The position numbers were made by a program, and so were the translations under genes. This document shows, piece by piece, positions 1 to 64,000 of a DNA stretch of 64,000 nucleotides. The notes beneath the pieces were generated by a model, which did not search any database, had not been told where the DNA came from, and worked only from the letters and a program-made list of their open reading frames with translations. Numbering within the stretch: the stretch's first letter is position 1; every line of letters starts with the position of its first letter. Source of the stretch: Fluviicola sp. (GTDB taxonomy: Bacteria > Bacteroidota > Bacteroidia > Flavobacteriales_D > Crocinitomicaceae); the NCBI GenBank assembly GCA_002734085.1, contig NVXV01000012.1, positions 62,001-126,000 on the forward strand, read 5' to 3'.

Positions 1-961
1 CAATTTTAAATGCTAAAGATGACATTGGCTCATCCATATTTGGTTTTCTTGATTCTACATCACCTGTAGTTGGGTTAACTCCTTCTATCGCTTCAACATC
101 AATTGGAGCAGGTAGGAAAGCCATCACTGCATCTAAAAGTGTTTGAACACCTTTGTTTTTAAATGCAGAACCACACATGATTGGTGTGATAGACATGCTA
201 ATTGTTGATTTACGGATAGCAGCAATCATTTCTTCTTCAGTAATTGAATCAGCATCTTCGAAGAATTTCTCCATCAAAGCATCATCAGATTCAGCAACTG
301 CTTCAATCAATTTAGCTCTCCATTCTGCAACAGCTTCTGTCATGTCAGCTGGGATTTCAACTTCTGACCAAGTCATACCCATATCTTCTTCATTCCAAAC
401 AAATGCTTTGTTTACTAGAAGATCGACAACTCCTTTAAAATCATCTTCAGAACCGATTGGCAATTGAATTGGAATTGGATTACCTCCAAGACGTTCTTTA
501 ATTTGCTCAACAGTACTTAAAAAGTCAGCACCAGCTCTGTCCATTTTATTAACAAAACCAATTCTTGGCACACCATACTTATCAGCTTGTCTCCAAACTG
601 TTTCAGATTGTGGTTCAACACCTGATGAAGCACAAAATAAAGCAACAGCTCCATCAAGTACACGTAGTGAACGCTCTACCTCAACAGTAAAGTCAACGTG
701 ACCAGGAGTATCAATAATGTTAATCTTATAATCTTGATCTTGGTATTTCCAGAAACAAGTTGTAGCAGCAGAAGTAATTGTAATACCTCTTTCTTGCTCT
801 TGCTCCATCCAGTCCATTGTTGCAGCACCATCATGTACCTCACCAATTTTATGACTGATACCAGTATAATAAAGGATACGCTCCGTAGTTGTTGTTTTAC
901 CAGCATCTACGTGGGCCATAATCCCAATATTTCTCGTAAATTTTAAATCTCTTTTTGCCAT
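1..961 (-). CDS. fusA: Elongation factor G, N-terminal part (cut by window edge)
   Basis: Translating the minus strand from the ATG at 961 gives [21 protein letters not shown] and then an uninterrupted frame of about 320 codons to the window edge. The P-loop AHVDAGKT, the G3 motif DTPGHVD and the G4 motif NKMD are all visible, so this is the GTPase domain of translation elongation factor G, the ribosomal translocase. Full-length EF-G is about 700 residues, so more than half lies outside the window. It is the third gene of a minus-strand str operon (rpsL, rpsG, fusA), 12 bases after rpsG, which is the usual bacterial order. Identity is very secure; the missing C-terminus is only because of the window boundary. 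Confidence 0.97.
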
Positions 962-973
962 GTTTTATTCTCT

Positions 974-1444
974 TTAGAATCTGAAATGCGAAAATGCTTT
1001 ATTCGCTTCAGCCATTCTTAATGTATCTTCTTTCTTCTTAAACGCAGCACCTTCTTCTTTCGAAGCAGCGATAATTTCATTCGCTAAACGTTGTGCCATC
1101 GTTTTTTCATTTCTCTTACGTGAATAAGTAATCAACCATTTCATAGCCAATGATTCTTTTCTTCCTTCACGAACTGGAGTTGGGATTTGGAATGTTGCAC
1201 CACCTACTCTTCTACTTCTAACTTCTACGCTAGGAGTAATGTTTTCGATTGCTTTTCTCCAAACATCAATTCCATCTTGGTCTTCGACCTTATCGTTTAC
1301 AATATCAATTGCATCGTAAAAAATTTTGAACGCTACGTTCTTTTTACCATCCAACATAATATTGTTTACAAACTTAGTTACTGTCTCATCCTTAAATCTA
1401 GGATCTGGAAGTATCTGTATTTTTTTCGCCTTTCTTCTTCTCAT
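974..1444 (-). CDS. rpsG: 30S ribosomal protein S7
   Basis: A 156-residue protein starting MRRRKAKKIQILPDPRF, matching the size and sequence pattern of ribosomal protein S7, which binds the 3' major domain of 16S rRNA and nucleates assembly of the small-subunit head. Conserved S7 features visible include the basic N-terminal tail, the segment VEVRSRRVGGATFQIP that forms the beta hairpin, and AIKWLI-like AMKWLITYSRKR. It lies between rpsL (10 bases upstream) and fusA in the normal str operon order, and should be cotranscribed from the promoter upstream of rpsL. In many bacteria S7 autoregulates this operon; nothing in this short spacer shows that directly. Confidence 0.97.
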   Translation of the reverse strand: MRRRKAKKIQILPDPRFKDETVTKFVNNIMLDGKKNVAFKIFYDAIDIVNDKVEDQDGIDVWRKAIENITPSVEVRSRRVGGATFQIPTPVREGRKESLAMKWLITYSRKRNEKTMAQRLANEIIAASKEEGAAFKKKEDTLRMAEANKAFSHFRF

Positions 1445-1454
1445 GACTTACGTT

Positions 1455-1829
1455 TTATTTTTTTGGTCTTTTAGCTCCGTACTTAGAACGACGTTGAGTT
1501 CTACCTTCAACTCCAGCTGTATCCTGTGCACCACGCACAATGTGATAACGAACACCTGGGAGATCTTTTACTCTCCCTCCACGTACAAGTACCATGGAGT
1601 GCTCCTGAAGATTGTGGCCCTCACCGCCAATGTAAGCATTGACTTCTTTACCATTTGTTAAACGTACTCTGGCAACCTTCCTCATTGCCGAGTTTGGCTT
1701 CTTAGGTGTAGTGGTGTACACACGCACACATACTCCTTTACGCTGCGGACAAGAATCAAGTGCTGCTGACTTGCTCTTCTTCACCGGCGCTGTTCTACCC
1801 TTGCGAACTAACTGTTGAATAGTTGGCAT
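1455..1829 (-). CDS. rpsL: 30S ribosomal protein S12
   Basis: A 124-residue protein beginning [12 protein letters not shown], typical of ribosomal protein S12, which sits at the decoding centre and affects fidelity. The near-invariant stretches [18 protein letters not shown] and [20 protein letters not shown] are present; the lysine in KKPNSA and the lysine in GRVKDLPG (positions at which streptomycin-resistance changes are known) are the wild-type residues. First gene of the minus-strand str operon, followed by rpsG and fusA. A Bacteroidota-type promoter is visible about 57 bases upstream. Confidence 0.97.
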
Positions 1830-1885
1830 ATTTTCTCTTTAATTTTTTACAATAAATAATTACCCCAAAAACACTTTGAGGGGGG

Positions 1886-1915
1886 CAAAAATAGTTATTT
1901 TATTTTAGAATGCAA
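1886..1915 (-). promoter_or_regulatory. Promoter of the rpsL-rpsG-fusA operon
   Basis: Read on the minus strand, TATTTTTG (1893 down to 1886) fits the Bacteroidota -7 consensus TAnnTTTG, and TTGC (1915 to 1912) lies about 19 bases upstream where the -33 TTTG element belongs. It leaves a leader of roughly 50 bases before the rpsL ATG at 1829. Motif match only; no start site has been measured. Confidence 0.55.
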
Positions 1916-2086
1916 TTATTTAAAGAGAAAAATTACAGATTTTAACAGAGAGGTGTTAATTGTTTTTTCAAACTTTGATAAACACCTTGATTATAATTGG
2001 CTGGATTGGTTTTCTAAATCAAAATATAAAAGTAGTGATTTCTTTGAATATATACTCACTTAATAAAAAGAAATTACGGGCAAATA

Positions 2087-2116
2087 GTTTTGCTTCACCC
2101 TTTCTTTTTATCTTTG
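2087..2116 (+). promoter_or_regulatory. Promoter of the UvrD-type helicase gene
   Basis: TTTTG near 2087 and TATCTTTG at 2109-2116 match the Bacteroidota -33/-7 pattern with a spacing of about 17 bases. The gene's ATG is at 2121, only four bases past the -7 element, so the transcript would have almost no leader. Confidence 0.5.
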
Positions 2117-2120
2117 TTTT

Positions 2121-4409
2121 ATGAATTATCTCCAAGATTTAAATGATAGTCAACGCGTCGCTGTTGAACACATAAACGGACCTATGATGGTCATTGCTGG
2201 TGCGGGTTCTGGAAAAACCAGAGTACTCACCTATCGCATCGCACACCTCATGCATAACGGTGTTGACTCTTTTAGTATCCTGGCTTTAACTTTTACAAAT
2301 AAAGCGGCAAAAGAAATGAAGGAGCGTATTGGTCAAATCGTTGGAGATAGCGAGGCAAGAAATATTGCGATGGGAACATTTCACTCCGTTTTTGCACGTA
2401 TTCTTAGATACAATTCAGATAAACTAGGATACCCTTCCAATTTCACTATTTACGATACGCAGGATTCACGCAGTTTATTAAGAGCTATTATTAAGGAGTT
2501 TGGATTAGATGATAAAGTGTACAAACCCAATGCTGTTCAAGGACGAATTTCAAGTGCAAAAAACAATTTGATTTCCCCTGAGGCTTACGAAGCCAACGCT
2601 GAAATAGTTGGTGAAGATCGTATGTCTCGTAAACCTGAAATTTTTAGAATTTATAAAGAATACCAAAGAAGATGTTTCAAGGCTGGAGCAATGGACTTTG
2701 ATGATTTGCTTTATCAAACCAATGTATTACTTAGAGATTTTCCCGATGTACTTCATTATTATCAACAAAAATTCAAATACGTCCTAGTGGATGAGTATCA
2801 GGACACGAACTATTCACAATACCTTATCGTTAAAAAATTAGCTGCTGTCCACGAAAATTTATGTGTGGTTGGTGATGACGCGCAGAGTATTTACTCTTTC
2901 CGTGGAGCAAACATTGAAAATATTCTGAACTTTAAAAAAGACTATCCAGATTACGCGCTTTATAAATTAGAACAGAATTATCGAAGCACTAAGAATATTG
3001 TTGAGGCAGCCAATAGTATTATTAAACGAAATGTCGAGCAGATTAAGAAAGATGTCTGGACAAGTAATGATCAGGGAAATCAAATCAATGCGATACGCTG
3101 TTTGACGGACAACGAAGAAGGTCGTGTAATTGTAAACCGAATATACGATTTAAAACAAAGTACAGGTGCTGAATATTTGGACTTTGCTATACTTTATAGA
3201 ACAAATGCACAGTCCCGTTCTTTTGAAGAATCACTGCGTAAACTAAATATGCCTTATAAAATTTATGGCGGCTTATCATTCTATCAGCGTAAAGAAATCA
3301 AAGACCTCATAGCATATTTTAGACTTACCGCTAACCCTTCGGATGAAGAAGCACTAAAAAGAGTGATCAATTACCCAAAGAGAGGAATTGGTAAAACCAC
3401 CATGGATTCGATAATGATGGCTGCGAGTCAATACGATGTAGCAATTTGGGATATTATTTCAGATTTCCAACGCTATCCTGTTTCCATTTCTTCTGGGGCA
3501 AAAACGAAAATCAATCAATTTGTAACGAAGATCAAAAGTTATTCAATGCGGTTAGAAAACACTTCTGCATATGAATTAGCAAATGACGTTGCTCAGTCTA
3601 CTGGGATTTTAAAAGATTTATATGATGATAAATCTCCCGAAGGAGTTACACGTTATGAAAACATTCAAGAACTTCTTGCGGGTATAAAAGAGTTCTCTGT
3701 CACAAAAGAAGAACAAGATGAAATTGGAACTTTAGCTGATTTCCTTATCGACGTTGCTTTATTAACAGATGCAGATCAAGAGAAAGATGAGGACAAAAAT
3801 AAAATCACATTGATGACGATTCACGCGTCAAAAGGATTGGAGTTTCCACATGTTTTTATCGTTGGTTTAGAAGAAAATTTATTTCCTTCTCAAATGGCTC
3901 TCAGTTCTAGAACAGAGCTGGAAGAAGAACGACGTTTATTTTATGTTGCCATGACAAGAGCAGAAAAGACATGTACTTTGTCATATGTGGTGAGTCGTTA
4001 CCGTTGGGGACAACTTGTCACAGCAGAACCTAGTCGATTTATTGATGAAGTAGATCAACAATATCTGAATCACGAAAATAACTCTAAAAACACAGGCGGA
4101 GGAAAATCGCTAAGTGGTCACAAACGACCTTCCCAAGATAGGTCACCAGGTTTTGGAATGATGGGAAAACCACAAAGAAATCTTAAGCGAGTTAGTGAAA
4201 CAAAAGGAGAAATACCATCTTCTAGTGGAGCGACTGGAACTACAGATGAATTGAAAGTTGGATATAATGTTATTCACGGTCGTTTTGGAAAAGGCAAAGT
4301 AACTGCTCTTGAAGGAAAGTCTCCTGATCAAAAAGCAACAGTTTTCTTCCCGCGGGTTGGACAGAAAAAATTGATTTTGAAGTTTGCGAAGTTGGAGGTG
4401 GTTGATTAA
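2121..4409 (+). CDS. uvrD: UvrD/PcrA-type superfamily 1 DNA helicase
   Basis: A 762-residue ATP-dependent 3'-5' DNA helicase of the UvrD/PcrA/Rep family, acting in nucleotide excision repair, mismatch repair and removal of recombinase filaments. Visible motifs are Walker A AGAGSGKT (residues 26-33), Walker B VDEYQD (about 222), motif III VVGDDAQSIYSFRGA, motif IV LEQNYRST, motif V MTIHASKGLEF (about 565) and motif VI VAMTRAEK. The length and the C-terminal Tudor-like segment (VGYNVIHGRFGKGKVTALEG), after a Gly/Ser/Lys-rich linker, are typical of PcrA/UvrD. The ATG at 2121 is preceded by a promoter-like motif ending at 2116, which fixes the start. Stands alone, convergent with valS. Whether the host calls it uvrD or pcrA cannot be decided here. 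Confidence 0.95.
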   Translation: MNYLQDLNDSQRVAVEHINGPMMVIAGAGSGKTRVLTYRIAHLMHNGVDSFSILALTFTNKAAKEMKERIGQIVGDSEARNIAMGTFHSVFARILRYNSDKLGYPSNFTIYDTQDSRSLLRAIIKEFGLDDKVYKPNAVQGRISSAKNNLISPEAYEANAEIVGEDRMSRKPEIFRIYKEYQRRCFKAGAMDFDDLLYQTNVLLRDFPDVLHYYQQKFKYVLVDEYQDTNYSQYLIVKKLAAVHENLCVVGDDAQSIYSFRGANIENILNFKKDYPDYALYKLEQNYRSTKNIVEAANSIIKRNVEQIKKDVWTSNDQGNQINAIRCLTDNEEGRVIVNRIYDLKQSTGAEYLDFAILYRTNAQSRSFEESLRKLNMPYKIYGGLSFYQRKEIKDLIAYFRLTANPSDEEALKRVINYPKRGIGKTTMDSIMMAASQYDVAIWDIISDFQRYPVSISSGAKTKINQFVTKIKSYSMRLENTSAYELANDVAQSTGILKDLYDDKSPEGVTRYENIQELLAGIKEFSVTKEEQDEIGTLADFLIDVALLTDADQEKDEDKNKITLMTIHASKGLEFPHVFIVGLEENLFPSQMALSSRTELEEERRLFYVAMTRAEKTCTLSYVVSRYRWGQLVTAEPSRFIDEVDQQYLNHENNSKNTGGGKSLSGHKRPSQDRSPGFGMMGKPQRNLKRVSETKGEIPSSSGATGTTDELKVGYNVIHGRFGKGKVTALEGKSPDQKATVFFPRVGQKKLILKFAKLEVVD

Positions 4410-4439
4410 TGAAGAGGAAAAAGATAAGTCCAAAGAGTG

Positions 4440-4530
4440 CTTTTTGTCACGATTTTTGAATCAAAAATACGCGCCAAAAAGAGATTGACTTGCGCTTCTT
4501 CTATTCTGCGGGTTGAAACCCGCAGCAATA
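4440..4530 (+). repeat. Partial copy of the dispersed hairpin repeat, plus a REP-like palindrome
   Basis: The gap between the helicase and valS holds two palindromes. At 4440-4481 outer arms CTTTTTG/CAAAAAG enclose an inner hairpin ATTTTTG-AAT-CAAAAAT; the same design occurs twice in the 47981-48318 element. At 4506-4525 CTGCGGGTT-GA-AACCCGCAG is a perfect 9-bp hairpin of the REP type, followed by a second half site AACCCGCAG at 4548-4556. Convergent genes flank it, so it may also end transcription. Confidence 0.7.
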
Positions 4531-4594
4531 GAAGTGGCAGCAATAGAACCCGCAGCAATGGAGACCAAATATTTTACAGATTTCGTTAAAAAAT

Positions 4595-7222
4595 CTAAAC
4601 CAAATCCTTCAGCTTCTCTTCAAGAATCGTAATCTTCTCTTCGGCGTCGGCTTGTTTTTTCTTTTCTGAAGCTACAACTTGTTCGGGTGCGTTATTTACG
4701 AAACGTTCGTTACCCAGTTTCTTTTGAACTGACTTTAAGAAACCTTTTGTGTATTCTAATTCTTCTTGAATTTTTTCACGCTCACTGTCCAAATCAACTG
4801 CATCACCAAATGGAATGAAATATTCCGTGTTCTGAACAATAAAAGAAAAAGCGTTATTTACTTTTTTATCTACATAATCCAATGAACTAAAGTTGCCCAT
4901 TTTTGAAAGAATCGTATCCATATTCTTAGGATGCTTACCTCCTTTGGCAATCTTAAATTCAATTTTGATTTTGTTAGCGATATTATTCTTAGTTCTAATA
5001 TTACGGATATTCGTAATTACTTCTGAAACCGTTTTAAAATCGTTTATCAATGAATCATTCACCGATTTAACTTCTGGCCAGGCTGCTACTATAATATCAT
5101 CTCCGTCTTCTCTTTCGCGCAATACATGCCATAGTTCTTCTGATATGAAGGGAGTAAACGGATGAACAATTTTCAATAACTTCTCAAAGAATCGAACAGT
5201 AATTTCTTTCGTTTCGGTATCAATCGGTTGCTGATATCCTGGCTTCACCATTTCCAAATACCAAGAACAGAAATCATCCCAGATCAACTTGTACGTTGCC
5301 ATCAATGCATCTGAAATTCTGAATTTATCGTATTGTTCATTGATGTTTTTCAGTGTTTCGTTGAACTTACTATCAAACCATTGAATCGCAAGTTTGGCAG
5401 ATTCTGGCTGATCCATGTCTTTCACTTCCCACGAGTCAATTAAACGGGAAGCATTCCACATTTTATTGGAGAAATTTCTTCCTTGTTCACATTGGCTTGA
5501 ATCAAATGGCAAATCATTTCCTGCTGGAGATGATACTAACATCCCAACACGAACTCCATCTGCACCATACTTTTTGATTAACTCTAATGGATCAGGAGAG
5601 TTTCCTAATGACTTAGACATTTTTCTACCCAGTTTATCGCGAACAATTCCTGTGTAGTATACATTTTTAAATGGCAATTCATCCATGTACTCATATCCTG
5701 CAATAATCATCCGTGCTACCCAGAAGAACATAATTTCTGGAGCCGTCACCAAATCATTTGTAGGGTAGTAATATTTTATCTCTTTGTTTCCTGGCTTATT
5801 TAATCCTTTGAAAACAGAAATTGGCCATAACCAGCTTGAAAACCATGTATCCAATACATCTTCGTCTTGGTGTAAGTCGCCAGCAGAAATCGATTTTCCA
5901 GCTTTTTCTGAAGCCAGCTTAATCGCTTCGTCTTCTGTTTTTGCCACAACAAAATCATCTGAACCTTCGCCATAATACCAAGCAGGAATTCTATGTCCCC
6001 ACCATAGTTGACGAGAGATACACCAATCCTTGATGTTTTCCATCCAGTGACGATATGTGTTTTTCATATTGTCAGGATAGAAATTGATATCACCATTCAT
6101 TACGTGTTCCAATGCTGGACCAGATAGACTTTTCATATCCACGAACCACTGCAAAGACAAGCGAGGCTCAATCACAGCATCTGTACGCTCAGAAAATCCG
6201 AGTTTATTGATATGGTCTTCTACTTTAATTAAGTAGCCTTTATCTTCTAATTCTTTTGAAATTGCTTTTCTCGCTTCAAAACGATCTTGACCTTGATAAT
6301 GCAAACCATGCTCATTGAGGGTTCCATCTGCATTTAAAATATCAATTGTCTCAAGCTCGTGCTTTTTACCAATATCATAATCATTTGTATCATGAGCTGG
6401 TGTAATTTTCAAACAACCCGTTCCAAACTCCATATCTACATATTCATCTTGAATAATCGGAATGGTTCTGTTTGCAATTGGTACAATGGCGAATTTACCG
6501 TGCAAATTAGCAAAACGCGCATCATTTGGATTCACACAAATGGCAGTATCACCTAAAATAGTTTCTGGACGAGTCGTTGCAATAGTCAGCCATTCATCAT
6601 CTGTACCTGCAATTTTATATCTTACATGGAACAACTTAGAATTTACTTCTTTGTGCAATACTTCCTCATCTGAAAGTGCTGTTTTCGCTTCAGGATCCCA
6701 ATTGATCATTCGAACTCCGCGGTAAATCTTACCCTTCTTGAATAAATCAATAAATACATCGATTACAGAATCAGCATAATCCTTATCCATCGTGAAATGG
6801 GTTCTTTCCCAATCACATGAAGCACCAAGTTTTTTCAATTGGTCCAGAATAATTCCACCGTGCTTTTCTTTCCATTCCCAAGCATGTTTCATAAAATCAT
6901 CCCTTGAAAGATCTGATTTCTTGATTCCTTCAGTACGCAGTTTATTTACCACTTTTGCTTCGGTTGCAATAGAAGCGTGATCCGTACCAGGAACCCAACA
7001 CGCATTTTTTCCTTGCATACGTGCACGACGAACCAAAACATCTTGAATGGTATTATTCAACATGTGTCCCATGTGCAAAACACCCGTCACATTTGGTGGC
7101 GGAATGACAACCGTATAAGGCTCTCTGTCATCAGGTTCACTGTGAAAATAGTTTTTATTCATCCAGTGGTCATACCACTTTTCTTCTGCTTTTACCGGAT
7201 CGTATGTCTTTGGAATTTCCAT
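4595..7222 (-). CDS. valS: Valyl-tRNA synthetase
   Basis: An 875-residue class I aminoacyl-tRNA synthetase that charges tRNA-Val in the cytoplasm. The HIGH-type signature appears as HMGH (residues 50-53, in PPPNVTGVLHMGHMLN), and KMSKSLGNSPDPLELI (about 533) is the second ATP-binding loop. The editing (CP1) domain lies between, with TTRPETILGDTAI, and the C-terminal 65 residues form the Lys/Glu-rich coiled-coil arm (EREKIQEELEYTKGFLK) that distinguishes ValRS from IleRS. The length fits bacterial ValRS. Minus strand, single gene; a TAnnTTTG promoter element lies 20 bases upstream of the ATG. Very secure. Confidence 0.97.
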   Translation of the reverse strand: MEIPKTYDPVKAEEKWYDHWMNKNYFHSEPDDREPYTVVIPPPNVTGVLHMGHMLNNTIQDVLVRRARMQGKNACWVPGTDHASIATEAKVVNKLRTEGIKKSDLSRDDFMKHAWEWKEKHGGIILDQLKKLGASCDWERTHFTMDKDYADSVIDVFIDLFKKGKIYRGVRMINWDPEAKTALSDEEVLHKEVNSKLFHVRYKIAGTDDEWLTIATTRPETILGDTAICVNPNDARFANLHGKFAIVPIANRTIPIIQDEYVDMEFGTGCLKITPAHDTNDYDIGKKHELETIDILNADGTLNEHGLHYQGQDRFEARKAISKELEDKGYLIKVEDHINKLGFSERTDAVIEPRLSLQWFVDMKSLSGPALEHVMNGDINFYPDNMKNTYRHWMENIKDWCISRQLWWGHRIPAWYYGEGSDDFVVAKTEDEAIKLASEKAGKSISAGDLHQDEDVLDTWFSSWLWPISVFKGLNKPGNKEIKYYYPTNDLVTAPEIMFFWVARMIIAGYEYMDELPFKNVYYTGIVRDKLGRKMSKSLGNSPDPLELIKKYGADGVRVGMLVSSPAGNDLPFDSSQCEQGRNFSNKMWNASRLIDSWEVKDMDQPESAKLAIQWFDSKFNETLKNINEQYDKFRISDALMATYKLIWDDFCSWYLEMVKPGYQQPIDTETKEITVRFFEKLLKIVHPFTPFISEELWHVLREREDGDDIIVAAWPEVKSVNDSLINDFKTVSEVITNIRNIRTKNNIANKIKIEFKIAKGGKHPKNMDTILSKMGNFSSLDYVDKKVNNAFSFIVQNTEYFIPFGDAVDLDSEREKIQEELEYTKGFLKSVQKKLGNERFVNNAPEQVVASEKKKQADAEEKITILEEKLKDLV

Positions 7223-7241
7223 TGAGTTCTAAACTTTGCCA

Positions 7242-7249
7242 CAAAGATA
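7242..7249 (-). promoter_or_regulatory. -7 promoter element of valS
   Basis: CAAAGATA on the plus strand reads TATCTTTG on the minus strand, matching TAnnTTTG, about 20 bases upstream of the valS ATG at 7222. No clear -33 partner was identified. Confidence 0.4.
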
Positions 7250-7361
7250 ATGATTGTTTGCAACGTATGTAAAGCAAAACGTGTTTAATGGATGAATTTT
7301 AGAAATTCGGTTATTTTCACAGTTCTAAAAAGACCTGCTTCATGAATGGTGAAATGAAAAT

Positions 7362-7700
7362 CTACTTCGGCTTCACCATAGTAATAGCAACTCTCCCTTG
7401 ATGATATTTTGGAAACCAAGTTCCAGGTTGAAACTCGAATTTTAGTACATAATTTTTAGCTTTAATTTTGGCTGGAGTACTTTTTAGTGTAGATTCGCTT
7501 TCTACTAGTTTGGCGGACGTCACTTCTCCTTTAGCATTTACAGAAATGTCGAAAACAACTTTTCCCATGTGTGTTCCTTCCATAACAAAACTATGGTCGC
7601 TCACTAATTGACGGTTGTCTTTTTTAAGGTCACCAGAAACTTGAGACCAACTTGATGTGGAGATTATCACTCCTATTAAAACTGCTAAAATGCTTTTCAT
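7362..7700 (-). CDS. Small secreted protein, TonB C-terminal-like
   Basis: A 112-residue protein with an N-terminal signal peptide (MKSILAVLIGVIISTSSWSQ, cleavage likely after the WSQ). The mature part contains GKVVFDISVNAKGEVTSAKLVES, which resembles the beta-strand pattern of TonB C-terminal domains (G-x-V-x-[VF]-x-[IF]-x-V-x-x-x-G). It has no transmembrane anchor or proline-rich spacer, so it is not a full TonB; free-standing TonB-C-like periplasmic proteins are common in Bacteroidota. It follows recG on the minus strand with 2 bases between recG's stop and its own start, suggesting cotranscription. Function unknown; the family assignment rests on pattern only. Confidence 0.6.
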   Translation of the reverse strand: MKSILAVLIGVIISTSSWSQVSGDLKKDNRQLVSDHSFVMEGTHMGKVVFDISVNAKGEVTSAKLVESESTLKSTPAKIKAKNYVLKFEFQPGTWFPKYHQGRVAITMVKPK

Positions 7701-7702
7701 AA

Positions 7703-9802
7703 TTACGCTATTTTACTCCAATTTGGCTTGGATTTTATCATTCTTTTTAATTCATTACGCAAACCTAAATTAGTTTCCATTTTCAACTTTTCATCTTGCT
7801 CCAAGATTTGTCGGGCAGCTTCACGAGCTGCAGTCACGATTTGTCCATCTCTTGCAAGGTCTGCCAAATTTAAGTTTAAAATTCCACTTTGTTGTGTTCC
7901 CATAATATCGCCAGGACCACGAATTTCTAAATCTACCTCTGCAATTTTGAAGCCATCATTTGTAGCCACCATTGTTTGCAAACGTTTTTTTGCTTCTTTA
8001 GAAATCTTATTTCCTGTCATTAACACACAATATGATTTATCTGCACCTCTTCCTACACGACCTCTTAACTGGTGCAGTTGAGATAACCCAAAACGTTCAG
8101 CGCTTTCAATAATCATTAAAGTTGCATTTGGAACATTCACACCCACTTCAATTACGGTGGTTGCCACCATGATATGTGTATTTCCCTGTGCAAATTGCTG
8201 CATTTCGAATTCTTTATCCGCAGGTTTCATTTGTCCGTGAACGATGCTCACTTGATAATCTGGTCGTGGGAAAGTTCGTGTGATAGCTTCGTAACCTTCC
8301 ATCAAATTTTTATAATCCAGTGTTTCGGATTCGGTGATTAAAGGGTATACAATATAAACTTGTCTCCCTAAAGCTATCTCTTCTTTAATCAACTGAAAGG
8401 CTTTTAATCGACTACTTTCAAAATAATGTATGGTGTTAATAGGTTTTCTTCCCGGAGGTAGTTCATCAATTACAGAAACATCGAGGTCACCGTAAAAAGT
8501 CATCGCTAAAGTTCGGGGAATTGGTGTTGCCGTCATCACAAGAACATGCGGAGGCTTAACGTTTTTGCGCCACAATTTGGCACGTTGCGCTACGCCAAAT
8601 CGGTGCTGTTCATCAATTACAGCAATTCCTAAGTTTTTAAATTTCACTTTCGGTTCGAGTAAGGCGTGCGTTCCAATTAAAATATGAATCTCGCCTTTTT
8701 CAAGTTGTTCAAATAAGACTTTACGCTGAGCTGTTTTTGTTGAACCCGTCAATAGAGCGACGTTCAAATCCAACGGTTCCATCAATTCACTGATGGTGAT
8801 AAAATGTTGTTGCGCTAGGATTTCAGTAGGCGCCATTAGCGCTGCTTGAAAGTCGTTTCCTATGGCAAACAACATACTCAGCAAAGCAACAAGTGTCTTC
8901 CCACTTCCCACATCACCCTGTAACAAGCGATTCATGTGTTTTCCTCGTTTCAAGTCAACACGAATTTCTTTGACCACTCTTTTTTGAGCGTCCGTTAATT
9001 CAAAAGGAATATGACTTTTATAAAATTCATCAAAATAGCTTCCTGTTTCTTCAAAAGTATAACCTGCTGACTTTTCTTCAGCGCCTTTTTTACGGAGCAA
9101 TAATTCCAGTTGTAAGAATAACAATTCTTCAAACTTTAATCGAAAACGCGCCCGTTGAATATCTTCGGCTGTTGTTGGAATATGCATTTTTTGATAGGCC
9201 TGCTCCCTTGAAATTAAACCGTATTGATTTATAATCCATTCTGGAAGTATTTCAGGGATTTTTCCTTGAATGGAACTTGTCAGTTCATTGGTTAATCGTT
9301 CTAAACCTTTTGTATTAAGTCCTTTTTTGGTAAGTTTTTCTGAACTATTATAAACAGGTTGCAATCCTTTTTCATGCGAAACCTCGCTCATCGGAATAAA
9401 CTCTGGATGAGAAATATTCCATTTACTACCATAGATGATTGGTTTACCATAAACTCGAAACAAAACACCTGATCTTAGTTTAGGTTTCACCCACTTTGCT
9501 CCTTTAAACCAAACCAGCTCTATCACCCCTGAATCATCTTGGAAAGATGCTTTCAATCGTTTTCCACGACCATGACCAACTTCAGCGACATGTGTAAATC
9601 TACCTTTTAACTGGACGGCACTTCCCTGGTACTCTGGCAGGTCTTTTATTTTTACATATTTCGACCGATCCACATAACGAAAAGGAAAATAATTAAGTAG
9701 ATCCCAAAGTTTATCGACACCCGCTTCACTGCGGAGTAAGTTACCTCTTTCGGCACCAACACCTTTTAAATATTCTATTGGGGTATTTAAGAGGTAATTC
9801 AT
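7703..9802 (-). CDS. recG: ATP-dependent DNA helicase RecG
   Basis: A superfamily 2 helicase that drives branch migration of Holliday junctions and regresses stalled replication forks. The N-terminal wedge/OB domain (IEYLKGVGAERG, then RYVDRSK and VAEVGHGRGKRLKASF) is followed by Walker A GDVGSGKT (about residue 295), the DEQH box IDEQHRFG (about 397), TATPIPRTLAMT and the C-terminal motif VI QLRGRVGRG. I chose the ATG at 9802 (699 residues, starting MNYLLNTPIEYLKGVG), because this is how RecG proteins normally begin; the frame can be extended to a TTG at 9835 but the extra 11 residues do not look native. It is followed closely by the TonB-C-like gene and preceded by the kelch gene, all on the minus strand. 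Confidence 0.95.
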   Translation of the reverse strand: MNYLLNTPIEYLKGVGAERGNLLRSEAGVDKLWDLLNYFPFRYVDRSKYVKIKDLPEYQGSAVQLKGRFTHVAEVGHGRGKRLKASFQDDSGVIELVWFKGAKWVKPKLRSGVLFRVYGKPIIYGSKWNISHPEFIPMSEVSHEKGLQPVYNSSEKLTKKGLNTKGLERLTNELTSSIQGKIPEILPEWIINQYGLISREQAYQKMHIPTTAEDIQRARFRLKFEELLFLQLELLLRKKGAEEKSAGYTFEETGSYFDEFYKSHIPFELTDAQKRVVKEIRVDLKRGKHMNRLLQGDVGSGKTLVALLSMLFAIGNDFQAALMAPTEILAQQHFITISELMEPLDLNVALLTGSTKTAQRKVLFEQLEKGEIHILIGTHALLEPKVKFKNLGIAVIDEQHRFGVAQRAKLWRKNVKPPHVLVMTATPIPRTLAMTFYGDLDVSVIDELPPGRKPINTIHYFESSRLKAFQLIKEEIALGRQVYIVYPLITESETLDYKNLMEGYEAITRTFPRPDYQVSIVHGQMKPADKEFEMQQFAQGNTHIMVATTVIEVGVNVPNATLMIIESAERFGLSQLHQLRGRVGRGADKSYCVLMTGNKISKEAKKRLQTMVATNDGFKIAEVDLEIRGPGDIMGTQQSGILNLNLADLARDGQIVTAAREAARQILEQDEKLKMETNLGLRNELKRMIKSKPNWSKIA

Positions 9803-9835
9803 TATTGCGAAGATAATTGTTTCTTTAAAAAACAA

Positions 9836-11137
9836 CTAGGGCTGCACTTTTTTTCTGGTCACAGGAACATTTGTTCCATCATTATAGATAAAAATCAACA
9901 TATTTGAAGCTACTTCGGACTTGGGAATTATTAGGTCTGCGAGTTGTTTTGACTTGGAGAATAATTTCCTTCCCGCGATATCATATACTTCAACATTACC
10001 AACATTCTCCGTCCTGACACGATAGTAATCATCCATATCTACTACTTCGAAAAAGGGTGGTTGAAGAGCATCGTCAATATCTGATAGTGAAGTGTTGTGA
10101 AGTAAATATGTTTTATTAGAAACAACTTGTAACGAATCGAGTCCGCCCGCAATTACCCAGTTTCCTCCACCAAGTTTAGCGATTCCACGTAGATCCATCA
10201 CAGAGGCATTTGTTTGAAAAACATTGGAGTAATCATCACTTTGGACATTATAAGATAAAATCCTTCTATTCGGATTTACAATTCCAGTCCCATTGTATGC
10301 AATAGCATCGAAATTATAGGCTACTTCGGCACCACCAACCCAAAAAACAGTTGATCCATGCCCAGAACAAGCACTTCTATAGTTTCTTCCCCCTGGTGCA
10401 TCACCTAAATATTCCCAAGAAATATCTGTCGGATCATCTGGATTGATTACACCTCTACGCATATGTTCTCTTGCGGTGAAACTAAATGAGCCAGCTACAC
10501 CACCATGATAGTAGATTGTATCTCCCAAAATATATCCGGAAGCTCCAAAACTTTTGAAATTATTGTCGTTTGGGACATCGCTTCCAACAGACCACGAGTC
10601 AAAAGTAGGGTTATAGATTTGAACATCTGGGACATTATTTGAGTTACTCCAACCCGTAACTACATAAATTAAACTATCTCTCCAAACAGCTTGAACATGA
10701 TCATCAATAGGAACTGGGATTGGTGCAGCATCTACTTCAAAAGTATCGAGAAACGGGTTATACACATGAACACGATCAGATGAATATTCATTGCCATTTT
10801 CATCAACATGATAGCCACCAATTATATAAATTTTATTATTCACGAAACTAGCCCCTGCCGCAATTTTCCCAAGTGTATCTGGTAAAGACACTTCTTCTGT
10901 CCACGTATTATGAATTACACTATATTTATAAACACGTTGGTGAATATCAGCATAAGTCAATGAATCAGAAATCCCACCAAAACTGTAAACGTATTTCTCT
11001 CCATCTACAAGTGCTCCGCACAAAGCATTATTAGTAGTAGAGTCCGGCATATCAGCCAACTCTGTCCACTCCCAACTGTTTTGTCCAGTTGCAATGAATT
11101 GAAAAAATATAAATAAAAAAAACAACCGTTTTTTCAT
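9836..11137 (-). CDS. Kelch-repeat protein with T9SS-type C-terminal domain
   Basis: A 433-residue secreted protein. The N-terminus MKKRLFFLFIFFQFIATGQ is a signal peptide. Several kelch-type blades follow, with repeated patterns such as YVYSFGGI, KIYIIGGYHV, DTIYYHGGV and NWVIAGGL, indicating a beta-propeller. The last 75 residues (VEVYDIAGRKLFSKSKQ ... MLIFIYNDG) resemble the type A C-terminal sorting domain of the type IX secretion system, with the typical VxVYDxxGRxL motif, so the protein is probably exported across the outer membrane and attached to the surface. Substrate unknown. It is upstream of recG on the same strand, but the 33-base gap and unrelated function make a functional link doubtful. 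Confidence 0.8.
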   Translation of the reverse strand: MKKRLFFLFIFFQFIATGQNSWEWTELADMPDSTTNNALCGALVDGEKYVYSFGGISDSLTYADIHQRVYKYSVIHNTWTEEVSLPDTLGKIAAGASFVNNKIYIIGGYHVDENGNEYSSDRVHVYNPFLDTFEVDAAPIPVPIDDHVQAVWRDSLIYVVTGWSNSNNVPDVQIYNPTFDSWSVGSDVPNDNNFKSFGASGYILGDTIYYHGGVAGSFSFTAREHMRRGVINPDDPTDISWEYLGDAPGGRNYRSACSGHGSTVFWVGGAEVAYNFDAIAYNGTGIVNPNRRILSYNVQSDDYSNVFQTNASVMDLRGIAKLGGGNWVIAGGLDSLQVVSNKTYLLHNTSLSDIDDALQPPFFEVVDMDDYYRVRTENVGNVEVYDIAGRKLFSKSKQLADLIIPKSEVASNMLIFIYNDGTNVPVTRKKVQP

Positions 11138-11227
11138 ACCACGAAATTACGAAAGAATAAGCTAAGTGTCACGGTAATTATGGAGATTATTTAACTTGTA
11201 TTCTATATAATAAGATATAAAAAACAT

Positions 11228-11259
11228 CTTGAATATGGCAAACTAAAACCCTACATTTG
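11228..11259 (+). promoter_or_regulatory. Promoter of gapA
   Basis: CTTG at 11228-11231 and TACATTTG at 11252-11259, separated by 20 bases, match the Bacteroidota -33/-7 pattern upstream of the gapA ATG at 11286. Confidence 0.55.
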
Positions 11260-11285
11260 TTGTTCCACAAAGAAATAATTGATAC

Positions 11286-12278
11286 ATGAAGATAATTGGT
11301 GTAAATGGATTTGGACGAATAGGTCGATATTTCACACGGTTGAGTTTGAAAAGTGACCAAATAGATGTTGCTATTGTAAATGATTTAGCGGATGTTGAAA
11401 CGCTGGCTCATTTATTTAAATACGACTCAGTACATCGCCAACTAGAAGAATCATTCATCGTTGATGGGAATTCATTAGTATTTGAAAACGGGAAAAAGAT
11501 AATTTTTACGCAGCATAAAAACCCCGAAGACATTCCTTGGAGTAAGTACAGAGTTGACACCGTAATTGAATCTACTGGTATTTTCAGAACAGAGGAATCG
11601 GCTTCTAAGCATCTATCCGGAGATGTTAAAAAAGTAATCATCAGTGCACCAGGACAAGGTGAAAATATCAAATCTGTTGTACTCGGTGTAAATGACGAAA
11701 TACTTAAGTCAAGTGACAAGGTAATCAGTAATGCTTCATGCACAACAAATTCTGCTGCACCAATGATTAAGGTCATAAAGGATTTATGTCAGATAAAAAG
11801 TGCATATATTACTACTGTTCATAGTTATACTTCTGATCAAAAACTTCATGATGCTCCGCACAAAGACTTAAGAAGAGCAAGAGCTGCGGCGCAGTCAATA
11901 GTACCAACTACAACTGGAGCTGCAAAAGCACTGACTAAAATATTTCCAGAATTAGACGGCCATATGGGAGGATGTGGAATTCGAGTTCCAGTTCCCGATG
12001 GATCATTAACTGATTTGACAATAACTGTTGAAGGCAGAGTTCCTACAGTTGAAGAAATTAACGCTCGCTTTAAAAATGCAAGTGAAAATGAATTGAAAGG
12101 AATTTTATCTTATATTGATGAACCGATTGTATCTTCTGATATTATTGGAAATCCTTTTAGTTGCACATTTGATAGTCTATTGACCTCCACTGTTGGAAAC
12201 CTCATCAAATTAGTAGGTTGGTATGATAATGAAGCAGGTTATTCAAATCGACTGGCTGAGCTTGCGGCTCGAATATAA
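11286..12278 (+). CDS. gapA: Glyceraldehyde-3-phosphate dehydrogenase
   Basis: A 330-residue NAD(P)-dependent enzyme that oxidises glyceraldehyde 3-phosphate to 1,3-bisphosphoglycerate in glycolysis and gluconeogenesis. The N-terminal Rossmann motif GVNGFGRIGR, the active-site segment NASCTTNS (catalytic Cys152), the HSYTSDQKLHDAPHKDLRRAR phosphate-binding region and the C-terminal GWYDNEAGYSNR are all present. The residue after the second beta strand (VNDLADVETLAHLFKYDSVH) fits NAD-linked type I enzymes. The CYTH gene follows 9 bases later on the same strand. Bacteroidota often carry more than one gap paralogue, so which physiological role this copy has is not decidable here. Confidence 0.95.
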   Translation: MKIIGVNGFGRIGRYFTRLSLKSDQIDVAIVNDLADVETLAHLFKYDSVHRQLEESFIVDGNSLVFENGKKIIFTQHKNPEDIPWSKYRVDTVIESTGIFRTEESASKHLSGDVKKVIISAPGQGENIKSVVLGVNDEILKSSDKVISNASCTTNSAAPMIKVIKDLCQIKSAYITTVHSYTSDQKLHDAPHKDLRRARAAAQSIVPTTTGAAKALTKIFPELDGHMGGCGIRVPVPDGSLTDLTITVEGRVPTVEEINARFKNASENELKGILSYIDEPIVSSDIIGNPFSCTFDSLLTSTVGNLIKLVGWYDNEAGYSNRLAELAARI

Positions 12279-12287
12279 ATAGTTAAT

Positions 12288-12734
12288 ATGGGAGTTGAAA
12301 TAGAGCGTAAATTTCTTGTCAAAAAAGAAAAATGGCAGGCTATTAGACCGTCTAACGGAGAATTAATTATTCAAGGATACCTACAAAAAGATCCGAACAA
12401 AACAGTTAGGGTTCGGGTAAAGAATAATTCCGGATACATTACAATTAAAGGTAAATCTAAAGGGATTACTCGACTAGAATTTGAATATGAAATTCCAGTT
12501 AATGAAGCAAAGGAAATGATCCAAGAGTTTTGTGATCGATTTATTGAAAAAACCAGATATTTTTTCGAGCACGAAGGTTTTACTTGGGAGGTTGATGAAT
12601 TTCTTTCTCCAAAAAAAGGGTTGATTCTTGCAGAAATTGAACTCAACAGTGAGGAACAGAAGTTTTCATTACCTAACTGGATAGATAAAGAAGTTTCGGA
12701 TGACCTACAGTATTTTAATTCAAATATGATTTAG
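12288..12734 (+). CDS. CYTH-domain triphosphatase-like protein
   Basis: A 148-residue CYTH-superfamily protein. The N-terminal signature EIERKF (ExExK) of the triphosphate tunnel metalloenzymes is present, followed by the expected alternating charged strands: KTVRVRVKN, YITIKGKS, RLEFEYEIP, KTRYFFEHEG, WEVDEFLSPKKGLILAEIEL. Members hydrolyse inorganic or organic triphosphates, and a few act as class IV adenylate cyclases. The short single-domain form seen here is usually annotated as CYTH domain protein or inorganic triphosphatase. It lies 9 bases after gapA and is probably cotranscribed; a link to phosphate or nucleotide chemistry near glycolysis is conceivable but only inference. Confidence 0.85.
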   Translation: MGVEIERKFLVKKEKWQAIRPSNGELIIQGYLQKDPNKTVRVRVKNNSGYITIKGKSKGITRLEFEYEIPVNEAKEMIQEFCDRFIEKTRYFFEHEGFTWEVDEFLSPKKGLILAEIELNSEEQKFSLPNWIDKEVSDDLQYFNSNMI

Positions 12735-12768
12735 TCTTACCTCGACTCATTTCAACTGAACTCAACGA

Positions 12769-12782
12769 CCACCGCTCGGTGG
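12769..12782. repeat. Short perfect hairpin (REP-like)
   Basis: CCACCG-CT-CGGTGG is a perfect 6-bp GC-rich stem in AT-rich DNA, between convergent CYTH and trxA genes. No U-tract follows, so it is not a classic terminator; it may be a small palindromic repeat. Confidence 0.5.
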
Positions 12783-12817
12783 CCTCACTTATAATTTATT
12801 ATAGTTAATATAACAAA

Positions 12818-12846
12818 AAAATCCCTGCCATACTGACAAGGATTTT
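12818..12846. terminator. Probable bidirectional terminator between the CYTH gene and trxA
   Basis: Arms AAAATCC and GGATTTT enclose a 15-base loop with weak internal pairing, bordered by A- and T-rich tracts, between convergent genes. The trxA stop is at 12872. Confidence 0.5.
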
Positions 12847-12871
12847 ATATTTTTCTATATAATCTATCCGA

Positions 12872-13189
12872 CTACAATAGTGCGTCTAACTTTGAAGTTA
12901 ATTGTGCTTTTGGTACAGCACCTACTGATTTATCAGCTACTTCTCCGTTTTTCACAAATAGGATTGTAGGAATATTTCTTACTCCAAACTGAGCTGAAAC
13001 TCCAGGGTTCGCATCAACGTCTACTTTACCAATAATCGCTTTACCGTCATATTCACTGTGCATTTCATCAATGATTGGTCCAACCATTCTACATGGTCCA
13101 CACCAAGCTGCCCAAAAGTCAACTACTACAGGTTTATCTGATTTTAATACTACTTCTTCAAAATTTGCATCTGTTATCTCTACTGCCAT
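12872..13189 (-). CDS. trxA: Thioredoxin
   Basis: A 105-residue cytoplasmic thioredoxin. The redox site WCGPC (Cys30 and Cys33), the conserved DFWAAWCGPCRMVGPI context, the buried Asp in VVVDFWA and the cis-proline segment RNIPTILFVKNGE are all present, and the length is normal for TrxA. It reduces protein disulfides, including ribonucleotide reductase and peroxiredoxins, and is itself reduced by thioredoxin reductase. Minus-strand, single gene; no thioredoxin reductase is nearby. Confidence 0.95.
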   Translation of the reverse strand: MAVEITDANFEEVVLKSDKPVVVDFWAAWCGPCRMVGPIIDEMHSEYDGKAIIGKVDVDANPGVSAQFGVRNIPTILFVKNGEVADKSVGAVPKAQLTSKLDALL

Positions 13190-13356
13190 AACTATTTTAT
13201 TTATTTCTGGTTTATCCGTTACTTAAAACGGTTTCTAAAATTAATTGTTCGATTCTATATTGTCAAACTTTTTGCCAAATCTTTTTTCTTGACAATATGA
13301 CAGATGAAGAAATGATTCCTTACAAATGTGTTTTTGGTGCTTTTTAAGAAATGGCT

Positions 13357-13442
13357 CGTGCCTATAGCACTCGTTGTAACGATTCGTGCAATTTAGCAAA
13401 AGCATAAATGTTTAGGCTAAGAATTGTTCGTACCGATGGCAC
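13357..13442. repeat. Structured intergenic repeat upstream of trxA
   Basis: Two similar 14-mers, CGTGCCTATAGCAC (13357-13370) and CGTACCGATGGCAC (13429-13442), flank an imperfect stem GCAATTTAGC / GCTAAGAATTG (13388-13397 and 13416-13426). The whole is an 86-base palindromic unit in an otherwise empty 286-base gap. It resembles REP-type repeats; a second copy was not found in this window. Confidence 0.5.
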
Positions 13443-13475
13443 TTTTTTTTTGGAAAGTTTCACTTGCACCCCCCA

Positions 13476-15263
13476 TTAATCAGTAAGTTTCATTTTCTTT
13501 AATAAGAAGCTAGCATTCATATTTTTTGCAACTCCTTCACGCATCTTGTAGTCAAAAGAAATATCTTCTCCTTCTATCTTAGTGTCAAAATACAAATTAA
13601 TTATACTTCTGTTCTTGTTCGCTAATTCTGTTAGTGATAAATCATGTGTTGCAATTATTCCTCTTGCACCTAAGTCACTCAATTTTTGCAAGAATTTAGC
13701 AGAACCTTCTTCCTTGTCTTTTGAATTGGTGCCTTTAAGTATTTCATCCAAAATGATGAATACTGGCTCTCCACGTTCGATAGCATCCATTACAAATCTT
13801 AACCGTAATAGTTCAGCATGGAAATAAGAGGTTTCATCACTTAAATTATCACTTGTGCGCATACTTGAATACAAGTTCATATTGGGGAAAACAAATTTTT
13901 CCGCCATTACGGGAAAACCAGCTTTTGCTAACATTAGGTTTACACCTACACTGCGTAAAAAAGTACTTTTTCCAGCCATATTGGGACCTGTAATTATCGC
14001 GAACTGCTCTTCTTCTCCCAGTTCAAAATCGTTACTAACCAATTTATCTACTCCAATTATTGGATGTCCCACTTTTTTAATTTCAATCTTTGATTTTACA
14101 TCGTCTTGAAGTTTAGCGTAAGTTGTATAAGATTGATAATTATATCTAAAGTTTGCCCCAGAGATTAAGCTTTCCATTTCATAAACAATATGTTCCCAAT
14201 CTTTAATGTGTTTATTATACTTCTTCTGCCAATTACTAGCTTTGATTGTCACTCTAAAATCCCAAGCAAAGAAAAAGTTTAATAGAATTGCAATGAGTAT
14301 GTTATTTCTGTACTCGATTTCCTTAACTAGAACACCTAATTCCTTCAAGCCTTCACTTCCATTTTCTTTCTCTTTAAAGAGTTTGGATTGGTATGCTCCT
14401 AAGAGCGATGACTTAAAGTCATCTTCCTCCAAAATCCTTAATTGCTCTTTCATTGCATTAACACGTGGTCCAATTTTCGCCAGTTCTTGATGAAGCTTAT
14501 TGGTTTGCTTTAGTCTTTGACGGACTGGTATCATGACAATAATAACTGCTATTGCAAATTGAAGTCCACCTATAAGGTCAAAATAGTAAAGTGCAGAAGC
14601 AGAAAAAGCCAATATAGGAATCACCCATTTTAAAACATTCATCCAACTTTCAGCCTGCACTGTGCCCTGAGACCAATCTCCTATCAATACAGTTGACTGT
14701 TCTTTCTCCAGAGTCATACCGTAGGCTCTGTACTTCTGCGACCATGAAATGTGTTCAGTTAATTCTTCGACAGCTTCATTTGTTTCTTTTGGGGCAATGT
14801 CTCCATTCAAAAGTTTATTGGCTAACATTTTTTCTCCAATAAAAGTGACTGTTCTATTAAAAATGGGAAAGAAACTATTGGATCCAAAAACGTCCATATC
14901 ATAGCTAAAAGCATGTTGAACATCCATAAATTTCTCTCCCTTAGAAAATTCCGAATAGTCTCCAGAAATTGCTTTTAGTTCATTTTCGTTAATTTGGATC
15001 AAGTGTTTAACAAAATTCAATTGCTCTTTATTTTCAGCGCTTTTACGAACAAAAATTAAAAAGAGTACTACTTCAACAACAATGATTAATGCCGAATATC
15101 CTCCAATCGGATAACCAAAAAATACAGTGGTGGGAATAGATAAAAATGTAAGCAAGCGGATTACCACCCACTGCTTTGCTCTATTCGAATATTTTTTACG
15201 TTCAACTTCAAGCGTTAGTAAACGAGTATTATAAAATTCTGTTTTATTCTGTTCTTTTGACAT
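13476..15263 (-). CDS. Membrane-anchored MutS-family ATPase
   Basis: A 595-residue protein whose C-terminal third is a MutS ABC-type ATPase: Walker A GPNMAGKSTFLRS (about residue 423), Walker B FIILDEILKGTNSKD (about 500) and the H-loop ATHDLSL. Unlike true MutS it lacks the N-terminal mismatch-recognition domain and instead carries hydrophobic segments near residues 28-70 (WVVIRLLTFLSIPTTVFFGY; YSALIIVVEVVLFLIF) and 205-245 (WVIPILAFSASALYYF; LQFAIAVIIVMIPV), apparently two pairs of transmembrane helices. It also lacks the Smr domain of MutS2. Such MutS-related proteins are found in Bacteroidota, with no established role that I know of. Minus strand, divergent from the DMT exporter with 35 bases between starts. 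Confidence 0.85.
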   Translation of the reverse strand: MSKEQNKTEFYNTRLLTLEVERKKYSNRAKQWVVIRLLTFLSIPTTVFFGYPIGGYSALIIVVEVVLFLIFVRKSAENKEQLNFVKHLIQINENELKAISGDYSEFSKGEKFMDVQHAFSYDMDVFGSNSFFPIFNRTVTFIGEKMLANKLLNGDIAPKETNEAVEELTEHISWSQKYRAYGMTLEKEQSTVLIGDWSQGTVQAESWMNVLKWVIPILAFSASALYYFDLIGGLQFAIAVIIVMIPVRQRLKQTNKLHQELAKIGPRVNAMKEQLRILEEDDFKSSLLGAYQSKLFKEKENGSEGLKELGVLVKEIEYRNNILIAILLNFFFAWDFRVTIKASNWQKKYNKHIKDWEHIVYEMESLISGANFRYNYQSYTTYAKLQDDVKSKIEIKKVGHPIIGVDKLVSNDFELGEEEQFAIITGPNMAGKSTFLRSVGVNLMLAKAGFPVMAEKFVFPNMNLYSSMRTSDNLSDETSYFHAELLRLRFVMDAIERGEPVFIILDEILKGTNSKDKEEGSAKFLQKLSDLGARGIIATHDLSLTELANKNRSIINLYFDTKIEGEDISFDYKMREGVAKNMNASFLLKKMKLTD

Positions 15264-15285
15264 TACTAAATCTCTAAGGTAATTC

Positions 15286-15293
15286 TATCTTTG
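15286..15293 (+). promoter_or_regulatory. -7 element of the DMT exporter gene
   Basis: TATCTTTG (TAnnTTTG) ends five bases before the ATG at 15299, within the 35-base gap separating two divergent genes. The implied transcript is nearly leaderless. Confidence 0.5.
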
Positions 15294-15298
15294 CACTC

Positions 15299-16207
15299 AT
15301 GAACAAAGGTATTCTTTATATAATACTTTCTGGACTATGTTTTATAGTCGTGAATGCATTTGTAAAAATACTTGGACTTGGTCCTGAGCAAAATCTAATT
15401 TCTAACGTACAAAAATACCCAATCCCTGAGATTATATTGTTCAGATCAATCATAACTTTTGTTATGTGCTATGTAATTATCAAAGCCAAAGGCATTCCTT
15501 TTTTAGGAAACAACAAAAAGTGGCTAATCATTAGAGGGATATTTGGTACAACTGCACTCACTTTATTTTTCTACACACTAGATCATTTACCAATTGCAAT
15601 TGCTACTACTGTTCAATACTTAAGTCCGTTATTTACCGTGATCATCGCTATTTTCCTATTGAAAGAAAAAGTCAACCCTATACAGTGGCTCTTTTTTGCA
15701 ATTGCATTTCTTGGTATTGCCTGCATGGGGATGTCTAAATTTCTGAGCGAGGATAAGAATGTTTCACTTATTAACCCCTGGTGGATCGCCGTTGGAATTG
15801 CTTCTGCACTCTGCGCAGGTGTTGCATACAATGCAATTGTAAAATGCCGCAGAACAGATCATCCAATTACGATTGTAATGTACTTTCCAATAATTGCAAC
15901 TCCTGTAATGGCTGTTCTTTGCGCATTTGATTACGTAGTCCCAAAAGGAAATGAATGGTGGTTAATATTAATTATTGGTGTTTTCACTCAGTTTGCACAA
16001 CTACTAATGACCAAAGCGCTTCATGCAGACAATACAGCAACGATTACACCTTTTAAATACTTAGGTTCCATTTACGCCTTTTTCCTCGGATTGTTCTTCT
16101 TCGATGAAGTAATTTCACTTTACGGAATTGCGGGTATGGTTTTAATTCTAATTGGAGTTTTAGGGAACACTTTCTTTAGAAATAGAAAAAGAAACAAACT
16201 CGCCTAA
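15299..16207 (+). CDS. DMT-superfamily (EamA) transporter
   Basis: A 302-residue integral membrane protein with about ten hydrophobic segments arranged as two EamA repeats (about residues 1-140 and 160-300). Typical features are the start MNKGILYIILSGLCFIVVNAFVK, the conserved turn FRSIITFVMCY, YLSPLFTVIIAIFLLKEKV closing repeat 1, and FKYLGSIYAFFLGLFFFDE closing repeat 2. Members of the drug/metabolite transporter superfamily export amino acids, nucleosides or other metabolites; the substrate cannot be predicted. It ends in a Lys/Arg-rich cytoplasmic tail (RNRKRNKLA). Convergent with the small GlsB-like gene. Confidence 0.9.
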   Translation: MNKGILYIILSGLCFIVVNAFVKILGLGPEQNLISNVQKYPIPEIILFRSIITFVMCYVIIKAKGIPFLGNNKKWLIIRGIFGTTALTLFFYTLDHLPIAIATTVQYLSPLFTVIIAIFLLKEKVNPIQWLFFAIAFLGIACMGMSKFLSEDKNVSLINPWWIAVGIASALCAGVAYNAIVKCRRTDHPITIVMYFPIIATPVMAVLCAFDYVVPKGNEWWLILIIGVFTQFAQLLMTKALHADNTATITPFKYLGSIYAFFLGLFFFDEVISLYGIAGMVLILIGVLGNTFFRNRKRNKLA

Positions 16208-16221
16208 AAAAACCTAGAAAT

Positions 16222-16482
16222 CTATTTCCTTCTTTTCTTTTTTCCAAAAAGAATTCGAGCTATTACAATTAGAATGATTGCACCGACTGTTGCAGTTATA
16301 AGCTCTCCTAAAAATGTAGATTCAGTGGAAACGTTTAGTTGTCGGAAAAGCCAGTGCCCAACAAAACTACCAACTATACCTAAAATTATATTGAACAGTA
16401 CACCACCAGTGTTAGATTTCATTATAACTCCTGCTAACCAGCCAGCAACGGCACCTAATAAAACAGCTATTAAAATTCCCAT
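16222..16482 (-). CDS. GlsB/YeaQ/YmgE-family small membrane protein
   Basis: An 86-residue protein with three hydrophobic helices and glycine motifs typical of this family: GILIAVLLGAVAGWLAGVIMK, GGVLFNIILGIVGSFVGHWLF and LGELITATVGAIILIVIARILFG, then a KKKRRK tail. Often annotated as a transglycosylase-associated or general stress membrane protein; the biochemical function is not known. Single minus-strand gene between convergent and unrelated neighbours. Confidence 0.85.
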   Translation of the reverse strand: MGILIAVLLGAVAGWLAGVIMKSNTGGVLFNIILGIVGSFVGHWLFRQLNVSTESTFLGELITATVGAIILIVIARILFGKKKRRK

Positions 16483-16562
16483 AGTGAATTAATTATTTGT
16501 TTCTATTAATATACAAAAAAATTACTCATCCTTATTTTCTAGAGTTTAATTGATTTAAAATT

Positions 16563-18560
16563 TTAATTAAAAAGCTCCTCATCCACCATGTTAGGCACAG
16601 TCACTTTTAATCTTGGTTCAATTTCCATGGCTCTTTTAATTGCAAAAATAGCCCCTTCATTTCTTGCCCAACTTCTTCTTGCAATTCCATTATTCACGTC
16701 CCAGTGAAGCATCATTTTCAATCTACGATCAGCATCTTTTGTTCCGTCAAGAAGCATTCCAAAACCACCATTAATTACTTCTCCCCAACCGACGCCGCCA
16801 CCGTTGTGAATAGAAACCCAAGTTGCACCGCGGAAACTATCGCCGATCACGTTCTGGATTGCCATGTCTGCTGTAAATTGAGATCCGTCGTAAATATTTG
16901 AAGTCTCACGATAAGGTGAGTCAGTTCCAGAAACATCATGATGATCTCTACCTAATACAACAGGGCCAATATCTCCTGAATCAATTGCGTTATTGAAGGC
17001 TTCAGCGATTTTCATCCTACCAACAGCATCAGCGTACAAAATTCTTGCTTGAGAACCTACGACCAATTTATTCTCTTGTGCTCCACGAATCCATTTAATG
17101 TTATCAGTCATCTGTTGTTGGATTTCTTCAGGACTGTCTTTTTTAAGTTCTTCTAAAACAGCACAAGCTAAATCATCGGTTTTTTGAAGGTCTTCTGGGT
17201 CATTTGAAGCACAGACCCAACGGAAAGGTCCAAATCCATAATCAAAACACATTGGTCCCATGATGTCTTGCACGTAAGACGGATATCTAAAATCAATATT
17301 GTTTTTAGCCATTATGTTTGCTCCAGCTCTAGATGCTTCAAGTAGAAAAGCGTTTCCATAATCGAAGAAATAAGTTCCTTTGGCGGTGTGATTATTTATG
17401 GCATTTGTCTGACGAATCAAACTTTTGTGTACGAATGTTTTAAATTTATCAGGATCAGTCGCCATCATCTCATTAGATTCGTTTAAAGACAAACCAACGG
17501 GGTAATAACCACCAGCCCATGGATTATGCAGTGAAGTCTGATCAGAACCTAAATCAATGTATATATTTTCTTCATCAAATTTTTCCCAAACTTCTACAAC
17601 ATTACCTTGGTAGGCAATAGATACAACCTCTTTATTTTCTTTAGCTGACTTAACGCGTGTACAAAGCTCATCTAAGTCATTAATAACTTCATCTACCCAA
17701 TTTTGAGAGTGTCTCGTTTCAATCGCTTTAGGATTAATTTCAGCCGTAACAGAAATGCATCCTGCAATTGAGGCGGCTTTTGGTTGAGCACCAGACATGC
17801 CCCCTAAACCTGAAGTCACAAACAGTTTACCTTCAAGTCCTTCTCCTTCCTTGGAAATCATTCTACCGGCATTAAGCACTGTAATTGTAGTTCCGTGAAC
17901 AATCCCCTGTGGCCCGATATACATAAATGATCCCGCAGTCATTTGACCGTATTGTGTAACACCAAGAGCATTATATCTTTCCCAATCATCCGGTTTCGAA
18001 TAATTTGGAATCATCATGCCATTAGTAACAACAACGCGAGGAGCATCTTTATGTGATGGAAACAATCCCATCGGATGACCTGAATACATTACTAAAGTTT
18101 GCTCCTCAGTCATTTCAGAAAGATACTTCATGGTTAAACGGTACTGAATCCAATTTTGGAATACCGCTCCATTTCCTCCGTAGGTAATTAACTCATGAGG
18201 ATGTTGAGCAACTGCATAATCCAAGTTGTTATGAATCATAAGCATTATGGCTTTTGCTTGATCGCATTTTCCTGGATAATCTTTTATATTTCTTGCATGC
18301 AACTTATATTCTGGCCGATATCGGTACATATATATTCTACCATACGTATCTAATTCAGCTTTAAATTCATCAATTAACTCTGAATGCTGTTCACTCGGAA
18401 AATATCTTAAGGCATTCTTTAAAGCTAACTTTTTCTCCTCAGCTGTAAGAATTTGTTTCCTTTTTGGAGCATGGTTTACAGAGGGATCATAATCTCTTTT
18501 AGGAGGAACATTTACTGGAATTCCAACTTGGATATCTTTTTGAATTTCTTCGAGCGTCAT
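16563..18560 (-). CDS. hutU: Urocanate hydratase
   Basis: Urocanase, which converts urocanate to imidazolonepropionate with tightly bound NAD+ in histidine degradation. Diagnostic segments are QNWIQYRLTMKYL, MYSGHPMGLFPSH, GIVHGTTITVLNAGR, GLGGMSGAQPKAASIAG, DQTSLHNPW and GVGWGEVINGGFGM. I set the start at the ATG at 18560 (MTLEEIQKDI, 665 residues); the frame runs on to a TTG at 18596, but the promoter-like element at 18577-18584 lies between the two. At about 665 residues it belongs to the longer urocanase group rather than the usual 550-residue bacterial form. No other hut gene (hutH, hutI, hutG) is next to it, so the pathway must be scattered elsewhere in the genome. Confidence 0.95.
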   Translation of the reverse strand: MTLEEIQKDIQVGIPVNVPPKRDYDPSVNHAPKRKQILTAEEKKLALKNALRYFPSEQHSELIDEFKAELDTYGRIYMYRYRPEYKLHARNIKDYPGKCDQAKAIMLMIHNNLDYAVAQHPHELITYGGNGAVFQNWIQYRLTMKYLSEMTEEQTLVMYSGHPMGLFPSHKDAPRVVVTNGMMIPNYSKPDDWERYNALGVTQYGQMTAGSFMYIGPQGIVHGTTITVLNAGRMISKEGEGLEGKLFVTSGLGGMSGAQPKAASIAGCISVTAEINPKAIETRHSQNWVDEVINDLDELCTRVKSAKENKEVVSIAYQGNVVEVWEKFDEENIYIDLGSDQTSLHNPWAGGYYPVGLSLNESNEMMATDPDKFKTFVHKSLIRQTNAINNHTAKGTYFFDYGNAFLLEASRAGANIMAKNNIDFRYPSYVQDIMGPMCFDYGFGPFRWVCASNDPEDLQKTDDLACAVLEELKKDSPEEIQQQMTDNIKWIRGAQENKLVVGSQARILYADAVGRMKIAEAFNNAIDSGDIGPVVLGRDHHDVSGTDSPYRETSNIYDGSQFTADMAIQNVIGDSFRGATWVSIHNGGGVGWGEVINGGFGMLLDGTKDADRRLKMMLHWDVNNGIARRSWARNEGAIFAIKRAMEIEPRLKVTVPNMVDEELFN

Positions 18561-18576
18561 AGAATATGATTTTTTA

Positions 18577-18584
18577 CAAAAATA
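18577..18584 (-). promoter_or_regulatory. -7 element of hutU
   Basis: CAAAAATA on the plus strand reads TATTTTTG on the minus strand, matching TAnnTTTG, 17 bases before the ATG at 18560. It lies downstream of the alternative TTG start and so supports the ATG. Confidence 0.45.
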
Positions 18585-18710
18585 AGGTTTTAGCAAGAAG
18601 ATTTGTAGAATGGTAGTTTAGATTTTGGAAATACTTGTTTTCTCATTACATAAATCAATTTTTATTAATTCCTTCTTAAATTATTGATTACTTTTATTTT
18701 TTAACTAGTA

Positions 18711-19655
18711 ATGAAATCAGCTTTAAAAATAGCACTTATTTATCTATTCTTTGGGGTAGCTTGGATTATTCTCTCAGATAGTGCCACTGAATATTTATTT
18801 GGAAATTCTAGGTCGAAAGAACTGTATATTCAGTTATCCAAAGGAATCTTTTATGTTGTTACTACAAGTCTACTCCTTTATTTTTTCATTAATCGATATC
18901 AGAAACGCCTTGAAGAAAAAGTCAAAGAATTAGAGAGGCTCAACGAATCATTAGAAATAGAAAAGGAAAACATCAAATCATCAAATCAACAGCTTGAAAA
19001 TTTTGCTGATATTGCTTCACACGATTTAAAGAGCCCTTTACGAACCATTTCTACTTTAATCCAACGATTTCAAGTTAAATTCAAAGACAACCTTACAGAT
19101 GAATCAGTAAAATATCTTGAAATAATTGAGGATAGCTCAAATAAGCTAAATGAAAAAATAAGTGAGACTTTACGATTTTCTAAAGTACATCATTACAAGG
19201 ACGCACAAGAAGTTGTTAATTTGAGTGAATTATTGGAGTCAATAGAAAATAATATTCAAGCAGTTATTGACGAGAAAAATGCTGAAATCAATTTTTCTAA
19301 TCTCCCAACGATAAACTCTTCAAAGAATTTACTTCATCAAGTATTTCAAAACTTAATTGATAATTCCATTAAGTATTCAAAACTTGATGTTTCTCCAATT
19401 ATAAGTATAGACGTTAAAGAAATCGACAACAAGTGGCAGTTTTGTGTTACAGATAATGGAATTGGGATTGCTAAAGAAGATCATCATAACATCTTCCATA
19501 AGTATCATCGAATAAATAATAACAACCAAAGTTATGGCAGTGGAATTGGCCTATCTATTGTTAAAGAAATTATCGAAAAGTTACATGGTGAAGTTTGGGT
19601 CGAGTCCACTTTAGGTGAAGGAAGCTCTATTTATTTCACACTCCCCAAAAACTAA
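18711..19655 (+). CDS. Membrane-bound sensor histidine kinase
   Basis: A 314-residue kinase. Two transmembrane helices (about residues 5-22 and 42-62) enclose only a tiny extracytoplasmic loop, followed by a coiled coil (KRLEEKVKELERLNESLEIEKE) and a HisKA dimerisation domain with phosphoacceptor His104 in IASHDLKSPLRTI. The ATP-binding domain has the N box FQNLIDNSIKYSK, G1 CVTDNGIGI and G2 GSGIGLSIVKEI. With so little outside the membrane the signal is probably sensed in the membrane or from within. No response regulator is adjacent, so this is an orphan kinase; the HDLKSPL box is of the type often seen in Bacteroidota and in phytochrome-like kinases. Confidence 0.93.
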   Translation: MKSALKIALIYLFFGVAWIILSDSATEYLFGNSRSKELYIQLSKGIFYVVTTSLLLYFFINRYQKRLEEKVKELERLNESLEIEKENIKSSNQQLENFADIASHDLKSPLRTISTLIQRFQVKFKDNLTDESVKYLEIIEDSSNKLNEKISETLRFSKVHHYKDAQEVVNLSELLESIENNIQAVIDEKNAEINFSNLPTINSSKNLLHQVFQNLIDNSIKYSKLDVSPIISIDVKEIDNKWQFCVTDNGIGIAKEDHHNIFHKYHRINNNNQSYGSGIGLSIVKEIIEKLHGEVWVESTLGEGSSIYFTLPKN

Positions 19656-19664
19656 AATTTTATT

Positions 19665-20249
19665 TCATTCCAGGCAATCGCAAGGTCTATCAAATTTAAT
19701 CGTTGTGTTCGGCATTGCATTTGTCCATTTTTCAACAAAGGAGGTTGCAAATGTTGTTCCTCTTAAGTCTACCCATTTGAGCTTTTCGAGTGTTTGCATT
19801 TCGGGGGCAATTTTGGTAAATAGATTATCCCACACATCTAAATATTCTAAATTCTTTAACGCCTTTATCCCTTCAGGGATAGAAGACATTTCATTCCTAC
19901 TCAAATCGATATAAACTAAGCTTTCCAAGTGAAAGAGTTGAGGAGGAAAAAAAGTGAATTTATTCTTGTCTCCATAAAAAAACTGTAGATCTTCAAATTC
20001 AGTAAAATAGTCAGGAAGCTCGGTCAGTTTATTCTTGGTCAACTTTAATCCTTTCAAGTTTTTAAACTCTTTTAATCCATTAGGAAGTGAATCAAGCTTT
20101 TCCTTTGTGAAGTCAATAGCGTAAACTGTATCTGGATGAGCGCTCTGCACTTCATCAAAAGAATAATACTTCAATGTGTCTACAGGTTTTTGTGAGAAGA
20201 CAAAGCTACCAACCAAACTCATCAATCCAAGAACGCACCAGTTTTTCAT
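19665..20249 (-). CDS. Secreted leucine-rich repeat protein
   Basis: A 194-residue protein with a signal peptide (MKNWCVLGLMSLVGSFVFSQ) and about four to five leucine-rich repeats with the pattern L-x-x-L-x-L-x-x-N-x-L-x-x-L-P, for example LKGLKLTKNKLTELP, LVYIDLSRNEMSSIP and LEYLDVWDNLFTKI. LRR proteins usually bind other proteins; the partner is unknown. Its start overlaps the end of ribF by 44 bases in a different frame, which is a large overlap. The overlap depends on taking the first ATG, but a later start would destroy the signal peptide, so I keep it. Cotranscription with ribF is likely. Confidence 0.8.
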   Translation of the reverse strand: MKNWCVLGLMSLVGSFVFSQKPVDTLKYYSFDEVQSAHPDTVYAIDFTKEKLDSLPNGLKEFKNLKGLKLTKNKLTELPDYFTEFEDLQFFYGDKNKFTFFPPQLFHLESLVYIDLSRNEMSSIPEGIKALKNLEYLDVWDNLFTKIAPEMQTLEKLKWVDLRGTTFATSFVEKWTNAMPNTTIKFDRPCDCLE

Positions 20250-21150
20250 CTTTCGCTATTTGATCCTTTAAAGTACTTAGATTTTCATACTTCACCTCAT
20301 CTCTGACAAACTTTAACAACTTTAAAGTAATGTACTGGTTATAAATCTCTTGATCGAAATCAAGAATATATACTTCGATAGATACTTTATTTGAAGCGTC
20401 GACAGTGGGTCGCGTACCTATATTCAGTATTCCAAAAAATTCTGCGCTATTCTCTAATTTAACACGAACTGCATACACCCCATTTTTTGGTAATAATTTT
20501 ATATCATTATCAACTGCAATATTTGCGGTTGGAAAACCAATTGATCGACCAACCTCTTTACCATGAATAACTTCCCCACCTAATTTAAAGAAATCTCCTA
20601 AGAATTCATTCGCTCGTTCTATACTTCCATTTTGTACAGCTTTCCTTATTTTAGTCGAGCTTACATTTACGTCATTGATGTCCTCAGCACCGATTTCAAT
20701 AACAGTGAAGTCATAAATTGGAGCTAGCTCTTGCAAGAGTTTCAATGTACCTTCTCTATTCTTACCAAACTGATGATCGTAACCAATTACAATTATTTTT
20801 ACTTTCAGCTTATTCACAAGGTAATCTCTCACAAACTCAGTTGCTGTAAGTCTGGAAAACTCTTTTGTAAAAGGGTGAACTATTACATTCTGAAGGCCAA
20901 TTCGTTCAAGTTTTTCTAACTTCTCAACTTGAGTTTGAATCAATTTTAAACCATGAGACTCTGGAAATAGTACCATTCTAGGATGAGGGTAAAAGGTAAA
21001 AAGAACAGATTCTCCTCCCACTTTTTTTGCTTCTTCATTAAGTTGATTTATTATTTTTTGATGCCCTAAATGTACCCCATCAAAAGTGCCTATCGTCAAA
21101 ACGGGGTTAGGTATCTTCATTAACTCATCAAATCCTTGAAAAATCTTCAC
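20206..21150 (-). CDS. ribF: Bifunctional riboflavin kinase / FAD synthetase
   Basis: RibF makes FMN from riboflavin and then FAD. The N-terminal nucleotidyltransferase motif TIGTFDGVHLGH and the later YDHQFGKNREG and SSTKIR are present, followed by the flavokinase motif GRSIGFPTANI and NIGTRPTVD. The start is uncertain: the frame is open to a GTG at 21231, but RibF proteins usually begin only a few residues before the DGVHLGH region, so I prefer the GTG at 21150 (VKIFQGFDELMKIPNPVLTIG, 314 residues). Both candidates are GTG codons. The 3' end overlaps the start of the LRR gene by 44 bases. Confidence 0.9.
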   Translation of the reverse strand: MKIFQGFDELMKIPNPVLTIGTFDGVHLGHQKIINQLNEEAKKVGGESVLFTFYPHPRMVLFPESHGLKLIQTQVEKLEKLERIGLQNVIVHPFTKEFSRLTATEFVRDYLVNKLKVKIIVIGYDHQFGKNREGTLKLLQELAPIYDFTVIEIGAEDINDVNVSSTKIRKAVQNGSIERANEFLGDFFKLGGEVIHGKEVGRSIGFPTANIAVDNDIKLLPKNGVYAVRVKLENSAEFFGILNIGTRPTVDASNKVSIEVYILDFDQEIYNQYITLKLLKFVRDEVKYENLSTLKDQIAKDEKLVRSWIDEFGW

Positions 21151-21413
21151 TGAATAACTTTTTTTCAAAGATAAAATTTTCAATAGTTCTGAGACTAAAA
21201 AGTGTTTTCGATTTTCATGGATATCTTTCACACGAAAAATTTGAAGTTAAATTAAACCTATTGCCTTTGTATTTTGGATGTCAATAAATTAATTCATTCA
21301 AACTACCAAAAAAAATTAAAACTTTCTTAATTGATATGCTTGCATAGTAAAAAATTAACACTTATATTTACCCGACTGAAAAAGCTATTAATAAATTTTA
21401 AAATATAAATAAT

Positions 21414-23204
21414 ATGTCAGAAACGAAAGAAAAGGCTATTAAAGGCGGTGAATTTATCATTCGTGACACAAAGCCAGAAAATATTTTCATTCCTGAAGAA
21501 TGGAATGAAGAGCAAAAAATGATTGCGTCAATGTGTGATGACTTCATCGAAAAAGAAGTTGTACCTCACGTTGAGCGAATCGACAAAATGGAAGAAGGTC
21601 TTATGCAGTCTGTCCTAGACAAAGCAGGAGAACTTGGAATGCTTGGAATGTCTGTTCCTGAAGATTTAGGAGGGATGGGAGTTGACTTTAAAACTTCGCT
21701 TCTCGCAACTGAGAAATTAGGAAAAGGGTATTCTTTTTCGGTTGCCTACGGTGCACATACAGGAATTGGTACACTTCCACTACTATATTATGGAAATGAA
21801 GAGCAAAAAAAGAAATACATCCCTAAATTAGCTACTGGAGAATGGAAAGCTGCATATTGTTTAACAGAACCTTCTAGTGGATCAGATGCAAATTCAGGAA
21901 AAACAAAAGCTGAACTTTCTGATGATGGTAAAACATATACATTGAATGGTCAGAAAATGTGGATCACGAATGGTGGTTTTGCTAATTTCTTTACTGTTTT
22001 CGCTAAAATTGGAGATGATAAAAACTTAAGTGCATTTTTAGTTGAAGCTGACTCTGAAGGTATTTCTTTAAATCCAGAAGAAAAGAAGATGGGAATTAAA
22101 GGATCTTCAACTCGTCAAGTATTCTTTAATAATGTTAAAGTTCCAGCCGAAAATTTACTTTCTGAGCGTGGAAACGGGTTTAAAATAGCGCTAAACATCC
22201 TTAATATTGGTCGTATAAAGTTAGCTGCGGGAGTTCTAGGTGGAGCTAAAGATGCTATCACACATACAATAAAATATGCGAATGAAAGAGAGCAGTTCGG
22301 TCGACCAATATCGAAATATGGGGCTATTCGATATAAAATTGCTGAGCAGGTAATTAGAGCATATGTAGTTGAGTCTGCAACGTATAGAGCTGGACAAAAT
22401 ATTGATGACGCTATTGAATCGTACATGGAAGATGGTTTATCAAAAGCCGAAGCAACATTGAAAGGAATTGAAGAGTTCGCTCCAGAGTGTGCCATCTTAA
22501 AAGTGGCAGGATCTGAGTGCTTAGATTACGTAGTTGATGAAGCTGTACAAGTATACGGTGGTATGGGTTATTCAGCAGAGGCTCCAGTTGAAAGAGCATA
22601 TAGAGATGCTAGAATCAATAGAATTTTTGAAGGAACAAACGAAATAAATCGCATGCTTACTGTTGACATGGTTCTAAAGAGAGCTATGAAAGGTGAACTT
22701 GACTTAATGGGACCAGCTCAGAAAGTAGCAGGTGAATTAATGAGTATCCCTGATATGGGAGATCTTCCGGAAGGGACTTTTGCAAACGAACACAAAGTTT
22801 TAAAAGGATTTAAGAAAACGATTCTTATGGTTGCTGGTTCAGCAGTTCAAAAGTTGATGGAAACATTAGCTAAAGAACAAGAAGTGTTAATGAATATTGC
22901 TGACTTGTCAATCATGACATACATGGCTGAATCCGTTCTTCTTCGTGTTGAAAAACTTATTTCTAAAAAAGGAGAAGAAGCTTGTGAGCATGAAATTGCA
23001 ATTGTGAAAACCTATTTTTACGACACAGCAGACAAAATAAATAAAGCTGGTAAAGATGCAATCAACTCTTTCGCCGAGGGAGATGAAGCAAAAATGATGT
23101 TGATGGGACTTAAGCGTTTCACTAAAACAGATAGCTTCAACCCAAAAGAGGCAAGACAGAAAATTGCTACTCGAGTGATTGAAAGTAACAAATATGACTT
23201 TTAA
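21414..23204 (+). CDS. Acyl-CoA dehydrogenase (long form)
   Basis: A 596-residue FAD-dependent acyl-CoA dehydrogenase that introduces the alpha-beta double bond in fatty-acid beta-oxidation. The ACAD core covers about residues 30-420: YCLTEPSSGSDA (FAD and substrate binding), KMWITNGGFANFFTVFAK, and VYGGMGYSAEAPVERAYRDARINRIFEGTNEI, in which the Glu of FEGT occupies the catalytic-base position of MCAD-type enzymes. About 170 extra C-terminal residues form a helical extension as in VLCAD/ACAD9-type proteins. It stands alone with a strong terminator downstream; the electron-transfer flavoprotein genes are not in the window. Confidence 0.93.
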   Translation: MSETKEKAIKGGEFIIRDTKPENIFIPEEWNEEQKMIASMCDDFIEKEVVPHVERIDKMEEGLMQSVLDKAGELGMLGMSVPEDLGGMGVDFKTSLLATEKLGKGYSFSVAYGAHTGIGTLPLLYYGNEEQKKKYIPKLATGEWKAAYCLTEPSSGSDANSGKTKAELSDDGKTYTLNGQKMWITNGGFANFFTVFAKIGDDKNLSAFLVEADSEGISLNPEEKKMGIKGSSTRQVFFNNVKVPAENLLSERGNGFKIALNILNIGRIKLAAGVLGGAKDAITHTIKYANEREQFGRPISKYGAIRYKIAEQVIRAYVVESATYRAGQNIDDAIESYMEDGLSKAEATLKGIEEFAPECAILKVAGSECLDYVVDEAVQVYGGMGYSAEAPVERAYRDARINRIFEGTNEINRMLTVDMVLKRAMKGELDLMGPAQKVAGELMSIPDMGDLPEGTFANEHKVLKGFKKTILMVAGSAVQKLMETLAKEQEVLMNIADLSIMTYMAESVLLRVEKLISKKGEEACEHEIAIVKTYFYDTADKINKAGKDAINSFAEGDEAKMMLMGLKRFTKTDSFNPKEARQKIATRVIESNKYDF

Positions 23205-23221
23205 ACTTAATTGAAAAAACG

Positions 23222-23258
23222 AAAAAAGCTCAGTGAGAATTCTCACTGAGCTTTTTTT
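23222..23258. terminator. Bidirectional intrinsic terminator
   Basis: AAAAAAGCTCAGTGAGAA and its exact complement TTCTCACTGAGCTTTTTT form a perfect stem of up to 18 bp flanked by A and T runs, between the convergent acyl-CoA dehydrogenase and DUF4920 genes. Confidence 0.92.
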
Positions 23259-23277
23259 ATACTTAAATAAACTGTTT

Positions 23278-23826
23278 TTATTTCTCTAATTTGATTCCTT
23301 CTGCAATAAATGTCATTTCGTATTTATCTTCAGTAATTGCATCAATCTCTTCTTGTGGTGCATTTGCATCCTCTAAATAATGACGTTGATCATCTACTGA
23401 AATAGTATCTTGAATTGCAGTACCTGTAAGATAAGCAACCGTTCCTACTTCAGTTTCAGTTGGAATTGTAAAGTGATCTTTAAATCTAACCATAAAAGTC
23501 TCTCCATCGCCTTTATTTATATTAATCCAACATCCCATTTTAGAACAAACTTCGTTGATTTTAGCTTTAAAAGTAGCCTCCATCTCCGTTTTCCCTTCAA
23601 ACTGAGCAAGTAACTCTTCTGTTGAAATAGCTTTGGAAACATCTACTTTCTTTGTTCCAAATTCTGTTTTCTCTTCTTCTTGATCTTCAGAATCTTCCTT
23701 ATTCTCTTCTCCCTCATTTTGCTCCATTGGCTCAGATTGGGTATTTTCTTCTTCTTTAGTTTCATTACAGCTAACAAGCAACAACGATGCTGCTAAAGCC
23801 CCTACTAAATAAAATTTTTTCTTCAT
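23278..23826 (-). CDS. DUF4920 lipoprotein
   Basis: A 182-residue lipoprotein. The signal MKKKFYLVGALAASLLLVSC ends in a lipobox with Cys20, followed by an acidic Glu/Asp/Gln-rich linker (about residues 21-55). The rest resembles DUF4920: FGTKKVDVSKAISTEELLAQF, then EVCSKMGCWININKGDGETFMVRFKDHF, and a C-terminal TFIAEGIKLE. The motif C-x-x-x-G-C-W is the hallmark of this Bacteroidota family and may bind a metal or form a disulfide; the function is not known. Convergent with the acyl-CoA dehydrogenase gene. A TAnnTTTG-like element lies at 23839-23846. Confidence 0.8.
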   Translation of the reverse strand: MKKKFYLVGALAASLLLVSCNETKEEENTQSEPMEQNEGEENKEDSEDQEEEKTEFGTKKVDVSKAISTEELLAQFEGKTEMEATFKAKINEVCSKMGCWININKGDGETFMVRFKDHFTIPTETEVGTVAYLTGTAIQDTISVDDQRHYLEDANAPQEEIDAITEDKYEMTFIAEGIKLEK

Positions 23827-23838
23827 GATTTTTTTTTA

Positions 23839-23846
23839 CAAAAGTA
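23839..23846 (-). promoter_or_regulatory. -7 element of the DUF4920 gene
   Basis: CAAAAGTA on the plus strand reads TACTTTTG on the minus strand (TAnnTTTG), 13 bases upstream of the ATG at 23826. Confidence 0.4.
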
Positions 23847-23906
23847 AGATATTTAAAAGAAAGTTCTTTGCTCCAGATGGTTTAGTTTTAATTAGGTTAA
23901 ACAAAA

Positions 23907-23935
23907 AATCCGTTAACAACCAGTGTTAACGGATT
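23907..23935 (-). terminator. Intrinsic terminator of the 23958-24320 gene
   Basis: Perfect 12-bp stem AATCCGTTAACA / TGTTAACGGATT with loop ACCAG. In the minus direction it is followed by a run of T (AAAAAA on the plus strand at 23903-23908), just past the upstream gene's stop at 23958. Confidence 0.88.
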
Positions 23936-23957
23936 CAAAATTTATCAAATATTTAAT

Positions 23958-24320
23958 CTAATCTATGTACTTGGAGTGAAAATCATTAATAGAATAACTC
24001 TCACCATTAAAATCAATTGTTCTCACGTTATTTGAAAGAAGAAGTCTTTTAATTACTCTTCGAGATTGAGAAGTATTATCAACCATCGTAATTTTTGCTA
24101 AACGCGTTTCCGCATTGTAATCTACTGTAAAGTAGTCAACATAATATTCTGCTGATTTCTCAATATCTTCGGCTTTTGCAGATTCAGGAAAAATAATTTC
24201 AATGTTTCCCGAAGCAACATCTTCCTTCAGACTTGCTTCATCGCCTTTTACTTCAGCATTTTGAGCAAACAAACCAAAAGATAATATTACTGACGCTAAA
24301 ATTGTAATCAACTTTTTCAT
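23958..24320 (-). CDS. Small secreted protein of unknown function
   Basis: A 120-residue protein with a clear signal peptide (MKKLITILASVILSFGLFAQ) and no lipobox. The mature part is acidic at first (EVKGDEASLKEDVASG) and then alternates charged and hydrophobic residues (YYVDYFTVDYNAETRLAKITMVDNTSQSRRVIKRLLLSNNVRTIDF), compatible with a small alpha/beta fold. No family was recognised. It has its own terminator at 23907-23935, so it is probably transcribed alone; it is divergent from rnhB. Confidence 0.75.
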   Translation of the reverse strand: MKKLITILASVILSFGLFAQNAEVKGDEASLKEDVASGNIEIIFPESAKAEDIEKSAEYYVDYFTVDYNAETRLAKITMVDNTSQSRRVIKRLLLSNNVRTIDFNGESYSINDFHSKYID

Positions 24321-24438
24321 AATTTTAATTTTTATATAGACTAAATTTGATAAAAATAAGTTGCATCACCAAACAAAATCTATTTTTTTTAATAACAATA
24401 TTCAAAATGTATGCCATAAATTTAGCAAATTTGAGCTT

Positions 24439-25035
24439 ATGTTAGAAGCTTATTACAATAAAGAAGAAATTGAAGCAGGATGTGACGAAGCAGGAAGAGG
24501 CTGTTTAGCAGGCCCCGTGGTAGCTGCAGCAGTGATTCTACCAGTGGAATTTTATCATCCACTATTAAATGACTCAAAAAAATTAACTCCTTCAAAACGA
24601 AAAAAATTAGTTCCAATTATTCAATCTGAGGCAATCAGTTACGGTGTTGCATTCGTAGATCACACTAAAATAGATGAAATCAATATCCTAAACGCTAGTT
24701 TTTCGGCAATGCATTTAGCTCTAGATCAACTCAAAACAAAACCAACATCTTTATTAATTGATGGAAACAGATTCAATCCTTATAAGAAAATTAAACATCA
24801 TTGCATGATTAAGGGCGATGGGCGATTTGCTTCGATTGCCGCTGCCTCTATACTTGCTAAGGAAAGTCGAGATGCATATATGGAGAAACTGCACGAGGAA
24901 TTTCCCGAGTATGACTGGAAAGGAAATAAAGGGTATCCAACAAAAAAACATCGAGCAGCAATTCAAAATATAGGAATTACGCCTTATCATAGAAAAAGCT
25001 TCACACTTTTACCACCACCTCAACTTGATTTATAA
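24439..25035 (+). CDS. rnhB: Ribonuclease HII
   Basis: A 198-residue RNase HII, which nicks the RNA strand of RNA-DNA hybrids and removes misincorporated ribonucleotides. The first catalytic motif CDEAGRGCLAGPV (Asp16 and Glu17), LLIDGNRF with the third Asp, and ASIAAASILAKESRD are visible, as is the C-terminal GYPTKKHRAAI with YHRKSFTLLP. I start it at the ATG at 24439; an in-frame TTG at 24361 would add 26 residues that do not look like RNase HII. Confidence 0.94.
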   Translation: MLEAYYNKEEIEAGCDEAGRGCLAGPVVAAAVILPVEFYHPLLNDSKKLTPSKRKKLVPIIQSEAISYGVAFVDHTKIDEINILNASFSAMHLALDQLKTKPTSLLIDGNRFNPYKKIKHHCMIKGDGRFASIAAASILAKESRDAYMEKLHEEFPEYDWKGNKGYPTKKHRAAIQNIGITPYHRKSFTLLPPPQLDL

Positions 25036-25097
25036 AAATAAACAGTTGAATGTTTGCTAAAATAGTAGCTCAGTTAAAATACATTATCTTTATCGTT

Positions 25098-25105
25098 TAG
25101 TTTTG
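25098..25105 (+). promoter_or_regulatory. -7 element of the 25120 gene
   Basis: TAGTTTTG matches TAnnTTTG and lies 14 bases before the ATG at 25120. Confidence 0.4.
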
Positions 25106-25119
25106 TAAAAAAGTATACC

Positions 25120-27282
25120 ATGAAACGGTTTGTCCTCTTCACAATTGTAATTGCCGCCATTCTTTGGACACTTTTTTCAGTATATGATCTTTTTTTACAA
25201 GGAGACAATGCCCTCTCTCCAAGAAAAGTTTTCTGTGAAAAGGATGAGGCAATTTTACTTATCAATAGAAAAGCTGAAACTGAAAGCGTGGATTATTTGA
25301 AAGTAGTAGAAAACAATCCATTTAAAAATGCAATTGTCTCATTTGATATTAAACCTTACTCACAGCTAAAAATATATTTGAGTGCACAACGACCAATTGT
25401 TATACTAGAAAAAGAAAGTTCATGGAAACAAAATCAAATTGATGTTGTAAAAACCTATTTCAATGAGTCAGGAACAAAGTTTGAAAATGAACAGAATTTA
25501 CTATTGATTTCAAAATCATTTGAACCGTGTTCAAATGATAAAGATTTAAACTTTTTTATCGAAGGAGATAAAAAAGCATCTGCTAATTTCTGGGCCTTAA
25601 ATAACAACCAGTGGAACAGAACAGATGTTTATGCACTAGATAAGGGTTTTTATGAATACAGAAGTAGTTCACCAAATTCAACGTATGGAAAAGCCGTAAA
25701 TGATATTTCAGCATTTTCTACCGTTTTACCATCGAACATAACCACTTACGATTTCAGAGAAAGATTTTATGCTTTTAATACGGATACGATTTACGCCTCC
25801 AACATAATGAATTCATGGGTTGATATAGGATTTGTTATTGCAACTTATAAAGGAGAACAGATTTTAGTAACTGATTACCGATCTAAACAACAGCCTTCAT
25901 TAATTTTAATTGAAAAGTCAACGGTTGAAGATTCAGTAGAATTAATGGATGATATAAAGTCGTTTTCAGGTTTTCAATTTACTTCAGATTTCCCATCTAA
26001 ACAAAACGGCCGTATTTATGCAATAGAGCTTGAAGACAAAGTGATCTTCACTGAAAACGAATCTACGGCAAGGCAGATTTTAGTGGAGTATCAATTGGGA
26101 AAAACTTTAGCTTTAAACCCTACGAGAAAAGAACAGTTTTTTGGTGGTTTACCAACAAGAGTGAATCGAAGGTTGATTGATCGCAATGAAAAGGAAAGTC
26201 TAACATGGAAAAAAGATTTGTTATTTGAGGTGAGTACAAAACCTTCACAAGAAAGAGTTTTGGAAGAAGAAAAATCAACATGGTCCTACGGGTTAGATTT
26301 TCAAACAAAAATGATTCTTCCCATACCAGATCATTTAAGAAATGGAACATCTATTTTCGTTTATGACAATCAAGGAAGTTATAAATTGATTGGACCAAAT
26401 GGCAAACTAATTTGGAAAGGAGCACTTAAATCTCCAATAAAAGGAACTCCAGTGGTAATAGATGTATTTGAGAACGGTAAACACCAAGTACTATGTAAGA
26501 CGGAAAATAGTGTTCATTTGATTGACTTAAACGGAAACAGTGTTGGTGGGTTTCCATACAAATCAGAAAATATAATTACTACTGATATAAGTGAATTTAT
26601 ATGGAACGGTACCAAGAGATTTTTATTTGGCAATGAAAAAGGTGAAGTTACAACGCTAAATAGTTCTGGACAAGAATTAAACATTGTCCAAGTCGGGAGA
26701 CACCCAATCATTGGCACTCCTTATGCGCTTAACATTTCTGGTAATTTACGTTGTTGGGCTTTAAATAAAGAGAATGAACAGTTTCTCGGATACTTAGAAA
26801 CACCTGCAGCACCGTCTAAATTAGAAAAAACAACTGTTGATTTTGCTATAAAATCTGGAGGAGTAGTTAAAGTATTCTTTGAAAAAGATAAAAAAATCTA
26901 TTCCCAAGCCACAAAAAATCAAACCGCACAAATATTCTCAGAAGGTATTATTATTAAAGTTGACGAAAATTTCATTTACACCAAGAACAATAATTCTATC
27001 AGTATTTATAATGTGCAAAATGACTTAGTGAAATCAATTTCCCTGCCTTTTAACGAAGTTGGTAGTATAGACAATTTTTCAATTAAAGGACAGCATTATA
27101 CCGTAATCATGGATTATTTACAAAATAAAATAAATCTCTACAATCAAAATAACGAAATAATGAAAGGGTTCCCTAAAGAAGGGCGAGAAAGAGCCGTTTC
27201 ATATTTAAATGAAGAACAGAACCTCTTATCAATTTACACAATTATTTCAAAATCTATTGTCTGCTATAAAATAGAATTATAA
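25120..27282 (+). CDS. Membrane-tethered protein with C-terminal beta-propeller-like region
   Basis: A 720-residue protein with one N-terminal transmembrane helix (FVLFTIVIAAILWTLFSVYDLFL) and a large predicted periplasmic part. Residues about 30-410 are without recognised domains. From about 415 repeated strand motifs appear: GTSIFVYDNQGSYKLIGPNGKLIWKG, HQVLCKTENSVHLIDLNGN, FLFGNEKGEVTTLNSSGQEL, YTKNNNSISIYNVQND, INLYNQNNEIMKGFPKEG. The form value-colour-asparagine with the tail GFP resembles PQQ/WD-type propeller blades found in Bacteroidota secreted proteins. It is just upstream of the large OmpA-type gene (88 bases between), same strand. Function unknown; a role in envelope assembly together with that protein is only inference. 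Confidence 0.7.
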   Translation: MKRFVLFTIVIAAILWTLFSVYDLFLQGDNALSPRKVFCEKDEAILLINRKAETESVDYLKVVENNPFKNAIVSFDIKPYSQLKIYLSAQRPIVILEKESSWKQNQIDVVKTYFNESGTKFENEQNLLLISKSFEPCSNDKDLNFFIEGDKKASANFWALNNNQWNRTDVYALDKGFYEYRSSSPNSTYGKAVNDISAFSTVLPSNITTYDFRERFYAFNTDTIYASNIMNSWVDIGFVIATYKGEQILVTDYRSKQQPSLILIEKSTVEDSVELMDDIKSFSGFQFTSDFPSKQNGRIYAIELEDKVIFTENESTARQILVEYQLGKTLALNPTRKEQFFGGLPTRVNRRLIDRNEKESLTWKKDLLFEVSTKPSQERVLEEEKSTWSYGLDFQTKMILPIPDHLRNGTSIFVYDNQGSYKLIGPNGKLIWKGALKSPIKGTPVVIDVFENGKHQVLCKTENSVHLIDLNGNSVGGFPYKSENIITTDISEFIWNGTKRFLFGNEKGEVTTLNSSGQELNIVQVGRHPIIGTPYALNISGNLRCWALNKENEQFLGYLETPAAPSKLEKTTVDFAIKSGGVVKVFFEKDKKIYSQATKNQTAQIFSEGIIIKVDENFIYTKNNNSISIYNVQNDLVKSISLPFNEVGSIDNFSIKGQHYTVIMDYLQNKINLYNQNNEIMKGFPKEGRERAVSYLNEEQNLLSIYTIISKSIVCYKIEL

Positions 27283-27312
27283 CGAATTTCTTTATTTTTA
27301 CAAACGTTTATG

Positions 27313-27320
27313 TATTTTTG
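27313..27320 (+). promoter_or_regulatory. -7 element of the OmpA-type gene
   Basis: TATTTTTG (TAnnTTTG) lies 50 bases upstream of the ATG at 27371, so this gene can be transcribed separately from the propeller-like gene before it. Confidence 0.45.
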
Positions 27321-27370
27321 GACGTGTAAAGCATAGTCAGTACATAAATTAAAATTTTAAACTACAACTT

Positions 27371-29917
27371 ATGAAAAGATTGAATTTCTTTCGATTGTTA
27401 TTTGTTTTTATTGTCACTACCTGTATTTCTAACATTTCCAATTCACAAAACTATTTGGGAGTAATCCACAGTAATTATGCAGGTATCATGGGAGCTGATT
27501 TACAACCAGCCTCTATAGTTGACTCTCGTTTCATCGTGGATGTTAATTTATTTAGTTTTAACGTGGACGTCTGGCAAAATGCTAAAAACTTTGATGCTGA
27601 CATTCTACCAAAAAGAAATTGGCTTTACTCCTTAAGAAAAGACACTGCATGGCAAGATGATCCAGATTTGTATGAAAATGCATTTTCTGATGTTACTGAT
27701 TATGAAGATCCAAATGCAAAGGCAAGAGGTATTTATACAAATGTTCAACTGGATGTATTGAACTTCATGTTTCATATCAATCCAAAAATTGCTGTAGGGT
27801 TTTCGGCTAAAGTTCGTTTCATCAATAATGTTGACGAAATTCACCCTAAAGTTGCGAGGTTAGCGGAAGACGGCTTAGACTTTGAACCACTATGGAACCA
27901 ACAAATTGATGGGTCGCTACTTTCACAAAATGCTATGGCTTGGGCTGAGTATGGCGTTAATTACGCACAGGTTATTTCCGATGAAGGAGAGCATTTCTTT
28001 AAAGCGGGGGGTCGTTTAAAGTTCAACCAAGGTCTCGCTTCGAGTTATGTGCATGCTGGAGATTTAGACTTTCAATTATTGAACAAAGATACTGCAACAA
28101 CCTTAAGAGGTAATTTCAACTTTGGTTATTCTGACAATATTGATAAATATTTTGAAGACCAACAAAATGGTGGAGTTGACTTTTCCTTCAACGAATTTTA
28201 TCAAATGACTTCTAAACTAGGTTTAGGTGTTGATTTAGGTTTTGTATACGAATGGCGTCCAAATTGGAAAGATTACAAATACGACATGGACGGAGAAACA
28301 AACATCTGGAGACGAGATGAAACAAAATATAAACTTCGTGTTGGAGCATCACTACTAGACTTAGGTGGTATGCGATTCACAAAAGCAGGTAGAAGTCGAG
28401 ACTTTAGTGTTGATACTGAAAACTTGAACTTAAAAATATTTGAAGACGCTGAAACTATAGGACAGTTTTCAGCCATTGTAGACAGTTTAATTGAAAATGA
28501 TCCCGACTGGACTGAAAATGAAGATACAGATGAAACCTATTATATGAATACTCCAACTGCCTTAAGTATTCAAGTTGACTATAATATTTGGAAAGATTTT
28601 TACGTAAATGCAACCGCTTACATGAATGTAAATAACCCAACGAATGCGAGTAATGTTCGTGCTGCCAGTCAATATTCTTTAACGCCTTCTTATGACTTTA
28701 AATGGTTTGGGTTGGGTATTCCGATTTCATATCATACTTATGGTGGTTTTAGAGCAGGTCTAGGCGCTAGACTTGGTCCATTAACAATTGGTGTACCTGA
28801 TTTAAAAACGTTGTTCCCAGGAGGGAATGTTAGAGGAGCAGGAGTTTATGCCGGAGTTCGTGTACCTATTCTATACGGTCATCCAAGTGATATTGATAAC
28901 GATAAGGTTTCTGATGAACTGGATGAATGTATTGATGTGCCAGGTGTTTGGACATTTAGAGGTTGTCCGGATACGGATGAAGATGGTATCCCTGATGCAA
29001 CAGACGATTGTCCAATGGAGCCAGGTTTGGAAAAATTCAATGGTTGTCCTGACAAAGATGGTGATGGCATTATGGATAAAGAAGATGATTGTCCTGAAAC
29101 TCCAGGTCTAAAAGAATTCAATGGTTGCCCGGATACAGATGAAGATGGGCTTATGGATAAAGAAGACGATTGTCCTGAAGAAGCTGGATTAAAAGAATTT
29201 AATGGTTGTCCTGATAGAGATAACGATAGTATTCCAGATTTTGAAGATGCTTGTCCAGATGTACCTGGTCCTAAAGAATTGAATGGTTGTCCTGATACTG
29301 ACAACGATGGAATTTTAGATTTCCTTGATGGTTGTCCTGAAACTCCAGGTCCTGAAGAAAACAATGGTTGTCCTTGGCCAGATACTGATGAAGATGGTAT
29401 ACTTGACAAAGATGATGATTGTCCAAACTTGCCTGGTCCGAAAGAGAACAATGGTTGTCCTTACACAGATACTGATAACGACAGTATTCCAGACAAAGAC
29501 GATGCATGTCCTGAAACTCCAGGTCCAAGATCAAACGACGGATGTCCTGAGATTGAAGAAGAAGTTCAAGAGATCTTGAAAACTGCATTTGATAATTTAC
29601 AGTTTGAGACAGCTCGAGCTAAAATTAAAGAAGAGTCTATACCTTCATTAAATGAGCTTGCTGAAGTTCTTCAAAAACAACCAGAGTGGTCGTTACAAAT
29701 TGCAGGTCATACTGATAATGTTGGTAACGCTCAATCAAACTTGATTCTTTCCAAGAAACGTGCTGAAGCCGTGAAAGAATTCATGATGGAACGTGGAATC
29801 AGTGAAGATAGATTGTTCGTGTTGTTCTTTGGTCAAACACAACCAATAGAAAGTAATGACACTGCTGAAGGTCGTCAGGCTAACCGTCGAGTTGAGATGA
29901 CGATTATCTTTAAGTAG
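27371..29917 (+). CDS. DUF5723 / thrombospondin type 3 repeat / OmpA outer-membrane protein
   Basis: An 848-residue outer-membrane protein in three parts. After a signal peptide (about residues 1-26) residues 27-505 have strongly alternating strands and resemble the DUF5723 beta-barrel region (QNYLGVIHSNYAGIMGADLQPASI). Residues about 508-726 contain eight calcium-binding thrombospondin type 3 units of the form D-x-D-x-D-G-I-x-D-x-x-D-x-C-P-x-x-P-G with NGCP spacers. Residues about 740-848 are an OmpA C-terminal domain (IAGHTDNVGNAQSNLILSKKRAEAVKEFM ... GRQANRRVEM) that binds peptidoglycan. This is a structural link between outer membrane and cell wall, probably calcium-stabilised. A hairpin terminator lies directly downstream. 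Confidence 0.9.
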   Translation: MKRLNFFRLLFVFIVTTCISNISNSQNYLGVIHSNYAGIMGADLQPASIVDSRFIVDVNLFSFNVDVWQNAKNFDADILPKRNWLYSLRKDTAWQDDPDLYENAFSDVTDYEDPNAKARGIYTNVQLDVLNFMFHINPKIAVGFSAKVRFINNVDEIHPKVARLAEDGLDFEPLWNQQIDGSLLSQNAMAWAEYGVNYAQVISDEGEHFFKAGGRLKFNQGLASSYVHAGDLDFQLLNKDTATTLRGNFNFGYSDNIDKYFEDQQNGGVDFSFNEFYQMTSKLGLGVDLGFVYEWRPNWKDYKYDMDGETNIWRRDETKYKLRVGASLLDLGGMRFTKAGRSRDFSVDTENLNLKIFEDAETIGQFSAIVDSLIENDPDWTENEDTDETYYMNTPTALSIQVDYNIWKDFYVNATAYMNVNNPTNASNVRAASQYSLTPSYDFKWFGLGIPISYHTYGGFRAGLGARLGPLTIGVPDLKTLFPGGNVRGAGVYAGVRVPILYGHPSDIDNDKVSDELDECIDVPGVWTFRGCPDTDEDGIPDATDDCPMEPGLEKFNGCPDKDGDGIMDKEDDCPETPGLKEFNGCPDTDEDGLMDKEDDCPEEAGLKEFNGCPDRDNDSIPDFEDACPDVPGPKELNGCPDTDNDGILDFLDGCPETPGPEENNGCPWPDTDEDGILDKDDDCPNLPGPKENNGCPYTDTDNDSIPDKDDACPETPGPRSNDGCPEIEEEVQEILKTAFDNLQFETARAKIKEESIPSLNELAEVLQKQPEWSLQIAGHTDNVGNAQSNLILSKKRAEAVKEFMMERGISEDRLFVLFFGQTQPIESNDTAEGRQANRRVEMTIIFK

Positions 29918-29941
29918 CAAAATTAATTCTGAAAAACATAT

Positions 29942-29976
29942 ATGTCCGTGGCTTTTAAGTCACGGACATTTTTATT
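29942..29976 (+). terminator. Intrinsic terminator after the OmpA-type gene
   Basis: ATGTCCGTG and CACGGACAT form a perfect 9-bp stem with a 10-base loop, followed by TTTTTATT, 24 bases after the stop codon at 29917. Confidence 0.85.
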
Positions 29977-29998
29977 AATATTGATACAAAATACATTT

Positions 29999-30811
29999 AT
30001 GAAATACTTTTTAATCTTCTCGGTAATCCTTACCTCAATTTTTACTTCCTGCGAACAAAAAACAAATTCTGGCGATAACAATTCTGATAAAGTTGATCTT
30101 GATACAACTATACAAGAATTACCTGCATCCCATAATATGATGCACGAAATAGAAAATAATATATCCGAACTCAATGAGGTACGTTCTCTACGCTGGGAAA
30201 AAACAATTGACGACAACTCAGAATTTCGAGAAGTACATGCCTATATGAACGATCAAGGAGTTCCATCAAAAATGGTTCAATATTTTTCAATGGGGAATTT
30301 TCAAGAACAGGGAGAAAATCATTTCTACTTCAATAATTCGGAAGTAATTGCGGTTGTGAAAAAAGCAGATGTATGGATTGATTCAAACACGGTGGTATAC
30401 AAAGAAACAGAAACATATTATGAGGATGATAAGCCAGTATTTTCACGAATACGCTCTTCAGATTATGCTGATCAAATTACTGATGTAGAATGGAAAAAAA
30501 TCAGACCTGTTTCGAACAAGTCAGAACTTGAAATAGTTGACAATATTTTGAAAGGAAAGGGTCGTTTTAAAACACATTTCATTAGTGTGATAAAAGGTAA
30601 AGAGCAGTTATTTTTGCTTTTAGGTGAGCCAAAAAATGAAAATAGATATGTGACAACGGTTTTGGCAGATCATAGAGTTCCATTCGTTAACAACCTTTTA
30701 CATAACCTGGAAGCATATAAATTTAGACCTATTGATATTAAGTTTCAAGTTGTAGGTGGAAATGGTAGACCAGAATTTAGGATGCTTACAAGTGCAAAGT
30801 GGGTAGACTAA
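29999..30811 (+). CDS. Lipoprotein of unknown function
   Basis: A 270-residue lipoprotein starting at the ATG at 29999 (MKYFLIFSVILTSIFTSCEQK, lipobox with Cys18); an in-frame upstream extension to 29942 falls inside the terminator hairpin and is not credible. The mature protein begins with a Ser/Asp-rich linker and then alternates beta-type segments (RSLRWEKTIDDNSEFREVHAYMNDQGVPSKMVQYF, SNTVVYKETETYYEDDKPVFSRI). No domain was recognised. It lies between the OmpA-type gene and nadC, separated from both by promoter or terminator signals, so is probably its own unit. Confidence 0.75.
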   Translation: MKYFLIFSVILTSIFTSCEQKTNSGDNNSDKVDLDTTIQELPASHNMMHEIENNISELNEVRSLRWEKTIDDNSEFREVHAYMNDQGVPSKMVQYFSMGNFQEQGENHFYFNNSEVIAVVKKADVWIDSNTVVYKETETYYEDDKPVFSRIRSSDYADQITDVEWKKIRPVSNKSELEIVDNILKGKGRFKTHFISVIKGKEQLFLLLGEPKNENRYVTTVLADHRVPFVNNLLHNLEAYKFRPIDIKFQVVGGNGRPEFRMLTSAKWVD

Positions 30812-30868
30812 TTTTCTCCTTTTGTAAATATAAGTTTCTACTAAAAGCCTTAAATCTTTATTTCTAAG

Positions 30869-30876
30869 TATTTTTG
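30869..30876 (+). promoter_or_regulatory. -7 element of nadC
   Basis: TATTTTTG (TAnnTTTG) ends four bases before the nadC ATG at 30881, implying a nearly leaderless transcript. Confidence 0.5.
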
Positions 30877-30880
30877 TACT

Positions 30881-31720
30881 ATGATTGATTCAATAATTGA
30901 ACTTGCCCTAAAAGAAGATATTGGTGATGGTGACCACACCTCATTCTCATGCGTTCCTGAAAATGCAACTGGGCATGCAAAGTTACTTGTAAAAGACGAA
31001 GGAATTATTGCTGGAGTAGCTTTGGCAAAACGGATCTTTAATACCTACGATCCAGACCTTAAAATTAATATTCATTTGATGGATGGTTCAGTAGTAAAAC
31101 ACGGTGATATAGTGTTTGAAGTTTCAGGAAGTTCACGATCAATATTAGCTACTGAACGATTAGTTTTAAATTTCATGCAAAGAATGAGTGCTATTGCTAC
31201 TCATACAAATAAAGTTGTAAAGTTAATTGAGGGAACAAATACGAACCTACTCGACACTAGGAAAACGACACCAGGAATTAGAGCTCTAGAAAAGTGGGCT
31301 GTTACTATAGGTGGTGGATTTAATCATAGGTTTGGCTTGTATGACATGATAATGATTAAAGATAATCATATTGATTATGCAGGAGGAATTACGAAAGCAA
31401 TTGAAAGTGCGAATAATTATATTGAATCAAAAAATTTAAAAATCAATATTGAAATAGAAGTTCGAGACGAAAAAGAATTGGACGAGGTTCTGGCAATTGG
31501 TAAAGTAGATCGCATTATGCTTGACAACTTTACTCCAGATCAAATTAGGGCAGTACTTCCTAAAATTCCTTCAAGAATTGAGACTGAAGCATCCGGGGGA
31601 ATAACTATTGATAATATTCGCAAATACGCCGAAACAGATGTGAATTACATATCTTCTGGAGCATTAACACATTCTGTTTCTTCAATGGACCTAAGCTTAA
31701 AAGCAGTATTTAAAAAATAA
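30881..31720 (+). CDS. nadC: Nicotinate-nucleotide pyrophosphorylase (quinolinate phosphoribosyltransferase)
   Basis: A 279-residue enzyme that converts quinolinate and PRPP to nicotinate mononucleotide in NAD biosynthesis. Diagnostic segments are EDIGDGDHTS near the N-terminus, LNFMQRMSAIATHT, the core TRKTTPGIRALEKWAV with the PRPP/quinolinate-binding Arg and Lys, MIKDNHI, and ETEASGGITIDNI near the C-terminus. Length is normal. Head of a likely operon with the hypothetical gene at 31734 and the thioesterase at 32214 (gaps of 13 and 0 bases). Confidence 0.95.
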   Translation: MIDSIIELALKEDIGDGDHTSFSCVPENATGHAKLLVKDEGIIAGVALAKRIFNTYDPDLKINIHLMDGSVVKHGDIVFEVSGSSRSILATERLVLNFMQRMSAIATHTNKVVKLIEGTNTNLLDTRKTTPGIRALEKWAVTIGGGFNHRFGLYDMIMIKDNHIDYAGGITKAIESANNYIESKNLKINIEIEVRDEKELDEVLAIGKVDRIMLDNFTPDQIRAVLPKIPSRIETEASGGITIDNIRKYAETDVNYISSGALTHSVSSMDLSLKAVFKK

Positions 31721-31733
31721 AACATCCATTAAA

Positions 31734-32213
31734 ATGACTCAAATCAAAGTAAAAAGTATAGAAGAGGCTGTATTAAAAATAGACAAACTAGATGAAGATA
31801 GTTTAGAAAAATTGTCTGAGACTCATGTGTTAGCACAAGAAACATTTGTCGGATACATACTATCTTCAGCTATCGAATACAAAAATGATGATCTACTTGA
31901 CTTGTTGATTTATTACTTCAATATTTTTTCAGAAGCAGCAGTTATTCAGGGTGTGAAACTTAAGAAGATCACAGATGAGGACATTGAAGAGTTTCAAGAA
32001 GAATATGTTCAGACGCTTGATGAGTACATGGAAACTGAAGATAATGACTTGATCGCTTCGCTTTGTAACCAGCCCAATTTACTTTCATTTTTATTGAGTG
32101 AAATTAGTATGGAAGATGAGGAAGGTGAAAAATTAGAAGACGAAACTGGTACTTACCTTTTCATTGTTGGTGTTGCAATGATCGCTCTTCTGAATCGCGC
32201 AATTCAAAAATAG
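31734..32213 (+). CDS. Conserved hypothetical acidic protein
   Basis: A 159-residue acidic, helical protein (Glu/Asp-rich, Leu/Ile-rich) with no recognised domain; segments such as LLDLLIYYFNIFSEAAVIQG and YLFIVGVAMIALLNRAI are hydrophobic but not clear membrane helices. It sits between nadC and the PaaI-type thioesterase with 13 and 0 bases spacing, so is almost certainly cotranscribed. No function is assigned. Confidence 0.75.
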   Translation: MTQIKVKSIEEAVLKIDKLDEDSLEKLSETHVLAQETFVGYILSSAIEYKNDDLLDLLIYYFNIFSEAAVIQGVKLKKITDEDIEEFQEEYVQTLDEYMETEDNDLIASLCNQPNLLSFLLSEISMEDEEGEKLEDETGTYLFIVGVAMIALLNRAIQK

Positions 32214-32621
32214 ATGACTCCACAAGAAATCGTCAACAAAATGATGGATGGCGACGCTTTTTCGCGTTGGCTGGGAATCGATATACTTGAAATTGAAAAA
32301 GGATACTCTAAATTACGCATGACAATTAAAGAGCCAATGGTTAATGGTTTTACGATTGCTCATGGAGGTATAAGTTATAGCTTGTCTGATTCCGCCCTGG
32401 CTTTTGCTGCAAATAGCTATGGAATGCAATGCGTCAGTATCGAGACATCAATTTCACATACTAGGCCAGCCAAAATAGGAGACGTTCTCACTGCGGAATG
32501 CACTGAATTGAATCGAGGTAAAACAATCGGCATTTATCAAGTTACGATCACAAATCAAGAGAATAAAAAAGTTTCCATTTTCAAGGGTACGGTACATATT
32601 TCAAATAACGTTTGGGAATAA
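32214..32621 (+). CDS. PaaI-family hotdog thioesterase
   Basis: A 135-residue hotdog-fold protein of the PaaI/PaaD thioesterase family. The motif NGFTIAHGGISYSLSDSALAFAAN holds the active-site HGG-x(7)-D of this family, and VSIETSISHTRPAKIGDVLTAECTELNRGKTIGIYQV is the second half of the domain. PaaI hydrolyses phenylacetyl-CoA-type thioesters; many homologues have other acyl-CoA substrates. The ATG follows directly after the stop codon of the upstream gene. No other phenylacetate genes are nearby, so I do not infer phenylacetate degradation. Confidence 0.85.
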   Translation: MTPQEIVNKMMDGDAFSRWLGIDILEIEKGYSKLRMTIKEPMVNGFTIAHGGISYSLSDSALAFAANSYGMQCVSIETSISHTRPAKIGDVLTAECTELNRGKTIGIYQVTITNQENKKVSIFKGTVHISNNVWE

Positions 32622-32625
32622 CATT

Positions 32626-33996
32626 TCAAATGCGCAGTAACCAACGAAGCCATTTTATTTTTTTCTCAGAATAAGGTGGATATTTAAAATCTGGATCAAA
32701 CCAAGTGCCTTTATCAAGAACACTTTTATTATGCGTGAATGCATCAAATCCTGCTTGACCATGATAATTACCAATTCCACTCGACCCTACTCCACCAAAT
32801 GGCAACTTACTATTTGTAATGTGCATTATTGTATCATTCACAGCCCCTCCACCAAATGACAATTCTCGAAGCACTTTTCGTTTGGTTCCAGATTCTTTAG
32901 TGAAAAGATAACACGACAATGGCTTGGGTAATTGCTTTATTCTTCGAATGGCATCATCTAAATTTGAATAAGAAATAATTGGTAATATTGGTCCAAATAT
33001 TTCATCTTGCATGACTTTATCGTCGAATGAAACATCTCGCATAACAGTAGGAGAAAAATAGCGTTTGTCCATATCAATTTCTCCTCCATAAATAATTTTA
33101 TCCTCCTCTAATAATTTCGATAATCGATCCATGTTCTTTTCATTAATTATTTGAACATAGTTTTCATTTTCAAACGAGAACTTCATCTCTTCGATTCGTT
33201 TTACCAGTTTCGAAATGAACTCTTTCTCCACAGCTTCGTCTACGATTACGTAATCCGGAGCAATACAAGTCTGACCAGCGTTTAAAAACTTTCCCCAAAC
33301 AATTCTTTTAACAGCTAAATTTATATCAGCCTTACTTGTTACTATTGCTGGGCTTTTTCCGCCTAACTCTAGCGTTACTGGAGTCAAGTTTTCTGCAGCT
33401 GCTTTATAAACAATCTTACCCACTGGAACACTGCCTGTGAAAAATATTTTATCCCACTTTAGTTTTAAAAGTTCGGTAGTTTCAGGCACACCCCCTTCGA
33501 CCACGTAAAAATATTTCTTGTCAAAGGTATCATTGACTATTTGAGAAATAATCGCACTGGTAGCAGAAGGAACCTCACTAGGCTTTAAAACAACTGTGTT
33601 TCCAGCAGCAATTGCGGCAATTACTGGAGCAAAAGATAGTTGGAATGGGTAGTTCCATGCTCCAATAATTAAAGATGATCCAATTGGCTCAGGATATATG
33701 TAACTTTTTGCTGGGAAATTTATCAGATTTGTCCCTACCCTTTTTCTTTTAGACCACTTTGGTAAATTCCTGATTGCTTCATCAATGTCTAAATAAAGAA
33801 GTGCTAGTTCATTCGTAAAAGTATCAAATCTCGACTTTTTGAAATCCGCGTAGATTGCATCATTCATTTTTGTCTCATTTGATTTCAACACATCTCTCAG
33901 GCGTTTCAGTTGCGTTATTCTGAAATTCACAGGTTTCGTGGCTTGAGATCCAAAGTAATCCCTCTGCGCAATTAATATTTTCTCAAACTTCTCCAT
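32626..33996 (-). CDS. Aldehyde dehydrogenase family protein
   Basis: A 456-residue NAD(P)-dependent aldehyde dehydrogenase, closest in layout to the class 3 / fatty aldehyde group. Visible are WNYPFQLSFAPVIAAIAAGNTVVLKPSE (cofactor binding), TGSVPVGK, the catalytic glutamate in VTLELGGKSPAIV, the catalytic cysteine in NAGQTCIAPDYV, and EIFGPILPII. The C-terminus is rich in Lys, Tyr, Trp and Leu (YSEKKIKWLRWLLRI), which could be membrane-associated as in class 3 enzymes. Divergent from the flippase gene with an inverted repeat between them. Substrate unknown. Confidence 0.9.
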   Translation of the reverse strand: MEKFEKILIAQRDYFGSQATKPVNFRITQLKRLRDVLKSNETKMNDAIYADFKKSRFDTFTNELALLYLDIDEAIRNLPKWSKRKRVGTNLINFPAKSYIYPEPIGSSLIIGAWNYPFQLSFAPVIAAIAAGNTVVLKPSEVPSATSAIISQIVNDTFDKKYFYVVEGGVPETTELLKLKWDKIFFTGSVPVGKIVYKAAAENLTPVTLELGGKSPAIVTSKADINLAVKRIVWGKFLNAGQTCIAPDYVIVDEAVEKEFISKLVKRIEEMKFSFENENYVQIINEKNMDRLSKLLEEDKIIYGGEIDMDKRYFSPTVMRDVSFDDKVMQDEIFGPILPIISYSNLDDAIRRIKQLPKPLSCYLFTKESGTKRKVLRELSFGGGAVNDTIMHITNSKLPFGGVGSSGIGNYHGQAGFDAFTHNKSVLDKGTWFDPDFKYPPYSEKKIKWLRWLLRI

Positions 33997-34002
33997 GATA
34001 GT

Positions 34003-34026
34003 CTCTAATATAATTCAATTAGAGAT
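34003..34026. promoter_or_regulatory. Inverted repeat close to the aldehyde dehydrogenase start, possible operator
   Basis: TCTCTAAT (34003-34010) and ATTAGAGA (34019-34026) are exact inverted repeats with an 8-base spacer, seven bases upstream of the aldehyde dehydrogenase ATG at 33996. Could be a regulator site or a hairpin in the leader; weak evidence. Confidence 0.3.
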
Positions 34027-34102
34027 ATAAACAGTATTGAATTGAAAATTGTTGAGCTTTTCAAAGAAAAGTATACTTCTCACAAATCATCAAGGCTTTT
34101 GT

Positions 34103-34110
34103 TATATTTG
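34103..34110 (+). promoter_or_regulatory. -7 element of the flippase gene
   Basis: TATATTTG (TAnnTTTG) lies between the upstream in-frame TTG (34049) and the ATG at 34136, supporting the ATG as the true start. Confidence 0.45.
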
Positions 34111-34135
34111 CTTCGTTGCAAGAGAAAAAGATACG

Positions 34136-35572
34136 ATGCAAAGAAAGTTTTATGGTAATTTAATCCTGCTTGTACTACTAAATGTACTGATTAAGCCATT
34201 TTATATTTTTGCGATTGATGCTGAAGTTCAAAATGTTGTTGGTTCTGAGCAATATGGGATTTATTTCACTCTACTCAATTTCTCATTCTTATTCAATATG
34301 TTTTTAGACATTGGAATTACCAATTACAATACAAAGAATATTGCGCAACATCCAAATACAGTTTCAAAATATATTGGTTCTATACTCGGACTAAAAGCCA
34401 CACTTGGCTTGGTTTATTTCACAATAACTGTAGGCACCGCATTAATATTAGGATATAATAATTTTGAGATGCATTTGCTCGTTATGCTCGTGCTAAATCA
34501 ATTTCTTTCTGGGGTATTACTTTATTTGAGAAGTAATTTTGCAGGGTTACATTTATTTAAAATTGATGCTGTTCTTTCAGTATTAGACCGATTATTATTA
34601 ATTATCATATGTTCAGTATTACTGTACAGCTCCCTTATTACAACATCATTTCAAATAGAATGGTTTGTCTATGCTCAAACGACAACATATGGTCTTACTG
34701 TTCTTATTGCCTTGATATTGTCCATAGTTAAAATTGGAAAAATTCAATTTTCAATTAAACGTTTATTTTCAAGAGCTTTACTCAGACAAAGTAGACCATA
34801 TGCTTTATTGGTTTTACTTATGATGCTTTATACACGAATGGATGCAGTCATGTTAGAACGACTCTTACCAGACGGAAAAGAGCAGGCAGGAATCTATGCT
34901 CAGGGATTTAGACTATTAGACGCTATCAATATGTTTGCCTTTTTAGTTGCAGGTTTACTTTTACCCATCTTTGCAAGACAAATTAAGGTTAGGGAATCTG
35001 TGGTTGCTGTGCTTCAAGCTTCTGGTTTGCTTCTCGTTGGTGTTTCTATTATGGTCGGAATAAGTGCAGCATTTTCATCTGAATCCTTGATGAGGCTGAT
35101 TTATCATCAAGAAATCTCTGCTTCTAGTGATGCTTTTAAGTGGATCATATTAAGCTTTATTCCCATTTCCACTGGATATGTATTTGGCTCATTATTAACG
35201 GCAAATGGCAGTATGAAAGTTCTGAATCAAATGGCGCTTTTTGGAATCTTAATCAATGTAATATCAAACTTCATACTAATTCCACTCTATAAAGCTGAAG
35301 GTGCTGCAATGGCTACATTTTTTACACAGGTTGGAACTGCTCTTGCACAGGTTCTAATTGTTTTGAAAGTATTTCAACTTAAAATTCATTTAGCACATAC
35401 ATTCAAATTATTTGTATTTATTGTAATTATGATACTCACTGGCTTTTTAAGTACAGATTACGCATTCGGTGCCTGGAGGTTTTTAATCTTAGCTTCTTTC
35501 GGAACGATTAGTCTGTTTTTACTAAGGATCATTAATCTCAAAGAAATTTTTAATTTACTTCTTAAGAAATAG
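34136..35572 (+). CDS. Polysaccharide flippase (MVF/Wzx-type membrane protein)
   Basis: A 478-residue integral membrane protein with roughly 12-14 hydrophobic helices, of the MOP superfamily of polysaccharide/lipid-II flippases. Typical features are the amphipathic start MQRKFYGNLILLVLLNVLIKPFYIF, YFTLLNFSFLFNMFLDIGITNYNTKNIAQ with YGIYFTLLNF, DAVMLERLLPDGKEQAGIYAQGFR (matches the YG(x)Y(x)xAxRL-type motif) and VISNFILIPLYKAEGAAMAT. It moves lipid-linked oligosaccharides across the cytoplasmic membrane. The TTG at 34049 in the same frame was rejected. No glycosyltransferase cluster is adjacent. Convergent with the small gene at 35581. Confidence 0.88.
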   Translation: MQRKFYGNLILLVLLNVLIKPFYIFAIDAEVQNVVGSEQYGIYFTLLNFSFLFNMFLDIGITNYNTKNIAQHPNTVSKYIGSILGLKATLGLVYFTITVGTALILGYNNFEMHLLVMLVLNQFLSGVLLYLRSNFAGLHLFKIDAVLSVLDRLLLIIICSVLLYSSLITTSFQIEWFVYAQTTTYGLTVLIALILSIVKIGKIQFSIKRLFSRALLRQSRPYALLVLLMMLYTRMDAVMLERLLPDGKEQAGIYAQGFRLLDAINMFAFLVAGLLLPIFARQIKVRESVVAVLQASGLLLVGVSIMVGISAAFSSESLMRLIYHQEISASSDAFKWIILSFIPISTGYVFGSLLTANGSMKVLNQMALFGILINVISNFILIPLYKAEGAAMATFFTQVGTALAQVLIVLKVFQLKIHLAHTFKLFVFIVIMILTGFLSTDYAFGAWRFLILASFGTISLFLLRIINLKEIFNLLLKK

Positions 35573-35580
35573 TTCTAGCC

Positions 35581-35898
35581 CTACGCTCTAATCTGTCTTA
35601 CCTCATGCATTGGAGAGAAGTAATCTAATGTTATCATATCCCATCCATTTCTTTTCATATCCAAAGTATATAGCATTCCTTCTTCTGTAGGGTAGCAGTT
35701 GAAATCATCACTTAAAGAAACTTCTATTCCTTTAGCATTTAATTTTGCAAACAACTGGTTAAGGTCTGTGTTATCCACCATTAATGTAGACTGAACTTTC
35801 TTACCTGCTTGTAAAAATGATACTTCAAGAGTTGCACTTTGTGTTCTCTCTTCAATTTGAATGTGTTGAATCGTCATGTAATCAAATATCGCTCTCAT
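35581..35898 (-). CDS. Conserved hypothetical small protein
   Basis: A 105-residue soluble protein with no recognised domain. It has alternating beta-type segments (HIQIEERTQSATLEVSFLQ, VQSTLMVDNT, EGMLYTLDMKRNGWDMITLDYF) and one helix (LNQLFAKLNAKGIEV). A TAnnTTTG-type element on the minus strand (35925-35932, TATGTTTG) lies 26 bases upstream of the ATG, which supports it as a real gene. Convergent with the flippase gene. Confidence 0.65.
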   Translation of the reverse strand: MRAIFDYMTIQHIQIEERTQSATLEVSFLQAGKKVQSTLMVDNTDLNQLFAKLNAKGIEVSLSDDFNCYPTEEGMLYTLDMKRNGWDMITLDYFSPMHEVRQIRA

Positions 35899-36015
35899 AA
35901 TCTTAATTATTTAATGTTACGATACAAACATACCTAGGTAGAACGTAATCTATTTACGATGTAAAATTTGAGGAAGAATCAGATACGAACTAAATATTTC
36001 AAAAATTTCAAGACA

Positions 36016-36050
36016 TTTGGCTTGATAAAAATAAATAACTGTTATATTTG
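36016..36050 (+). promoter_or_regulatory. Promoter of the tRNA-Gly/tRNA-Leu region
   Basis: TATATTTG at 36043-36050 (TAnnTTTG), with TTTGGCTTG at 36016-36024 upstream as the -33 region, precedes the tRNA-Gly array; the first broken copy starts about 50 bases downstream. Confidence 0.5.
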
Positions 36051-36099
36051 TCCCCGCTAAAGAAAAACGTTCTTTTGCTTTTGAAATAGATTAGTATAA

Positions 36100-36183
36100 G
36101 CGGGCGTAGCTCCCCGAATAAGATTCGATGCTGTTCTTCAAACAGACTCATCTAAATCGGGACGGGACGCTACGTAGAATGTG
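36100..36183 (+). pseudogene. Broken tRNA-Gly copy, 5' end only
   Basis: The first 13 bases of tRNA-Gly (GCGGGCGTAGCTC) and the preceding spacer (TTTTGAAATA...TAGTATAA) repeat exactly here, 105 bases before the intact gene. After GCTC the sequence diverges completely: no D arm, anticodon arm or T arm of tRNA-Gly follows. Instead CTGTT-CTTCA-AACAG forms a small hairpin, and CGTAGCTCCCCGA can pair imperfectly with TCGGGACGGGACGCTACG downstream (36157-36174). This looks like a tRNA copy whose interior has been replaced. Confidence 0.65.
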
Positions 36184-36204
36184 TTTTGAAATACTGTAGT
36201 ATAA

Positions 36205-36276
36205 GCGGGCGTAGCTCAGGGGTAGAGCATAACCTTGCCAAGGTTAGGGTCGTGAGTTCGAATCTCATCGCCCGCT
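36205..36276 (+). tRNA. tRNA-Gly (GCC)
   Basis: A complete cloverleaf of 72 bases: acceptor GCGGGCG pairing with CGCCCGC, D arm GCTCAGGGGTAGAGC, anticodon stem TAACC/GGTTA with loop TTGCCAA and anticodon GCC, T arm GTGAG-TTCGAAT-CTCAT, discriminator T. Reads GGC/GGT codons. CCA is not encoded. This is the only intact gene of the three Gly-like copies. Confidence 0.95.
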
Positions 36277-36313
36277 CATTGAAATAGGAGTTTTATTTAC
36301 TTTAGTGTAGATA

Positions 36314-36394
36314 AGGGTCGTGAGCTCTGACGATCAGTTTACTGATGTCAGAATGCTGATTAAACATCAGCATTCGAATCTCATCGCCCGCTCA
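36314..36394 (+). pseudogene. Broken tRNA-Gly copy, 3' part with 48-base insertion
   Basis: AGGGTCGTGAG (36314-36324) matches the variable region and 5' T-stem of tRNA-Gly, and TTCGAATCTCATCGCCCGCT (36373-36392) matches the T loop, 3' T-stem and acceptor end. Between them 36325-36372 is a 48-base insertion containing two hairpins: CTGAC-G-ATCAGT / ACTGAT-GTCAG and TGCTGAT-TAAAC-ATCAGCA. The upstream part of the tRNA is missing. The downstream flank (TTGAAATA) matches the intact copy, so this was a full tandem copy once. Confidence 0.7.
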
Positions 36395-36436
36395 ATTGAA
36401 ATAATTTACCAGATTTATCAGTCAGATAAATCAAAT

Positions 36437-36520
36437 GCCCGGATGGTGGAATTGGTAGACACGCCGGACTTAAAATCCTGTGCTCTTCGGGGCGTGCGGG
36501 TTCAAGTCCCGCTCCGGGTA
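36437..36520 (+). tRNA. tRNA-Leu (UAA)
   Basis: A type II tRNA of about 84 bases: acceptor GCCCGGA pairing with TCCGGGT (terminal G-U), D arm TGGTGGAATTGGTAGACA, anticodon loop CTTAAAA with anticodon TAA, a long variable arm (TGCTCTTCGGGGCG) and T arm GCGGG-TTCAAGT-CCCGC. The anticodon stem has one mismatch. Only part of CCA follows. Followed directly by a terminator. Confidence 0.93.
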
Positions 36521-36523
36521 CAA

Positions 36524-36555
36524 AGCCCTGTAACGTAAAGTTGCAGGGCTTTTTT
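36524..36555 (+). terminator. Terminator after tRNA-Leu
   Basis: AGCCCTGTAAC and GTTGCAGGGCT form an 11-bp stem (one wobble) with loop GTAAA, followed by TTTTTTG. One of three closely related AGCCCTGTA hairpins in this region. Confidence 0.9.
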
Positions 36556-36597
36556 GTTTCGATACTTTCAGAAAACAGTTCGACATAATTCTTTCAG

Positions 36598-36605
36598 TAT
36601 ATTTG
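36598..36605 (+). promoter_or_regulatory. -7 element of the GNAT gene
   Basis: TATATTTG (TAnnTTTG) lies 14 bases before the ATG at 36620 and downstream of the in-frame TTG at 36554, so it supports the ATG. Confidence 0.5.
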
Positions 36606-36619
36606 TCATTAGCAAATTT

Positions 36620-37141
36620 ATGGGAACAGTTGCTATACATAGAGCTAATAGAGAAGATTTAAAAGACCTTCAAATTGTCAGCAGGACTACTTTCAAGGAA
36701 TCTTTCGGAGAGCAGAACACTCCAGAAGATATGGAGAAGTACCTAAAGGAAAAGTTTAGCGAGCAACAACTTTTCTTGGAACTTGATAATCCCGATTCGT
36801 TATTCTACTTAGCAAAGCTTAATGAAGAAGTTGTTGGCTATCTCAAATTGAACACTGGACAGGCTCAAACTGAATTGAAAAATGAAAACGGACTTGAAAT
36901 TGAGAGAATTTATGTAATCAATAAATTCATTGGCAAAGGAATAGGAAAACAACTTTTCAATCTAACGATAGATATTGCACAACAAGAGAAAATACAATAC
37001 ATCTGGTTAGGAGTTTGGGAAAAGAATGAACGAGCACTTAATTTTTATCATAAAAATGGGTTTGTAGAATTTGACAAACACATTTTTGTACTTGGTGATG
37101 ACCACCAGACAGATATACTAATGAAATTAAAGTTGAACTAA
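36620..37141 (+). CDS. GNAT-family N-acetyltransferase
   Basis: A 173-residue protein starting MGTVAIHRANREDLKDLQI, with the GNAT acetyl-CoA-binding pattern: LNEEVVGYLKLN (strand 4), LEIERIYVINKFIGKGIGKQLFNLTIDIA (motif A; the R/Q-x-x-G-x-G/A loop as IGKGIGK), then WLGVWEKNERALNFYHKNGFVEFDKHIF (motif B, typical of RimI-like GNATs). The substrate is unknown. The in-frame extension to 36554 is rejected because a TAnnTTTG promoter lies between. The gene is enclosed by two nearly identical terminators (36524 and 37184) and two copies of the GTTCGACA motif, as if it were one cassette. Confidence 0.88.
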   Translation: MGTVAIHRANREDLKDLQIVSRTTFKESFGEQNTPEDMEKYLKEKFSEQQLFLELDNPDSLFYLAKLNEEVVGYLKLNTGQAQTELKNENGLEIERIYVINKFIGKGIGKQLFNLTIDIAQQEKIQYIWLGVWEKNERALNFYHKNGFVEFDKHIFVLGDDHQTDILMKLKLN

Positions 37142-37183
37142 CCATCAATATAGTTCGACAATACAATCATTCCCTGTACATTT

Positions 37184-37216
37184 AGCCCTGTAACGTAGAG
37201 TTCCAGGGCTTTTTTG
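37184..37216 (+). terminator. Terminator after the GNAT gene
   Basis: AGCCCTGTAAC ... CAGGGCT followed by TTTTTTG: the same sequence as the terminator after tRNA-Leu with only three or four changes, duplicated on the other side of the GNAT gene. Confidence 0.88.
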
Positions 37217-37330
37217 TTGGTTTCAACCAAAATAGGGTGACGGGACTAAATCTTCTACAACCTTTATCATAGTTAAGAAAAATGGTTCGACACTTTTTTG
37301 TATTTAAGTATTTGCTAAAATAATTAATCA

Positions 37331-37338
37331 TATCTTTG
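37331..37338 (+). promoter_or_regulatory. -7 element of the arsR-merTP operon
   Basis: TATCTTTG ends five bases before the ArsR ATG at 37343; TTTG at 37311-37314 is a possible -33 partner (16-base spacing). Nearly leaderless. ArsR-type repressors usually bind over such promoters, but no clear inverted repeat was found here. Confidence 0.5.
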
Positions 37339-37342
37339 TAGC

Positions 37343-37714
37343 ATGAGTAATTCATGTATAAGAATAGAAGCAGATATAGAGCAGATTAATAAGTGTAAGC
37401 TGTTATTGGAAGAGCAATCTCAGAAGATTGAATCCATGACCAGTGTTTTGAACCTTGTGGGAAATACAGTTCGCTTTAACATTCTCTACTTGCTTCAAAA
37501 GGAAGGTAGATTGTGTGTTTGTGATTTGAGCGATATTCTTGGAATATCAATCTCTGCAGTATCACAGCACTTGAGAAAGCTTAAGGACAGACAAATTATT
37601 TATTCGGTAAAAGAAGGTCAAACAATTTATTACTCCAACAATGAGGCAAAGTCTCATTTACTTGATTCCTTCTTCTCACTTCTTACAGATGAAACAAAAA
37701 CTGAATTGGTATGA
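37343..37714 (+). CDS. ArsR/SmtB-family metal-responsive repressor
   Basis: A 123-residue winged-helix regulator. The recognition helix region LCVCDLSDILGISISAVSQHLRKLKDRQIIYSVKEGQTIYY is typical, and the CVC pair in its ELCVCDL-type box is the metal-sensing site of ArsR/CadC-like proteins; further cysteines lie in MSNSC and NKCKLL. Metal binding releases it from DNA. It overlaps the MerT-P-like gene by 4 bases (its stop is within the next start, ATGA), so it must regulate that operon. Which metal is sensed (mercury, arsenic, cadmium or another soft metal) cannot be read from the sequence; the context points to mercury. Confidence 0.92.
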   Translation: MSNSCIRIEADIEQINKCKLLLEEQSQKIESMTSVLNLVGNTVRFNILYLLQKEGRLCVCDLSDILGISISAVSQHLRKLKDRQIIYSVKEGQTIYYSNNEAKSHLLDSFFSLLTDETKTELV

Positions 37715-38307
37715 AATCAAATAATAAAATAGCTGGTGTAGGACTACTGACGGCAATAGCCGCATCCTTATGCTGTATCACGCCTGTGATTGCATTGGTT
37801 GCTGGAACAAGTGGTATGGCTTCAACTTTTTCATGGATGGAACCAGCCAGACCCTACCTAATCGGATTCACGATTTTGACGTTAGGGTTTGCATGGTATC
37901 AGAAACTGAAACCGAAGAAAGAAGTTAATTGCAACTGTGATACAGATGAGAAAAAGAGCTTCATGCAGTCCAAGCTGTTCTTGGTAATCATAACCGTTTT
38001 TACAGCAGTCATGTTGACATTTCCATACTACTCACATGTGTTTTATGATAATGAGGTATCTGGAACTTCAATTAGTGCGGAACACGCTCAGAAATATGAA
38101 TTTACTATTGACGGGATGACTTGTGAGAGCTGTGAAGAGCATGTTATCCGTGAAATACTCCAGTTAGAAGGTATAGGGACGGTTAATGTTTCCTATAACA
38201 AAGGAAATGCTGTGGTTGAATTTGACAAGAATAAGACCAATGAAGATGAAATAACGAAGGCGATTAACGCAACAGGATATACAGTAACCAATACAAAGAA
38301 TTTATAA
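37711..38307 (+). CDS. merTP: MerT-MerP-like fused mercuric transport protein
   Basis: A 198-residue protein combining two parts. Residues 1-115 have three hydrophobic helices, the first with the CC pair (AIAASLCCITPVIALVAGTSG) that carries mercuric ions across the membrane in MerT. Residues about 130-198 are a heavy-metal-associated domain with GMTCESCEEHV (CxxC motif), as in MerP or copper chaperones, facing the periplasm. It is a single-gene MerTP fusion. It follows the ArsR gene with a 4-base overlap and precedes the GDCCVxC protein gene by one base. No mercuric reductase (merA) gene is in the window, so reduction would need another locus. Confidence 0.88.
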   Translation: MKSNNKIAGVGLLTAIAASLCCITPVIALVAGTSGMASTFSWMEPARPYLIGFTILTLGFAWYQKLKPKKEVNCNCDTDEKKSFMQSKLFLVIITVFTAVMLTFPYYSHVFYDNEVSGTSISAEHAQKYEFTIDGMTCESCEEHVIREILQLEGIGTVNVSYNKGNAVVEFDKNKTNEDEITKAINATGYTVTNTKNL

Positions 38308-38525
38308 TGGCAGTTGAACTAAAATCAGAAATTACTTGTCCAGAATGTGGACACAAAAAGGAGGAGGAAATGCCAACGGATGCATGCTCCTGGTTTTATG
38401 AATGTGGAAATTGTAAGGCACTACTTAAACCCAAAGAAGGGGATTGCTGCGTGTATTGTTCCTATGGAACCGTTCCATGTCCTCCAATTCAAGAAACTGG
38501 TAGCTGTTCATCAAGCTGTTGCTAA
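38307..38525 (+). CDS. GDCCVxC-domain metal-binding protein
   Basis: A 72-residue cysteine-rich protein with the diagnostic GDCCVYC motif, plus CPECGH, CGNCKALLKPKEG and a C-terminal CSSSCC cluster. Twelve or so cysteines in 72 residues indicate tight soft-metal binding. GDCCVxC-domain proteins (some are selenoproteins, GDCCUxC) sit in mercury-resistance operons beside merTP, and the position here, one base overlapping merTP, agrees. A Cys residue occupies the Sec position. Its precise role is not known, probably metal delivery or sequestration. Confidence 0.85.
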   Translation: MAVELKSEITCPECGHKKEEEMPTDACSWFYECGNCKALLKPKEGDCCVYCSYGTVPCPPIQETGSCSSSCC

Positions 38526-38537
38526 CAATTAATTAGA

Positions 38538-38556
38538 GTCGATTTGGTTCGACAAT
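38538..38556 (+). repeat. 19-bp direct repeat, left copy (with GTTCGACA motif)
   Basis: GTCGATTTGGTTCGACAAT occurs identically at 38538-38556 and 41936-41954. It contains its own short inverted repeat, GTCGA-TTTGGT-TCGAC. The two copies enclose a 3.4-kb block with the AraC regulator, SDR, DoxX-like remnant, YceI and Crp/Fnr genes. Confidence 0.85.
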
Positions 38557-38585
38557 GTAATCATTAGGGGTGCATTAAAAAAGAA

Positions 38586-38617
38586 AGCCCTGTATCAGAA
38601 TGATACGGGGCTTTTTT
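38586..38617. terminator. Terminator of the merTP operon
   Basis: AGCCCTGTATCA and TGATACGGGGCT (one G-U) form a 12-bp stem with loop GAA, then TTTTTT. An A-run on the other side lets it act for the convergent AraC gene too. It belongs to the AGCCCTGTA terminator family of this region. Confidence 0.88.
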
Positions 38618-38647
38618 GGTTCGACATTTTCTAAAATGGTTCGACAA

Positions 38648-39559
38648 TCAATTCATTGAGTGGCTCTCGATATACTCTTTAGGCGTTACTCCGACCTTCT
38701 TCTTAAACAATCGTGAAAAATACTGCGGGTACTCAAAACCCAGTTGATAAGCAGTTTCGGAAATTGAGGCGTTCGGAGCAAGTAATAAATCCTTTGCTTC
38801 ATTTATCAAGAATAATTGAATGTGTTCTGTTGTCGTTTTACCAGTTTCCTTTTTAAGTGTATCACTCAAATATCGCTGAGTCACAGACATCCTATCGGCA
38901 ATTTCCTCTATACTGGGTACTCCTTTCTCTTGGAGTTGACCAGATTGGTAGTATTCCTCCAATCTATGATTAAACTGTTCTAACAAGTTAATCGACATTT
39001 CCTTTCTATTGATAAATTGTCTTTCATAAAAGCGATTGGCATACTTCAACAGAGTACTGAGGTGAGATATGATGATGTCTTTACTGAAGGAATCTTGATT
39101 GTTATGATATTCAATTACTATGTTCTCTACAATGGATTCCATCTGTTTTTCCTCACTCGGAGAAAGATGCAAAGCTTCATTTACAGAGTAAGAAAAGAAA
39201 CCATATTTCTTGATTTGTTGGGCTAATTCCGTCCCCTTGACAAAGTCTTCATGTAAGTTGATTGAAAACCCTTTCTGTACAAAGACCGCATTGCTGTCCC
39301 ATTGCAGTACTTGTCTTGGTGACATGAAGAACATTGCGCCATTGGTAAAATCATACTTTGTTCGTCCGTAGTTCAACTTACCACTAATAACTTTTTTCAA
39401 ACTGATAGTATAGCAATCATTGGTAATAGGTGGTGAGCTTTCTTTCGGACAGGGTAGAAAATTATCTCCAGCTGCAGACATAACACTGAACATTGGATGT
39501 TCAGGTTGAGGCAATTCAAGGTATTCGAAATATGACGATAATGTACTAAAATGCTTCAT
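38648..39559 (-). CDS. AraC-family transcriptional regulator
   Basis: A 303-residue regulator. The C-terminal 100 residues hold the two helix-turn-helix motifs of AraC/XylS proteins: SIEEIADRMSVTQRYLSDTLKKETGKTTTEHI and SISETAYQLGFEYPQYFSRLFKKKVGVTPKEYIES. The N-terminal part has no recognised ligand domain. It is 35 bases after the SDR gene stop, on the same strand, and the two are a common pair in Bacteroidota (SDR gene controlled by a divergent or adjacent AraC regulator). The GTTCGACAAT motif overlaps its stop codon. Confidence 0.9.
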   Translation of the reverse strand: MKHFSTLSSYFEYLELPQPEHPMFSVMSAAGDNFLPCPKESSPPITNDCYTISLKKVISGKLNYGRTKYDFTNGAMFFMSPRQVLQWDSNAVFVQKGFSINLHEDFVKGTELAQQIKKYGFFSYSVNEALHLSPSEEKQMESIVENIVIEYHNNQDSFSKDIIISHLSTLLKYANRFYERQFINRKEMSINLLEQFNHRLEEYYQSGQLQEKGVPSIEEIADRMSVTQRYLSDTLKKETGKTTTEHIQLFLINEAKDLLLAPNASISETAYQLGFEYPQYFSRLFKKKVGVTPKEYIESHSMN

Positions 39560-39594
39560 TGCTATTCTTCAAATTTAGTTGTTTTTTGACGGAT

Positions 39595-40545
39595 TCAAAA
39601 GTTCCACTTCACCCCAGTTTCCTTTTCTGACAAATCCCAGAGCTTTTCCATTACCGACTTATCCAAAGCGTGCGGTTCTAATTTACATTCACCAACAGGA
39701 CCTTTAAAATATCCTCGTCCTGTAGGTCCATAAAAAGCTTTTTGCTCCAAGTCTTCTTCTGTGGCACACATCAATTCTGGGTAAGCACCTCTTTCAGCTG
39801 ATTGAACCATTGGAGTCAATTTCATTATTTGCCATATGAACCTTGTTAATAAACTACCACTTGTTTTGATTAATGATGTTCTTGAAGCACCTGGATGACA
39901 AGCATACGCTTTAACACTTGTCTTTCCTGCTTTTTCAAGCCTATCTTGTAATTCGTAAACAGTCATAATTTGCGCCAATTTACTCTGACTATATACTCCA
40001 TTCGGAGAGTAGTTCTTATCCCAGTTCATATCGTCAAATTGAATGGTTTTAATACCTAAGTTGTATCCCATACTCCCTACTGTCACAATGCGTCCATTCG
40101 ATTCATCTATTCGTGGATATAGCAATGATTGTAATAGGAAGTTGCCATAGTGGTTTACACCAAGCTGACTCTCAAATCCATCCACTGTTATGGTTTGAGT
40201 TGGAACTTGGGCAATTGCAGCATTCAACATCAATGCATCAATCTTTGGAACAGTTTTAAGAACCTGCTCCGCAGCTTGTCTCACAGATGCCTGTTCAGCC
40301 AAGTCCATTTGTATATTGGAGACATCTATATTATTACCAAGCTTTTGTTTTAAAGCTGCGATTGTTTCTTTTGATTTTTTATTGTTGCGATTCAGCATCA
40401 CAACCTTTGCTCCTTTTGATAGCAATATTGTTGCTGCTTCAAATCCAGTTCCACTTGTAGTTCCAGTTATGACAAATGTTTTGCCTTTTAAGTCTTTTAT
40501 TCTGTCAGGAGTCCATCCTTGTTTTCCAAATTGATTCATACTCAT
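39595..40545 (-). CDS. Short-chain dehydrogenase/reductase
   Basis: A 316-residue Rossmann-fold oxidoreductase. The cofactor motif TGTTSGTGF (TGxxxGxG), the NAA-type motif LMLNAAIAQVP and the active-site Tyr and Lys in YSQSKLAQ are visible. The layout, with a rather long C-terminal half (CHPGASRTSLI, SAERGAYPELMCAT, YGPTGRGYFKGPVGE), is like retinol-dehydrogenase/WW-domain-type SDRs common in Bacteroidota. Substrate unknown. Transcribed ahead of the AraC gene, in the block between the 19-bp repeats. Confidence 0.9.
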   Translation of the reverse strand: MSMNQFGKQGWTPDRIKDLKGKTFVITGTTSGTGFEAATILLSKGAKVVMLNRNNKKSKETIAALKQKLGNNIDVSNIQMDLAEQASVRQAAEQVLKTVPKIDALMLNAAIAQVPTQTITVDGFESQLGVNHYGNFLLQSLLYPRIDESNGRIVTVGSMGYNLGIKTIQFDDMNWDKNYSPNGVYSQSKLAQIMTVYELQDRLEKAGKTSVKAYACHPGASRTSLIKTSGSLLTRFIWQIMKLTPMVQSAERGAYPELMCATEEDLEQKAFYGPTGRGYFKGPVGECKLEPHALDKSVMEKLWDLSEKETGVKWNF

Positions 40546-40638
40546 ATCTTTCTGTTTTTGTGATTAATAAGAATATTACAAAGGTCGGCACGAAGGAGCC
40601 CTGAACTCTTATACGGATTTTCGAATCATGTATACTTT

Positions 40639-40823
40639 TTAGTAATCAGTTGCTTTCAATTTGTCTCCCCAATTAGGAAAGTTGTTCACTCTTTCAACTA
40701 TTACTTCTTCTCCGATAACTTTTAATACTCCTGCCATGAGTATCATAAAACTGAATAAAATGGATAATGTGTATCCTACTATTTTCTGGTTTTATTGATT
40801 TGTTCTTCGTGATAATTCGCCAT
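40639..40823 (-). pseudogene. Broken DoxX-like membrane protein gene
   Basis: The gap between YceI and the SDR gene is not empty. The minus strand starts at an ATG at 40823 (MANYHEEQINKTRK) and hits a stop after 14 codons. One base-frame away, a second open stretch reads KIVGYTLSILFSFMILMAG followed by VLKVIGEEVIVERVNNFPNW and GDKLKATDY, ending at 40639. The second part looks like the N-terminal membrane helix and following loop of a DoxX-like protein. One frameshift separates the two parts, and the gene is also cut short compared with about 120 residues for intact DoxX-like proteins. The ATG follows the YceI stop by four bases, so it was the next gene of that operon. A short functional peptide from an inner ATG is possible but unlikely. 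Confidence 0.65.
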
Positions 40824-40825
40824 AA

Positions 40826-41308
40826 TTATTTGATTTTACAGTTAATAGATATTTGAATGGTTTTACCAACTACTAAAGCAGGAAATTTTGCCCCTAAGCC
40901 GAATTCTTTCCGATTCAGTGAAAATTGTCCGTTTAAAGTTTTGTCGTTGTATGTAAATGGAACCACCACTTGCTTAGTCGTCTTAAGTAGCGTAAGATTT
41001 CCTATTACTTGATAATGTCCATTGACTTCTTCTATAGATGAAGAAATAAAGTTGATTTTTGGATGTTCCTTCACATGGAAGAAGTCTTTACTTCTAAGAT
41101 GTTCATCTCTTTTTTGATTACCAGTATCTACAGTTGAGGAACCGATACTCACATTAAAAAAGGAGTTGTTCAAATCCTTTTCATTAAATACAATTTCTCC
41201 TTTGAGGTCTGAGAGATGACCTTTAACAGTCAATATTCCAAGTTTTTTCACACTGAATGACACTTCCGAATTTGAAGTATCAATCTCTAATTTATCATTT
41301 GACATCAT
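40826..41308 (-). CDS. YceI-family protein
   Basis: A 160-residue protein with the YceI lipocalin-like pattern: ID-S-EVSFSVKKLGILTVKGHLSDLKGEIVF, then VDTGNQKRDEHLRSKDFFHVKEHPKINFIS and VVPFTYNDKTLNGQFSLNRKEFGLG. YceI proteins bind polyisoprenoid or other lipophilic molecules. Unlike E. coli YceI there is no signal peptide, so this form is cytoplasmic (or its start is later). A second in-frame ATG directly follows the first. Cotranscribed with the broken DoxX-like gene. Located within the block between the 19-bp repeats. Confidence 0.88.
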   Translation of the reverse strand: MMSNDKLEIDTSNSEVSFSVKKLGILTVKGHLSDLKGEIVFNEKDLNNSFFNVSIGSSTVDTGNQKRDEHLRSKDFFHVKEHPKINFISSSIEEVNGHYQVIGNLTLLKTTKQVVVPFTYNDKTLNGQFSLNRKEFGLGAKFPALVVGKTIQISINCKIK

Positions 41309-41395
41309 TCTTTCGTTTTTGAATTAATGACACAAATTTATGGGTGCGTTATCGGCTACGCATTAATGTAGATTAAGAAATGAAGTTGATGATAA

Positions 41396-41890
41396 TTATT
41401 TTTCCGAAAGGCGTTGCTTTTTAACTGTGCTTAGGGCTTCTGGTGTTATTCCAAGGTAGGATGCTATCATTTTCTGAGGTACTCGCTGCACAATATTAGG
41501 GTAGGTTTTTACAAAATGCTCATAGCGTTCTATACCAGAAGCACTCATAAGCATAATTACTCGCTTTTGAAGGACAGCAATTCTTCTGATTAATTTCTCA
41601 TTCTCTGGCTCTACCTTCTCAGTTTTCTCCCTCTGGTTTAATTCCGAATCTTCAAGTGCATCAATGAACATTTCTGCTGGAGTATTAGGCCCCACATTAT
41701 CAGCCATTATCCAATCTTCAGAAGCAAACATAAAAATGTGCTCTTTTCCCTTGTCATCAATTGTATAGCTTCTAAGCAAACCAGATTTCACTTCATAGAA
41801 TTTACTATTTAAATCTCCTGGTCGCTGTAATACCTGGCCCCTATTTACTTTGATTGTTTTCATAAAAGTTCTCAATACAAAAATACGCAT
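41396..41890 (-). CDS. Crp/Fnr-family transcriptional regulator
   Basis: A 164-residue regulator (or 155 from Met10, MKTIKVNRGQVLQRPGD, which is the likelier start). The cyclic-nucleotide-binding-like domain (GDLNSKFYEVKSGLLRSYTIDDKGKEHIFMFASEDW) is followed by a helix and a C-terminal helix-turn-helix (VPQKMIASYLGITPEALSTVKK). The N-terminus is shorter than in the usual 190-residue Bacteroidota relatives. Such proteins often regulate YceI, DoxX or redox genes next to them; here it precedes YceI on the same strand. Confidence 0.85.
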   Translation of the reverse strand: MRIFVLRTFMKTIKVNRGQVLQRPGDLNSKFYEVKSGLLRSYTIDDKGKEHIFMFASEDWIMADNVGPNTPAEMFIDALEDSELNQREKTEKVEPENEKLIRRIAVLQKRVIMLMSASGIERYEHFVKTYPNIVQRVPQKMIASYLGITPEALSTVKKQRLSEK

Positions 41891-41935
41891 TTTTGTATTG
41901 AGGTTCTTTGAGTGATCTGAACATATTTAGTTGTT

Positions 41936-41954
41936 GTCGATTTGGTTCGACAAT
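41936..41954 (+). repeat. 19-bp direct repeat, right copy (with GTTCGACA motif)
   Basis: Identical to 38538-38556. It lies 46 bases upstream of the Crp/Fnr start and 60 bases past the arsC stop, which makes it the apparent outer edge of the accessory block. Confidence 0.85.
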
Positions 41955-42014
41955 TAGCAAAGTGGTTTAACATTCTGAGATTGGTCAGTGCTGTTTTAAG
42001 AAGTGCTTTTCAAA

Positions 42015-42353
42015 TTAAAGAATATCAAGTATATTCTCTGGTGGTCTCCCTATAACAGCCTTATTACCTTTTACAAAGATAGGTCGCTCAATTAATTTAG
42101 GAAACTTAATCATCGCATCAATCCATTCATCTTCGGATAAGCTTTTGCCTTTGAAATTTTCCTTATAATCTTTCTCTCCTTTGCGAATGAGCTTTTCGGC
42201 AGAAATTTCTAGCTTTTTAAGTATGTTTTTCAAGTCTGACTTACTTGGAACATCCTCCAAGTACAAAACAACTTCTGGAGAAACTCCATTTTCTTCAAGT
42301 AGTTGAAGCGTTTGTCTACTTTTTGAACATCTTGGATTGTGATAAATAAGCAT
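42015..42353 (-). CDS. arsC: Arsenate reductase, ArsC/Spx (glutaredoxin-coupled) family
   Basis: A 112-residue ArsC-type protein with the thioredoxin-fold start MLIYHNPRCSKSRQTLQLL (catalytic Cys in NPRCSKSR) and the C-terminal LIERPIFVKGNKAVIGRPPE that binds the anion through Arg residues. It reduces arsenate to arsenite using glutathione/glutaredoxin-type thiols; some relatives (YffB, Spx) have other roles. It lies 11 bases downstream of mlaF, on the same strand, and so would be cotranscribed with a lipid-transport ABC system rather than with the ArsR-merTP operon, which is on the opposite strand 4 kb away. Confidence 0.88.
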   Translation of the reverse strand: MLIYHNPRCSKSRQTLQLLEENGVSPEVVLYLEDVPSKSDLKNILKKLEISAEKLIRKGEKDYKENFKGKSLSEDEWIDAMIKFPKLIERPIFVKGNKAVIGRPPENILDIL

Positions 42354-42364
42354 AGTGAAAAGTA

Positions 42365-43123
42365 TTACGAAATCAACTTTTCTTTAAGCTCCTTCATGAA
42401 AGAGGAAGCATAAACAAAATCATTAATTTCTTTATTATCTGTTTTTATAATCTCTTCTTTTGTTCCAGACCACCAATTTCTACCTGTATGAATGAAAACA
42501 ATATGGTCACCAACTTCAATAACACTATTCATATCGTGTGTGATAACAACTGTATTGATGTCATATTCGTAAGTAATCTCTTTTATTAAGTTATCAATTA
42601 CAATAGAAGTACTCGGGTCTAAACCAGAATTCGGTTCATCACAAAACAAATATTTTGGATTCATAGAAATTGCGCGTGCAATGGCTATACGTTTTTTCAT
42701 ACCTCCACTACACTCTGCTGGTAGTAATTTGTTTCGACCGGAAAGATTAACACGTTCAAGGCAAAAATCAGCACGTTTCTGCATTTCTTTCTTGGATTGT
42801 TTTGTAAACATCTTTAGAGGGAACATAATGTTTTCCTCAACTGTCAAAGAGTCAAATAGTGCTGAACCTTGAAAAAGCATTCCAATCTCTTTTCGAATTT
42901 CCTTACGCTCTTTTCGATTCATTTGTGAAAAATCTCGTCCGTCGTAGAGTACACTCCCAGAATCCACTTCAAGTAAACCAACAATACACTTTGCTAAAAC
43001 AGATTTCCCTTGTCCCGATTGACCAATAATAAGATTTACTTGACCTGCTTCAAATTTTGCATTAAAGTCATGGAGTACATGATTCTCACCAAATGATTTA
43101 TTTACATTTTTGACTTCAATCAT
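42365..43123 (-). CDS. mlaF: MlaF-like ABC transporter ATP-binding protein
   Basis: A 252-residue ATPase of the Mla (retrograde phospholipid transport) type. Walker A GQSGQGKS, the Q-loop GMLFQGSALFDSLTVEEN, the signature SGGMKKRIAIARAI (CSGGM instead of LSGGM), Walker B YLFCDEPNSGLDP and the H-loop VVITHDMNSV are visible. It drives transport of phospholipids between membranes together with the permease MlaE, the gene directly upstream (one base after the MlaE stop). The MCE-domain protein MlaD, usually the next gene, is absent; arsC follows instead. Confidence 0.9.
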   Translation of the reverse strand: MIEVKNVNKSFGENHVLHDFNAKFEAGQVNLIIGQSGQGKSVLAKCIVGLLEVDSGSVLYDGRDFSQMNRKERKEIRKEIGMLFQGSALFDSLTVEENIMFPLKMFTKQSKKEMQKRADFCLERVNLSGRNKLLPAECSGGMKKRIAIARAISMNPKYLFCDEPNSGLDPSTSIVIDNLIKEITYEYDINTVVITHDMNSVIEVGDHIVFIHTGRNWWSGTKEEIIKTDNKEINDFVYASSFMKELKEKLIS

Positions 43124-43864
43124 CTAGAGTAAGATTAGTTGAGTGAGTACAAAATTCGCTAATAATATCACTATACTACTCCAAACAACTGCTTGGGTAG
43201 AAGATTTCCCGACATCTAACGCTCCACCTTTGGTGAAGTAACCAAAATAAGATGATACAGAAACGATGATAAACGCAAAACAAACTGTTTTTACCAGAGC
43301 ATAAACAATATCGCTTGTTTTAAAAAAGGAACGAATACCAAACACAAATTCTTCATGTGATGAAAGTCCAGAATAAACAACTGACGCATATCCACCTAGC
43401 AAGCTCAATCCCATTGAAATGATAATTAGGAACGGAAAGAAAGACATTGCTGCTACAATTTTTGGCAAAATCAGGAAGCTTCTCGAGTTTACCCCCATAA
43501 TTTCCAGCGCATCAATTTGCTCAGTCACACGCATTGTCCCTATTTCAGAAGCAATATTCGACCCCACTTTACCAGCTAATATTAAAGATATAATTGTTGG
43601 AGAGAACTCTAGGATCGTGCTCGACCTCGTTATATAACCAATAGTATATTTTGGTAATAAAGGGCTATCCATGTTTGAAGCTGTCTGCAATGCAATCACC
43701 GCTCCCATAAAAACGGATAGAATCGCTACAATTGCTAAGGAGTTTACACCAATCGTAACAATTTCATTCATTGTACGAGTATAATACACTTTGAAACGCT
43801 CTGGCTTTGAAAAAACCTGCCCTAGCATTTGAAAATACTTTCCTATGTTTACAATATAGTTCAT
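43124..43864 (-). CDS. mlaE: MlaE-like ABC transporter permease
   Basis: A 246-residue integral membrane protein with about five to six hydrophobic segments and the MlaE signature: FMGAVIALQTASNMDSPLLPKYTIGYITRSSTILEFSPTIISLILAGKVGSNIASEIGTMRVTEQIDALEIMGVNS, i.e. the conserved E-x-x-P-x(2)-x-L-x-x-A-G-x-x-G-(A/S)-x-x-A-x-E-(L/I)-G-x-M-x-V-x-E-Q-(I/V)-D-A-L. The inner-membrane part of the phospholipid transporter, first gene of the mlaE-mlaF-arsC unit. Confidence 0.92.
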   Translation of the reverse strand: MNYIVNIGKYFQMLGQVFSKPERFKVYYTRTMNEIVTIGVNSLAIVAILSVFMGAVIALQTASNMDSPLLPKYTIGYITRSSTILEFSPTIISLILAGKVGSNIASEIGTMRVTEQIDALEIMGVNSRSFLILPKIVAAMSFFPFLIIISMGLSLLGGYASVVYSGLSSHEEFVFGIRSFFKTSDIVYALVKTVCFAFIIVSVSSYFGYFTKGGALDVGKSSTQAVVWSSIVILLANFVLTQLILL

Positions 43865-44009
43865 TGGTTACCGCTAAATTAATAGTTATTCCTGAACAAG
43901 GTTAATTTTTACCCTGAAAACAATACATAAATTCGTATAAATTTAAATTTCAGCAATTAGATTAATTTAATAAAACCACGATGAAGGTCAAAAAAACGAT
44001 GGTTTCAAT

Positions 44010-44017
44010 TAAATTTG
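44010..44017 (+). promoter_or_regulatory. -7 element of the SprT-like gene
   Basis: TAAATTTG (TAnnTTTG) ends eight bases before the ATG at 44025. Confidence 0.45.
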
Positions 44018-44024
44018 TACTCAA

Positions 44025-44663
44025 ATGAGTAAGCGAGATCAAATATGCAAATCTTTTGAGAAATATGTTCCAAAGACATTTGCTCCTTATCTCGTTGAAT
44101 TACTTTTTTCAGAAAAAGTGAACTTTAAAATCACCAAACCTAGAAATACAAAACACGGTGATTATCGTCCTCCTCACAACGGAAAAACACATCGAATCAC
44201 TGTAAACAATGACTTAAATAAATATGCGTTTTTAATCACTACCATTCATGAATTTGCGCACATGACTACTCATATTAAATATGGCAGAGGAATTAAAGCC
44301 CATGGATTAGAATGGAAAACTGAATTCAAGCGACTTCTTTTGCCTGTTTTAGAGAGTAAAGAACTCCCACAAAGCATTCACAACGCATTACTCAGAAGCT
44401 TAAATAATTTAAAAGCTTCGAGCTGTACAGATAAGAATTTATATCGTGCACTTAAAGAATTTGATGATTCTTCAAAGAATTCAGTACTTTTGGAACAGCT
44501 AAAAAACAACCAAAAGTTTAAATTGGGGAAAAAAGTTTTTCAAAGAGGTGTATTGCGAAGAAGTCGGTTCCTTTGTGAAGAAGTTACTTCAAGAAAAATT
44601 TATTTAGTTAGCGCATTAGCAGAGGTTGAACCGGTAAATGAAGGAAAAGAAGATGGAGAATAA
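44025..44663 (+). CDS. SprT-like zinc metalloprotease-fold protein
   Basis: A 212-residue protein with the SprT fold. The zinc-binding HEFAH motif (in ITTIHEFAHMTTHIKYG) and a third ligand region (KAHGLEWKTEFKRLL) are present. The family relates to the eukaryotic Spartan protease that removes DNA-protein crosslinks; in bacteria the role is not established. The C-terminus lacks the Cys-rich zinc ribbon of some family members. Its last 11 bases overlap the manC start, so the two genes are translationally coupled. Confidence 0.82.
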   Translation: MSKRDQICKSFEKYVPKTFAPYLVELLFSEKVNFKITKPRNTKHGDYRPPHNGKTHRITVNNDLNKYAFLITTIHEFAHMTTHIKYGRGIKAHGLEWKTEFKRLLLPVLESKELPQSIHNALLRSLNNLKASSCTDKNLYRALKEFDDSSKNSVLLEQLKNNQKFKLGKKVFQRGVLRRSRFLCEEVTSRKIYLVSALAEVEPVNEGKEDGE

Positions 44664-45741
44664 TTATGCAATTATAATGGCAGGAGGTGTCGGAAGTAGG
44701 TTTTGGCCTTTATCCGTGGAATCTAGGCCGAAACAATTTTTAGATGTATTAGGAATTGGAAAGACATTAATCCAACTGACTTATGAGCGCTTATTAAATG
44801 TAGCTCCAAAGGAAAATATTTATATATTAACCAATGAATCATATACTTCATTAGTTAAATCTCAATTACCTGAATTAAAATCATCTCAAATACTCACTGA
44901 ACCTGAACGTAAAAACACTGCACCCTGTATTACTTATGCAGCAGCTAAGATTTATTCTCTCAACAAAAACGCAAACTTAATTGTTGCTCCTTCTGATCAT
45001 TTAATCCTTAAGGAAGAAAAATTCGTTAGAATTGTAGAAAAAGCTATAAATCGTGCGGAAAAACATGACCGAATAGTCACCTTAGGAATTAAGCCAACTA
45101 GACCTGATACAGGCTACGGATACATCCAGTTTCATCAAGATGGAGACCTAGTAGGAGGACAAATCATGAAAGTGAAGCAATTCACAGAGAAGCCAAATCG
45201 AGAGCTCGCAGTAATCTTCCTTAAAAGTGGAGACTACTATTGGAATTCAGGAATATTTGTATGGCGTGCAAAAACAATATTGAGTGCTATCCAAAAATTC
45301 AAACCTGATTTGTACGAACATTTTTGTGACAACTACAATGTCTACAATACACCTGGCGAAATTGAATATGTAAATAATGCATTCAGAAATTGTGAAGATA
45401 TTTCCATTGATTTTGCGGTTATGGAAAATGCGAAAAATGTAGATGTAATTCTCTCTGATTTTGATTGGTCAGATTTAGGTACTTGGTGTAGCTTAAATGA
45501 ACATTTAGAAAAAGACATCAATGGAAATACTGTTTCAGGGGACAATACTTTTATGATAGGTTCACATGATTGTTTAGTAAACCTTCCTGACGACAAAGTA
45601 GCTATCATTCAAGGACTAAAGAATCATATCATAGTAGAATCTGATAATCGATTATTGATTTTGGATAAGGACGATGAACAAAATTTGAAGAAATACCTAA
45701 AACTAGTGAAGGATAAGCTTCCAAAAGAAATAAATATTTAG
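44653..45741 (+). CDS. manC: Mannose-1-phosphate guanylyltransferase
   Basis: A 362-residue enzyme from the ATG at 44653 (MENNYAIIMAGGVGSRFWPLS); an ATG at 44638 would add five residues. It makes GDP-mannose from mannose 1-phosphate and GTP. Motifs are AGGVGSRFWPLSVESRPKQFL (nucleotide binding), TEPERKNTAPCI and FTEKPNRELAVIFLKSGDYYWNSGIFVWRA. The length of 362 shows it is the single-domain form, without the phosphomannose isomerase domain of longer ManC proteins. It overlaps the sprT-like gene by 11 bases. GDP-mannose feeds glycan synthesis, in line with the glycosyltransferase downstream. Confidence 0.93.
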   Translation: MENNYAIIMAGGVGSRFWPLSVESRPKQFLDVLGIGKTLIQLTYERLLNVAPKENIYILTNESYTSLVKSQLPELKSSQILTEPERKNTAPCITYAAAKIYSLNKNANLIVAPSDHLILKEEKFVRIVEKAINRAEKHDRIVTLGIKPTRPDTGYGYIQFHQDGDLVGGQIMKVKQFTEKPNRELAVIFLKSGDYYWNSGIFVWRAKTILSAIQKFKPDLYEHFCDNYNVYNTPGEIEYVNNAFRNCEDISIDFAVMENAKNVDVILSDFDWSDLGTWCSLNEHLEKDINGNTVSGDNTFMIGSHDCLVNLPDDKVAIIQGLKNHIIVESDNRLLILDKDDEQNLKKYLKLVKDKLPKEINI

Positions 45742-45752
45742 TACGTTACAAC

Positions 45753-46310
45753 ATGAGTTTAGACATACCCTCAGATTTTAATTCCGATATTGAAGACAAA
45801 CCGTTTGTTCAATGCAAAGTATGTGAAAGCGAGCTAATGGATGGAAAAACTCCATATACAATAGAAAAAGCATATAAACGAACACCCGAAGGTAAAGATG
45901 TTACTTTGTTTGAAGTCGCAATTTGCATTCCATGTGCCCAAAAACAATCTGAAAAAATGAGTAAAGAATCTCGTTCCTTTTTAGAAAATGTAATGGGTAA
46001 CCAGCATTTTTTTCAGAAACGTCAGGCCATGTGGAACACAAACTGGCGTGACGACTGGAAGGAGCGTTGTATTTTTTCTGATGAGGCTATAAATACAAAT
46101 GACGAATATCACATCGTTGGTCAATTTCAAAATGGTAAGATTATTCCAAATCTTACTCCTTTTGTAATTGGACAGGGTATGATAGAACATATTCAAGACA
46201 ATCTTTCCCTTGAAACAAAAGAAGAAATGGATGACTTTGGGAGACAATTTCTTGGTCCAGACCCCTCTTTAAAAGCTCTATTGGAAGATTATCAATTTGT
46301 AATGGTATAA
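45753..46310 (+). CDS. Conserved hypothetical protein with Cys pairs
   Basis: A 185-residue soluble protein with two CxxC pairs, FVQCKVCESELMDG and IPCAQKQS with AICIPC, which look like a zinc-ribbon-type metal site. The rest is helical with a conserved-looking C-terminus (FLGPDPSLKALLEDYQFVMV). The family was not identified. It lies 11 bases past manC on the same strand and is probably cotranscribed; convergent with the glycosyltransferase with three bases between stops. Confidence 0.72.
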   Translation: MSLDIPSDFNSDIEDKPFVQCKVCESELMDGKTPYTIEKAYKRTPEGKDVTLFEVAICIPCAQKQSEKMSKESRSFLENVMGNQHFFQKRQAMWNTNWRDDWKERCIFSDEAINTNDEYHIVGQFQNGKIIPNLTPFVIGQGMIEHIQDNLSLETKEEMDDFGRQFLGPDPSLKALLEDYQFVMV

Positions 46311-46313
46311 AGT

Positions 46314-47009
46314 TTAAGATTCAAACTTCAACCATTTTTTATAATTCATTTTTATTCTTTCAGGAGACCCTCCTAGCATAAAAGTCCAATAACTCCATAG
46401 GTTCACCACATTGACTTTGAAGTAAGAGTTATGCTCATATTTACGAGCAGATACAAGTACATCTTTTGGAATAATTTTGAATTTAAAGTTTTTGCGTGCC
46501 CTGCGAATAAAATCAAAATCTTCCATTATTACATATTCTGGATCGAAACCATCTAACTCATTGAAAACTGACTTCTTTACAAACAGAGTCTGGTCACCTC
46601 CCCTACAAAACATAAAGTCGAACCTGGTCCACCAAGCATTAAATTTTAAAGGCAACGCATTTTTATCAAATTGAAATCGATAGCAGCCTACATCTACTCC
46701 TTTTTTAATTGATTCTCGAATATCATCTTCAAATGAGTTTGGCGGTATCACATCTGCATGAATAAAATAAAAAATCTCTCCAGTTGCTGCATTAGCTCCA
46801 GTATTCATCTGCTTTGCTCTACTCGGAATATGATCTTCAATTACATTGACTTTTGGATACGATTTTGCAATTTCTACAGTTTTATCTGTACTTTTTGCAT
46901 CCACGATGATGATTTCTTCGTAAGTGTAAGTATATTTGGACAATACGTCTAACAGTTGAGGGAGTTTTTCCTCTTCGTTTAAAGTTGGAATGATTATGGA
47001 TATTTTCAT
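46314..47009 (-). CDS. Family 2 glycosyltransferase, TIGR04283-like
   Basis: A 231-residue glycosyltransferase starting at the ATG at 47009 (MKISIIIPTLNEEEKLPQLL). The GT-A fold motifs are IIPTLNEEE, IIVDAKSTDKTVEIA, the FIHADVIPP region corresponding to the DxD position, and YVIMEDFDFIRRARK. The sequence pattern resembles TIGR04283, a glycosyltransferase family named for its association with arsenosugar biosynthesis in Bacteroidota and cyanobacteria. The frame can be extended upstream to 47240, but that would overlap the divergent DUF547 gene and has no signal. Whether it makes arsenosugars here is not known; arsC lies 4 kb away, and no radical-SAM partner was seen. Confidence 0.8.
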   Translation of the reverse strand: MKISIIIPTLNEEEKLPQLLDVLSKYTYTYEEIIIVDAKSTDKTVEIAKSYPKVNVIEDHIPSRAKQMNTGANAATGEIFYFIHADVIPPNSFEDDIRESIKKGVDVGCYRFQFDKNALPLKFNAWWTRFDFMFCRGGDQTLFVKKSVFNELDGFDPEYVIMEDFDFIRRARKNFKFKIIPKDVLVSARKYEHNSYFKVNVVNLWSYWTFMLGGSPERIKMNYKKWLKFES

Positions 47010-47040
47010 TGCCTCGAAATTAAAAATAAAAATAACTGAT

Positions 47041-47976
47041 ATGAAAAGAATAATAATTTTAAATGTCGCTATCTTGCTAATTATTGGAAATACATACGCT
47101 TGTAGTGCGAAAAAAGATGTCACGGTCCCAGATATTAATTCCACTGAGAGTAGTTCAACCGATATCACAGAGAATAATTCAACTGATATAGAAGAGAAAG
47201 AGACCAAGAAAACTGAACAAGTAGACACATCAAACGACACTAATAATATGGATTCGACAGAAGTCGATGAAAAGGAAGTGAAAGTCGAAAAATCTAATAG
47301 TGATCTTCACAAACATCAAATTTGGGATGAGCTCACGACAAAACATGTTACGGAAAAAGGATATTTAGACTATAAAGGAATGATTAAAGATTCAACGAAG
47401 CTAAATAAATATTTAAAACAATTATCAGCGAATCATCCCAACGACTCCTGGACTTCAAATCAACGTAAGGCTTTCTGGATAAATGCCTACAACGCATACA
47501 CTGTAAAGTTAATTGTAGACAACTATCCTGTTAAGTCAATTAAAGATTTAGGGGGATCTATTTATCGTGTAAATACTCCTTGGGATATTAAGTTTATTAA
47601 TATAGGTGATAAAGAATATCACTTAAATGACTTAGAGCATAATATTTTAAGAAAAGAGTGGGAAGATGCAAGAATACACGCAGCTGTAAATTGTGCATCT
47701 ATCTCTTGTCCAAGGTTGAGAGCTGGTGCTTTTACGGCAGATAAATTGGACGAACAATTAGACGAACAAATGCGGATTTTCATTAATGATGAAACTAAAA
47801 ATGTGATTAATGAAAAGAGCGCCAAACTCTCTAAACTTTTCAAATGGTTCTCAGGAGATTTTAAAAACAATGCTCCCTCGGTAATTGCATATATCAACAA
47901 GTATTCAAAAACAAAGTTAAGCGAAGACGCTGATATCGACTATGCTGAATATGATTGGAACTTGAATGACAAATAG
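47041..47976 (+). CDS. DUF547-domain lipoprotein
   Basis: A 311-residue secreted protein. From the ATG at 47041 it has a signal peptide (MKRIIILNVAILLIIGNTYAC), then a long Ser/Thr/Asp/Glu-rich linker with Val-Thr-Glu repeats (about residues 25-80), then a DUF547 domain: LWDELTTKHVTEKGYLDYKGM, SNQRKAFWINAYNAYTVKLI, NLGG-like DLGGSIYRVNTPWD and HAAVNCASISCPRL, whose Cys and His residues are the most conserved part of the family. The function of DUF547 is not known. Divergent from the glycosyltransferase, 31 bases between starts. DUF547 genes also occur near TIGR04283 genes, so a joint role is plausible. Confidence 0.85.
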   Translation: MKRIIILNVAILLIIGNTYACSAKKDVTVPDINSTESSSTDITENNSTDIEEKETKKTEQVDTSNDTNNMDSTEVDEKEVKVEKSNSDLHKHQIWDELTTKHVTEKGYLDYKGMIKDSTKLNKYLKQLSANHPNDSWTSNQRKAFWINAYNAYTVKLIVDNYPVKSIKDLGGSIYRVNTPWDIKFINIGDKEYHLNDLEHNILRKEWEDARIHAAVNCASISCPRLRAGAFTADKLDEQLDEQMRIFINDETKNVINEKSAKLSKLFKWFSGDFKNNAPSVIAYINKYSKTKLSEDADIDYAEYDWNLNDK

Positions 47977-47980
47977 AGGG

Positions 47981-48318
47981 TGTGCTTCGGGAGGCTTTTT
48001 GTCACGGTTTTTCACGGAAAAACGCGCGCCAAAAAGATTTTTCGCTGTTGGGTTTCACAATGGGTTAGCCCCAATTGTTTACCGAAACATCCTCCTTACA
48101 GGACTTTTTACTAGTCTTAGGTTCTTTTAGCCCATGTTTTCACCCATGGTTACAAGTTGATTGTCCCTCACAGGACTCAGTAATAACATAGCTGAGTATC
48201 GTAGATACGACATTTCTTTAGCCATGGGTTTCAACCCGCGGCTAGAGAAATGCATAGACAATTCTTTTTGGCGAAATTTTTGTATCAAAAATTATGACAA
48301 AAAACCTTCCGAAGCACA
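47981..48318. mobile_element. MITE-like element with terminal inverted arms and REP hairpins
   Basis: The 349-base gap between the convergent DUF547 and hflX genes is filled almost exactly by this element. Left end TGTGCTTCGGGAGGCTTTTTG and right end, reversed, TGTGCTTCGGAAGGTTTTTTG are near-perfect inverted repeats. Each arm contains a two-stem hairpin: outer CTTTTTG/CAAAAAG, inner GTTTTTC-ACG-GAAAAAC on the left (47995-48036) and ATTTTTG-TAT-CAAAAAT on the right (48264-48304). Inside are REP-like hairpins around 48127-48152 and 48213-48250 (TTTCTTTAGCC ... GGCTAGAGAAA with inner GGGTT-TC-AACCC) and short GTCC..GGAC motifs. It codes for nothing. Confidence 0.75.
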
Positions 48319-48325
48319 AAATCAA

Positions 48326-49525
48326 TTAGTACAGAAAATTATTATAAGGGTATCTTTCTTTAAAGATACGTTTCACTTCGCTGTATAGTACATCTTTCAA
48401 TTCGTCAAAATTCTCTTTCTTTTCAGCAGAAATAAACACACATTTATCGTTATTTAATTTTGCCATCCATTGTTTTTTAAGCTCTTCCAAAGAGAAATTC
48501 TCTTGTTTTTTGGGTTCTAAATCGTCTTCATCTTGGGGTGTGTAAGTGTATGCATCTATTTTGTTAAACACGACTATCGTTGGTTTTTCAGACTTATCAA
48601 TTTCACCTAAAGTCTCATTCACCACGTTGTAATGATCTTCAAAATTAGAATGAGAAATATCAACTACATGCACTAAAATATCAGATTCTCGAACTTCATC
48701 TAAAGTTGATTTAAAAGACTCTACCAGTTGATGTGGAAGCTTGCGAATAAAACCTACTGTATCAGAAAGCAAAAATGGTAAGTTTTCAATTACTACTTTT
48801 CTAACTGTTGTATCGAGCGTTGCAAAAAGTTTGTTCTCCGCAAAAACCTCAGATTTACTCAATGCATTCATGATTGTACTCTTTCCAACATTAGTATATC
48901 CCACCAATGCAACGCGCACTAACTGACCACGGTTTCCACGTTGAACAGCTTTTTGTTTGTCAATTTCTTTGAGTTTTTTCTTTAAAAGACTGATTTTTTG
49001 TTTAATAATACGACGGTCTGTTTCAATCTGGGTCTCCCCTGGACCACGCATTCCAATCCCCCCTTTTTGACGTTCTAAGTGAGTCCACATTCGTGTTAGT
49101 CGCGGGAGTAAATATTCGTATTGTGCTAATTCCACTTGTGTTTTGGCATGGGCTGTTCTTGCTCGCGAAGCAAAAATATCGAGTATTAAATTACTTCTAT
49201 CTAATATTTTAACATTGAGAATGCGTTCAACATTTCTTAGTTGTGATGGAGATAAGTCATCATCAAAAATAACCATTTCAATTTCATGTTCTTGAATATA
49301 ATTCTTGACCTCATCAATTTTACCTGTTCCAAGAAATGTCTTTGGGTGTGGAACTTGAAGTTTTTGTAAAAACATTTTCTCAGTTCTTGCTCCAGCTGTT
49401 TCAGCTAAAAAGGCAAGTTCGTTAATATGTTCTCTTGCTTCTTCTTCGGTTTGATCTTGAGTTATTGCACCAACTAAAACAGCGCTTTCTCCTTCAATAC
49501 CTTCTTTAATCTTTCCTATTTCCAT
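48326..49525 (-). CDS. hflX: GTPase HflX
   Basis: A 399-residue ribosome-associated GTPase that rescues stalled ribosomes by splitting 70S particles. The N-terminal HflX domain includes KTFLGTGKIDEV and LSPSQLRNVERILNVKILDRSNLILDIFASRARTAHAK; the GTPase domain has G1 GYTNVGKSTIMNAL, G3 LSDTVGFI, G4 FNKIDAY. The QVELAQYEYLLPRLTRMW segment and GGIGMRGPGETQIETDRR are typical of the family. It is immediately followed (8 bases) by the MITE-like element. It follows the cytochrome c gene by three bases but the functions are unrelated. Confidence 0.95.
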   Translation of the reverse strand: MEIGKIKEGIEGESAVLVGAITQDQTEEEAREHINELAFLAETAGARTEKMFLQKLQVPHPKTFLGTGKIDEVKNYIQEHEIEMVIFDDDLSPSQLRNVERILNVKILDRSNLILDIFASRARTAHAKTQVELAQYEYLLPRLTRMWTHLERQKGGIGMRGPGETQIETDRRIIKQKISLLKKKLKEIDKQKAVQRGNRGQLVRVALVGYTNVGKSTIMNALSKSEVFAENKLFATLDTTVRKVVIENLPFLLSDTVGFIRKLPHQLVESFKSTLDEVRESDILVHVVDISHSNFEDHYNVVNETLGEIDKSEKPTIVVFNKIDAYTYTPQDEDDLEPKKQENFSLEELKKQWMAKLNNDKCVFISAEKKENFDELKDVLYSEVKRIFKERYPYNNFLY

Positions 49526-49528
49526 TAA

Positions 49529-49846
49529 CTATTGTTGCAAACTTTTTACGTGTTTTACTAAAGCTCCTATTTCTTTTTCTTCTGTAATAACTGATTTATA
49601 TGCAGACATTCCATTATCCGTACCATACAAAATAATTTGTCGGATTTCATTTTCTTCTAAAGAACTTTTAGATAAATCTGCTGCATTACTTAAGCCTCTA
49701 TCACCTTTTGGACCATGACAACTTTTGCAATAGCTCTTATAAATCTTGGCTCCATCCACTTCTCCTGTAACAGGATTTGTCATGGTGGGTGGAGAGCATG
49801 AACTAACCAATAATATAACTATTGTTTGGATCGTTATTAAAACCAT
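49529..49846 (-). CDS. Small lipoprotein cytochrome c
   Basis: A 105-residue monohaem c-type cytochrome. The start is the ATG at 49846 (MVLITIQTIVILLVSSC, lipobox Cys17), preceded by GGATGG; the frame can be extended to 49882 but that would overlap the previous gene more. The haem-binding motif CKSCH (Cys40, Cys43, His44) is followed by GPKGDRGLSNAADLS and a possible distal Met (GTDNGMSAY). It is anchored to the outside of the membrane and carries electrons. It overlaps the preceding membrane-protein gene by 10 bases, so the two are probably a pair. Confidence 0.85.
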   Translation of the reverse strand: MVLITIQTIVILLVSSCSPPTMTNPVTGEVDGAKIYKSYCKSCHGPKGDRGLSNAADLSKSSLEENEIRQIILYGTDNGMSAYKSVITEEKEIGALVKHVKSLQQ

Positions 49847-50280
49847 CCTACTCCTTCTAATTCTGTATAAATAAACGGCCATGGGATTGCAATAAAAATT
49901 AAAACTAAACCAAGACCATAATATCGAAGTATCATCTTGTGTTTTCTCGAAGCAAGCGGTTGCTTTTCTGCCTTCTTTCTTCCAAGAGTTATTAATATAA
50001 CCGCTAAAATCATCATTAACGCATGCTCTACAGCAAAGAATGTCGTATTTTCAACACCATGGATCCAATTAGAAAAGTTTACCCTTGGACCGAAAAAGTA
50101 TAATATTAGTCCTAACAACAACTGAATATGAATAAAAACCATGGTAAATAGGTTTATCATCTTATCCTTTTTTAAGTAATTTTCGTTTTTCAGATTTACC
50201 AATGCGTTAATGATTGCAATTAGCAATAATGCTAAAACAATATACCTTAAACCTGAATGCGCAGCTATTAATCCTTTCAT
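49837..50280 (-). CDS. Small four-helix membrane protein, cytochrome-b-like
   Basis: A 147-residue membrane protein with four hydrophobic helices: LRYIVLALLLIAIINALV, LFTMVFIHIQLLLGLILYFFG, TTFFAVEHALMMILAVILITLG and ILRYYGLGLVLIFIAIPWPF. Histidines in AHSGLRY, FIHIQ and AVEHALMM and the repeated helical pattern would fit haem b coordination, and similar proteins in Bacteroidota are annotated cytochrome B. It overlaps the c-type cytochrome gene by 10 bases and together they may form a small membrane electron-transfer pair. Haem binding is inferred only. Confidence 0.75.
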   Translation of the reverse strand: MKGLIAAHSGLRYIVLALLLIAIINALVNLKNENYLKKDKMINLFTMVFIHIQLLLGLILYFFGPRVNFSNWIHGVENTTFFAVEHALMMILAVILITLGRKKAEKQPLASRKHKMILRYYGLGLVLIFIAIPWPFIYTELEGVGWF

Positions 50281-50296
50281 GTTTGTTAATTTGGTT

Positions 50297-50304
50297 CAAA
50301 AATA
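50297..50304 (-). promoter_or_regulatory. -7 element of the cytochrome pair
   Basis: CAAAAATA on the plus strand reads TATTTTTG on the minus strand (TAnnTTTG), 16 bases upstream of the ATG at 50280. Confidence 0.45.
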
Positions 50305-50378
50305 CCTAAAATCAAACTATTTTGCGAAGTATTTTGATTGAATTAGTTATTTTTCGAGATTCAAAATATACTTTAGAC

Positions 50379-53300
50379 ATGAAGTTAAACTATTTGCTCA
50401 TTCTTTCTTTTGTTCTTTTATTAAGTTCAACTGCAAACTCTCAATTACCGATACCCGAAAATGGACTAAAACCTTCTACCCCATCTGCGGTAGTTTTTAG
50501 AAATGCTAAAATTATTGTTAGTCCTGAAGAGACAATTCAAAAAGGTTCTATGGTAATCCAGGATGGAAGAATCACTGCTGTTGGAATGTTAGTAAGAATT
50601 CCTAAAGGAGCAATTGTAATCGATCTTGAAGGTAGAACAATTGTTCCAGCATTTATTGAAAGTTATTCTTCTGTCGGTGTCCCAGAGCCAAACAAAGCGA
50701 AATGGGAGCCTCGCCCCCAGCTAGATAGTAAAAAGGAAGGAGCTTTCTATTGGAATGAGTCAATAAAACCAGAAGTAAATGCTGCAGAACATTTTAAAGT
50801 AGATGCCAAAGCATCCAAACAACTTCAGGAAATGGGATTCGGTATTGCCATCACCCATGTTCCTGACGGAATAATGAGGGGGACTGGAGCAGCTGTTGCA
50901 TTGGGAGATTTAGATAATAGACGCGCTATCATCAAGTCAGAATCGGGCGCATTCTTTTCGTTTGAAAAGGGTAACTCAAGACAAACCTACCCTTCTTCTC
51001 AGATGGGTTCAATTGCACTATTTAGACAAGCAATGTTGGACGCACAATATTATATCGAAAACAAAGATTGTAATCCTAAAAACTTATCTCTAGAAGCTAT
51101 AAATAATCAGCTCGACAGACCGTTAATTTTTAAAGTAAAAGATAAATTAGAAATTTTTAGAGCACAAAAAATTGCCGAAGAGTTTAATTTAGGCTTCACC
51201 ATATTCGGCAGTGGAAATGAATATGAAAGAATTAATGAATTACAAAACTGGAAAAATAAGTTGATCATTCCAATTGATTTTCCTGAAGCTTATGATGTTC
51301 AGGATCCTTATGTTTCTCGTCAAATCCCAATGAGTGATTTGAAAAATTGGGAGTTAGCACCTTCTAATCCTTACCTTTTAAGAAAACATAACATTGATTT
51401 CGCTTTGAGTTCTAAAGGACATAAGAAAGCAGATGAATTTTGGAAACACTTGCACAAAGCAATGGAGCGCGGATTAAGTCGTGAGGATGCTATTGCTGCT
51501 TTAACGAAAATACCCGCAGATATTTTTCAACTTTCAGATGAATTAGGAACTTTAGAAGAGGGGAAATTAGCAAGTTTTTCCATTTTTGATAAAGATCCTT
51601 TTAAGTATAAAGACGCAGAAATTCAAGAATCCTGGTCAATTGGAAAACAACATGTCTTGAACGCACCAGCAGAAGTAGATATCCGTGGGAAATTTAGAAT
51701 TACTCTAGCGGATATTTCTTATGTAATTTCAATTGATGGAACCAAAGAAAAACCGAAAGGAAAAGTTGAAACATTCAAAACTAAAATTGATTCAACAACA
51801 ACTCCAATTACCACTTCAATCGACACGAATAACGTAAAAGCAAACATTTCACTCGAAGGAAGTGACGCAAGTATTCACTTCAATATTGACGACGATGTAT
51901 ATCAAGGAGCTATGACACTTCACGGTAAATTCAACAATAAAGTCGGTGCTTTTCTTGGACAAGGCCAAACGCCAGATGGTGAATGGATTTCCTGGGCAGG
52001 GATTCGCTTAGAAAAACATGAAGAAAAGAAAGACGAAGAAAGTAACATTATCGTTTCTGACACAATCCAACCCAGCAACCCCTGGTTTCCGAACATGGCT
52101 TACGGTTGGGATTCACTGCCCGAAAAGCAAACGTATGTACTACGCAATGGTACCCTCTGGACAAACGAAGCAAAAGGGATCGTTAAAAAAGGAACGGTAA
52201 TAATAAAAGATGGCAAAATAGACTTTGTTGGAACAGGAAATTTTACTATTCCAGCAGGAGCAGTAGAAATAGATTGTGAAGGCATGCATATTACCACAGG
52301 GATCATTGATGAGCATTCTCATATTGCAATTTCCAAGGGAGTTAACGAAGGTGGTCAGGCTGTTTCAGCAGAAGTAAGTATTGCTGATGTAGTTCGATCA
52401 GATGATATTAATATTTACAGACAGCTTAGTGGAGGTGTTACAACTTCTCAATTACTCCACGGCTCTGCTAATCCTATTGGCGGACAATCTGCAATTATAA
52501 AATTAAAATGGGGTTACAGTCCCAATGAAATGCTTGTTGACAATTCTCCAAAATTCATCAAATTTGCTTTGGGTGAAAACGTGAAGCAATCGAATTGGGG
52601 CGACTTCAATCGTGTTCGTTTCCCTCAAACAAGAATGGGTGTAGAGCAGGTATTTTATGACGCATTCCTTAGGGCGAAAAAGTATCATGAAGAATGGGAA
52701 GAATACAACAGTTTGTCTGAAAAACAAAGAAAAAAGAAAGAAGTAAAAGCTCCTGCTAGAGACCTTGAATTAGAAGCTGTTTGGGAGGTAATGAATAGCG
52801 AGAGATTTATCAGCTGTCACAGTTATGTTCAAAGTGAGATCAATATGTTGATGCATGTTGCCGACTCGATGGGCTTTACAGTGAATACGTTTACACATAT
52901 TCTTGAAGGGTATAAAGTTGCAGACAAAATGAGAGAACATGGAGCAGGTGGAAGTACATTCTCAGACTGGTGGGCATACAAATATGAGGTAAATGACGCT
53001 ATTCCATACAACGCATCTCTGATGAATGAACAAGGTGTAACAGTAGCAATAAACTCTGACGATGCTGAAATGGGAAGAAGACTTAATCAAGAAGCAGCAA
53101 AGGCAATAAAATATGGAGGAATGACAGAAGAAGAGGCTTGGAAAATGGTGACATTAAATCCTGCCAAGTTACTTCACCTAGATGATAGAATGGGAAGCCT
53201 GAAAGCTGGTAAAGACGCTGACATTGTAATATGGAGTACAAACCCACTAAGTATAAATGCAAGAGTTCTACGTGCTTTTATCGATGGAGAACAATTGTAT

Positions 53301-53465
53301 GATATTGAAACCGATGAGGAAAAAAGAGTACGCTTAAAAGAAGAAAAGGCAAGAATCATTAACGCCATGCTCGATTCAAATAAAAAAGGTGATCCGAAAA
53401 AGACGTTTGTAAAAAAACAAGAAAAACATTGGCATTGTGATACCGTAGGTGAATCTGCTGAATAA
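50379..53465 (+). CDS. Tandem-domain secreted amidohydrolase
   Basis: A 1028-residue secreted protein beginning at the ATG at 50379 (signal peptide MKLNYLLILSFVLLLSSTANS). It holds two amidohydrolase-like domains in tandem. The first (about residues 35-440) has the opening strands AVVFRNAKIIVSPEETIQKGS and IDLEGRTIVPAFIESY but lacks the HxH metal pair. The second (about 590-990) has QTYVLRNGTLWTNEAKGIVKKG, IIDEHSHIAI (HxH metal ligands), CHSY, FTHILEGY and the metal-binding Asp in INSDDAEM, and so should be the active one. Family members hydrolyse C-N bonds (dihydroorotase, imidazolonepropionase, dipeptidase types); the substrate is unknown. It is followed after 14 bases by a related amidohydrolase gene. 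Confidence 0.85.
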   Translation: MKLNYLLILSFVLLLSSTANSQLPIPENGLKPSTPSAVVFRNAKIIVSPEETIQKGSMVIQDGRITAVGMLVRIPKGAIVIDLEGRTIVPAFIESYSSVGVPEPNKAKWEPRPQLDSKKEGAFYWNESIKPEVNAAEHFKVDAKASKQLQEMGFGIAITHVPDGIMRGTGAAVALGDLDNRRAIIKSESGAFFSFEKGNSRQTYPSSQMGSIALFRQAMLDAQYYIENKDCNPKNLSLEAINNQLDRPLIFKVKDKLEIFRAQKIAEEFNLGFTIFGSGNEYERINELQNWKNKLIIPIDFPEAYDVQDPYVSRQIPMSDLKNWELAPSNPYLLRKHNIDFALSSKGHKKADEFWKHLHKAMERGLSREDAIAALTKIPADIFQLSDELGTLEEGKLASFSIFDKDPFKYKDAEIQESWSIGKQHVLNAPAEVDIRGKFRITLADISYVISIDGTKEKPKGKVETFKTKIDSTTTPITTSIDTNNVKANISLEGSDASIHFNIDDDVYQGAMTLHGKFNNKVGAFLGQGQTPDGEWISWAGIRLEKHEEKKDEESNIIVSDTIQPSNPWFPNMAYGWDSLPEKQTYVLRNGTLWTNEAKGIVKKGTVIIKDGKIDFVGTGNFTIPAGAVEIDCEGMHITTGIIDEHSHIAISKGVNEGGQAVSAEVSIADVVRSDDINIYRQLSGGVTTSQLLHGSANPIGGQSAIIKLKWGYSPNEMLVDNSPKFIKFALGENVKQSNWGDFNRVRFPQTRMGVEQVFYDAFLRAKKYHEEWEEYNSLSEKQRKKKEVKAPARDLELEAVWEVMNSERFISCHSYVQSEINMLMHVADSMGFTVNTFTHILEGYKVADKMREHGAGGSTFSDWWAYKYEVNDAIPYNASLMNEQGVTVAINSDDAEMGRRLNQEAAKAIKYGGMTEEEAWKMVTLNPAKLLHLDDRMGSLKAGKDADIVIWSTNPLSINARVLRAFIDGEQLYDIETDEEKRVRLKEEKARIINAMLDSNKKGDPKKTFVKKQEKHWHCDTVGESAE

Positions 53466-53479
53466 GAAAAAAAATTATT

Positions 53480-54754
53480 ATGAGATATCTATTAGCATTT
53501 ATAATTATTGCATTGGTGACATATTCACTTCAGGCACAAGACCGAATTCTACTCTCGAAAGCCACAGTTCATATTGGGAATGGCAAAGTAATTCAGCAAG
53601 GATTAGTAGGCATTGAAGGAGATGAAATAGTATTAGTTGAAAACGGACTAGCCTATACTGTAGACAAAGCTAAATGGGATACTATCATCGACTTAAAAGG
53701 AAAACATCTTTACCCAGGGTTTTTCGCCCCAAACTCGACATTAGGTCTAACAGAAGTTGATGCGGTTCGTGCAACACGAGATTTTGATGAGGTGGGTAAA
53801 TTCAATCCGCATGTCAGATCTCTTATTGCTTTTAATGCAGAGTCAAAAGTGATTTCAACAGTAAAAACAAACGGTGTACTTTATGCGCAAGCGACTCCAC
53901 AAGGGGGTGTGATATCCGGAACTTCATCCATCGTTCACATGGAAGGCTGGAATTGGGAAGACGCTGCTGTAAAAGTAGATGATGGTGTTCATTTAAATTG
54001 GCCAGAGACACTTCAAGGAGGTGGATGGTGGGCTGAGCCAGCTCCAAAAAAAGCGAATGAAAAATATGGTGAACAAAAGAAAGAAATTAATGACTTTTTT
54101 AAAGCAGCAAAGGCTTACAGTGAGGGTTCCGAAGAATTTGACGGAAGGTATGAAGCCATGAAAAATATTTTTGAAGGAGAGCAAAGACTTTATATCCATG
54201 CAAATGAATTAAAAGCATTATTGGATATCATTGAGTTTTGTAGTGAATTTAAAATAAAATTTCCAGTCATTATTGGCGGATATGATGCTTACATGATCAC
54301 TAGGCAATTAAAAGATGCAGGAATACCAATTGTTTTGAAGGGAGGTCACACATTACCAGAAAACGAAGATGACCCAGTTGATTTACCATACCGATTACCC
54401 AAATTACTTCTAGACGGTGGTGTTAAATTTTGCTTACAGAATTCTGGCAGAATGGAAACTATGAATTCAAGAAACCTACCTTTTCTGGCCGGTAGTGCAA
54501 TGGCTTATGGATTAACCGAAGAAGAAGCTGTTCGAGCTGTATCGCTAAGTACAGCCGAAATCTTAGGTGTTGATAAAGTTACAGGAAGTATAGAAGTAGG
54601 AAAAAAGGCAACCTTGTTCGTAAGTGATGGAAATGCATTAGAAATGAAAACAAACAATGTTTCATTAGGAATGATTAATGGTAAATTTATTGAGTTGACA
54701 AATCATCAAACAGAATTATACTGGAAGTATAAAAACAAATACGACAAGCAGTAA
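53480..54754 (+). CDS. Amidohydrolase-family protein lacking metal ligands
   Basis: A 424-residue secreted protein with a signal peptide (MRYLLAFIIIALVTYSLQAQ). It resembles the N-terminal domain of the preceding gene: KATVHIGNGKVIQQGLVGIEGDEI, IDLKGKHLYPGFFAPNSTLGL, and ending KATLFVSDGNALEM. Where active amidohydrolases have HxH it has PGFFAPN, and the later His/Asp ligands are also not obvious, so catalytic activity is doubtful. The pair, one large fused protein and one small one, may form a complex in the periplasm in which this one has a structural role. Cotranscription with 50379-53465 is likely (14-base gap). Confidence 0.82.
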   Translation: MRYLLAFIIIALVTYSLQAQDRILLSKATVHIGNGKVIQQGLVGIEGDEIVLVENGLAYTVDKAKWDTIIDLKGKHLYPGFFAPNSTLGLTEVDAVRATRDFDEVGKFNPHVRSLIAFNAESKVISTVKTNGVLYAQATPQGGVISGTSSIVHMEGWNWEDAAVKVDDGVHLNWPETLQGGGWWAEPAPKKANEKYGEQKKEINDFFKAAKAYSEGSEEFDGRYEAMKNIFEGEQRLYIHANELKALLDIIEFCSEFKIKFPVIIGGYDAYMITRQLKDAGIPIVLKGGHTLPENEDDPVDLPYRLPKLLLDGGVKFCLQNSGRMETMNSRNLPFLAGSAMAYGLTEEEAVRAVSLSTAEILGVDKVTGSIEVGKKATLFVSDGNALEMKTNNVSLGMINGKFIELTNHQTELYWKYKNKYDKQ

Positions 54755-54890
54755 TTATGAGAAAGATGTCAAGTCCTAAATAACCAGTACAGATTATTAG
54801 TTAACCCGTTGTGCATTCATAACACTTCTGATAATTTCAAGAATAGTTGAGTTCTTACAAATCTAAGGCTAAACTATAGTATATAGAAAA

Positions 54891-55457
54891 TCAACTATCC
54901 CCACATTTTTCATTGTAATAATTAACCAATTCAGTTATTTCTCCGTTTGGATTATCCCAAGCTCCCCATTTTACTTTTTTGACTTTACTTTTGAATCCTG
55001 AACAATCTGATCCAAGTTTAGATAGTTTATTCCGCCATAACCACCCTAGTTTGGTGTAGGAGTCGTTTGGTGTTCCATCTAGAAAAACAAGATATGTTTT
55101 TATGTATTGTCTGGTGATTGTTTTAGTATTGGTAACTTCGTTTGTACTTCTAGTGTTAACGGGTTTGATGTGTACAACTAAGCTCATGTCATCTTCTATC
55201 ACCACTTTAAGAAGACACATAGATCCACGCACTTTACCAACGATATATTTTTTTCCTTTATATGAACACCCTTTCAAATCTTGAGCCTTGTATTTTTGTG
55301 TATCTCCATTTTCATCCACTGTAAATAGCTTCTTGGGTCCAATACTTTTGATTTTACATACTGTTGTGTCTCCAGAGTTCAGAATAATGTGATCCTGATC
55401 TTGAGATAAACTCATAACAGATATCAGCATTAGAAATAAAATAAAAATAGATTTCAT
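54891..55457 (-). CDS. Secreted protein of unknown function
   Basis: A 188-residue protein with a signal peptide (MKSIFILFLMLISVMSLSQ). Mature part: HIILNSGDTTVCKIKSIGPKKLFTVDENGDTQKYKAQDL, then a region with several Cys residues (TTVC, GCSY, SMCLL, SDCSG, EKCG) that may form disulfides in the periplasm. No domain was recognised. Preceded, 10 bases upstream, by a 44-codon open reading frame remnant that has no start codon, so the gene may have lost its original operon partner. Confidence 0.7.
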   Translation of the reverse strand: MKSIFILFLMLISVMSLSQDQDHIILNSGDTTVCKIKSIGPKKLFTVDENGDTQKYKAQDLKGCSYKGKKYIVGKVRGSMCLLKVVIEDDMSLVVHIKPVNTRSTNEVTNTKTITRQYIKTYLVFLDGTPNDSYTKLGWLWRNKLSKLGSDCSGFKSKVKKVKWGAWDNPNGEITELVNYYNEKCGDS

Positions 55458-55467
55458 AATTTCTCAT

Positions 55468-55602
55468 TTACTTTAGTTTCCCTACTCTCACAAAAGGCTT
55501 TTCGGGTTCCGCCTGTTTAATACTATTTTGTTTCTGTAGTGGTTTCGAAGCACTTTCTTGTCCATTGGAATCAAAGTTGGTTGAGAAGCGAAAACTTTGC
55601 AG
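55468..55602 (-). pseudogene. Start-less open frame remnant, C-terminal fragment of a lost gene
   Basis: On the minus strand an open stretch of 44 codons ends in TAA (55470-55468) and reads LQSFRFSTNFDSNGQESASK, then PLQKQNSIKQAEPEKPFVRV and GKLK. It looks like real protein, with a strand followed by a Lys/Gln/Pro-rich tail, but begins with an in-frame stop (55605-55603) and has no start codon. It may be the last piece of a deleted gene that stood before 54891-55457. The rest of this 476-base gap (55603-55880) has no features I can support. Confidence 0.35.
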
Positions 55603-55880
55603 TTAGCCGTTCACCCGCTATAAACTATATATGTTGTGTACAGTTTTTTAATTACACATAACTCGTGTATAAATTTAGCAAAAATTACCAAACCAAAAAC
55701 CATCCTATAAAATCTACCAAATAATACTATACCCATAGCAATATTTAAGGTTAGCAAACATTGAAAACCGACAATTGCAGATTATAAGTGTACGCTTTGA
55801 AACCCCTGTCTCTTTTGATATTTTCATTACACTTTGTTTTTAGTGTATCGCTATTTCAGGACGGGACAATATTCTAATAA

Positions 55881-55910
55881 AAAAGCGACTTGAGAAATCA
55901 AGTCGCTTTT
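55881..55910 (-). terminator. Intrinsic terminator of the 55934-56260 gene
   Basis: Perfect 13-bp stem AAAAGCGACTTGA / TCAAGTCGCTTTT with loop GAAA. In the minus direction it is followed by T-rich sequence. It lies 24 bases past the lipoprotein gene's stop at 55934. Confidence 0.88.
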
Positions 55911-55933
55911 TTTAATTTTTATTTCTAAAGCCT

Positions 55934-56260
55934 TTATTTCATTTTTGACTTTGATTCTGGTTTAGCATCTTCAGTCGTTTCTACTGTCTCTTCAACAGAT
56001 TGTTTCACTTTTTCTGTGCCTTCTTCCATTTTCTCTTCACCTTCATCCATAGTTTCGTCTATTTCTTTTTTAGCTTCATCTACTTCTTTTTCAATGGATT
56101 TCTCGATTTCATCACCAGTTTCTTTAAGCTCTTCTTTCACATCTTCCATTTCTTTTTGAACATCAGAACCAGTGGTTTCATCTGTTGACTCAGCATCGTT
56201 ACATGAAGCAACTGAAAGCGTCATAACAAATGCCGTAGCATACATCAATACTTTTTTCAT
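55934..56260 (-). CDS. Charged coiled-coil lipoprotein
   Basis: A 108-residue lipoprotein (MKKVLMYATAFVMTLSVASC, lipobox Cys20). The mature 88 residues are Glu/Lys-rich with heptad-like spacing (EMEDVKEELKETGDEIEKSIEKEVDEAKKEIDETMDEGEEKMEEG) and so likely form one long coiled coil, ending KSKMK. Such proteins may line the cell envelope as Lpp-like spacers, but there is no evidence of a link to peptidoglycan here, and the C-terminal Lys may be coincidental. Confidence 0.75.
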   Translation of the reverse strand: MKKVLMYATAFVMTLSVASCNDAESTDETTGSDVQKEMEDVKEELKETGDEIEKSIEKEVDEAKKEIDETMDEGEEKMEEGTEKVKQSVEETVETTEDAKPESKSKMK

Positions 56261-56578
56261 AACAATTATTTTTAGTTTACAATTGCACCAAATTAAAGAT
56301 TTTGAATCGATTTACAGCATTTTTCTGTTAATTTTTTCTTAATTTTTGGTAAAACCAGTTTACAGGAGCATCATCAAAAAGGATCTAATAAACAGATAGT
56401 ATAATGAGTTTGTAAAAAAATAATTTATTGTTGATCTGTACAATTGATGTTAGTCTACTACTTCCCTAGAAACGATTTTTTAAAAACTTAACGATTTTTT
56501 GTCCCTTTTTTAATCAAAAATGCCTTTAAAATGTTACATTTGGTAGAAACAGATTTATTAATTTAAAAAAACAGGAAA
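56261..56578 (+). promoter_or_regulatory. Intergenic region with sod promoter
   Basis: This 318-base gap separates the divergent coiled-coil lipoprotein and superoxide dismutase genes. TACATTTG at 56535-56542 (TAnnTTTG) is the most probable -7 element of sod, 37 bases before the ATG. The rest is T-rich and without further signals I can support. Confidence 0.45.
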
Positions 56579-57178
56579 ATGGCATTTGAATTACCAGATT
56601 TACCTTATGCACATGATGCACTAGAACCCCATATTGACGAGAAAACAATGAAAATTCACCATGGAAAACACCATGCGGGATATACGTCTAAACTAAATGC
56701 GGCGATTGAAGGCACAGCGCACGAAGGTAAATCCATAGAAGAAATATTAGTAGCAGGTAAAGATAACGCTGCAATTAGAAATAATGGAGGTGGTTATTAT
56801 AATCACAGTTTGTTTTGGCAGATTATGTCTCCAAATGGAGGCGGAAAACCTTCAGGGGATATAGCAAATGCTATAGATAGTGCTTTTGGATCTTTTGATG
56901 CGTTCAAAGATGTGTTCTCTAAAGCTGCAGCAACCCAGTTCGGTTCAGGTTGGGCTTGGCTTTGTGTTTCCAATGGAAAACTAGAAGTTTGTTCAACAGC
57001 AAATCAAGACAATCCTATTATGGGAGAAGGCTGTAAAGGGACCCCAATATTAGGAATTGACGTATGGGAACATGCTTACTACTTGAACTATCAAAACAGA
57101 AGACCTGATTACATCGATGCTTTTTTCAATGTAATTAACTGGGACGAAGTGACTAAAAGATACGCAGCGGCTAAATAA
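56579..57178 (+). CDS. sodB: Iron/manganese superoxide dismutase
   Basis: A 199-residue superoxide dismutase that converts superoxide to oxygen and peroxide. Metal ligands are visible: the His in [12 protein letters not shown], the His in [14 protein letters not shown], and the Asp and His in [24 protein letters not shown]. Whether it uses Fe or Mn cannot be decided with certainty; the residue pattern around the glutamine in FGSGWAW and the general type in this phylum leave either possible, hence the symbol is provisional. Followed by a strong terminator. Confidence 0.9.
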
Positions 57179-57207
57179 ATAGTTAGCATAAACACTTTAA
57201 CATAATG

Positions 57208-57240
57208 AGAGATCGTCCAAAAAGACGATCTCTTTTTTTT
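57208..57240 (+). terminator. Intrinsic terminator of the superoxide dismutase gene
   Basis: AGAGATCGTC and GACGATCTCT form a perfect 10-bp stem with loop CAAAAA, followed by TTTTTTT, 30 bases past the stop codon at 57178. Confidence 0.92.
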
Positions 57241-57280
57241 ACAATAAACTCTGAAAGTCATGCCACAGCCTCAAAAACAA

Positions 57281-57440
57281 GTCCAGCTATGGACGATACT
57301 TATTTAACCATGGGTGATAACGCGTAGTTAAACAAAGAAAATACTTTTGGCGCGCATTTATTTTTTGGTTCCTGAGCTATTAAGAATAAATATTTAAAAA
57401 TGTCGAAGGACAAAAATCGTGACGAAAAGACTACGAAGCA
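57281..57440. repeat. Divergent partial copy of the MITE-like repeat
   Basis: GTCC...GGAC (57281-57294), a REP-like hairpin with arms TTTAAC/GTTAAA (57303-57332, core ACCATGGGT) and one arm (57344-57440, read on the minus strand from GCTTCG via GTCACGATTTTTG to TGCGCGCCAAAAG) occur in the same order as in the right half of the 47981-48318 element. The left arm is missing and the arm hairpin is broken by an insertion. Confidence 0.6.
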
Positions 57441-57456
57441 TGGATGTCATCTCTAC

Positions 57457-58050
57457 TTAAAACAAACTGGTGATATTTGAAGCAAACAGCTTTATGGCAA
57501 TCGCTAACAAAATAATTCCAAACACTTTCTTCAGAATAGCGATCCCACCAGGACCTAGCAGTCGTTCAATTCTTCGTGTTAATTTTAGAACTATCAATAC
57601 AACAACCATATTTATTAGTATGGCAATAATAATATTTACCATTTCATACTCTGCGCGTATTGAAATCAATGTAGTCATCGAGCCAGCACCTGCAATAACC
57701 GGAAAAGCTAAAGGAACAATTCCAGCACTTTTACCTTTTATAGGAGCCTCTTTGAATAATTCAATTCCCATCACCATTTCAACTGCCATAGCAAAAAGTA
57801 TAAGCGCACCTGCCACAGCAAAAGATTCTATATTTACGCCAAATAACTTCAAGATACTTTCGCCAGCAATTAAAAATGCGATCATAATTATCATTGAAAC
57901 AACTGTAATCCGTTCCGCATGAATATCACCTGAAGTTTCTTTAATTTTCATGATAATTGGAATAGAACCAATTATATCTACGACGGCAAATAATACCATT
58001 GTAGCTTTAAATATCTCATTCAAATTAAATGAATTGTATAAATCTGTCAT
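57457..58050 (-). CDS. MarC-family membrane protein
   Basis: A 197-residue integral membrane protein with six hydrophobic segments, of the MarC/NAAT family: ATMVLFAVVDIIGSIPI (the D-x-x-G-S/N-x-P motif), IAGESILKLFGVNIESFAVAGALILFAMAVEMV, and GKSAGIVPLAFPVIAGAGSMTTLI (A-F-P-x-I-A-G-P/A-G-x-I/M-T). Start at the ATG at 58050; an in-frame TTG at 58089 lies inside the promoter element and is rejected. MarC was once linked to multiple antibiotic resistance, later withdrawn; the transport substrate is unknown. Confidence 0.9.
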   Translation of the reverse strand: MTDLYNSFNLNEIFKATMVLFAVVDIIGSIPIIMKIKETSGDIHAERITVVSMIIMIAFLIAGESILKLFGVNIESFAVAGALILFAMAVEMVMGIELFKEAPIKGKSAGIVPLAFPVIAGAGSMTTLISIRAEYEMVNIIIAILINMVVVLIVLKLTRRIERLLGPGGIAILKKVFGIILLAIAIKLFASNITSLF

Positions 58051-58086
58051 TTCAACTAATTTATTTGATTTCTGCAAAAAAGTGTG

Positions 58087-58094
58087 CAAAGATA
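58087..58094 (-). promoter_or_regulatory. -7 element of the marC-like gene
   Basis: CAAAGATA on the plus strand reads TATCTTTG on the minus strand (TAnnTTTG), 37 bases upstream of the ATG at 58050. Confidence 0.45.
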
Positions 58095-58314
58095 TATTCT
58101 TTTCTATACTTCTTGATTTGTGAACGAATAATTTTTGACAAATTCTGATACAGTAGAATACTTACTTTCATTTTAGCATAAATCCGTTTAGACTCGAAAC
58201 TAAAGTACTGATTTTATGAAATTAAAACTGATTTCACAACTACTATTTTAAATTGATGGGGCTTTTTCCCAAAGCTTGAATACTGTTTCAGATATAAATA
58301 ATAGAAAAGAACCG

Positions 58315-59841
58315 TTAATCTCTCGAGCGATACTTTTTCATTTTAGCAATTTTTTCTTTCAAAGATAAGTTTTCCTCATCCGAAGACATTTTCTCCTCTG
58401 CTGAATCTTCTTTCTGTTTAGGCTGTACTTTCTCCTCCGGTTCTTTCTCTTTAGCTTCAGGTTTTTTATCGTCTAGCTCGTTAGCCTCCTCTTGATTCAC
58501 AGGCTTATATTTTGAAGCTGCTTTTCTGTATGGAACAGGCTCTATTTTCTTTTCAACAGGGCGTTCCCTTTTTTCTATGGGATGTTCTTGCTTTCTCTCA
58601 ACAAGGCGGTCTTTTTTAATCTGCTCTCCTTTTACTGGCTCGATCTTTTTCGACTGAACTGACTGCTCATCTTTATCCTCCTTTTCAGAAGGCTTTTTAA
58701 TTTTCTTAGAACCTTCAAAAACTTTAAATTCTCTAAAACTGCACTCTAAATTACCATTAAAGACTTTTATTTTTTTACTTGCTTTAAGTCCAACACTTTT
58801 AATTGCGTCAATGTTTGATGAAATCACCCAACAATCATAACCGACAAATGAGTTTTTAAAAGCATCGCCTAATTTTTGGTACAATTCAGCAATATCTTCA
58901 TCTTCTCCCATTCGTTCTCCATAAGGAGGATTACAAATTAATAATCCTTTTTCACTAGGAGGCTCCAGCTCAAATACATCTTTCACCGTAAATGAAATCA
59001 TATTTCCGATGGGAGCCATTCTACTGTTCCGTTTTGCTTTCTGTAGCATTCCCGCATCAATGTCTGAAGCAAAAATCTTAAACCCTAAATCAACAGGACG
59101 TCGATTTACTTCGCTTTGAACTTTTTCCCAGGCTTCAGCATCAAAAGATTTGAAGTTTTTAAAAGCATAATGTTGCCGCTCCACCATAGAAGGAATGTCT
59201 GCTGCCAATAATGCAGCTTCAATTGCAAGAGTTCCAGAACCACACATCGGATCAATTAACGGTGATTTTTTGTCCCAATTTGAAAGTCTTAATAGTCCAG
59301 CGGCTAAAACCTCGTTCATAGGAGCATCTCCTACTTCTTGACGATAACCTCTTTGAAACAATGGAATTCCGCTAGTATTTAATGAAACTGTCACAGATTT
59401 TTCTTTGATATAAACATCAAACATTACTTGAGGCGCTTTGATATTTACATTGGGGCGCGCATCAAATTTGTCTCGAAATACATCTGCAATTGCATCTTTT
59501 ACGAGTAAAAAAGGATATTGCGTATGTGTAAAAAGATTTGAGAAAACGGCTCCTTTGACAGCAAACGTTTTTTCCATTTCAAAGAAAGATGTCCAGTCAA
59601 TCTTTTTTGCTTCATCATAGAGATCTTTTTCCTTTTGAATATAAAAAGAAGCTACTTCTACCAGGACGGATATTGCAAGTCTACAGCGATAATTCAATCG
59701 ATAAACATCTTCCCATCCACCTTTAACTTGAACAGCACGATTCAACTTTTCGGTTTTATCATATCCCAGCTCCTTTAACTCTTCCTGAAGAATATCTTCG
59801 AAGCCATAAAGTGTTTTAACCGTAATTTTTAAATCTTTCAT
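58315..59841 (-). CDS. THUMP-domain rRNA methyltransferase, RlmL-like, with long charged tail
   Basis: A 508-residue protein. Residues about 1-160 contain the THUMP RNA-binding domain (KTLYGFEDILQEELKELGY, TFAVKGAVFSNLFTHTQYPFLLVKDAIADVFRDKF). Residues 160-385 are an SAM-dependent N-methyltransferase of the RlmL/RlmK (23S rRNA m2G2445) type with DPMCGSGTLAIEAALLAADIPS and the catalytic NPPYGERMGE. The last 120 residues (385-508) are an unusual low-complexity tail full of Lys, Glu and Pro (KKIKKPSEKEDKDEQSVQ, ERKQEHPIEKRERPVEKK), probably disordered and perhaps RNA-binding. The target nucleotide in this organism is not known. Four bases before the TRIC-type gene's stop, same strand. Confidence 0.87.
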   Translation of the reverse strand: MKDLKITVKTLYGFEDILQEELKELGYDKTEKLNRAVQVKGGWEDVYRLNYRCRLAISVLVEVASFYIQKEKDLYDEAKKIDWTSFFEMEKTFAVKGAVFSNLFTHTQYPFLLVKDAIADVFRDKFDARPNVNIKAPQVMFDVYIKEKSVTVSLNTSGIPLFQRGYRQEVGDAPMNEVLAAGLLRLSNWDKKSPLIDPMCGSGTLAIEAALLAADIPSMVERQHYAFKNFKSFDAEAWEKVQSEVNRRPVDLGFKIFASDIDAGMLQKAKRNSRMAPIGNMISFTVKDVFELEPPSEKGLLICNPPYGERMGEDEDIAELYQKLGDAFKNSFVGYDCWVISSNIDAIKSVGLKASKKIKVFNGNLECSFREFKVFEGSKKIKKPSEKEDKDEQSVQSKKIEPVKGEQIKKDRLVERKQEHPIEKRERPVEKKIEPVPYRKAASKYKPVNQEEANELDDKKPEAKEKEPEEKVQPKQKEDSAEEKMSSDEENLSLKEKIAKMKKYRSRD

Positions 59842-59847
59842 TCTGTA

Positions 59848-60453
59848 TTAATTTAACTCTTTAATTAAAGGTAGTTTCCATGAAAATATCACAGCAAATG
59901 TTCTAAAAAAGGCAATGAATGCTGCCGTCGACCACAATAACCAGGATTGACCACCAAAACCAAAATAATCACCAAGTAAATAAAGTGACCCTCCCAAGAG
60001 GCAAGGTATTGCATATATTTCTTTACGAAAAATCAATGGTATTTCGTTACACAAAACATCTCTTATTAAACCGCCAAAGGTAGCGGAAATCATTCCTAAA
60101 AACACAGCGGTTACTGCAAATTGTTCCGCATCTATACCTTTTTGAACTCCTAGAATAGTAAAAATAGCTATTCCTAGTGTATCGAAGATAAAGAAAGTTC
60201 TCCTTAATTCCCTCAGCCTACCTTGAAAAAACAAACCTATGGTCCCCCCTACAAATACAGTTATTAAATGAGTTATTGAATCCATCCAGGCAATATCTAC
60301 ATTTAGCAATAAGTCCCTAATTGTACCACCTCCGAGAGCAGTTATAAAAGCGATGATATAACCTCCGAGTACATCCAGATTTCTATCTGCTGCAGTAAGC
60401 ATTCCGCTTATCGCGAATACTAAAACACCTAAATGATCTAAAACTAAAAGCAC
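59848..60453 (-). CDS. TRIC-type (UPF0126/YicG) cation channel
   Basis: A 201-residue membrane protein with about seven helices in two repeats: FAISGMLTAADRNLDVLGGYIIAFITALGGGTIRDLL and IFTILGVQKGIDAEQFAVTAVFLGMISATFGGLIRDVLCNEIPLIFRKEIYA. The paired glycine motifs GGG(T/L)IRD are diagnostic of the prokaryotic TRIC family, which forms trimeric potassium or other cation channels. Physiological role unknown. It begins just before the divergent patatin gene (one base between the ATG and the alternative GTG start) and precedes the methyltransferase gene. Confidence 0.9.
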   Translation of the reverse strand: MLLVLDHLGVLVFAISGMLTAADRNLDVLGGYIIAFITALGGGTIRDLLLNVDIAWMDSITHLITVFVGGTIGLFFQGRLRELRRTFFIFDTLGIAIFTILGVQKGIDAEQFAVTAVFLGMISATFGGLIRDVLCNEIPLIFRKEIYAIPCLLGGSLYLLGDYFGFGGQSWLLWSTAAFIAFFRTFAVIFSWKLPLIKELN

Positions 60454-60492
60454 TGTGATTCTAATTTATTCGTTTTATGGTAAAAAAACTTA

Positions 60493-60500
60493 TATTTTTG
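60493..60500 (+). promoter_or_regulatory. -7 element of the patatin-like gene
   Basis: TATTTTTG (TAnnTTTG) lies between the in-frame GTG at 60455 and the TTG at 60527, so the transcript would start after the GTG; this points to the TTG as the true start. Confidence 0.5.
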
Positions 60501-60526
60501 TGCAAATTAACTCATTTTTAGGGAGC

Positions 60527-62809
60527 TTGAAACACAAGACAATAATTATTTTAATCCTAATGGCCTGCTCACTTCCAATGAGCTCATTTTCACAACGTGT
60601 AGGTGTTGTACTTAGTGGTGGGGGTGCTACTGGGTTAGCACATATTGGTGTTTTGATGGCTATTGAAGAAGCCGAGATTCCTATTGATTATATTGCAGGA
60701 ACAAGCGCTGGTGCTCTCGTTGGTTCTATGTATGCATGTGGATATTCTCCAGAAGAAATAAAAGCGTATATTCTATCCGACAAATTTTTAAAGATGTCCT
60801 CTGGCGATATTGAAAGTGAAGATCATTTTCTGCTGAGAAGAAAAGATGATAATGCTTCAATGCTTGATGTACCCTTTTCTAAAGACAGTATTTTTCAGAG
60901 TTTTCTTCCAACAAACTTCATTACTCCTTCTCTACTCGATTACGAGATGTTTAATTTTCTCGGTGTCACTGGAGCAGCTGTAAACGAAAATTTCGACTCG
61001 CTTTTTGTACCTTTTCGATGTGTTGCTTCCGATGTATCAAAAAAAGAAAGTGTTGTTTTCAGCGAAGGAAAATTAAATGCAGCAGTTAGAGCATCCATGA
61101 CGTATCCTTTCTACGTTAATCCAATACGTATAGATGGAACTTTGCTTTTCGACGGTGGGTTATACAATAATTTTCCCGCAAACGTGCTCTACGAATGCTT
61201 CAACAATGATTATATAATTGGGAGTAATGTTTCTTTTAATGCGCCCCCTCCAAACGAGAGTAGTCTGATTAGTCAGATTACCAATATGTTTATGCAAAAA
61301 ACAGATTTCAATTTACCCTGTGAAAACGGTGTAATTATTTCACCTGAACTTGAAGTGAGTACATTTGATTTCTCAGACGCTGAAACTGCGATAAGAAAAG
61401 GGTATGAGGCAGCTCAAACATACATAGATAGCATCCGATTATATGTACATAAAACTAGAACTATTGAAGAGGTCAATAACAAGCGAAAAGCATTTAAAAA
61501 GAAAATCTCACCTTTGTCTATTAACGAAATACAAGTGAATTCTGGACAAGATCTATCGTTTGTTAAAAGTTCTTTTATTGGTGATTCTATTTCAAAACCT
61601 ATTGACGAAAAAACATTTGGTCAACGCTTCTTTAGGGCATATTCCAGCCAGCAGATTAAGTACATATACCCAACGGTAGAGAAAAATTCGGATTCAACAC
61701 ACCGTCTATTATTAGATGTTACTAAAGAAAAGCCGTTTGAACTTAGGGTGGGAGGACATTTCTCTTCACGCCCCGTAAACACAGGATATATTGGGCTGTC
61801 GTATTATGACATTGGTTCAGGAGCAGTTGGAGTTCACGCAGAATCATACTTTGGAAAGTTTTATGGCTCAACCAAAATTCATATCAATTATGATATGCCA
61901 ACTCTTTATCCGTTTAGAGCTACTCCATACTTTACATTAAACAGTTGGGATTATTTTAGAAGTTTCTCAACTTTTTTTGAAGATGTAAAACCTTCTTTTC
62001 TAGTACAAAACGAAATGTATTATGGTCTTAGGTTAGCCATCCCTGCTTCTAACACATCTAAATTGTCCTTAGATTTTAGAGAATTCAAAAATAATGATGA
62101 GTATTATCAAACCTTAACCTTTAATAGCAGTGATACTGCTGATATTACAAATTTCAATGGGCAAAGTGCAATCTTTCAATTTGAAAACAACACACTAAAC
62201 AAAAAACAATGGGCAAATGAAGGCTCAATGCTTAAGTTTAGCTTTAGATATATTCAAGGGAAAGAACAAAGTTTATCTGGAACAACCACTGAAGAAAACT
62301 ATGATCTACGAAAATCTCATCGTTGGGTAAACTTATCCCTTGAGGGTCAGCAGTATTTTAATTTTACAAATTTCTTCAAACTTGGAATTTATGGAAAAAG
62401 TGTTTTTAATTCTCAATCACTCTTTTCAAATTATACGGCTTCAGTATTAACAATGACAGAATTTTCTCCTTTGCCAGATAGTAGAACATTTTTTATGGCT
62501 GAATATAGAGCGCCTCAATATGCTGGTGCTGGGTTGAATATCATTTTTAGTTATAATGATTTATTTGACTTTAGACTGGAGCCTTATTTTTTTCAACCAT
62601 TTCGTCAAATTGTTCAGTTTGAAAATGGTGGATTTGGTTATTCAGACTTGTTAGAAGAAGGCACGTTCATGGCTGGTGCCTCTATTATTTTTCATTCGCC
62701 TATTGGTCCAATTAGAGTATCCACTAATTACTTCCCAAAACAAGATAAACCGTTTACTACTCAACTTAGCTTTGGATACGTACTTTTTAATGAAAGGGCA
62801 TTTCGTTGA
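60527..62809 (+). CDS. Patatin-like phospholipase with C-terminal BamA-like barrel
   Basis: A 760-residue outer-membrane protein. From the TTG at 60527 it has a signal peptide (KHKTIIILILMACSLPMSSF). The patatin domain follows directly: GGGATGLAHIG (oxyanion hole), GTSAGA (nucleophile Ser60) and DGG (catalytic Asp, about residue 208). After about 340 the sequence has POTRA-like and beta-barrel character (INEIQVNSGQDLSFVKSSF; many alternating strands such as RVGGHFSSRPVNTGYIGLSYY), as in patatin-BamA (PlpD-type) phospholipases that anchor the lipase in the outer membrane. Two start codons are possible (GTG 60455, TTG 60527). Confidence 0.85.
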   Translation: MKHKTIIILILMACSLPMSSFSQRVGVVLSGGGATGLAHIGVLMAIEEAEIPIDYIAGTSAGALVGSMYACGYSPEEIKAYILSDKFLKMSSGDIESEDHFLLRRKDDNASMLDVPFSKDSIFQSFLPTNFITPSLLDYEMFNFLGVTGAAVNENFDSLFVPFRCVASDVSKKESVVFSEGKLNAAVRASMTYPFYVNPIRIDGTLLFDGGLYNNFPANVLYECFNNDYIIGSNVSFNAPPPNESSLISQITNMFMQKTDFNLPCENGVIISPELEVSTFDFSDAETAIRKGYEAAQTYIDSIRLYVHKTRTIEEVNNKRKAFKKKISPLSINEIQVNSGQDLSFVKSSFIGDSISKPIDEKTFGQRFFRAYSSQQIKYIYPTVEKNSDSTHRLLLDVTKEKPFELRVGGHFSSRPVNTGYIGLSYYDIGSGAVGVHAESYFGKFYGSTKIHINYDMPTLYPFRATPYFTLNSWDYFRSFSTFFEDVKPSFLVQNEMYYGLRLAIPASNTSKLSLDFREFKNNDEYYQTLTFNSSDTADITNFNGQSAIFQFENNTLNKKQWANEGSMLKFSFRYIQGKEQSLSGTTTEENYDLRKSHRWVNLSLEGQQYFNFTNFFKLGIYGKSVFNSQSLFSNYTASVLTMTEFSPLPDSRTFFMAEYRAPQYAGAGLNIIFSYNDLFDFRLEPYFFQPFRQIVQFENGGFGYSDLLEEGTFMAGASIIFHSPIGPIRVSTNYFPKQDKPFTTQLSFGYVLFNERAFR

Positions 62810-62837
62810 TTTGAGTTATTCTTTCCTAGTGAATTAT

Positions 62838-62845
62838 TATCTTTG
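62838..62845 (+). promoter_or_regulatory. -7 element of def
   Basis: TATCTTTG (TAnnTTTG) lies 14 bases upstream of the def ATG at 62860. Confidence 0.5.
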
Positions 62846-62859
62846 TAAAAAAAATTAGA

Positions 62860-63456
62860 ATGATATTACCGATTGTAGCTTACGGTGACCCTGTTTTAAA
62901 AAAAGAAGGAATAGAAATCGAAAAAGATTATGAAGGGCTTCAAAAATTGATCGACGACATGTTCGAAACCATGTATAATGCCTCTGGGGTTGGTCTTGCT
63001 GCACCTCAAATTGGAAAATCTATACGTTTGTTTATTGTTGATGCATCGCCATTTGCCGAAGAGGAGGATGAGGATAATCCAGATCCCAAAGCAAAAGGAC
63101 TGGAAGGATTTAAAAAAGTCTTTATCAACCCAATAATTGAAGAGGAGTCTGGAGAAAAATGGGCCTTTCAAGAAGGATGTTTGAGTATCCCTACAATTCG
63201 AGAAGATGTCTTCCGTAAAGAGAAGATTCTTATCACATATTTTGATGAAAATTTCAATTTTCATGAAGAGACTTATGAAGGTTATGCGGCAAGAGTTATT
63301 CAACACGAATACGATCACGTAGATGGAATTCTGTTTACAGATCATCTTTCTCCATTAAAAAAGAGAATGTTGAATAAGAAATTAAATAATATTTCTAAAG
63401 GCGAAGTCGATATCAATTATAGAATGAAGTTTCCCGTTAAAAAACGTACTAAATAA
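62860..63456 (+). CDS. def: Peptide deformylase
   Basis: A 198-residue iron metalloenzyme that removes the formyl group from nascent proteins. All three signature motifs are visible: GVGLAAPQIG (about residue 44), EGCLSIP (Cys ligand, about 107) and QHEYDHVDG (the HExxH-type metal site with H147 and H151 approximately). Length is normal, with a small insertion of acidic residues (EEEDEDNPDPKAKG) between motifs 1 and 2 as in many Bacteroidota. A further lipoprotein gene follows 8 bases later and is probably cotranscribed. Confidence 0.95.
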   Translation: MILPIVAYGDPVLKKEGIEIEKDYEGLQKLIDDMFETMYNASGVGLAAPQIGKSIRLFIVDASPFAEEEDEDNPDPKAKGLEGFKKVFINPIIEEESGEKWAFQEGCLSIPTIREDVFRKEKILITYFDENFNFHEETYEGYAARVIQHEYDHVDGILFTDHLSPLKKRMLNKKLNNISKGEVDINYRMKFPVKKRTK

Positions 63457-63464
63457 ATATAAAA

Positions 63465-64000
63465 ATGAAAATAAATTACTTTATTCTCTGTTTTCTAACT
63501 GTCACTATTCTTGCGTCATGTGGCAATAAAACTGAAGATCAACTACAGTCAAATGAAGAAGGTGACATCACTATTGAAGGATTGAAAGAAAGTATAAAAG
63601 AAATAGATGATTCTCTTTTTATGTTGACCAAGAAGAAAATGGAAGATCCCAATTTTAAAATTGACAGAATTGTTTTTCATGAAGGGATTAATCGAAACAA
63701 AAAATTCTTTGAAACATTTCCAGAAGATGATTACGCAAAAACGGCTCTTGAAAAAATAGCAAGTTTATATTTCCAATTGCAAATTGAAGGCGAAGCTGTA
63801 AAGTGGAGAGATTCTATTTTACATCATTATCCAAATACTGAGAACAAAACTGATATATTAATTATGCAGATGCATCACTACGATTTTGATAACTATAATA
63901 AAGAAAAGTTAGAGTACTATTTAAATAAACTTTTGAGCTTAAACACCCTGACAGAGGAGCAGAGGCAAGATTATGAATTTAGACTGAAGCATATAGATAA
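63465..64000 (+). CDS. Lipoprotein, C-terminus beyond window
   Basis: An open frame from the ATG at 63465 to the window edge (178 codons read). The signal MKINYFILCFLTVTILASC has a lipobox with Cys19, then GNKTEDQLQSNEE. The mature part is helical, with segments like YAKTALEKIASLYFQLQIEG and AVKWRDSILHHYPN that look like TPR-type repeats of the tol-pal YbgF kind used in outer-membrane protein assembly. Truncated at the window end, so length and full domain content are unknown. Confidence 0.75.
   Translation, partial: MKINYFILCFLTVTILASCGNKTEDQLQSNEEGDITIEGLKESIKEIDDSLFMLTKKKMEDPNFKIDRIVFHEGINRNKKFFETFPEDDYAKTALEKIASLYFQLQIEGEAVKWRDSILHHYPNTENKTDILIMQMHHYDFDNYNKEKLEYYLNKLLSLNTLTEEQRQDYEFRLKHID

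Follow-up and report, generated by a model that had tools for sequence, protein, structure and literature searches.

A Bacteroidota family of MITE-like elements with a covarying hairpin module whose reverse strand may function in mRNA

The window analyzed here, a 64,000-nucleotide stretch of a Fluviicola sp. genome (4.03 Mb in 36 contigs), contains a convergent gene pair, a DUF547 gene (46990-47976, + strand) and a GTPase gene (48326-49525, - strand; Pfam GTP-bdg_N/M and MMR_HSR1, which the name hflX fits), whose shared gap is filled, as a preliminary description of the locus had it, by a 338-bp element (47981-48318). The near-perfect terminal inverted arms of that description are readily recognized: the 14-bp tips, TGTGCTTCGGGAGG (47981-47994, +) and CCTTCCGAAGCACA (48305-48318, -), match as inverted repeats at 13 of 14 positions, and directly inside each lies a copy of a two-stem hairpin, hereafter arm A. 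The left copy (47995-48036, +; R1 match, 65.9 bits) is composed of an outer CTTTTTG/CAAAAAG stem, an internal loop, and an inner GTTTTTC-ACG-GAAAAAC hairpin. The right copy (48264-48304, -; R1 match, 61.7 bits) has the inner stem ATTTTTG/CAAAAAT and is slightly irregular, with T.G as its outermost pair and an inner loop one base short. A single arm elsewhere in the window (4440-4481, +; R1 match, 72.6 bits) shares the latter inner stem, so that the fold and the inner-stem sequences ascribed earlier to the three copies are found as described. The neighbors of this arm, both named by eye, are a gene for a UvrD/PcrA-like helicase (2121-4409, +) on one side and one for a valine tRNA ligase (4595-7222, -) on the other; a REP-like hairpin (4504-4528, +) follows it on the 3′ side. 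A weak, long-loop arm at 57341-57432 (-) scores 29.3 bits, with an E-value of 3.5e-4 in the window and 0.02 genome-wide; by eye, a degenerate REP-like hairpin seems to come after it.

Between the two arms of the element, three degenerate double-hairpin modules can be read, an assignment made by eye. A degenerate REP-like hairpin 3′ of the left arm (48057-48079, +; by comparison with the flanks of L053/L054 and L060) is accompanied by a small hairpin partner, CCTCCTTACAGGACT (48091-48105, +); a second REP-like hairpin, TTTAGCCCATGTTTTCACCCATGGTTA (48126-48152, +), is accompanied by the small hairpin GTCCCTCACAGGACT (48163-48177, +); and in the right half, where folding located both features and the module order was read by eye, a small hairpin region, GTATCGTAGATAC (48190-48213, -), adjoins the REP-like hairpin TTTAGCCATGGGTTTCAACCCGCGGCTAGAGAAA (48217-48250, -), the stretch containing which matches C4:42605-42680 at 84%. 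The whole element folds well beyond its shuffled versions (z of -9.6 with RNA parameters and -10.3 with DNA parameters; none of 100 shuffles equaled it), and is best read as a head-to-head pair of units that has an arm at either end. Its MITE-like form, proposed before, stands; this double arrangement is unlike the usual single unit of the family. The only full-length match to the element in the genome is the element itself; the arm and other parts recur, and an end resembling the window tips (two mismatches to the pattern) adjoins another arm at C9:84855-84878. No clear target duplication was seen around the window copy, and Rfam scans of the window gave no gathering-level match to arm A or to the modules of the element. 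At 55479-55515 (-), the window also bears a DUF805b cis-regulatory RNA scoring above its Rfam cut-off.

Covariation was assessed on 16 compact arms, 15 of this genome and one of a relative (G023). In these arms 92.6% of 272 cells are paired, compared with 42-63% for slid versions of the structure, over which the drawn structure has an advantage as it was derived from the same 16 sequences. Eight of the 17 pairs have changed on both sides, a level reached by none of 500 shuffles, which upholds the compensatory change first noted between copies of the window. The irregularities of the duplex are retained as well. Among 112 distinct arms, in an alignment fitted to the model, a T.C mismatch is kept in 108, and a second position, mm2, shows two states only, A.C (83 arms) and A-T (29 arms). 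Read on the reverse strand, mm2 becomes G.U or A-U and is paired in all 112 arms, as against 29 on the forward strand. This strand asymmetry, which went beyond the preliminary description, extends to folding energies: of 107 compact arms, 88 are more stable as the reverse strand and 16 as the forward strand with RNA parameters, and 106 and 1, respectively, with DNA parameters. The strand difference is thus clearer with DNA than with RNA parameters.

Variants of the fold occur. In five of the copies in this genome, among them the weak one of the window, the loop has ~32-47 bases instead of three, and three other arms (L332, L336, and L379) have a GC-rich palindrome in place of the inner stem. 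By eye, the long-loop arms L062, L065, L086, and 57341-57432 of the window have a similar loop near CCTTCGACATTTTTAAA...AAAGCTCAGGA; it is possible that the long-loop arms constitute a sub-family with extra structure. Rfam scans of ten loci listed no match to arm A at E <= 1. Far below their cut-offs, MIR2619 (in L332) and n00280 (in L236) weakly match stretches overlapping whole units, to which both families are unrelated.

A covariance model, for which the three window arms, 12 more from this genome, and one from G023 served as the 16 training sequences, placed arm A at a minimum of 21 positions in this genome at E <= 3e-4, with the weak window arm at 57341-57432 as a 22nd; the best 150 of 4509 candidates were scored. 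Fifteen of the 21 places belong to the training set, and four of the other six had previously been spotted by eye; the further genomic copies anticipated in the preliminary description, and sought by the kind of search it proposed, do exist. Within the bacterial family, at least 33 of 240 genomes carry the arm, this one counted (25 candidates scored per genome), and in an evenly drawn sample of the phylum at least 5 of 395, again counting this one (15 candidates scored per genome under stricter filters). Of the other four matches in that sample, inspected by eye, L385 and L386 have the core, L384 has the core without a clear REP hairpin, and L387 looks spurious. The motif is patchy, judging from the few genomes of the phylum sample with matches. 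In public genomes the exact arm pattern occurs in at least 116 stretches, of which 21 loci were read; the 80 titles listed are all of Bacteroidota and include Crocinitomicaceae, other Flavobacteriales, Saprospiraceae, Epilithonimonas, Chryseobacterium, Flagellimonas, Marinilabiliaceae, and Bacteroidales. The exact pattern had no match in viral contigs, and viral carriage was set aside on that ground. A search of the open literature found no earlier description of arm A. Like-oriented clusters of arms are present, and integron-like cassettes were considered on that account and then set aside. In one relative, L096 and L136 (G006:C2:87255 and 87596) hold a unit within a 341-bp direct repeat whose flanks are repeated too, and in G111 a SAM riboswitch (L131, 4545-4670) lies ~100 bp from a copy of arm A.

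In relatives, arm A is part of a larger unit. Both ends could be recognized in 40 short, non-coding units of 160-227 bp, which fall into two end-types: ends near TGACTGATCGCTTTCTTACCACA, with 31 units of 167-173 bp save one of 227, and ends near ATGATTATCCGCTACTTTCCCC, with nine units of 160-163 bp save one of 182. Units of the two types mostly measure 160-173 bp, have inverted ends of ~24 bp, and sit in target duplications of ~10 bp. Over ten bases, the left and right flanks of a unit resemble each other more than swapped flanks do, with 7.33 against 4.32 identities at nine sites and 6.38 against 4.21 at 24 sites (permutation p <= 5e-4, in a register picked after several were tried), and the duplication is an exact 10 bp at L332. 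In G009 a third end-type is flanked by a duplication of 8 bp, exact at one copy and 7/8 at another. One empty site was found: in a relative (L250), the gap corresponding to that of the L178 unit lacks the unit; divergence of the remaining L250 gap sequence prevents a base-by-base reading of the site before insertion. A simple scan recovered outer inverted repeats above the 99% control at 9 of 123 copies, and the genus-specific ends were later found by eye; end sequences vary between genera. In this genome most ends are lost or unrecognized, the window tips recurring beside one more arm. Of the distinct ends of the first type, 27 of 29 lead into the 5′ half of the arm; for the second type 11 of 20 do so, the other nine being right ends that lead into the small hairpin. 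The family is thus short and non-coding, with inverted ends and target duplications, as MITEs are, and its mobility is shown. The passive, MITE-like element with a covarying fold that was initially proposed proves to belong to a family of many copies.

The usual unit runs from a terminal inverted repeat through arm A, 10-25 nt, a REP-like hairpin, ~12 nt, and a small hairpin to the other terminal repeat. Arm A stands at one end only, at most ~5 nt from the left end in two end-types and ~35 nt inside the end in G009. A perfect stem lies within 80 nt 3′ of arm A at 107 of 144 sites and on the 5′ side at 12, compared with ~7 and ~5 in shuffles. The three-base loop of this neighboring hairpin reads GNA on the reverse strand in 39 of 61 cases, a loop that stabilizes single-stranded DNA hairpins. 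Of 38 places picked out by a left end, 30 had loci, and in these 30 units the REP hairpin (identity 0.937) and the arm (0.917) are the parts closest to consensus, followed by the small hairpin (0.874), the right end (0.871), and the spacer (0.835), the small hairpin being kept no better than the right end. In L357, L371, and L375 of this sample arm A is missing or heavily disrupted, and in L380 partly so; it is therefore not essential at every site. Across 29 aligned units, the outer arm pairs are Watson-Crick in 172 of 174 cells, against 200 of 261 and 192 of 232 for pairs of the terminal repeats, which show five double-changed cells, most rows having been picked for having the arm. Such decay with few double changes is the pattern expected of a spent transposon end. 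Orthologous copies give 0.058 substitutions per site in the arm and 0.158-0.183 outside it; this comparison, of 27 pairs that include six within one locus and were all picked for having the arm, is not relied on.

Orientation relative to genes provides a separate view of the strand. After merging of 269 raw copies by flank similarity, 147 sites remained, 133 of which had an ORF on both sides, the neighbor genes being crude ATG ORFs. Where the two neighbors are codirectional, they run with the reverse strand (sense) at 62 sites and against it (antisense) at 19 (p 1.8e-6); 33 further gaps are convergent and 19 divergent. The gene upstream in the reverse-strand reading is sense to that strand at 95 sites and antisense at 38 (p 8e-7); for the downstream gene the counts are 81 and 52 (p 0.015). 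An earlier, unmerged count of 126 copies went in the same direction (57 vs. 21). A bias toward one replication strand was considered and dropped for want of a signal across all copies, the skew at 4-fold sites being positive at 57 and negative at 66; within this genome it is positive at 5 of 19 copies and not at the other 14, and a replication bias may exist here.

Part of the unit resembles an orphan RNA family of Rfam. In L268, the module after arm A matches the Acido-Lenti-1 RNA (Rfam RF01687) at 38.4 bits, above the cut-off of 37, and in L294 the modules after both arms score 35.1 and 27.6 bits, below it. The gathering score is thus reached at one of ten loci scanned, with L294 2 bits under; the other eight gave no Acido-Lenti-1 match at E <= 1, and the window gave none at gathering level. 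The likeness consists of a hairpin, a ~12-nt linker, and a small hairpin, matching the part of the unit after arm A; the Rfam model differs in that arm A, the ends, and the target duplication have no counterpart in it. One account lists the family for Acidobacteria and Lentisphaerae (PMC2864571), and another notes it in Tannerella, where it follows two protease genes on their downstream side (PMC13298647). Its match lies on the strand of the arm as written, opposite to the better-folding reverse strand.

We favor, at a probability of roughly 0.55, the reading that these elements form a Bacteroidota MITE family with a structured module whose reverse strand would work in mRNA. The ~10-bp target duplication implies insertion by a staggered cut, and the inserting enzyme would probably be a DDE-type transposase. 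No transposase gene was seen inside any copy, ends found by pattern leading into units; next to the arm-less ends L212 and L357, neighboring genes look host-like by eye. Resident DDE_Tnp_1 genes were rejected as the source, being absent from seven of nine genomes searched and numbering two in total. The working strand would be the reverse of the arm as written, presenting small hairpin, REP hairpin, and arm A′ in 5′-3′ order. Since copies are mostly sense on this strand to their upstream gene, the hairpins are proposed to act in mRNA, most likely as a structure at the 3′-end or between cistrons that would block exonuclease or set a processing site. The case for an RNA role draws on strand (the G.U state) and orientation, both read from sequence, and several observations count against it or the reading as a whole: the stable-DNA arguments (DNA-parameter energies and GNA loops) fit as well as the RNA ones, the Acido-Lenti-1 match is on the opposite strand, and the ends differ between genera, with an 8-bp duplication in G009. 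A bolder version, judged improbable on balance, is that arm A and the Acido-Lenti-1-like double hairpin make up a mobile RNA regulatory cassette, moved phylum-wide between MITEs with unrelated ends and selected downstream of, and sense to, genes.

An unlikely alternative is that arm A serves as a transposase recognition structure, a sub-terminal hairpin in single-stranded or cruciform form, and that the orientation bias is a matter of target choice rather than RNA function. The larger strand difference with DNA parameters would be natural in that case, as would the nearness of the arm to the left end in two end-types and its position directly inside both window ends; yet the usual unit has the arm at a single end, G009 sets it well inside, arm and REP are better kept than right end and spacer, and the Watson-Crick pairing of the arm surpasses that of the terminal repeats. 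Mobilization by a RAYT or other Y1 enzyme, as the preliminary description supposed, is a still weaker contender: arm and hairpins would be a composite REP/BIME-type element whose transposase acts on the folded single strand. Substrates of single-strand transposases typically have a conserved mismatch and bulge, which the kept irregularities of arm A would suit, and by eye the double hairpin after arm A resembles those that surround this genome's two Y1 genes. Moreover, Y1_Tnp matches are widespread, with 51 in 20 genomes, namely two here and 49 in 18 of the 19 relatives tested. However, Y1 transposases are not known to make target-site duplications, in opposition to the ~10-bp duplications and inverted ends found in relatives, and none of the 32 of 51 Y1 matches that had loci (two here and 30 in relatives, with flanks up to 1.5 kb) was accompanied by a convincing arm A, the two hits having E-values of 0.21 and 0.28. 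The lack of an overall replication-strand signal at 4-fold sites also speaks against it, and RAYT mobilization is not supported. The two Y1 genes of this genome are of RAYT size and, by eye, each stands amid its own REP-like hairpins (L031 and L032; G000:C29 and C30); a second, longer Y1 group (~190-200 aa; L126 in G009 and L127 in G003) lies, again by eye, beside GACTACCACG-type repeats, and two copies of this longer group stand 2 kb apart at G006:C5:18433 and 20451.

Lastly, the covariation could have arisen with no selection at all, from palindrome correction in decaying repeats. Template-switch correction perfects inverted repeats without selection, and the GC-rich palindromes that replace three inner stems are possible inserted palindromes. 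Correction of this kind should also have removed the T.C mismatch, which 108 of the 112 arms still have, and resolved a position that stays either A.C or A-T; the retention of both is evidence against it as the source of covariation. Correction would, in addition, leave the bias in gene orientation unexplained, and we regard it as highly improbable.

Several known systems share features with the favored MITE family. REP/RAYT systems, including Bacteroidetes TnpAY1 subclasses 2.4 and 2.6, likewise have intergenic hairpins with conserved irregularities (PMC6006769, PMC3733652). REPs are there placed mainly in unidirectional and convergent gaps (PMC3733652), a preference also seen here, where 81 of 133 sites are unidirectional and 33 convergent; in contrast, arm A was not found beside Y1 genes, and our units have inverted ends and target duplications. 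The BrickBuilt MITE of Porphyromonas gingivalis is also of Bacteroidota, intergenic, and without transposase, and is partly transcribed by read-through; it is set apart by a minisatellite core, IS5-like ends, and variable short duplications (PMC4596501). Correia and ERIC elements are MITEs transcribed with their neighbors that affect mRNA decay through RNase sites (PMC10969869); they differ in their hosts, and the likeness is one of action at the mRNA level, shown experimentally there and proposed here from strand and orientation.

Arm A is a covarying motif common to distant Bacteroidota, and the Rfam scans made assigned it to no family. Its conserved irregular duplex, TTTTTG-TCAYG / CRYGC-CAAAAA, is predicted to be read by a trans-acting partner, and the units may provide a mobile context for part of the orphan Rfam family Acido-Lenti-1. 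If the cassette interpretation were true, many unrelated genes would have been given the same protein-bound mRNA end. The 147 insertion sites, varying in strand, host gene, and module integrity, constitute a natural set with which RNA and DNA roles of MITE hairpins may be separated.
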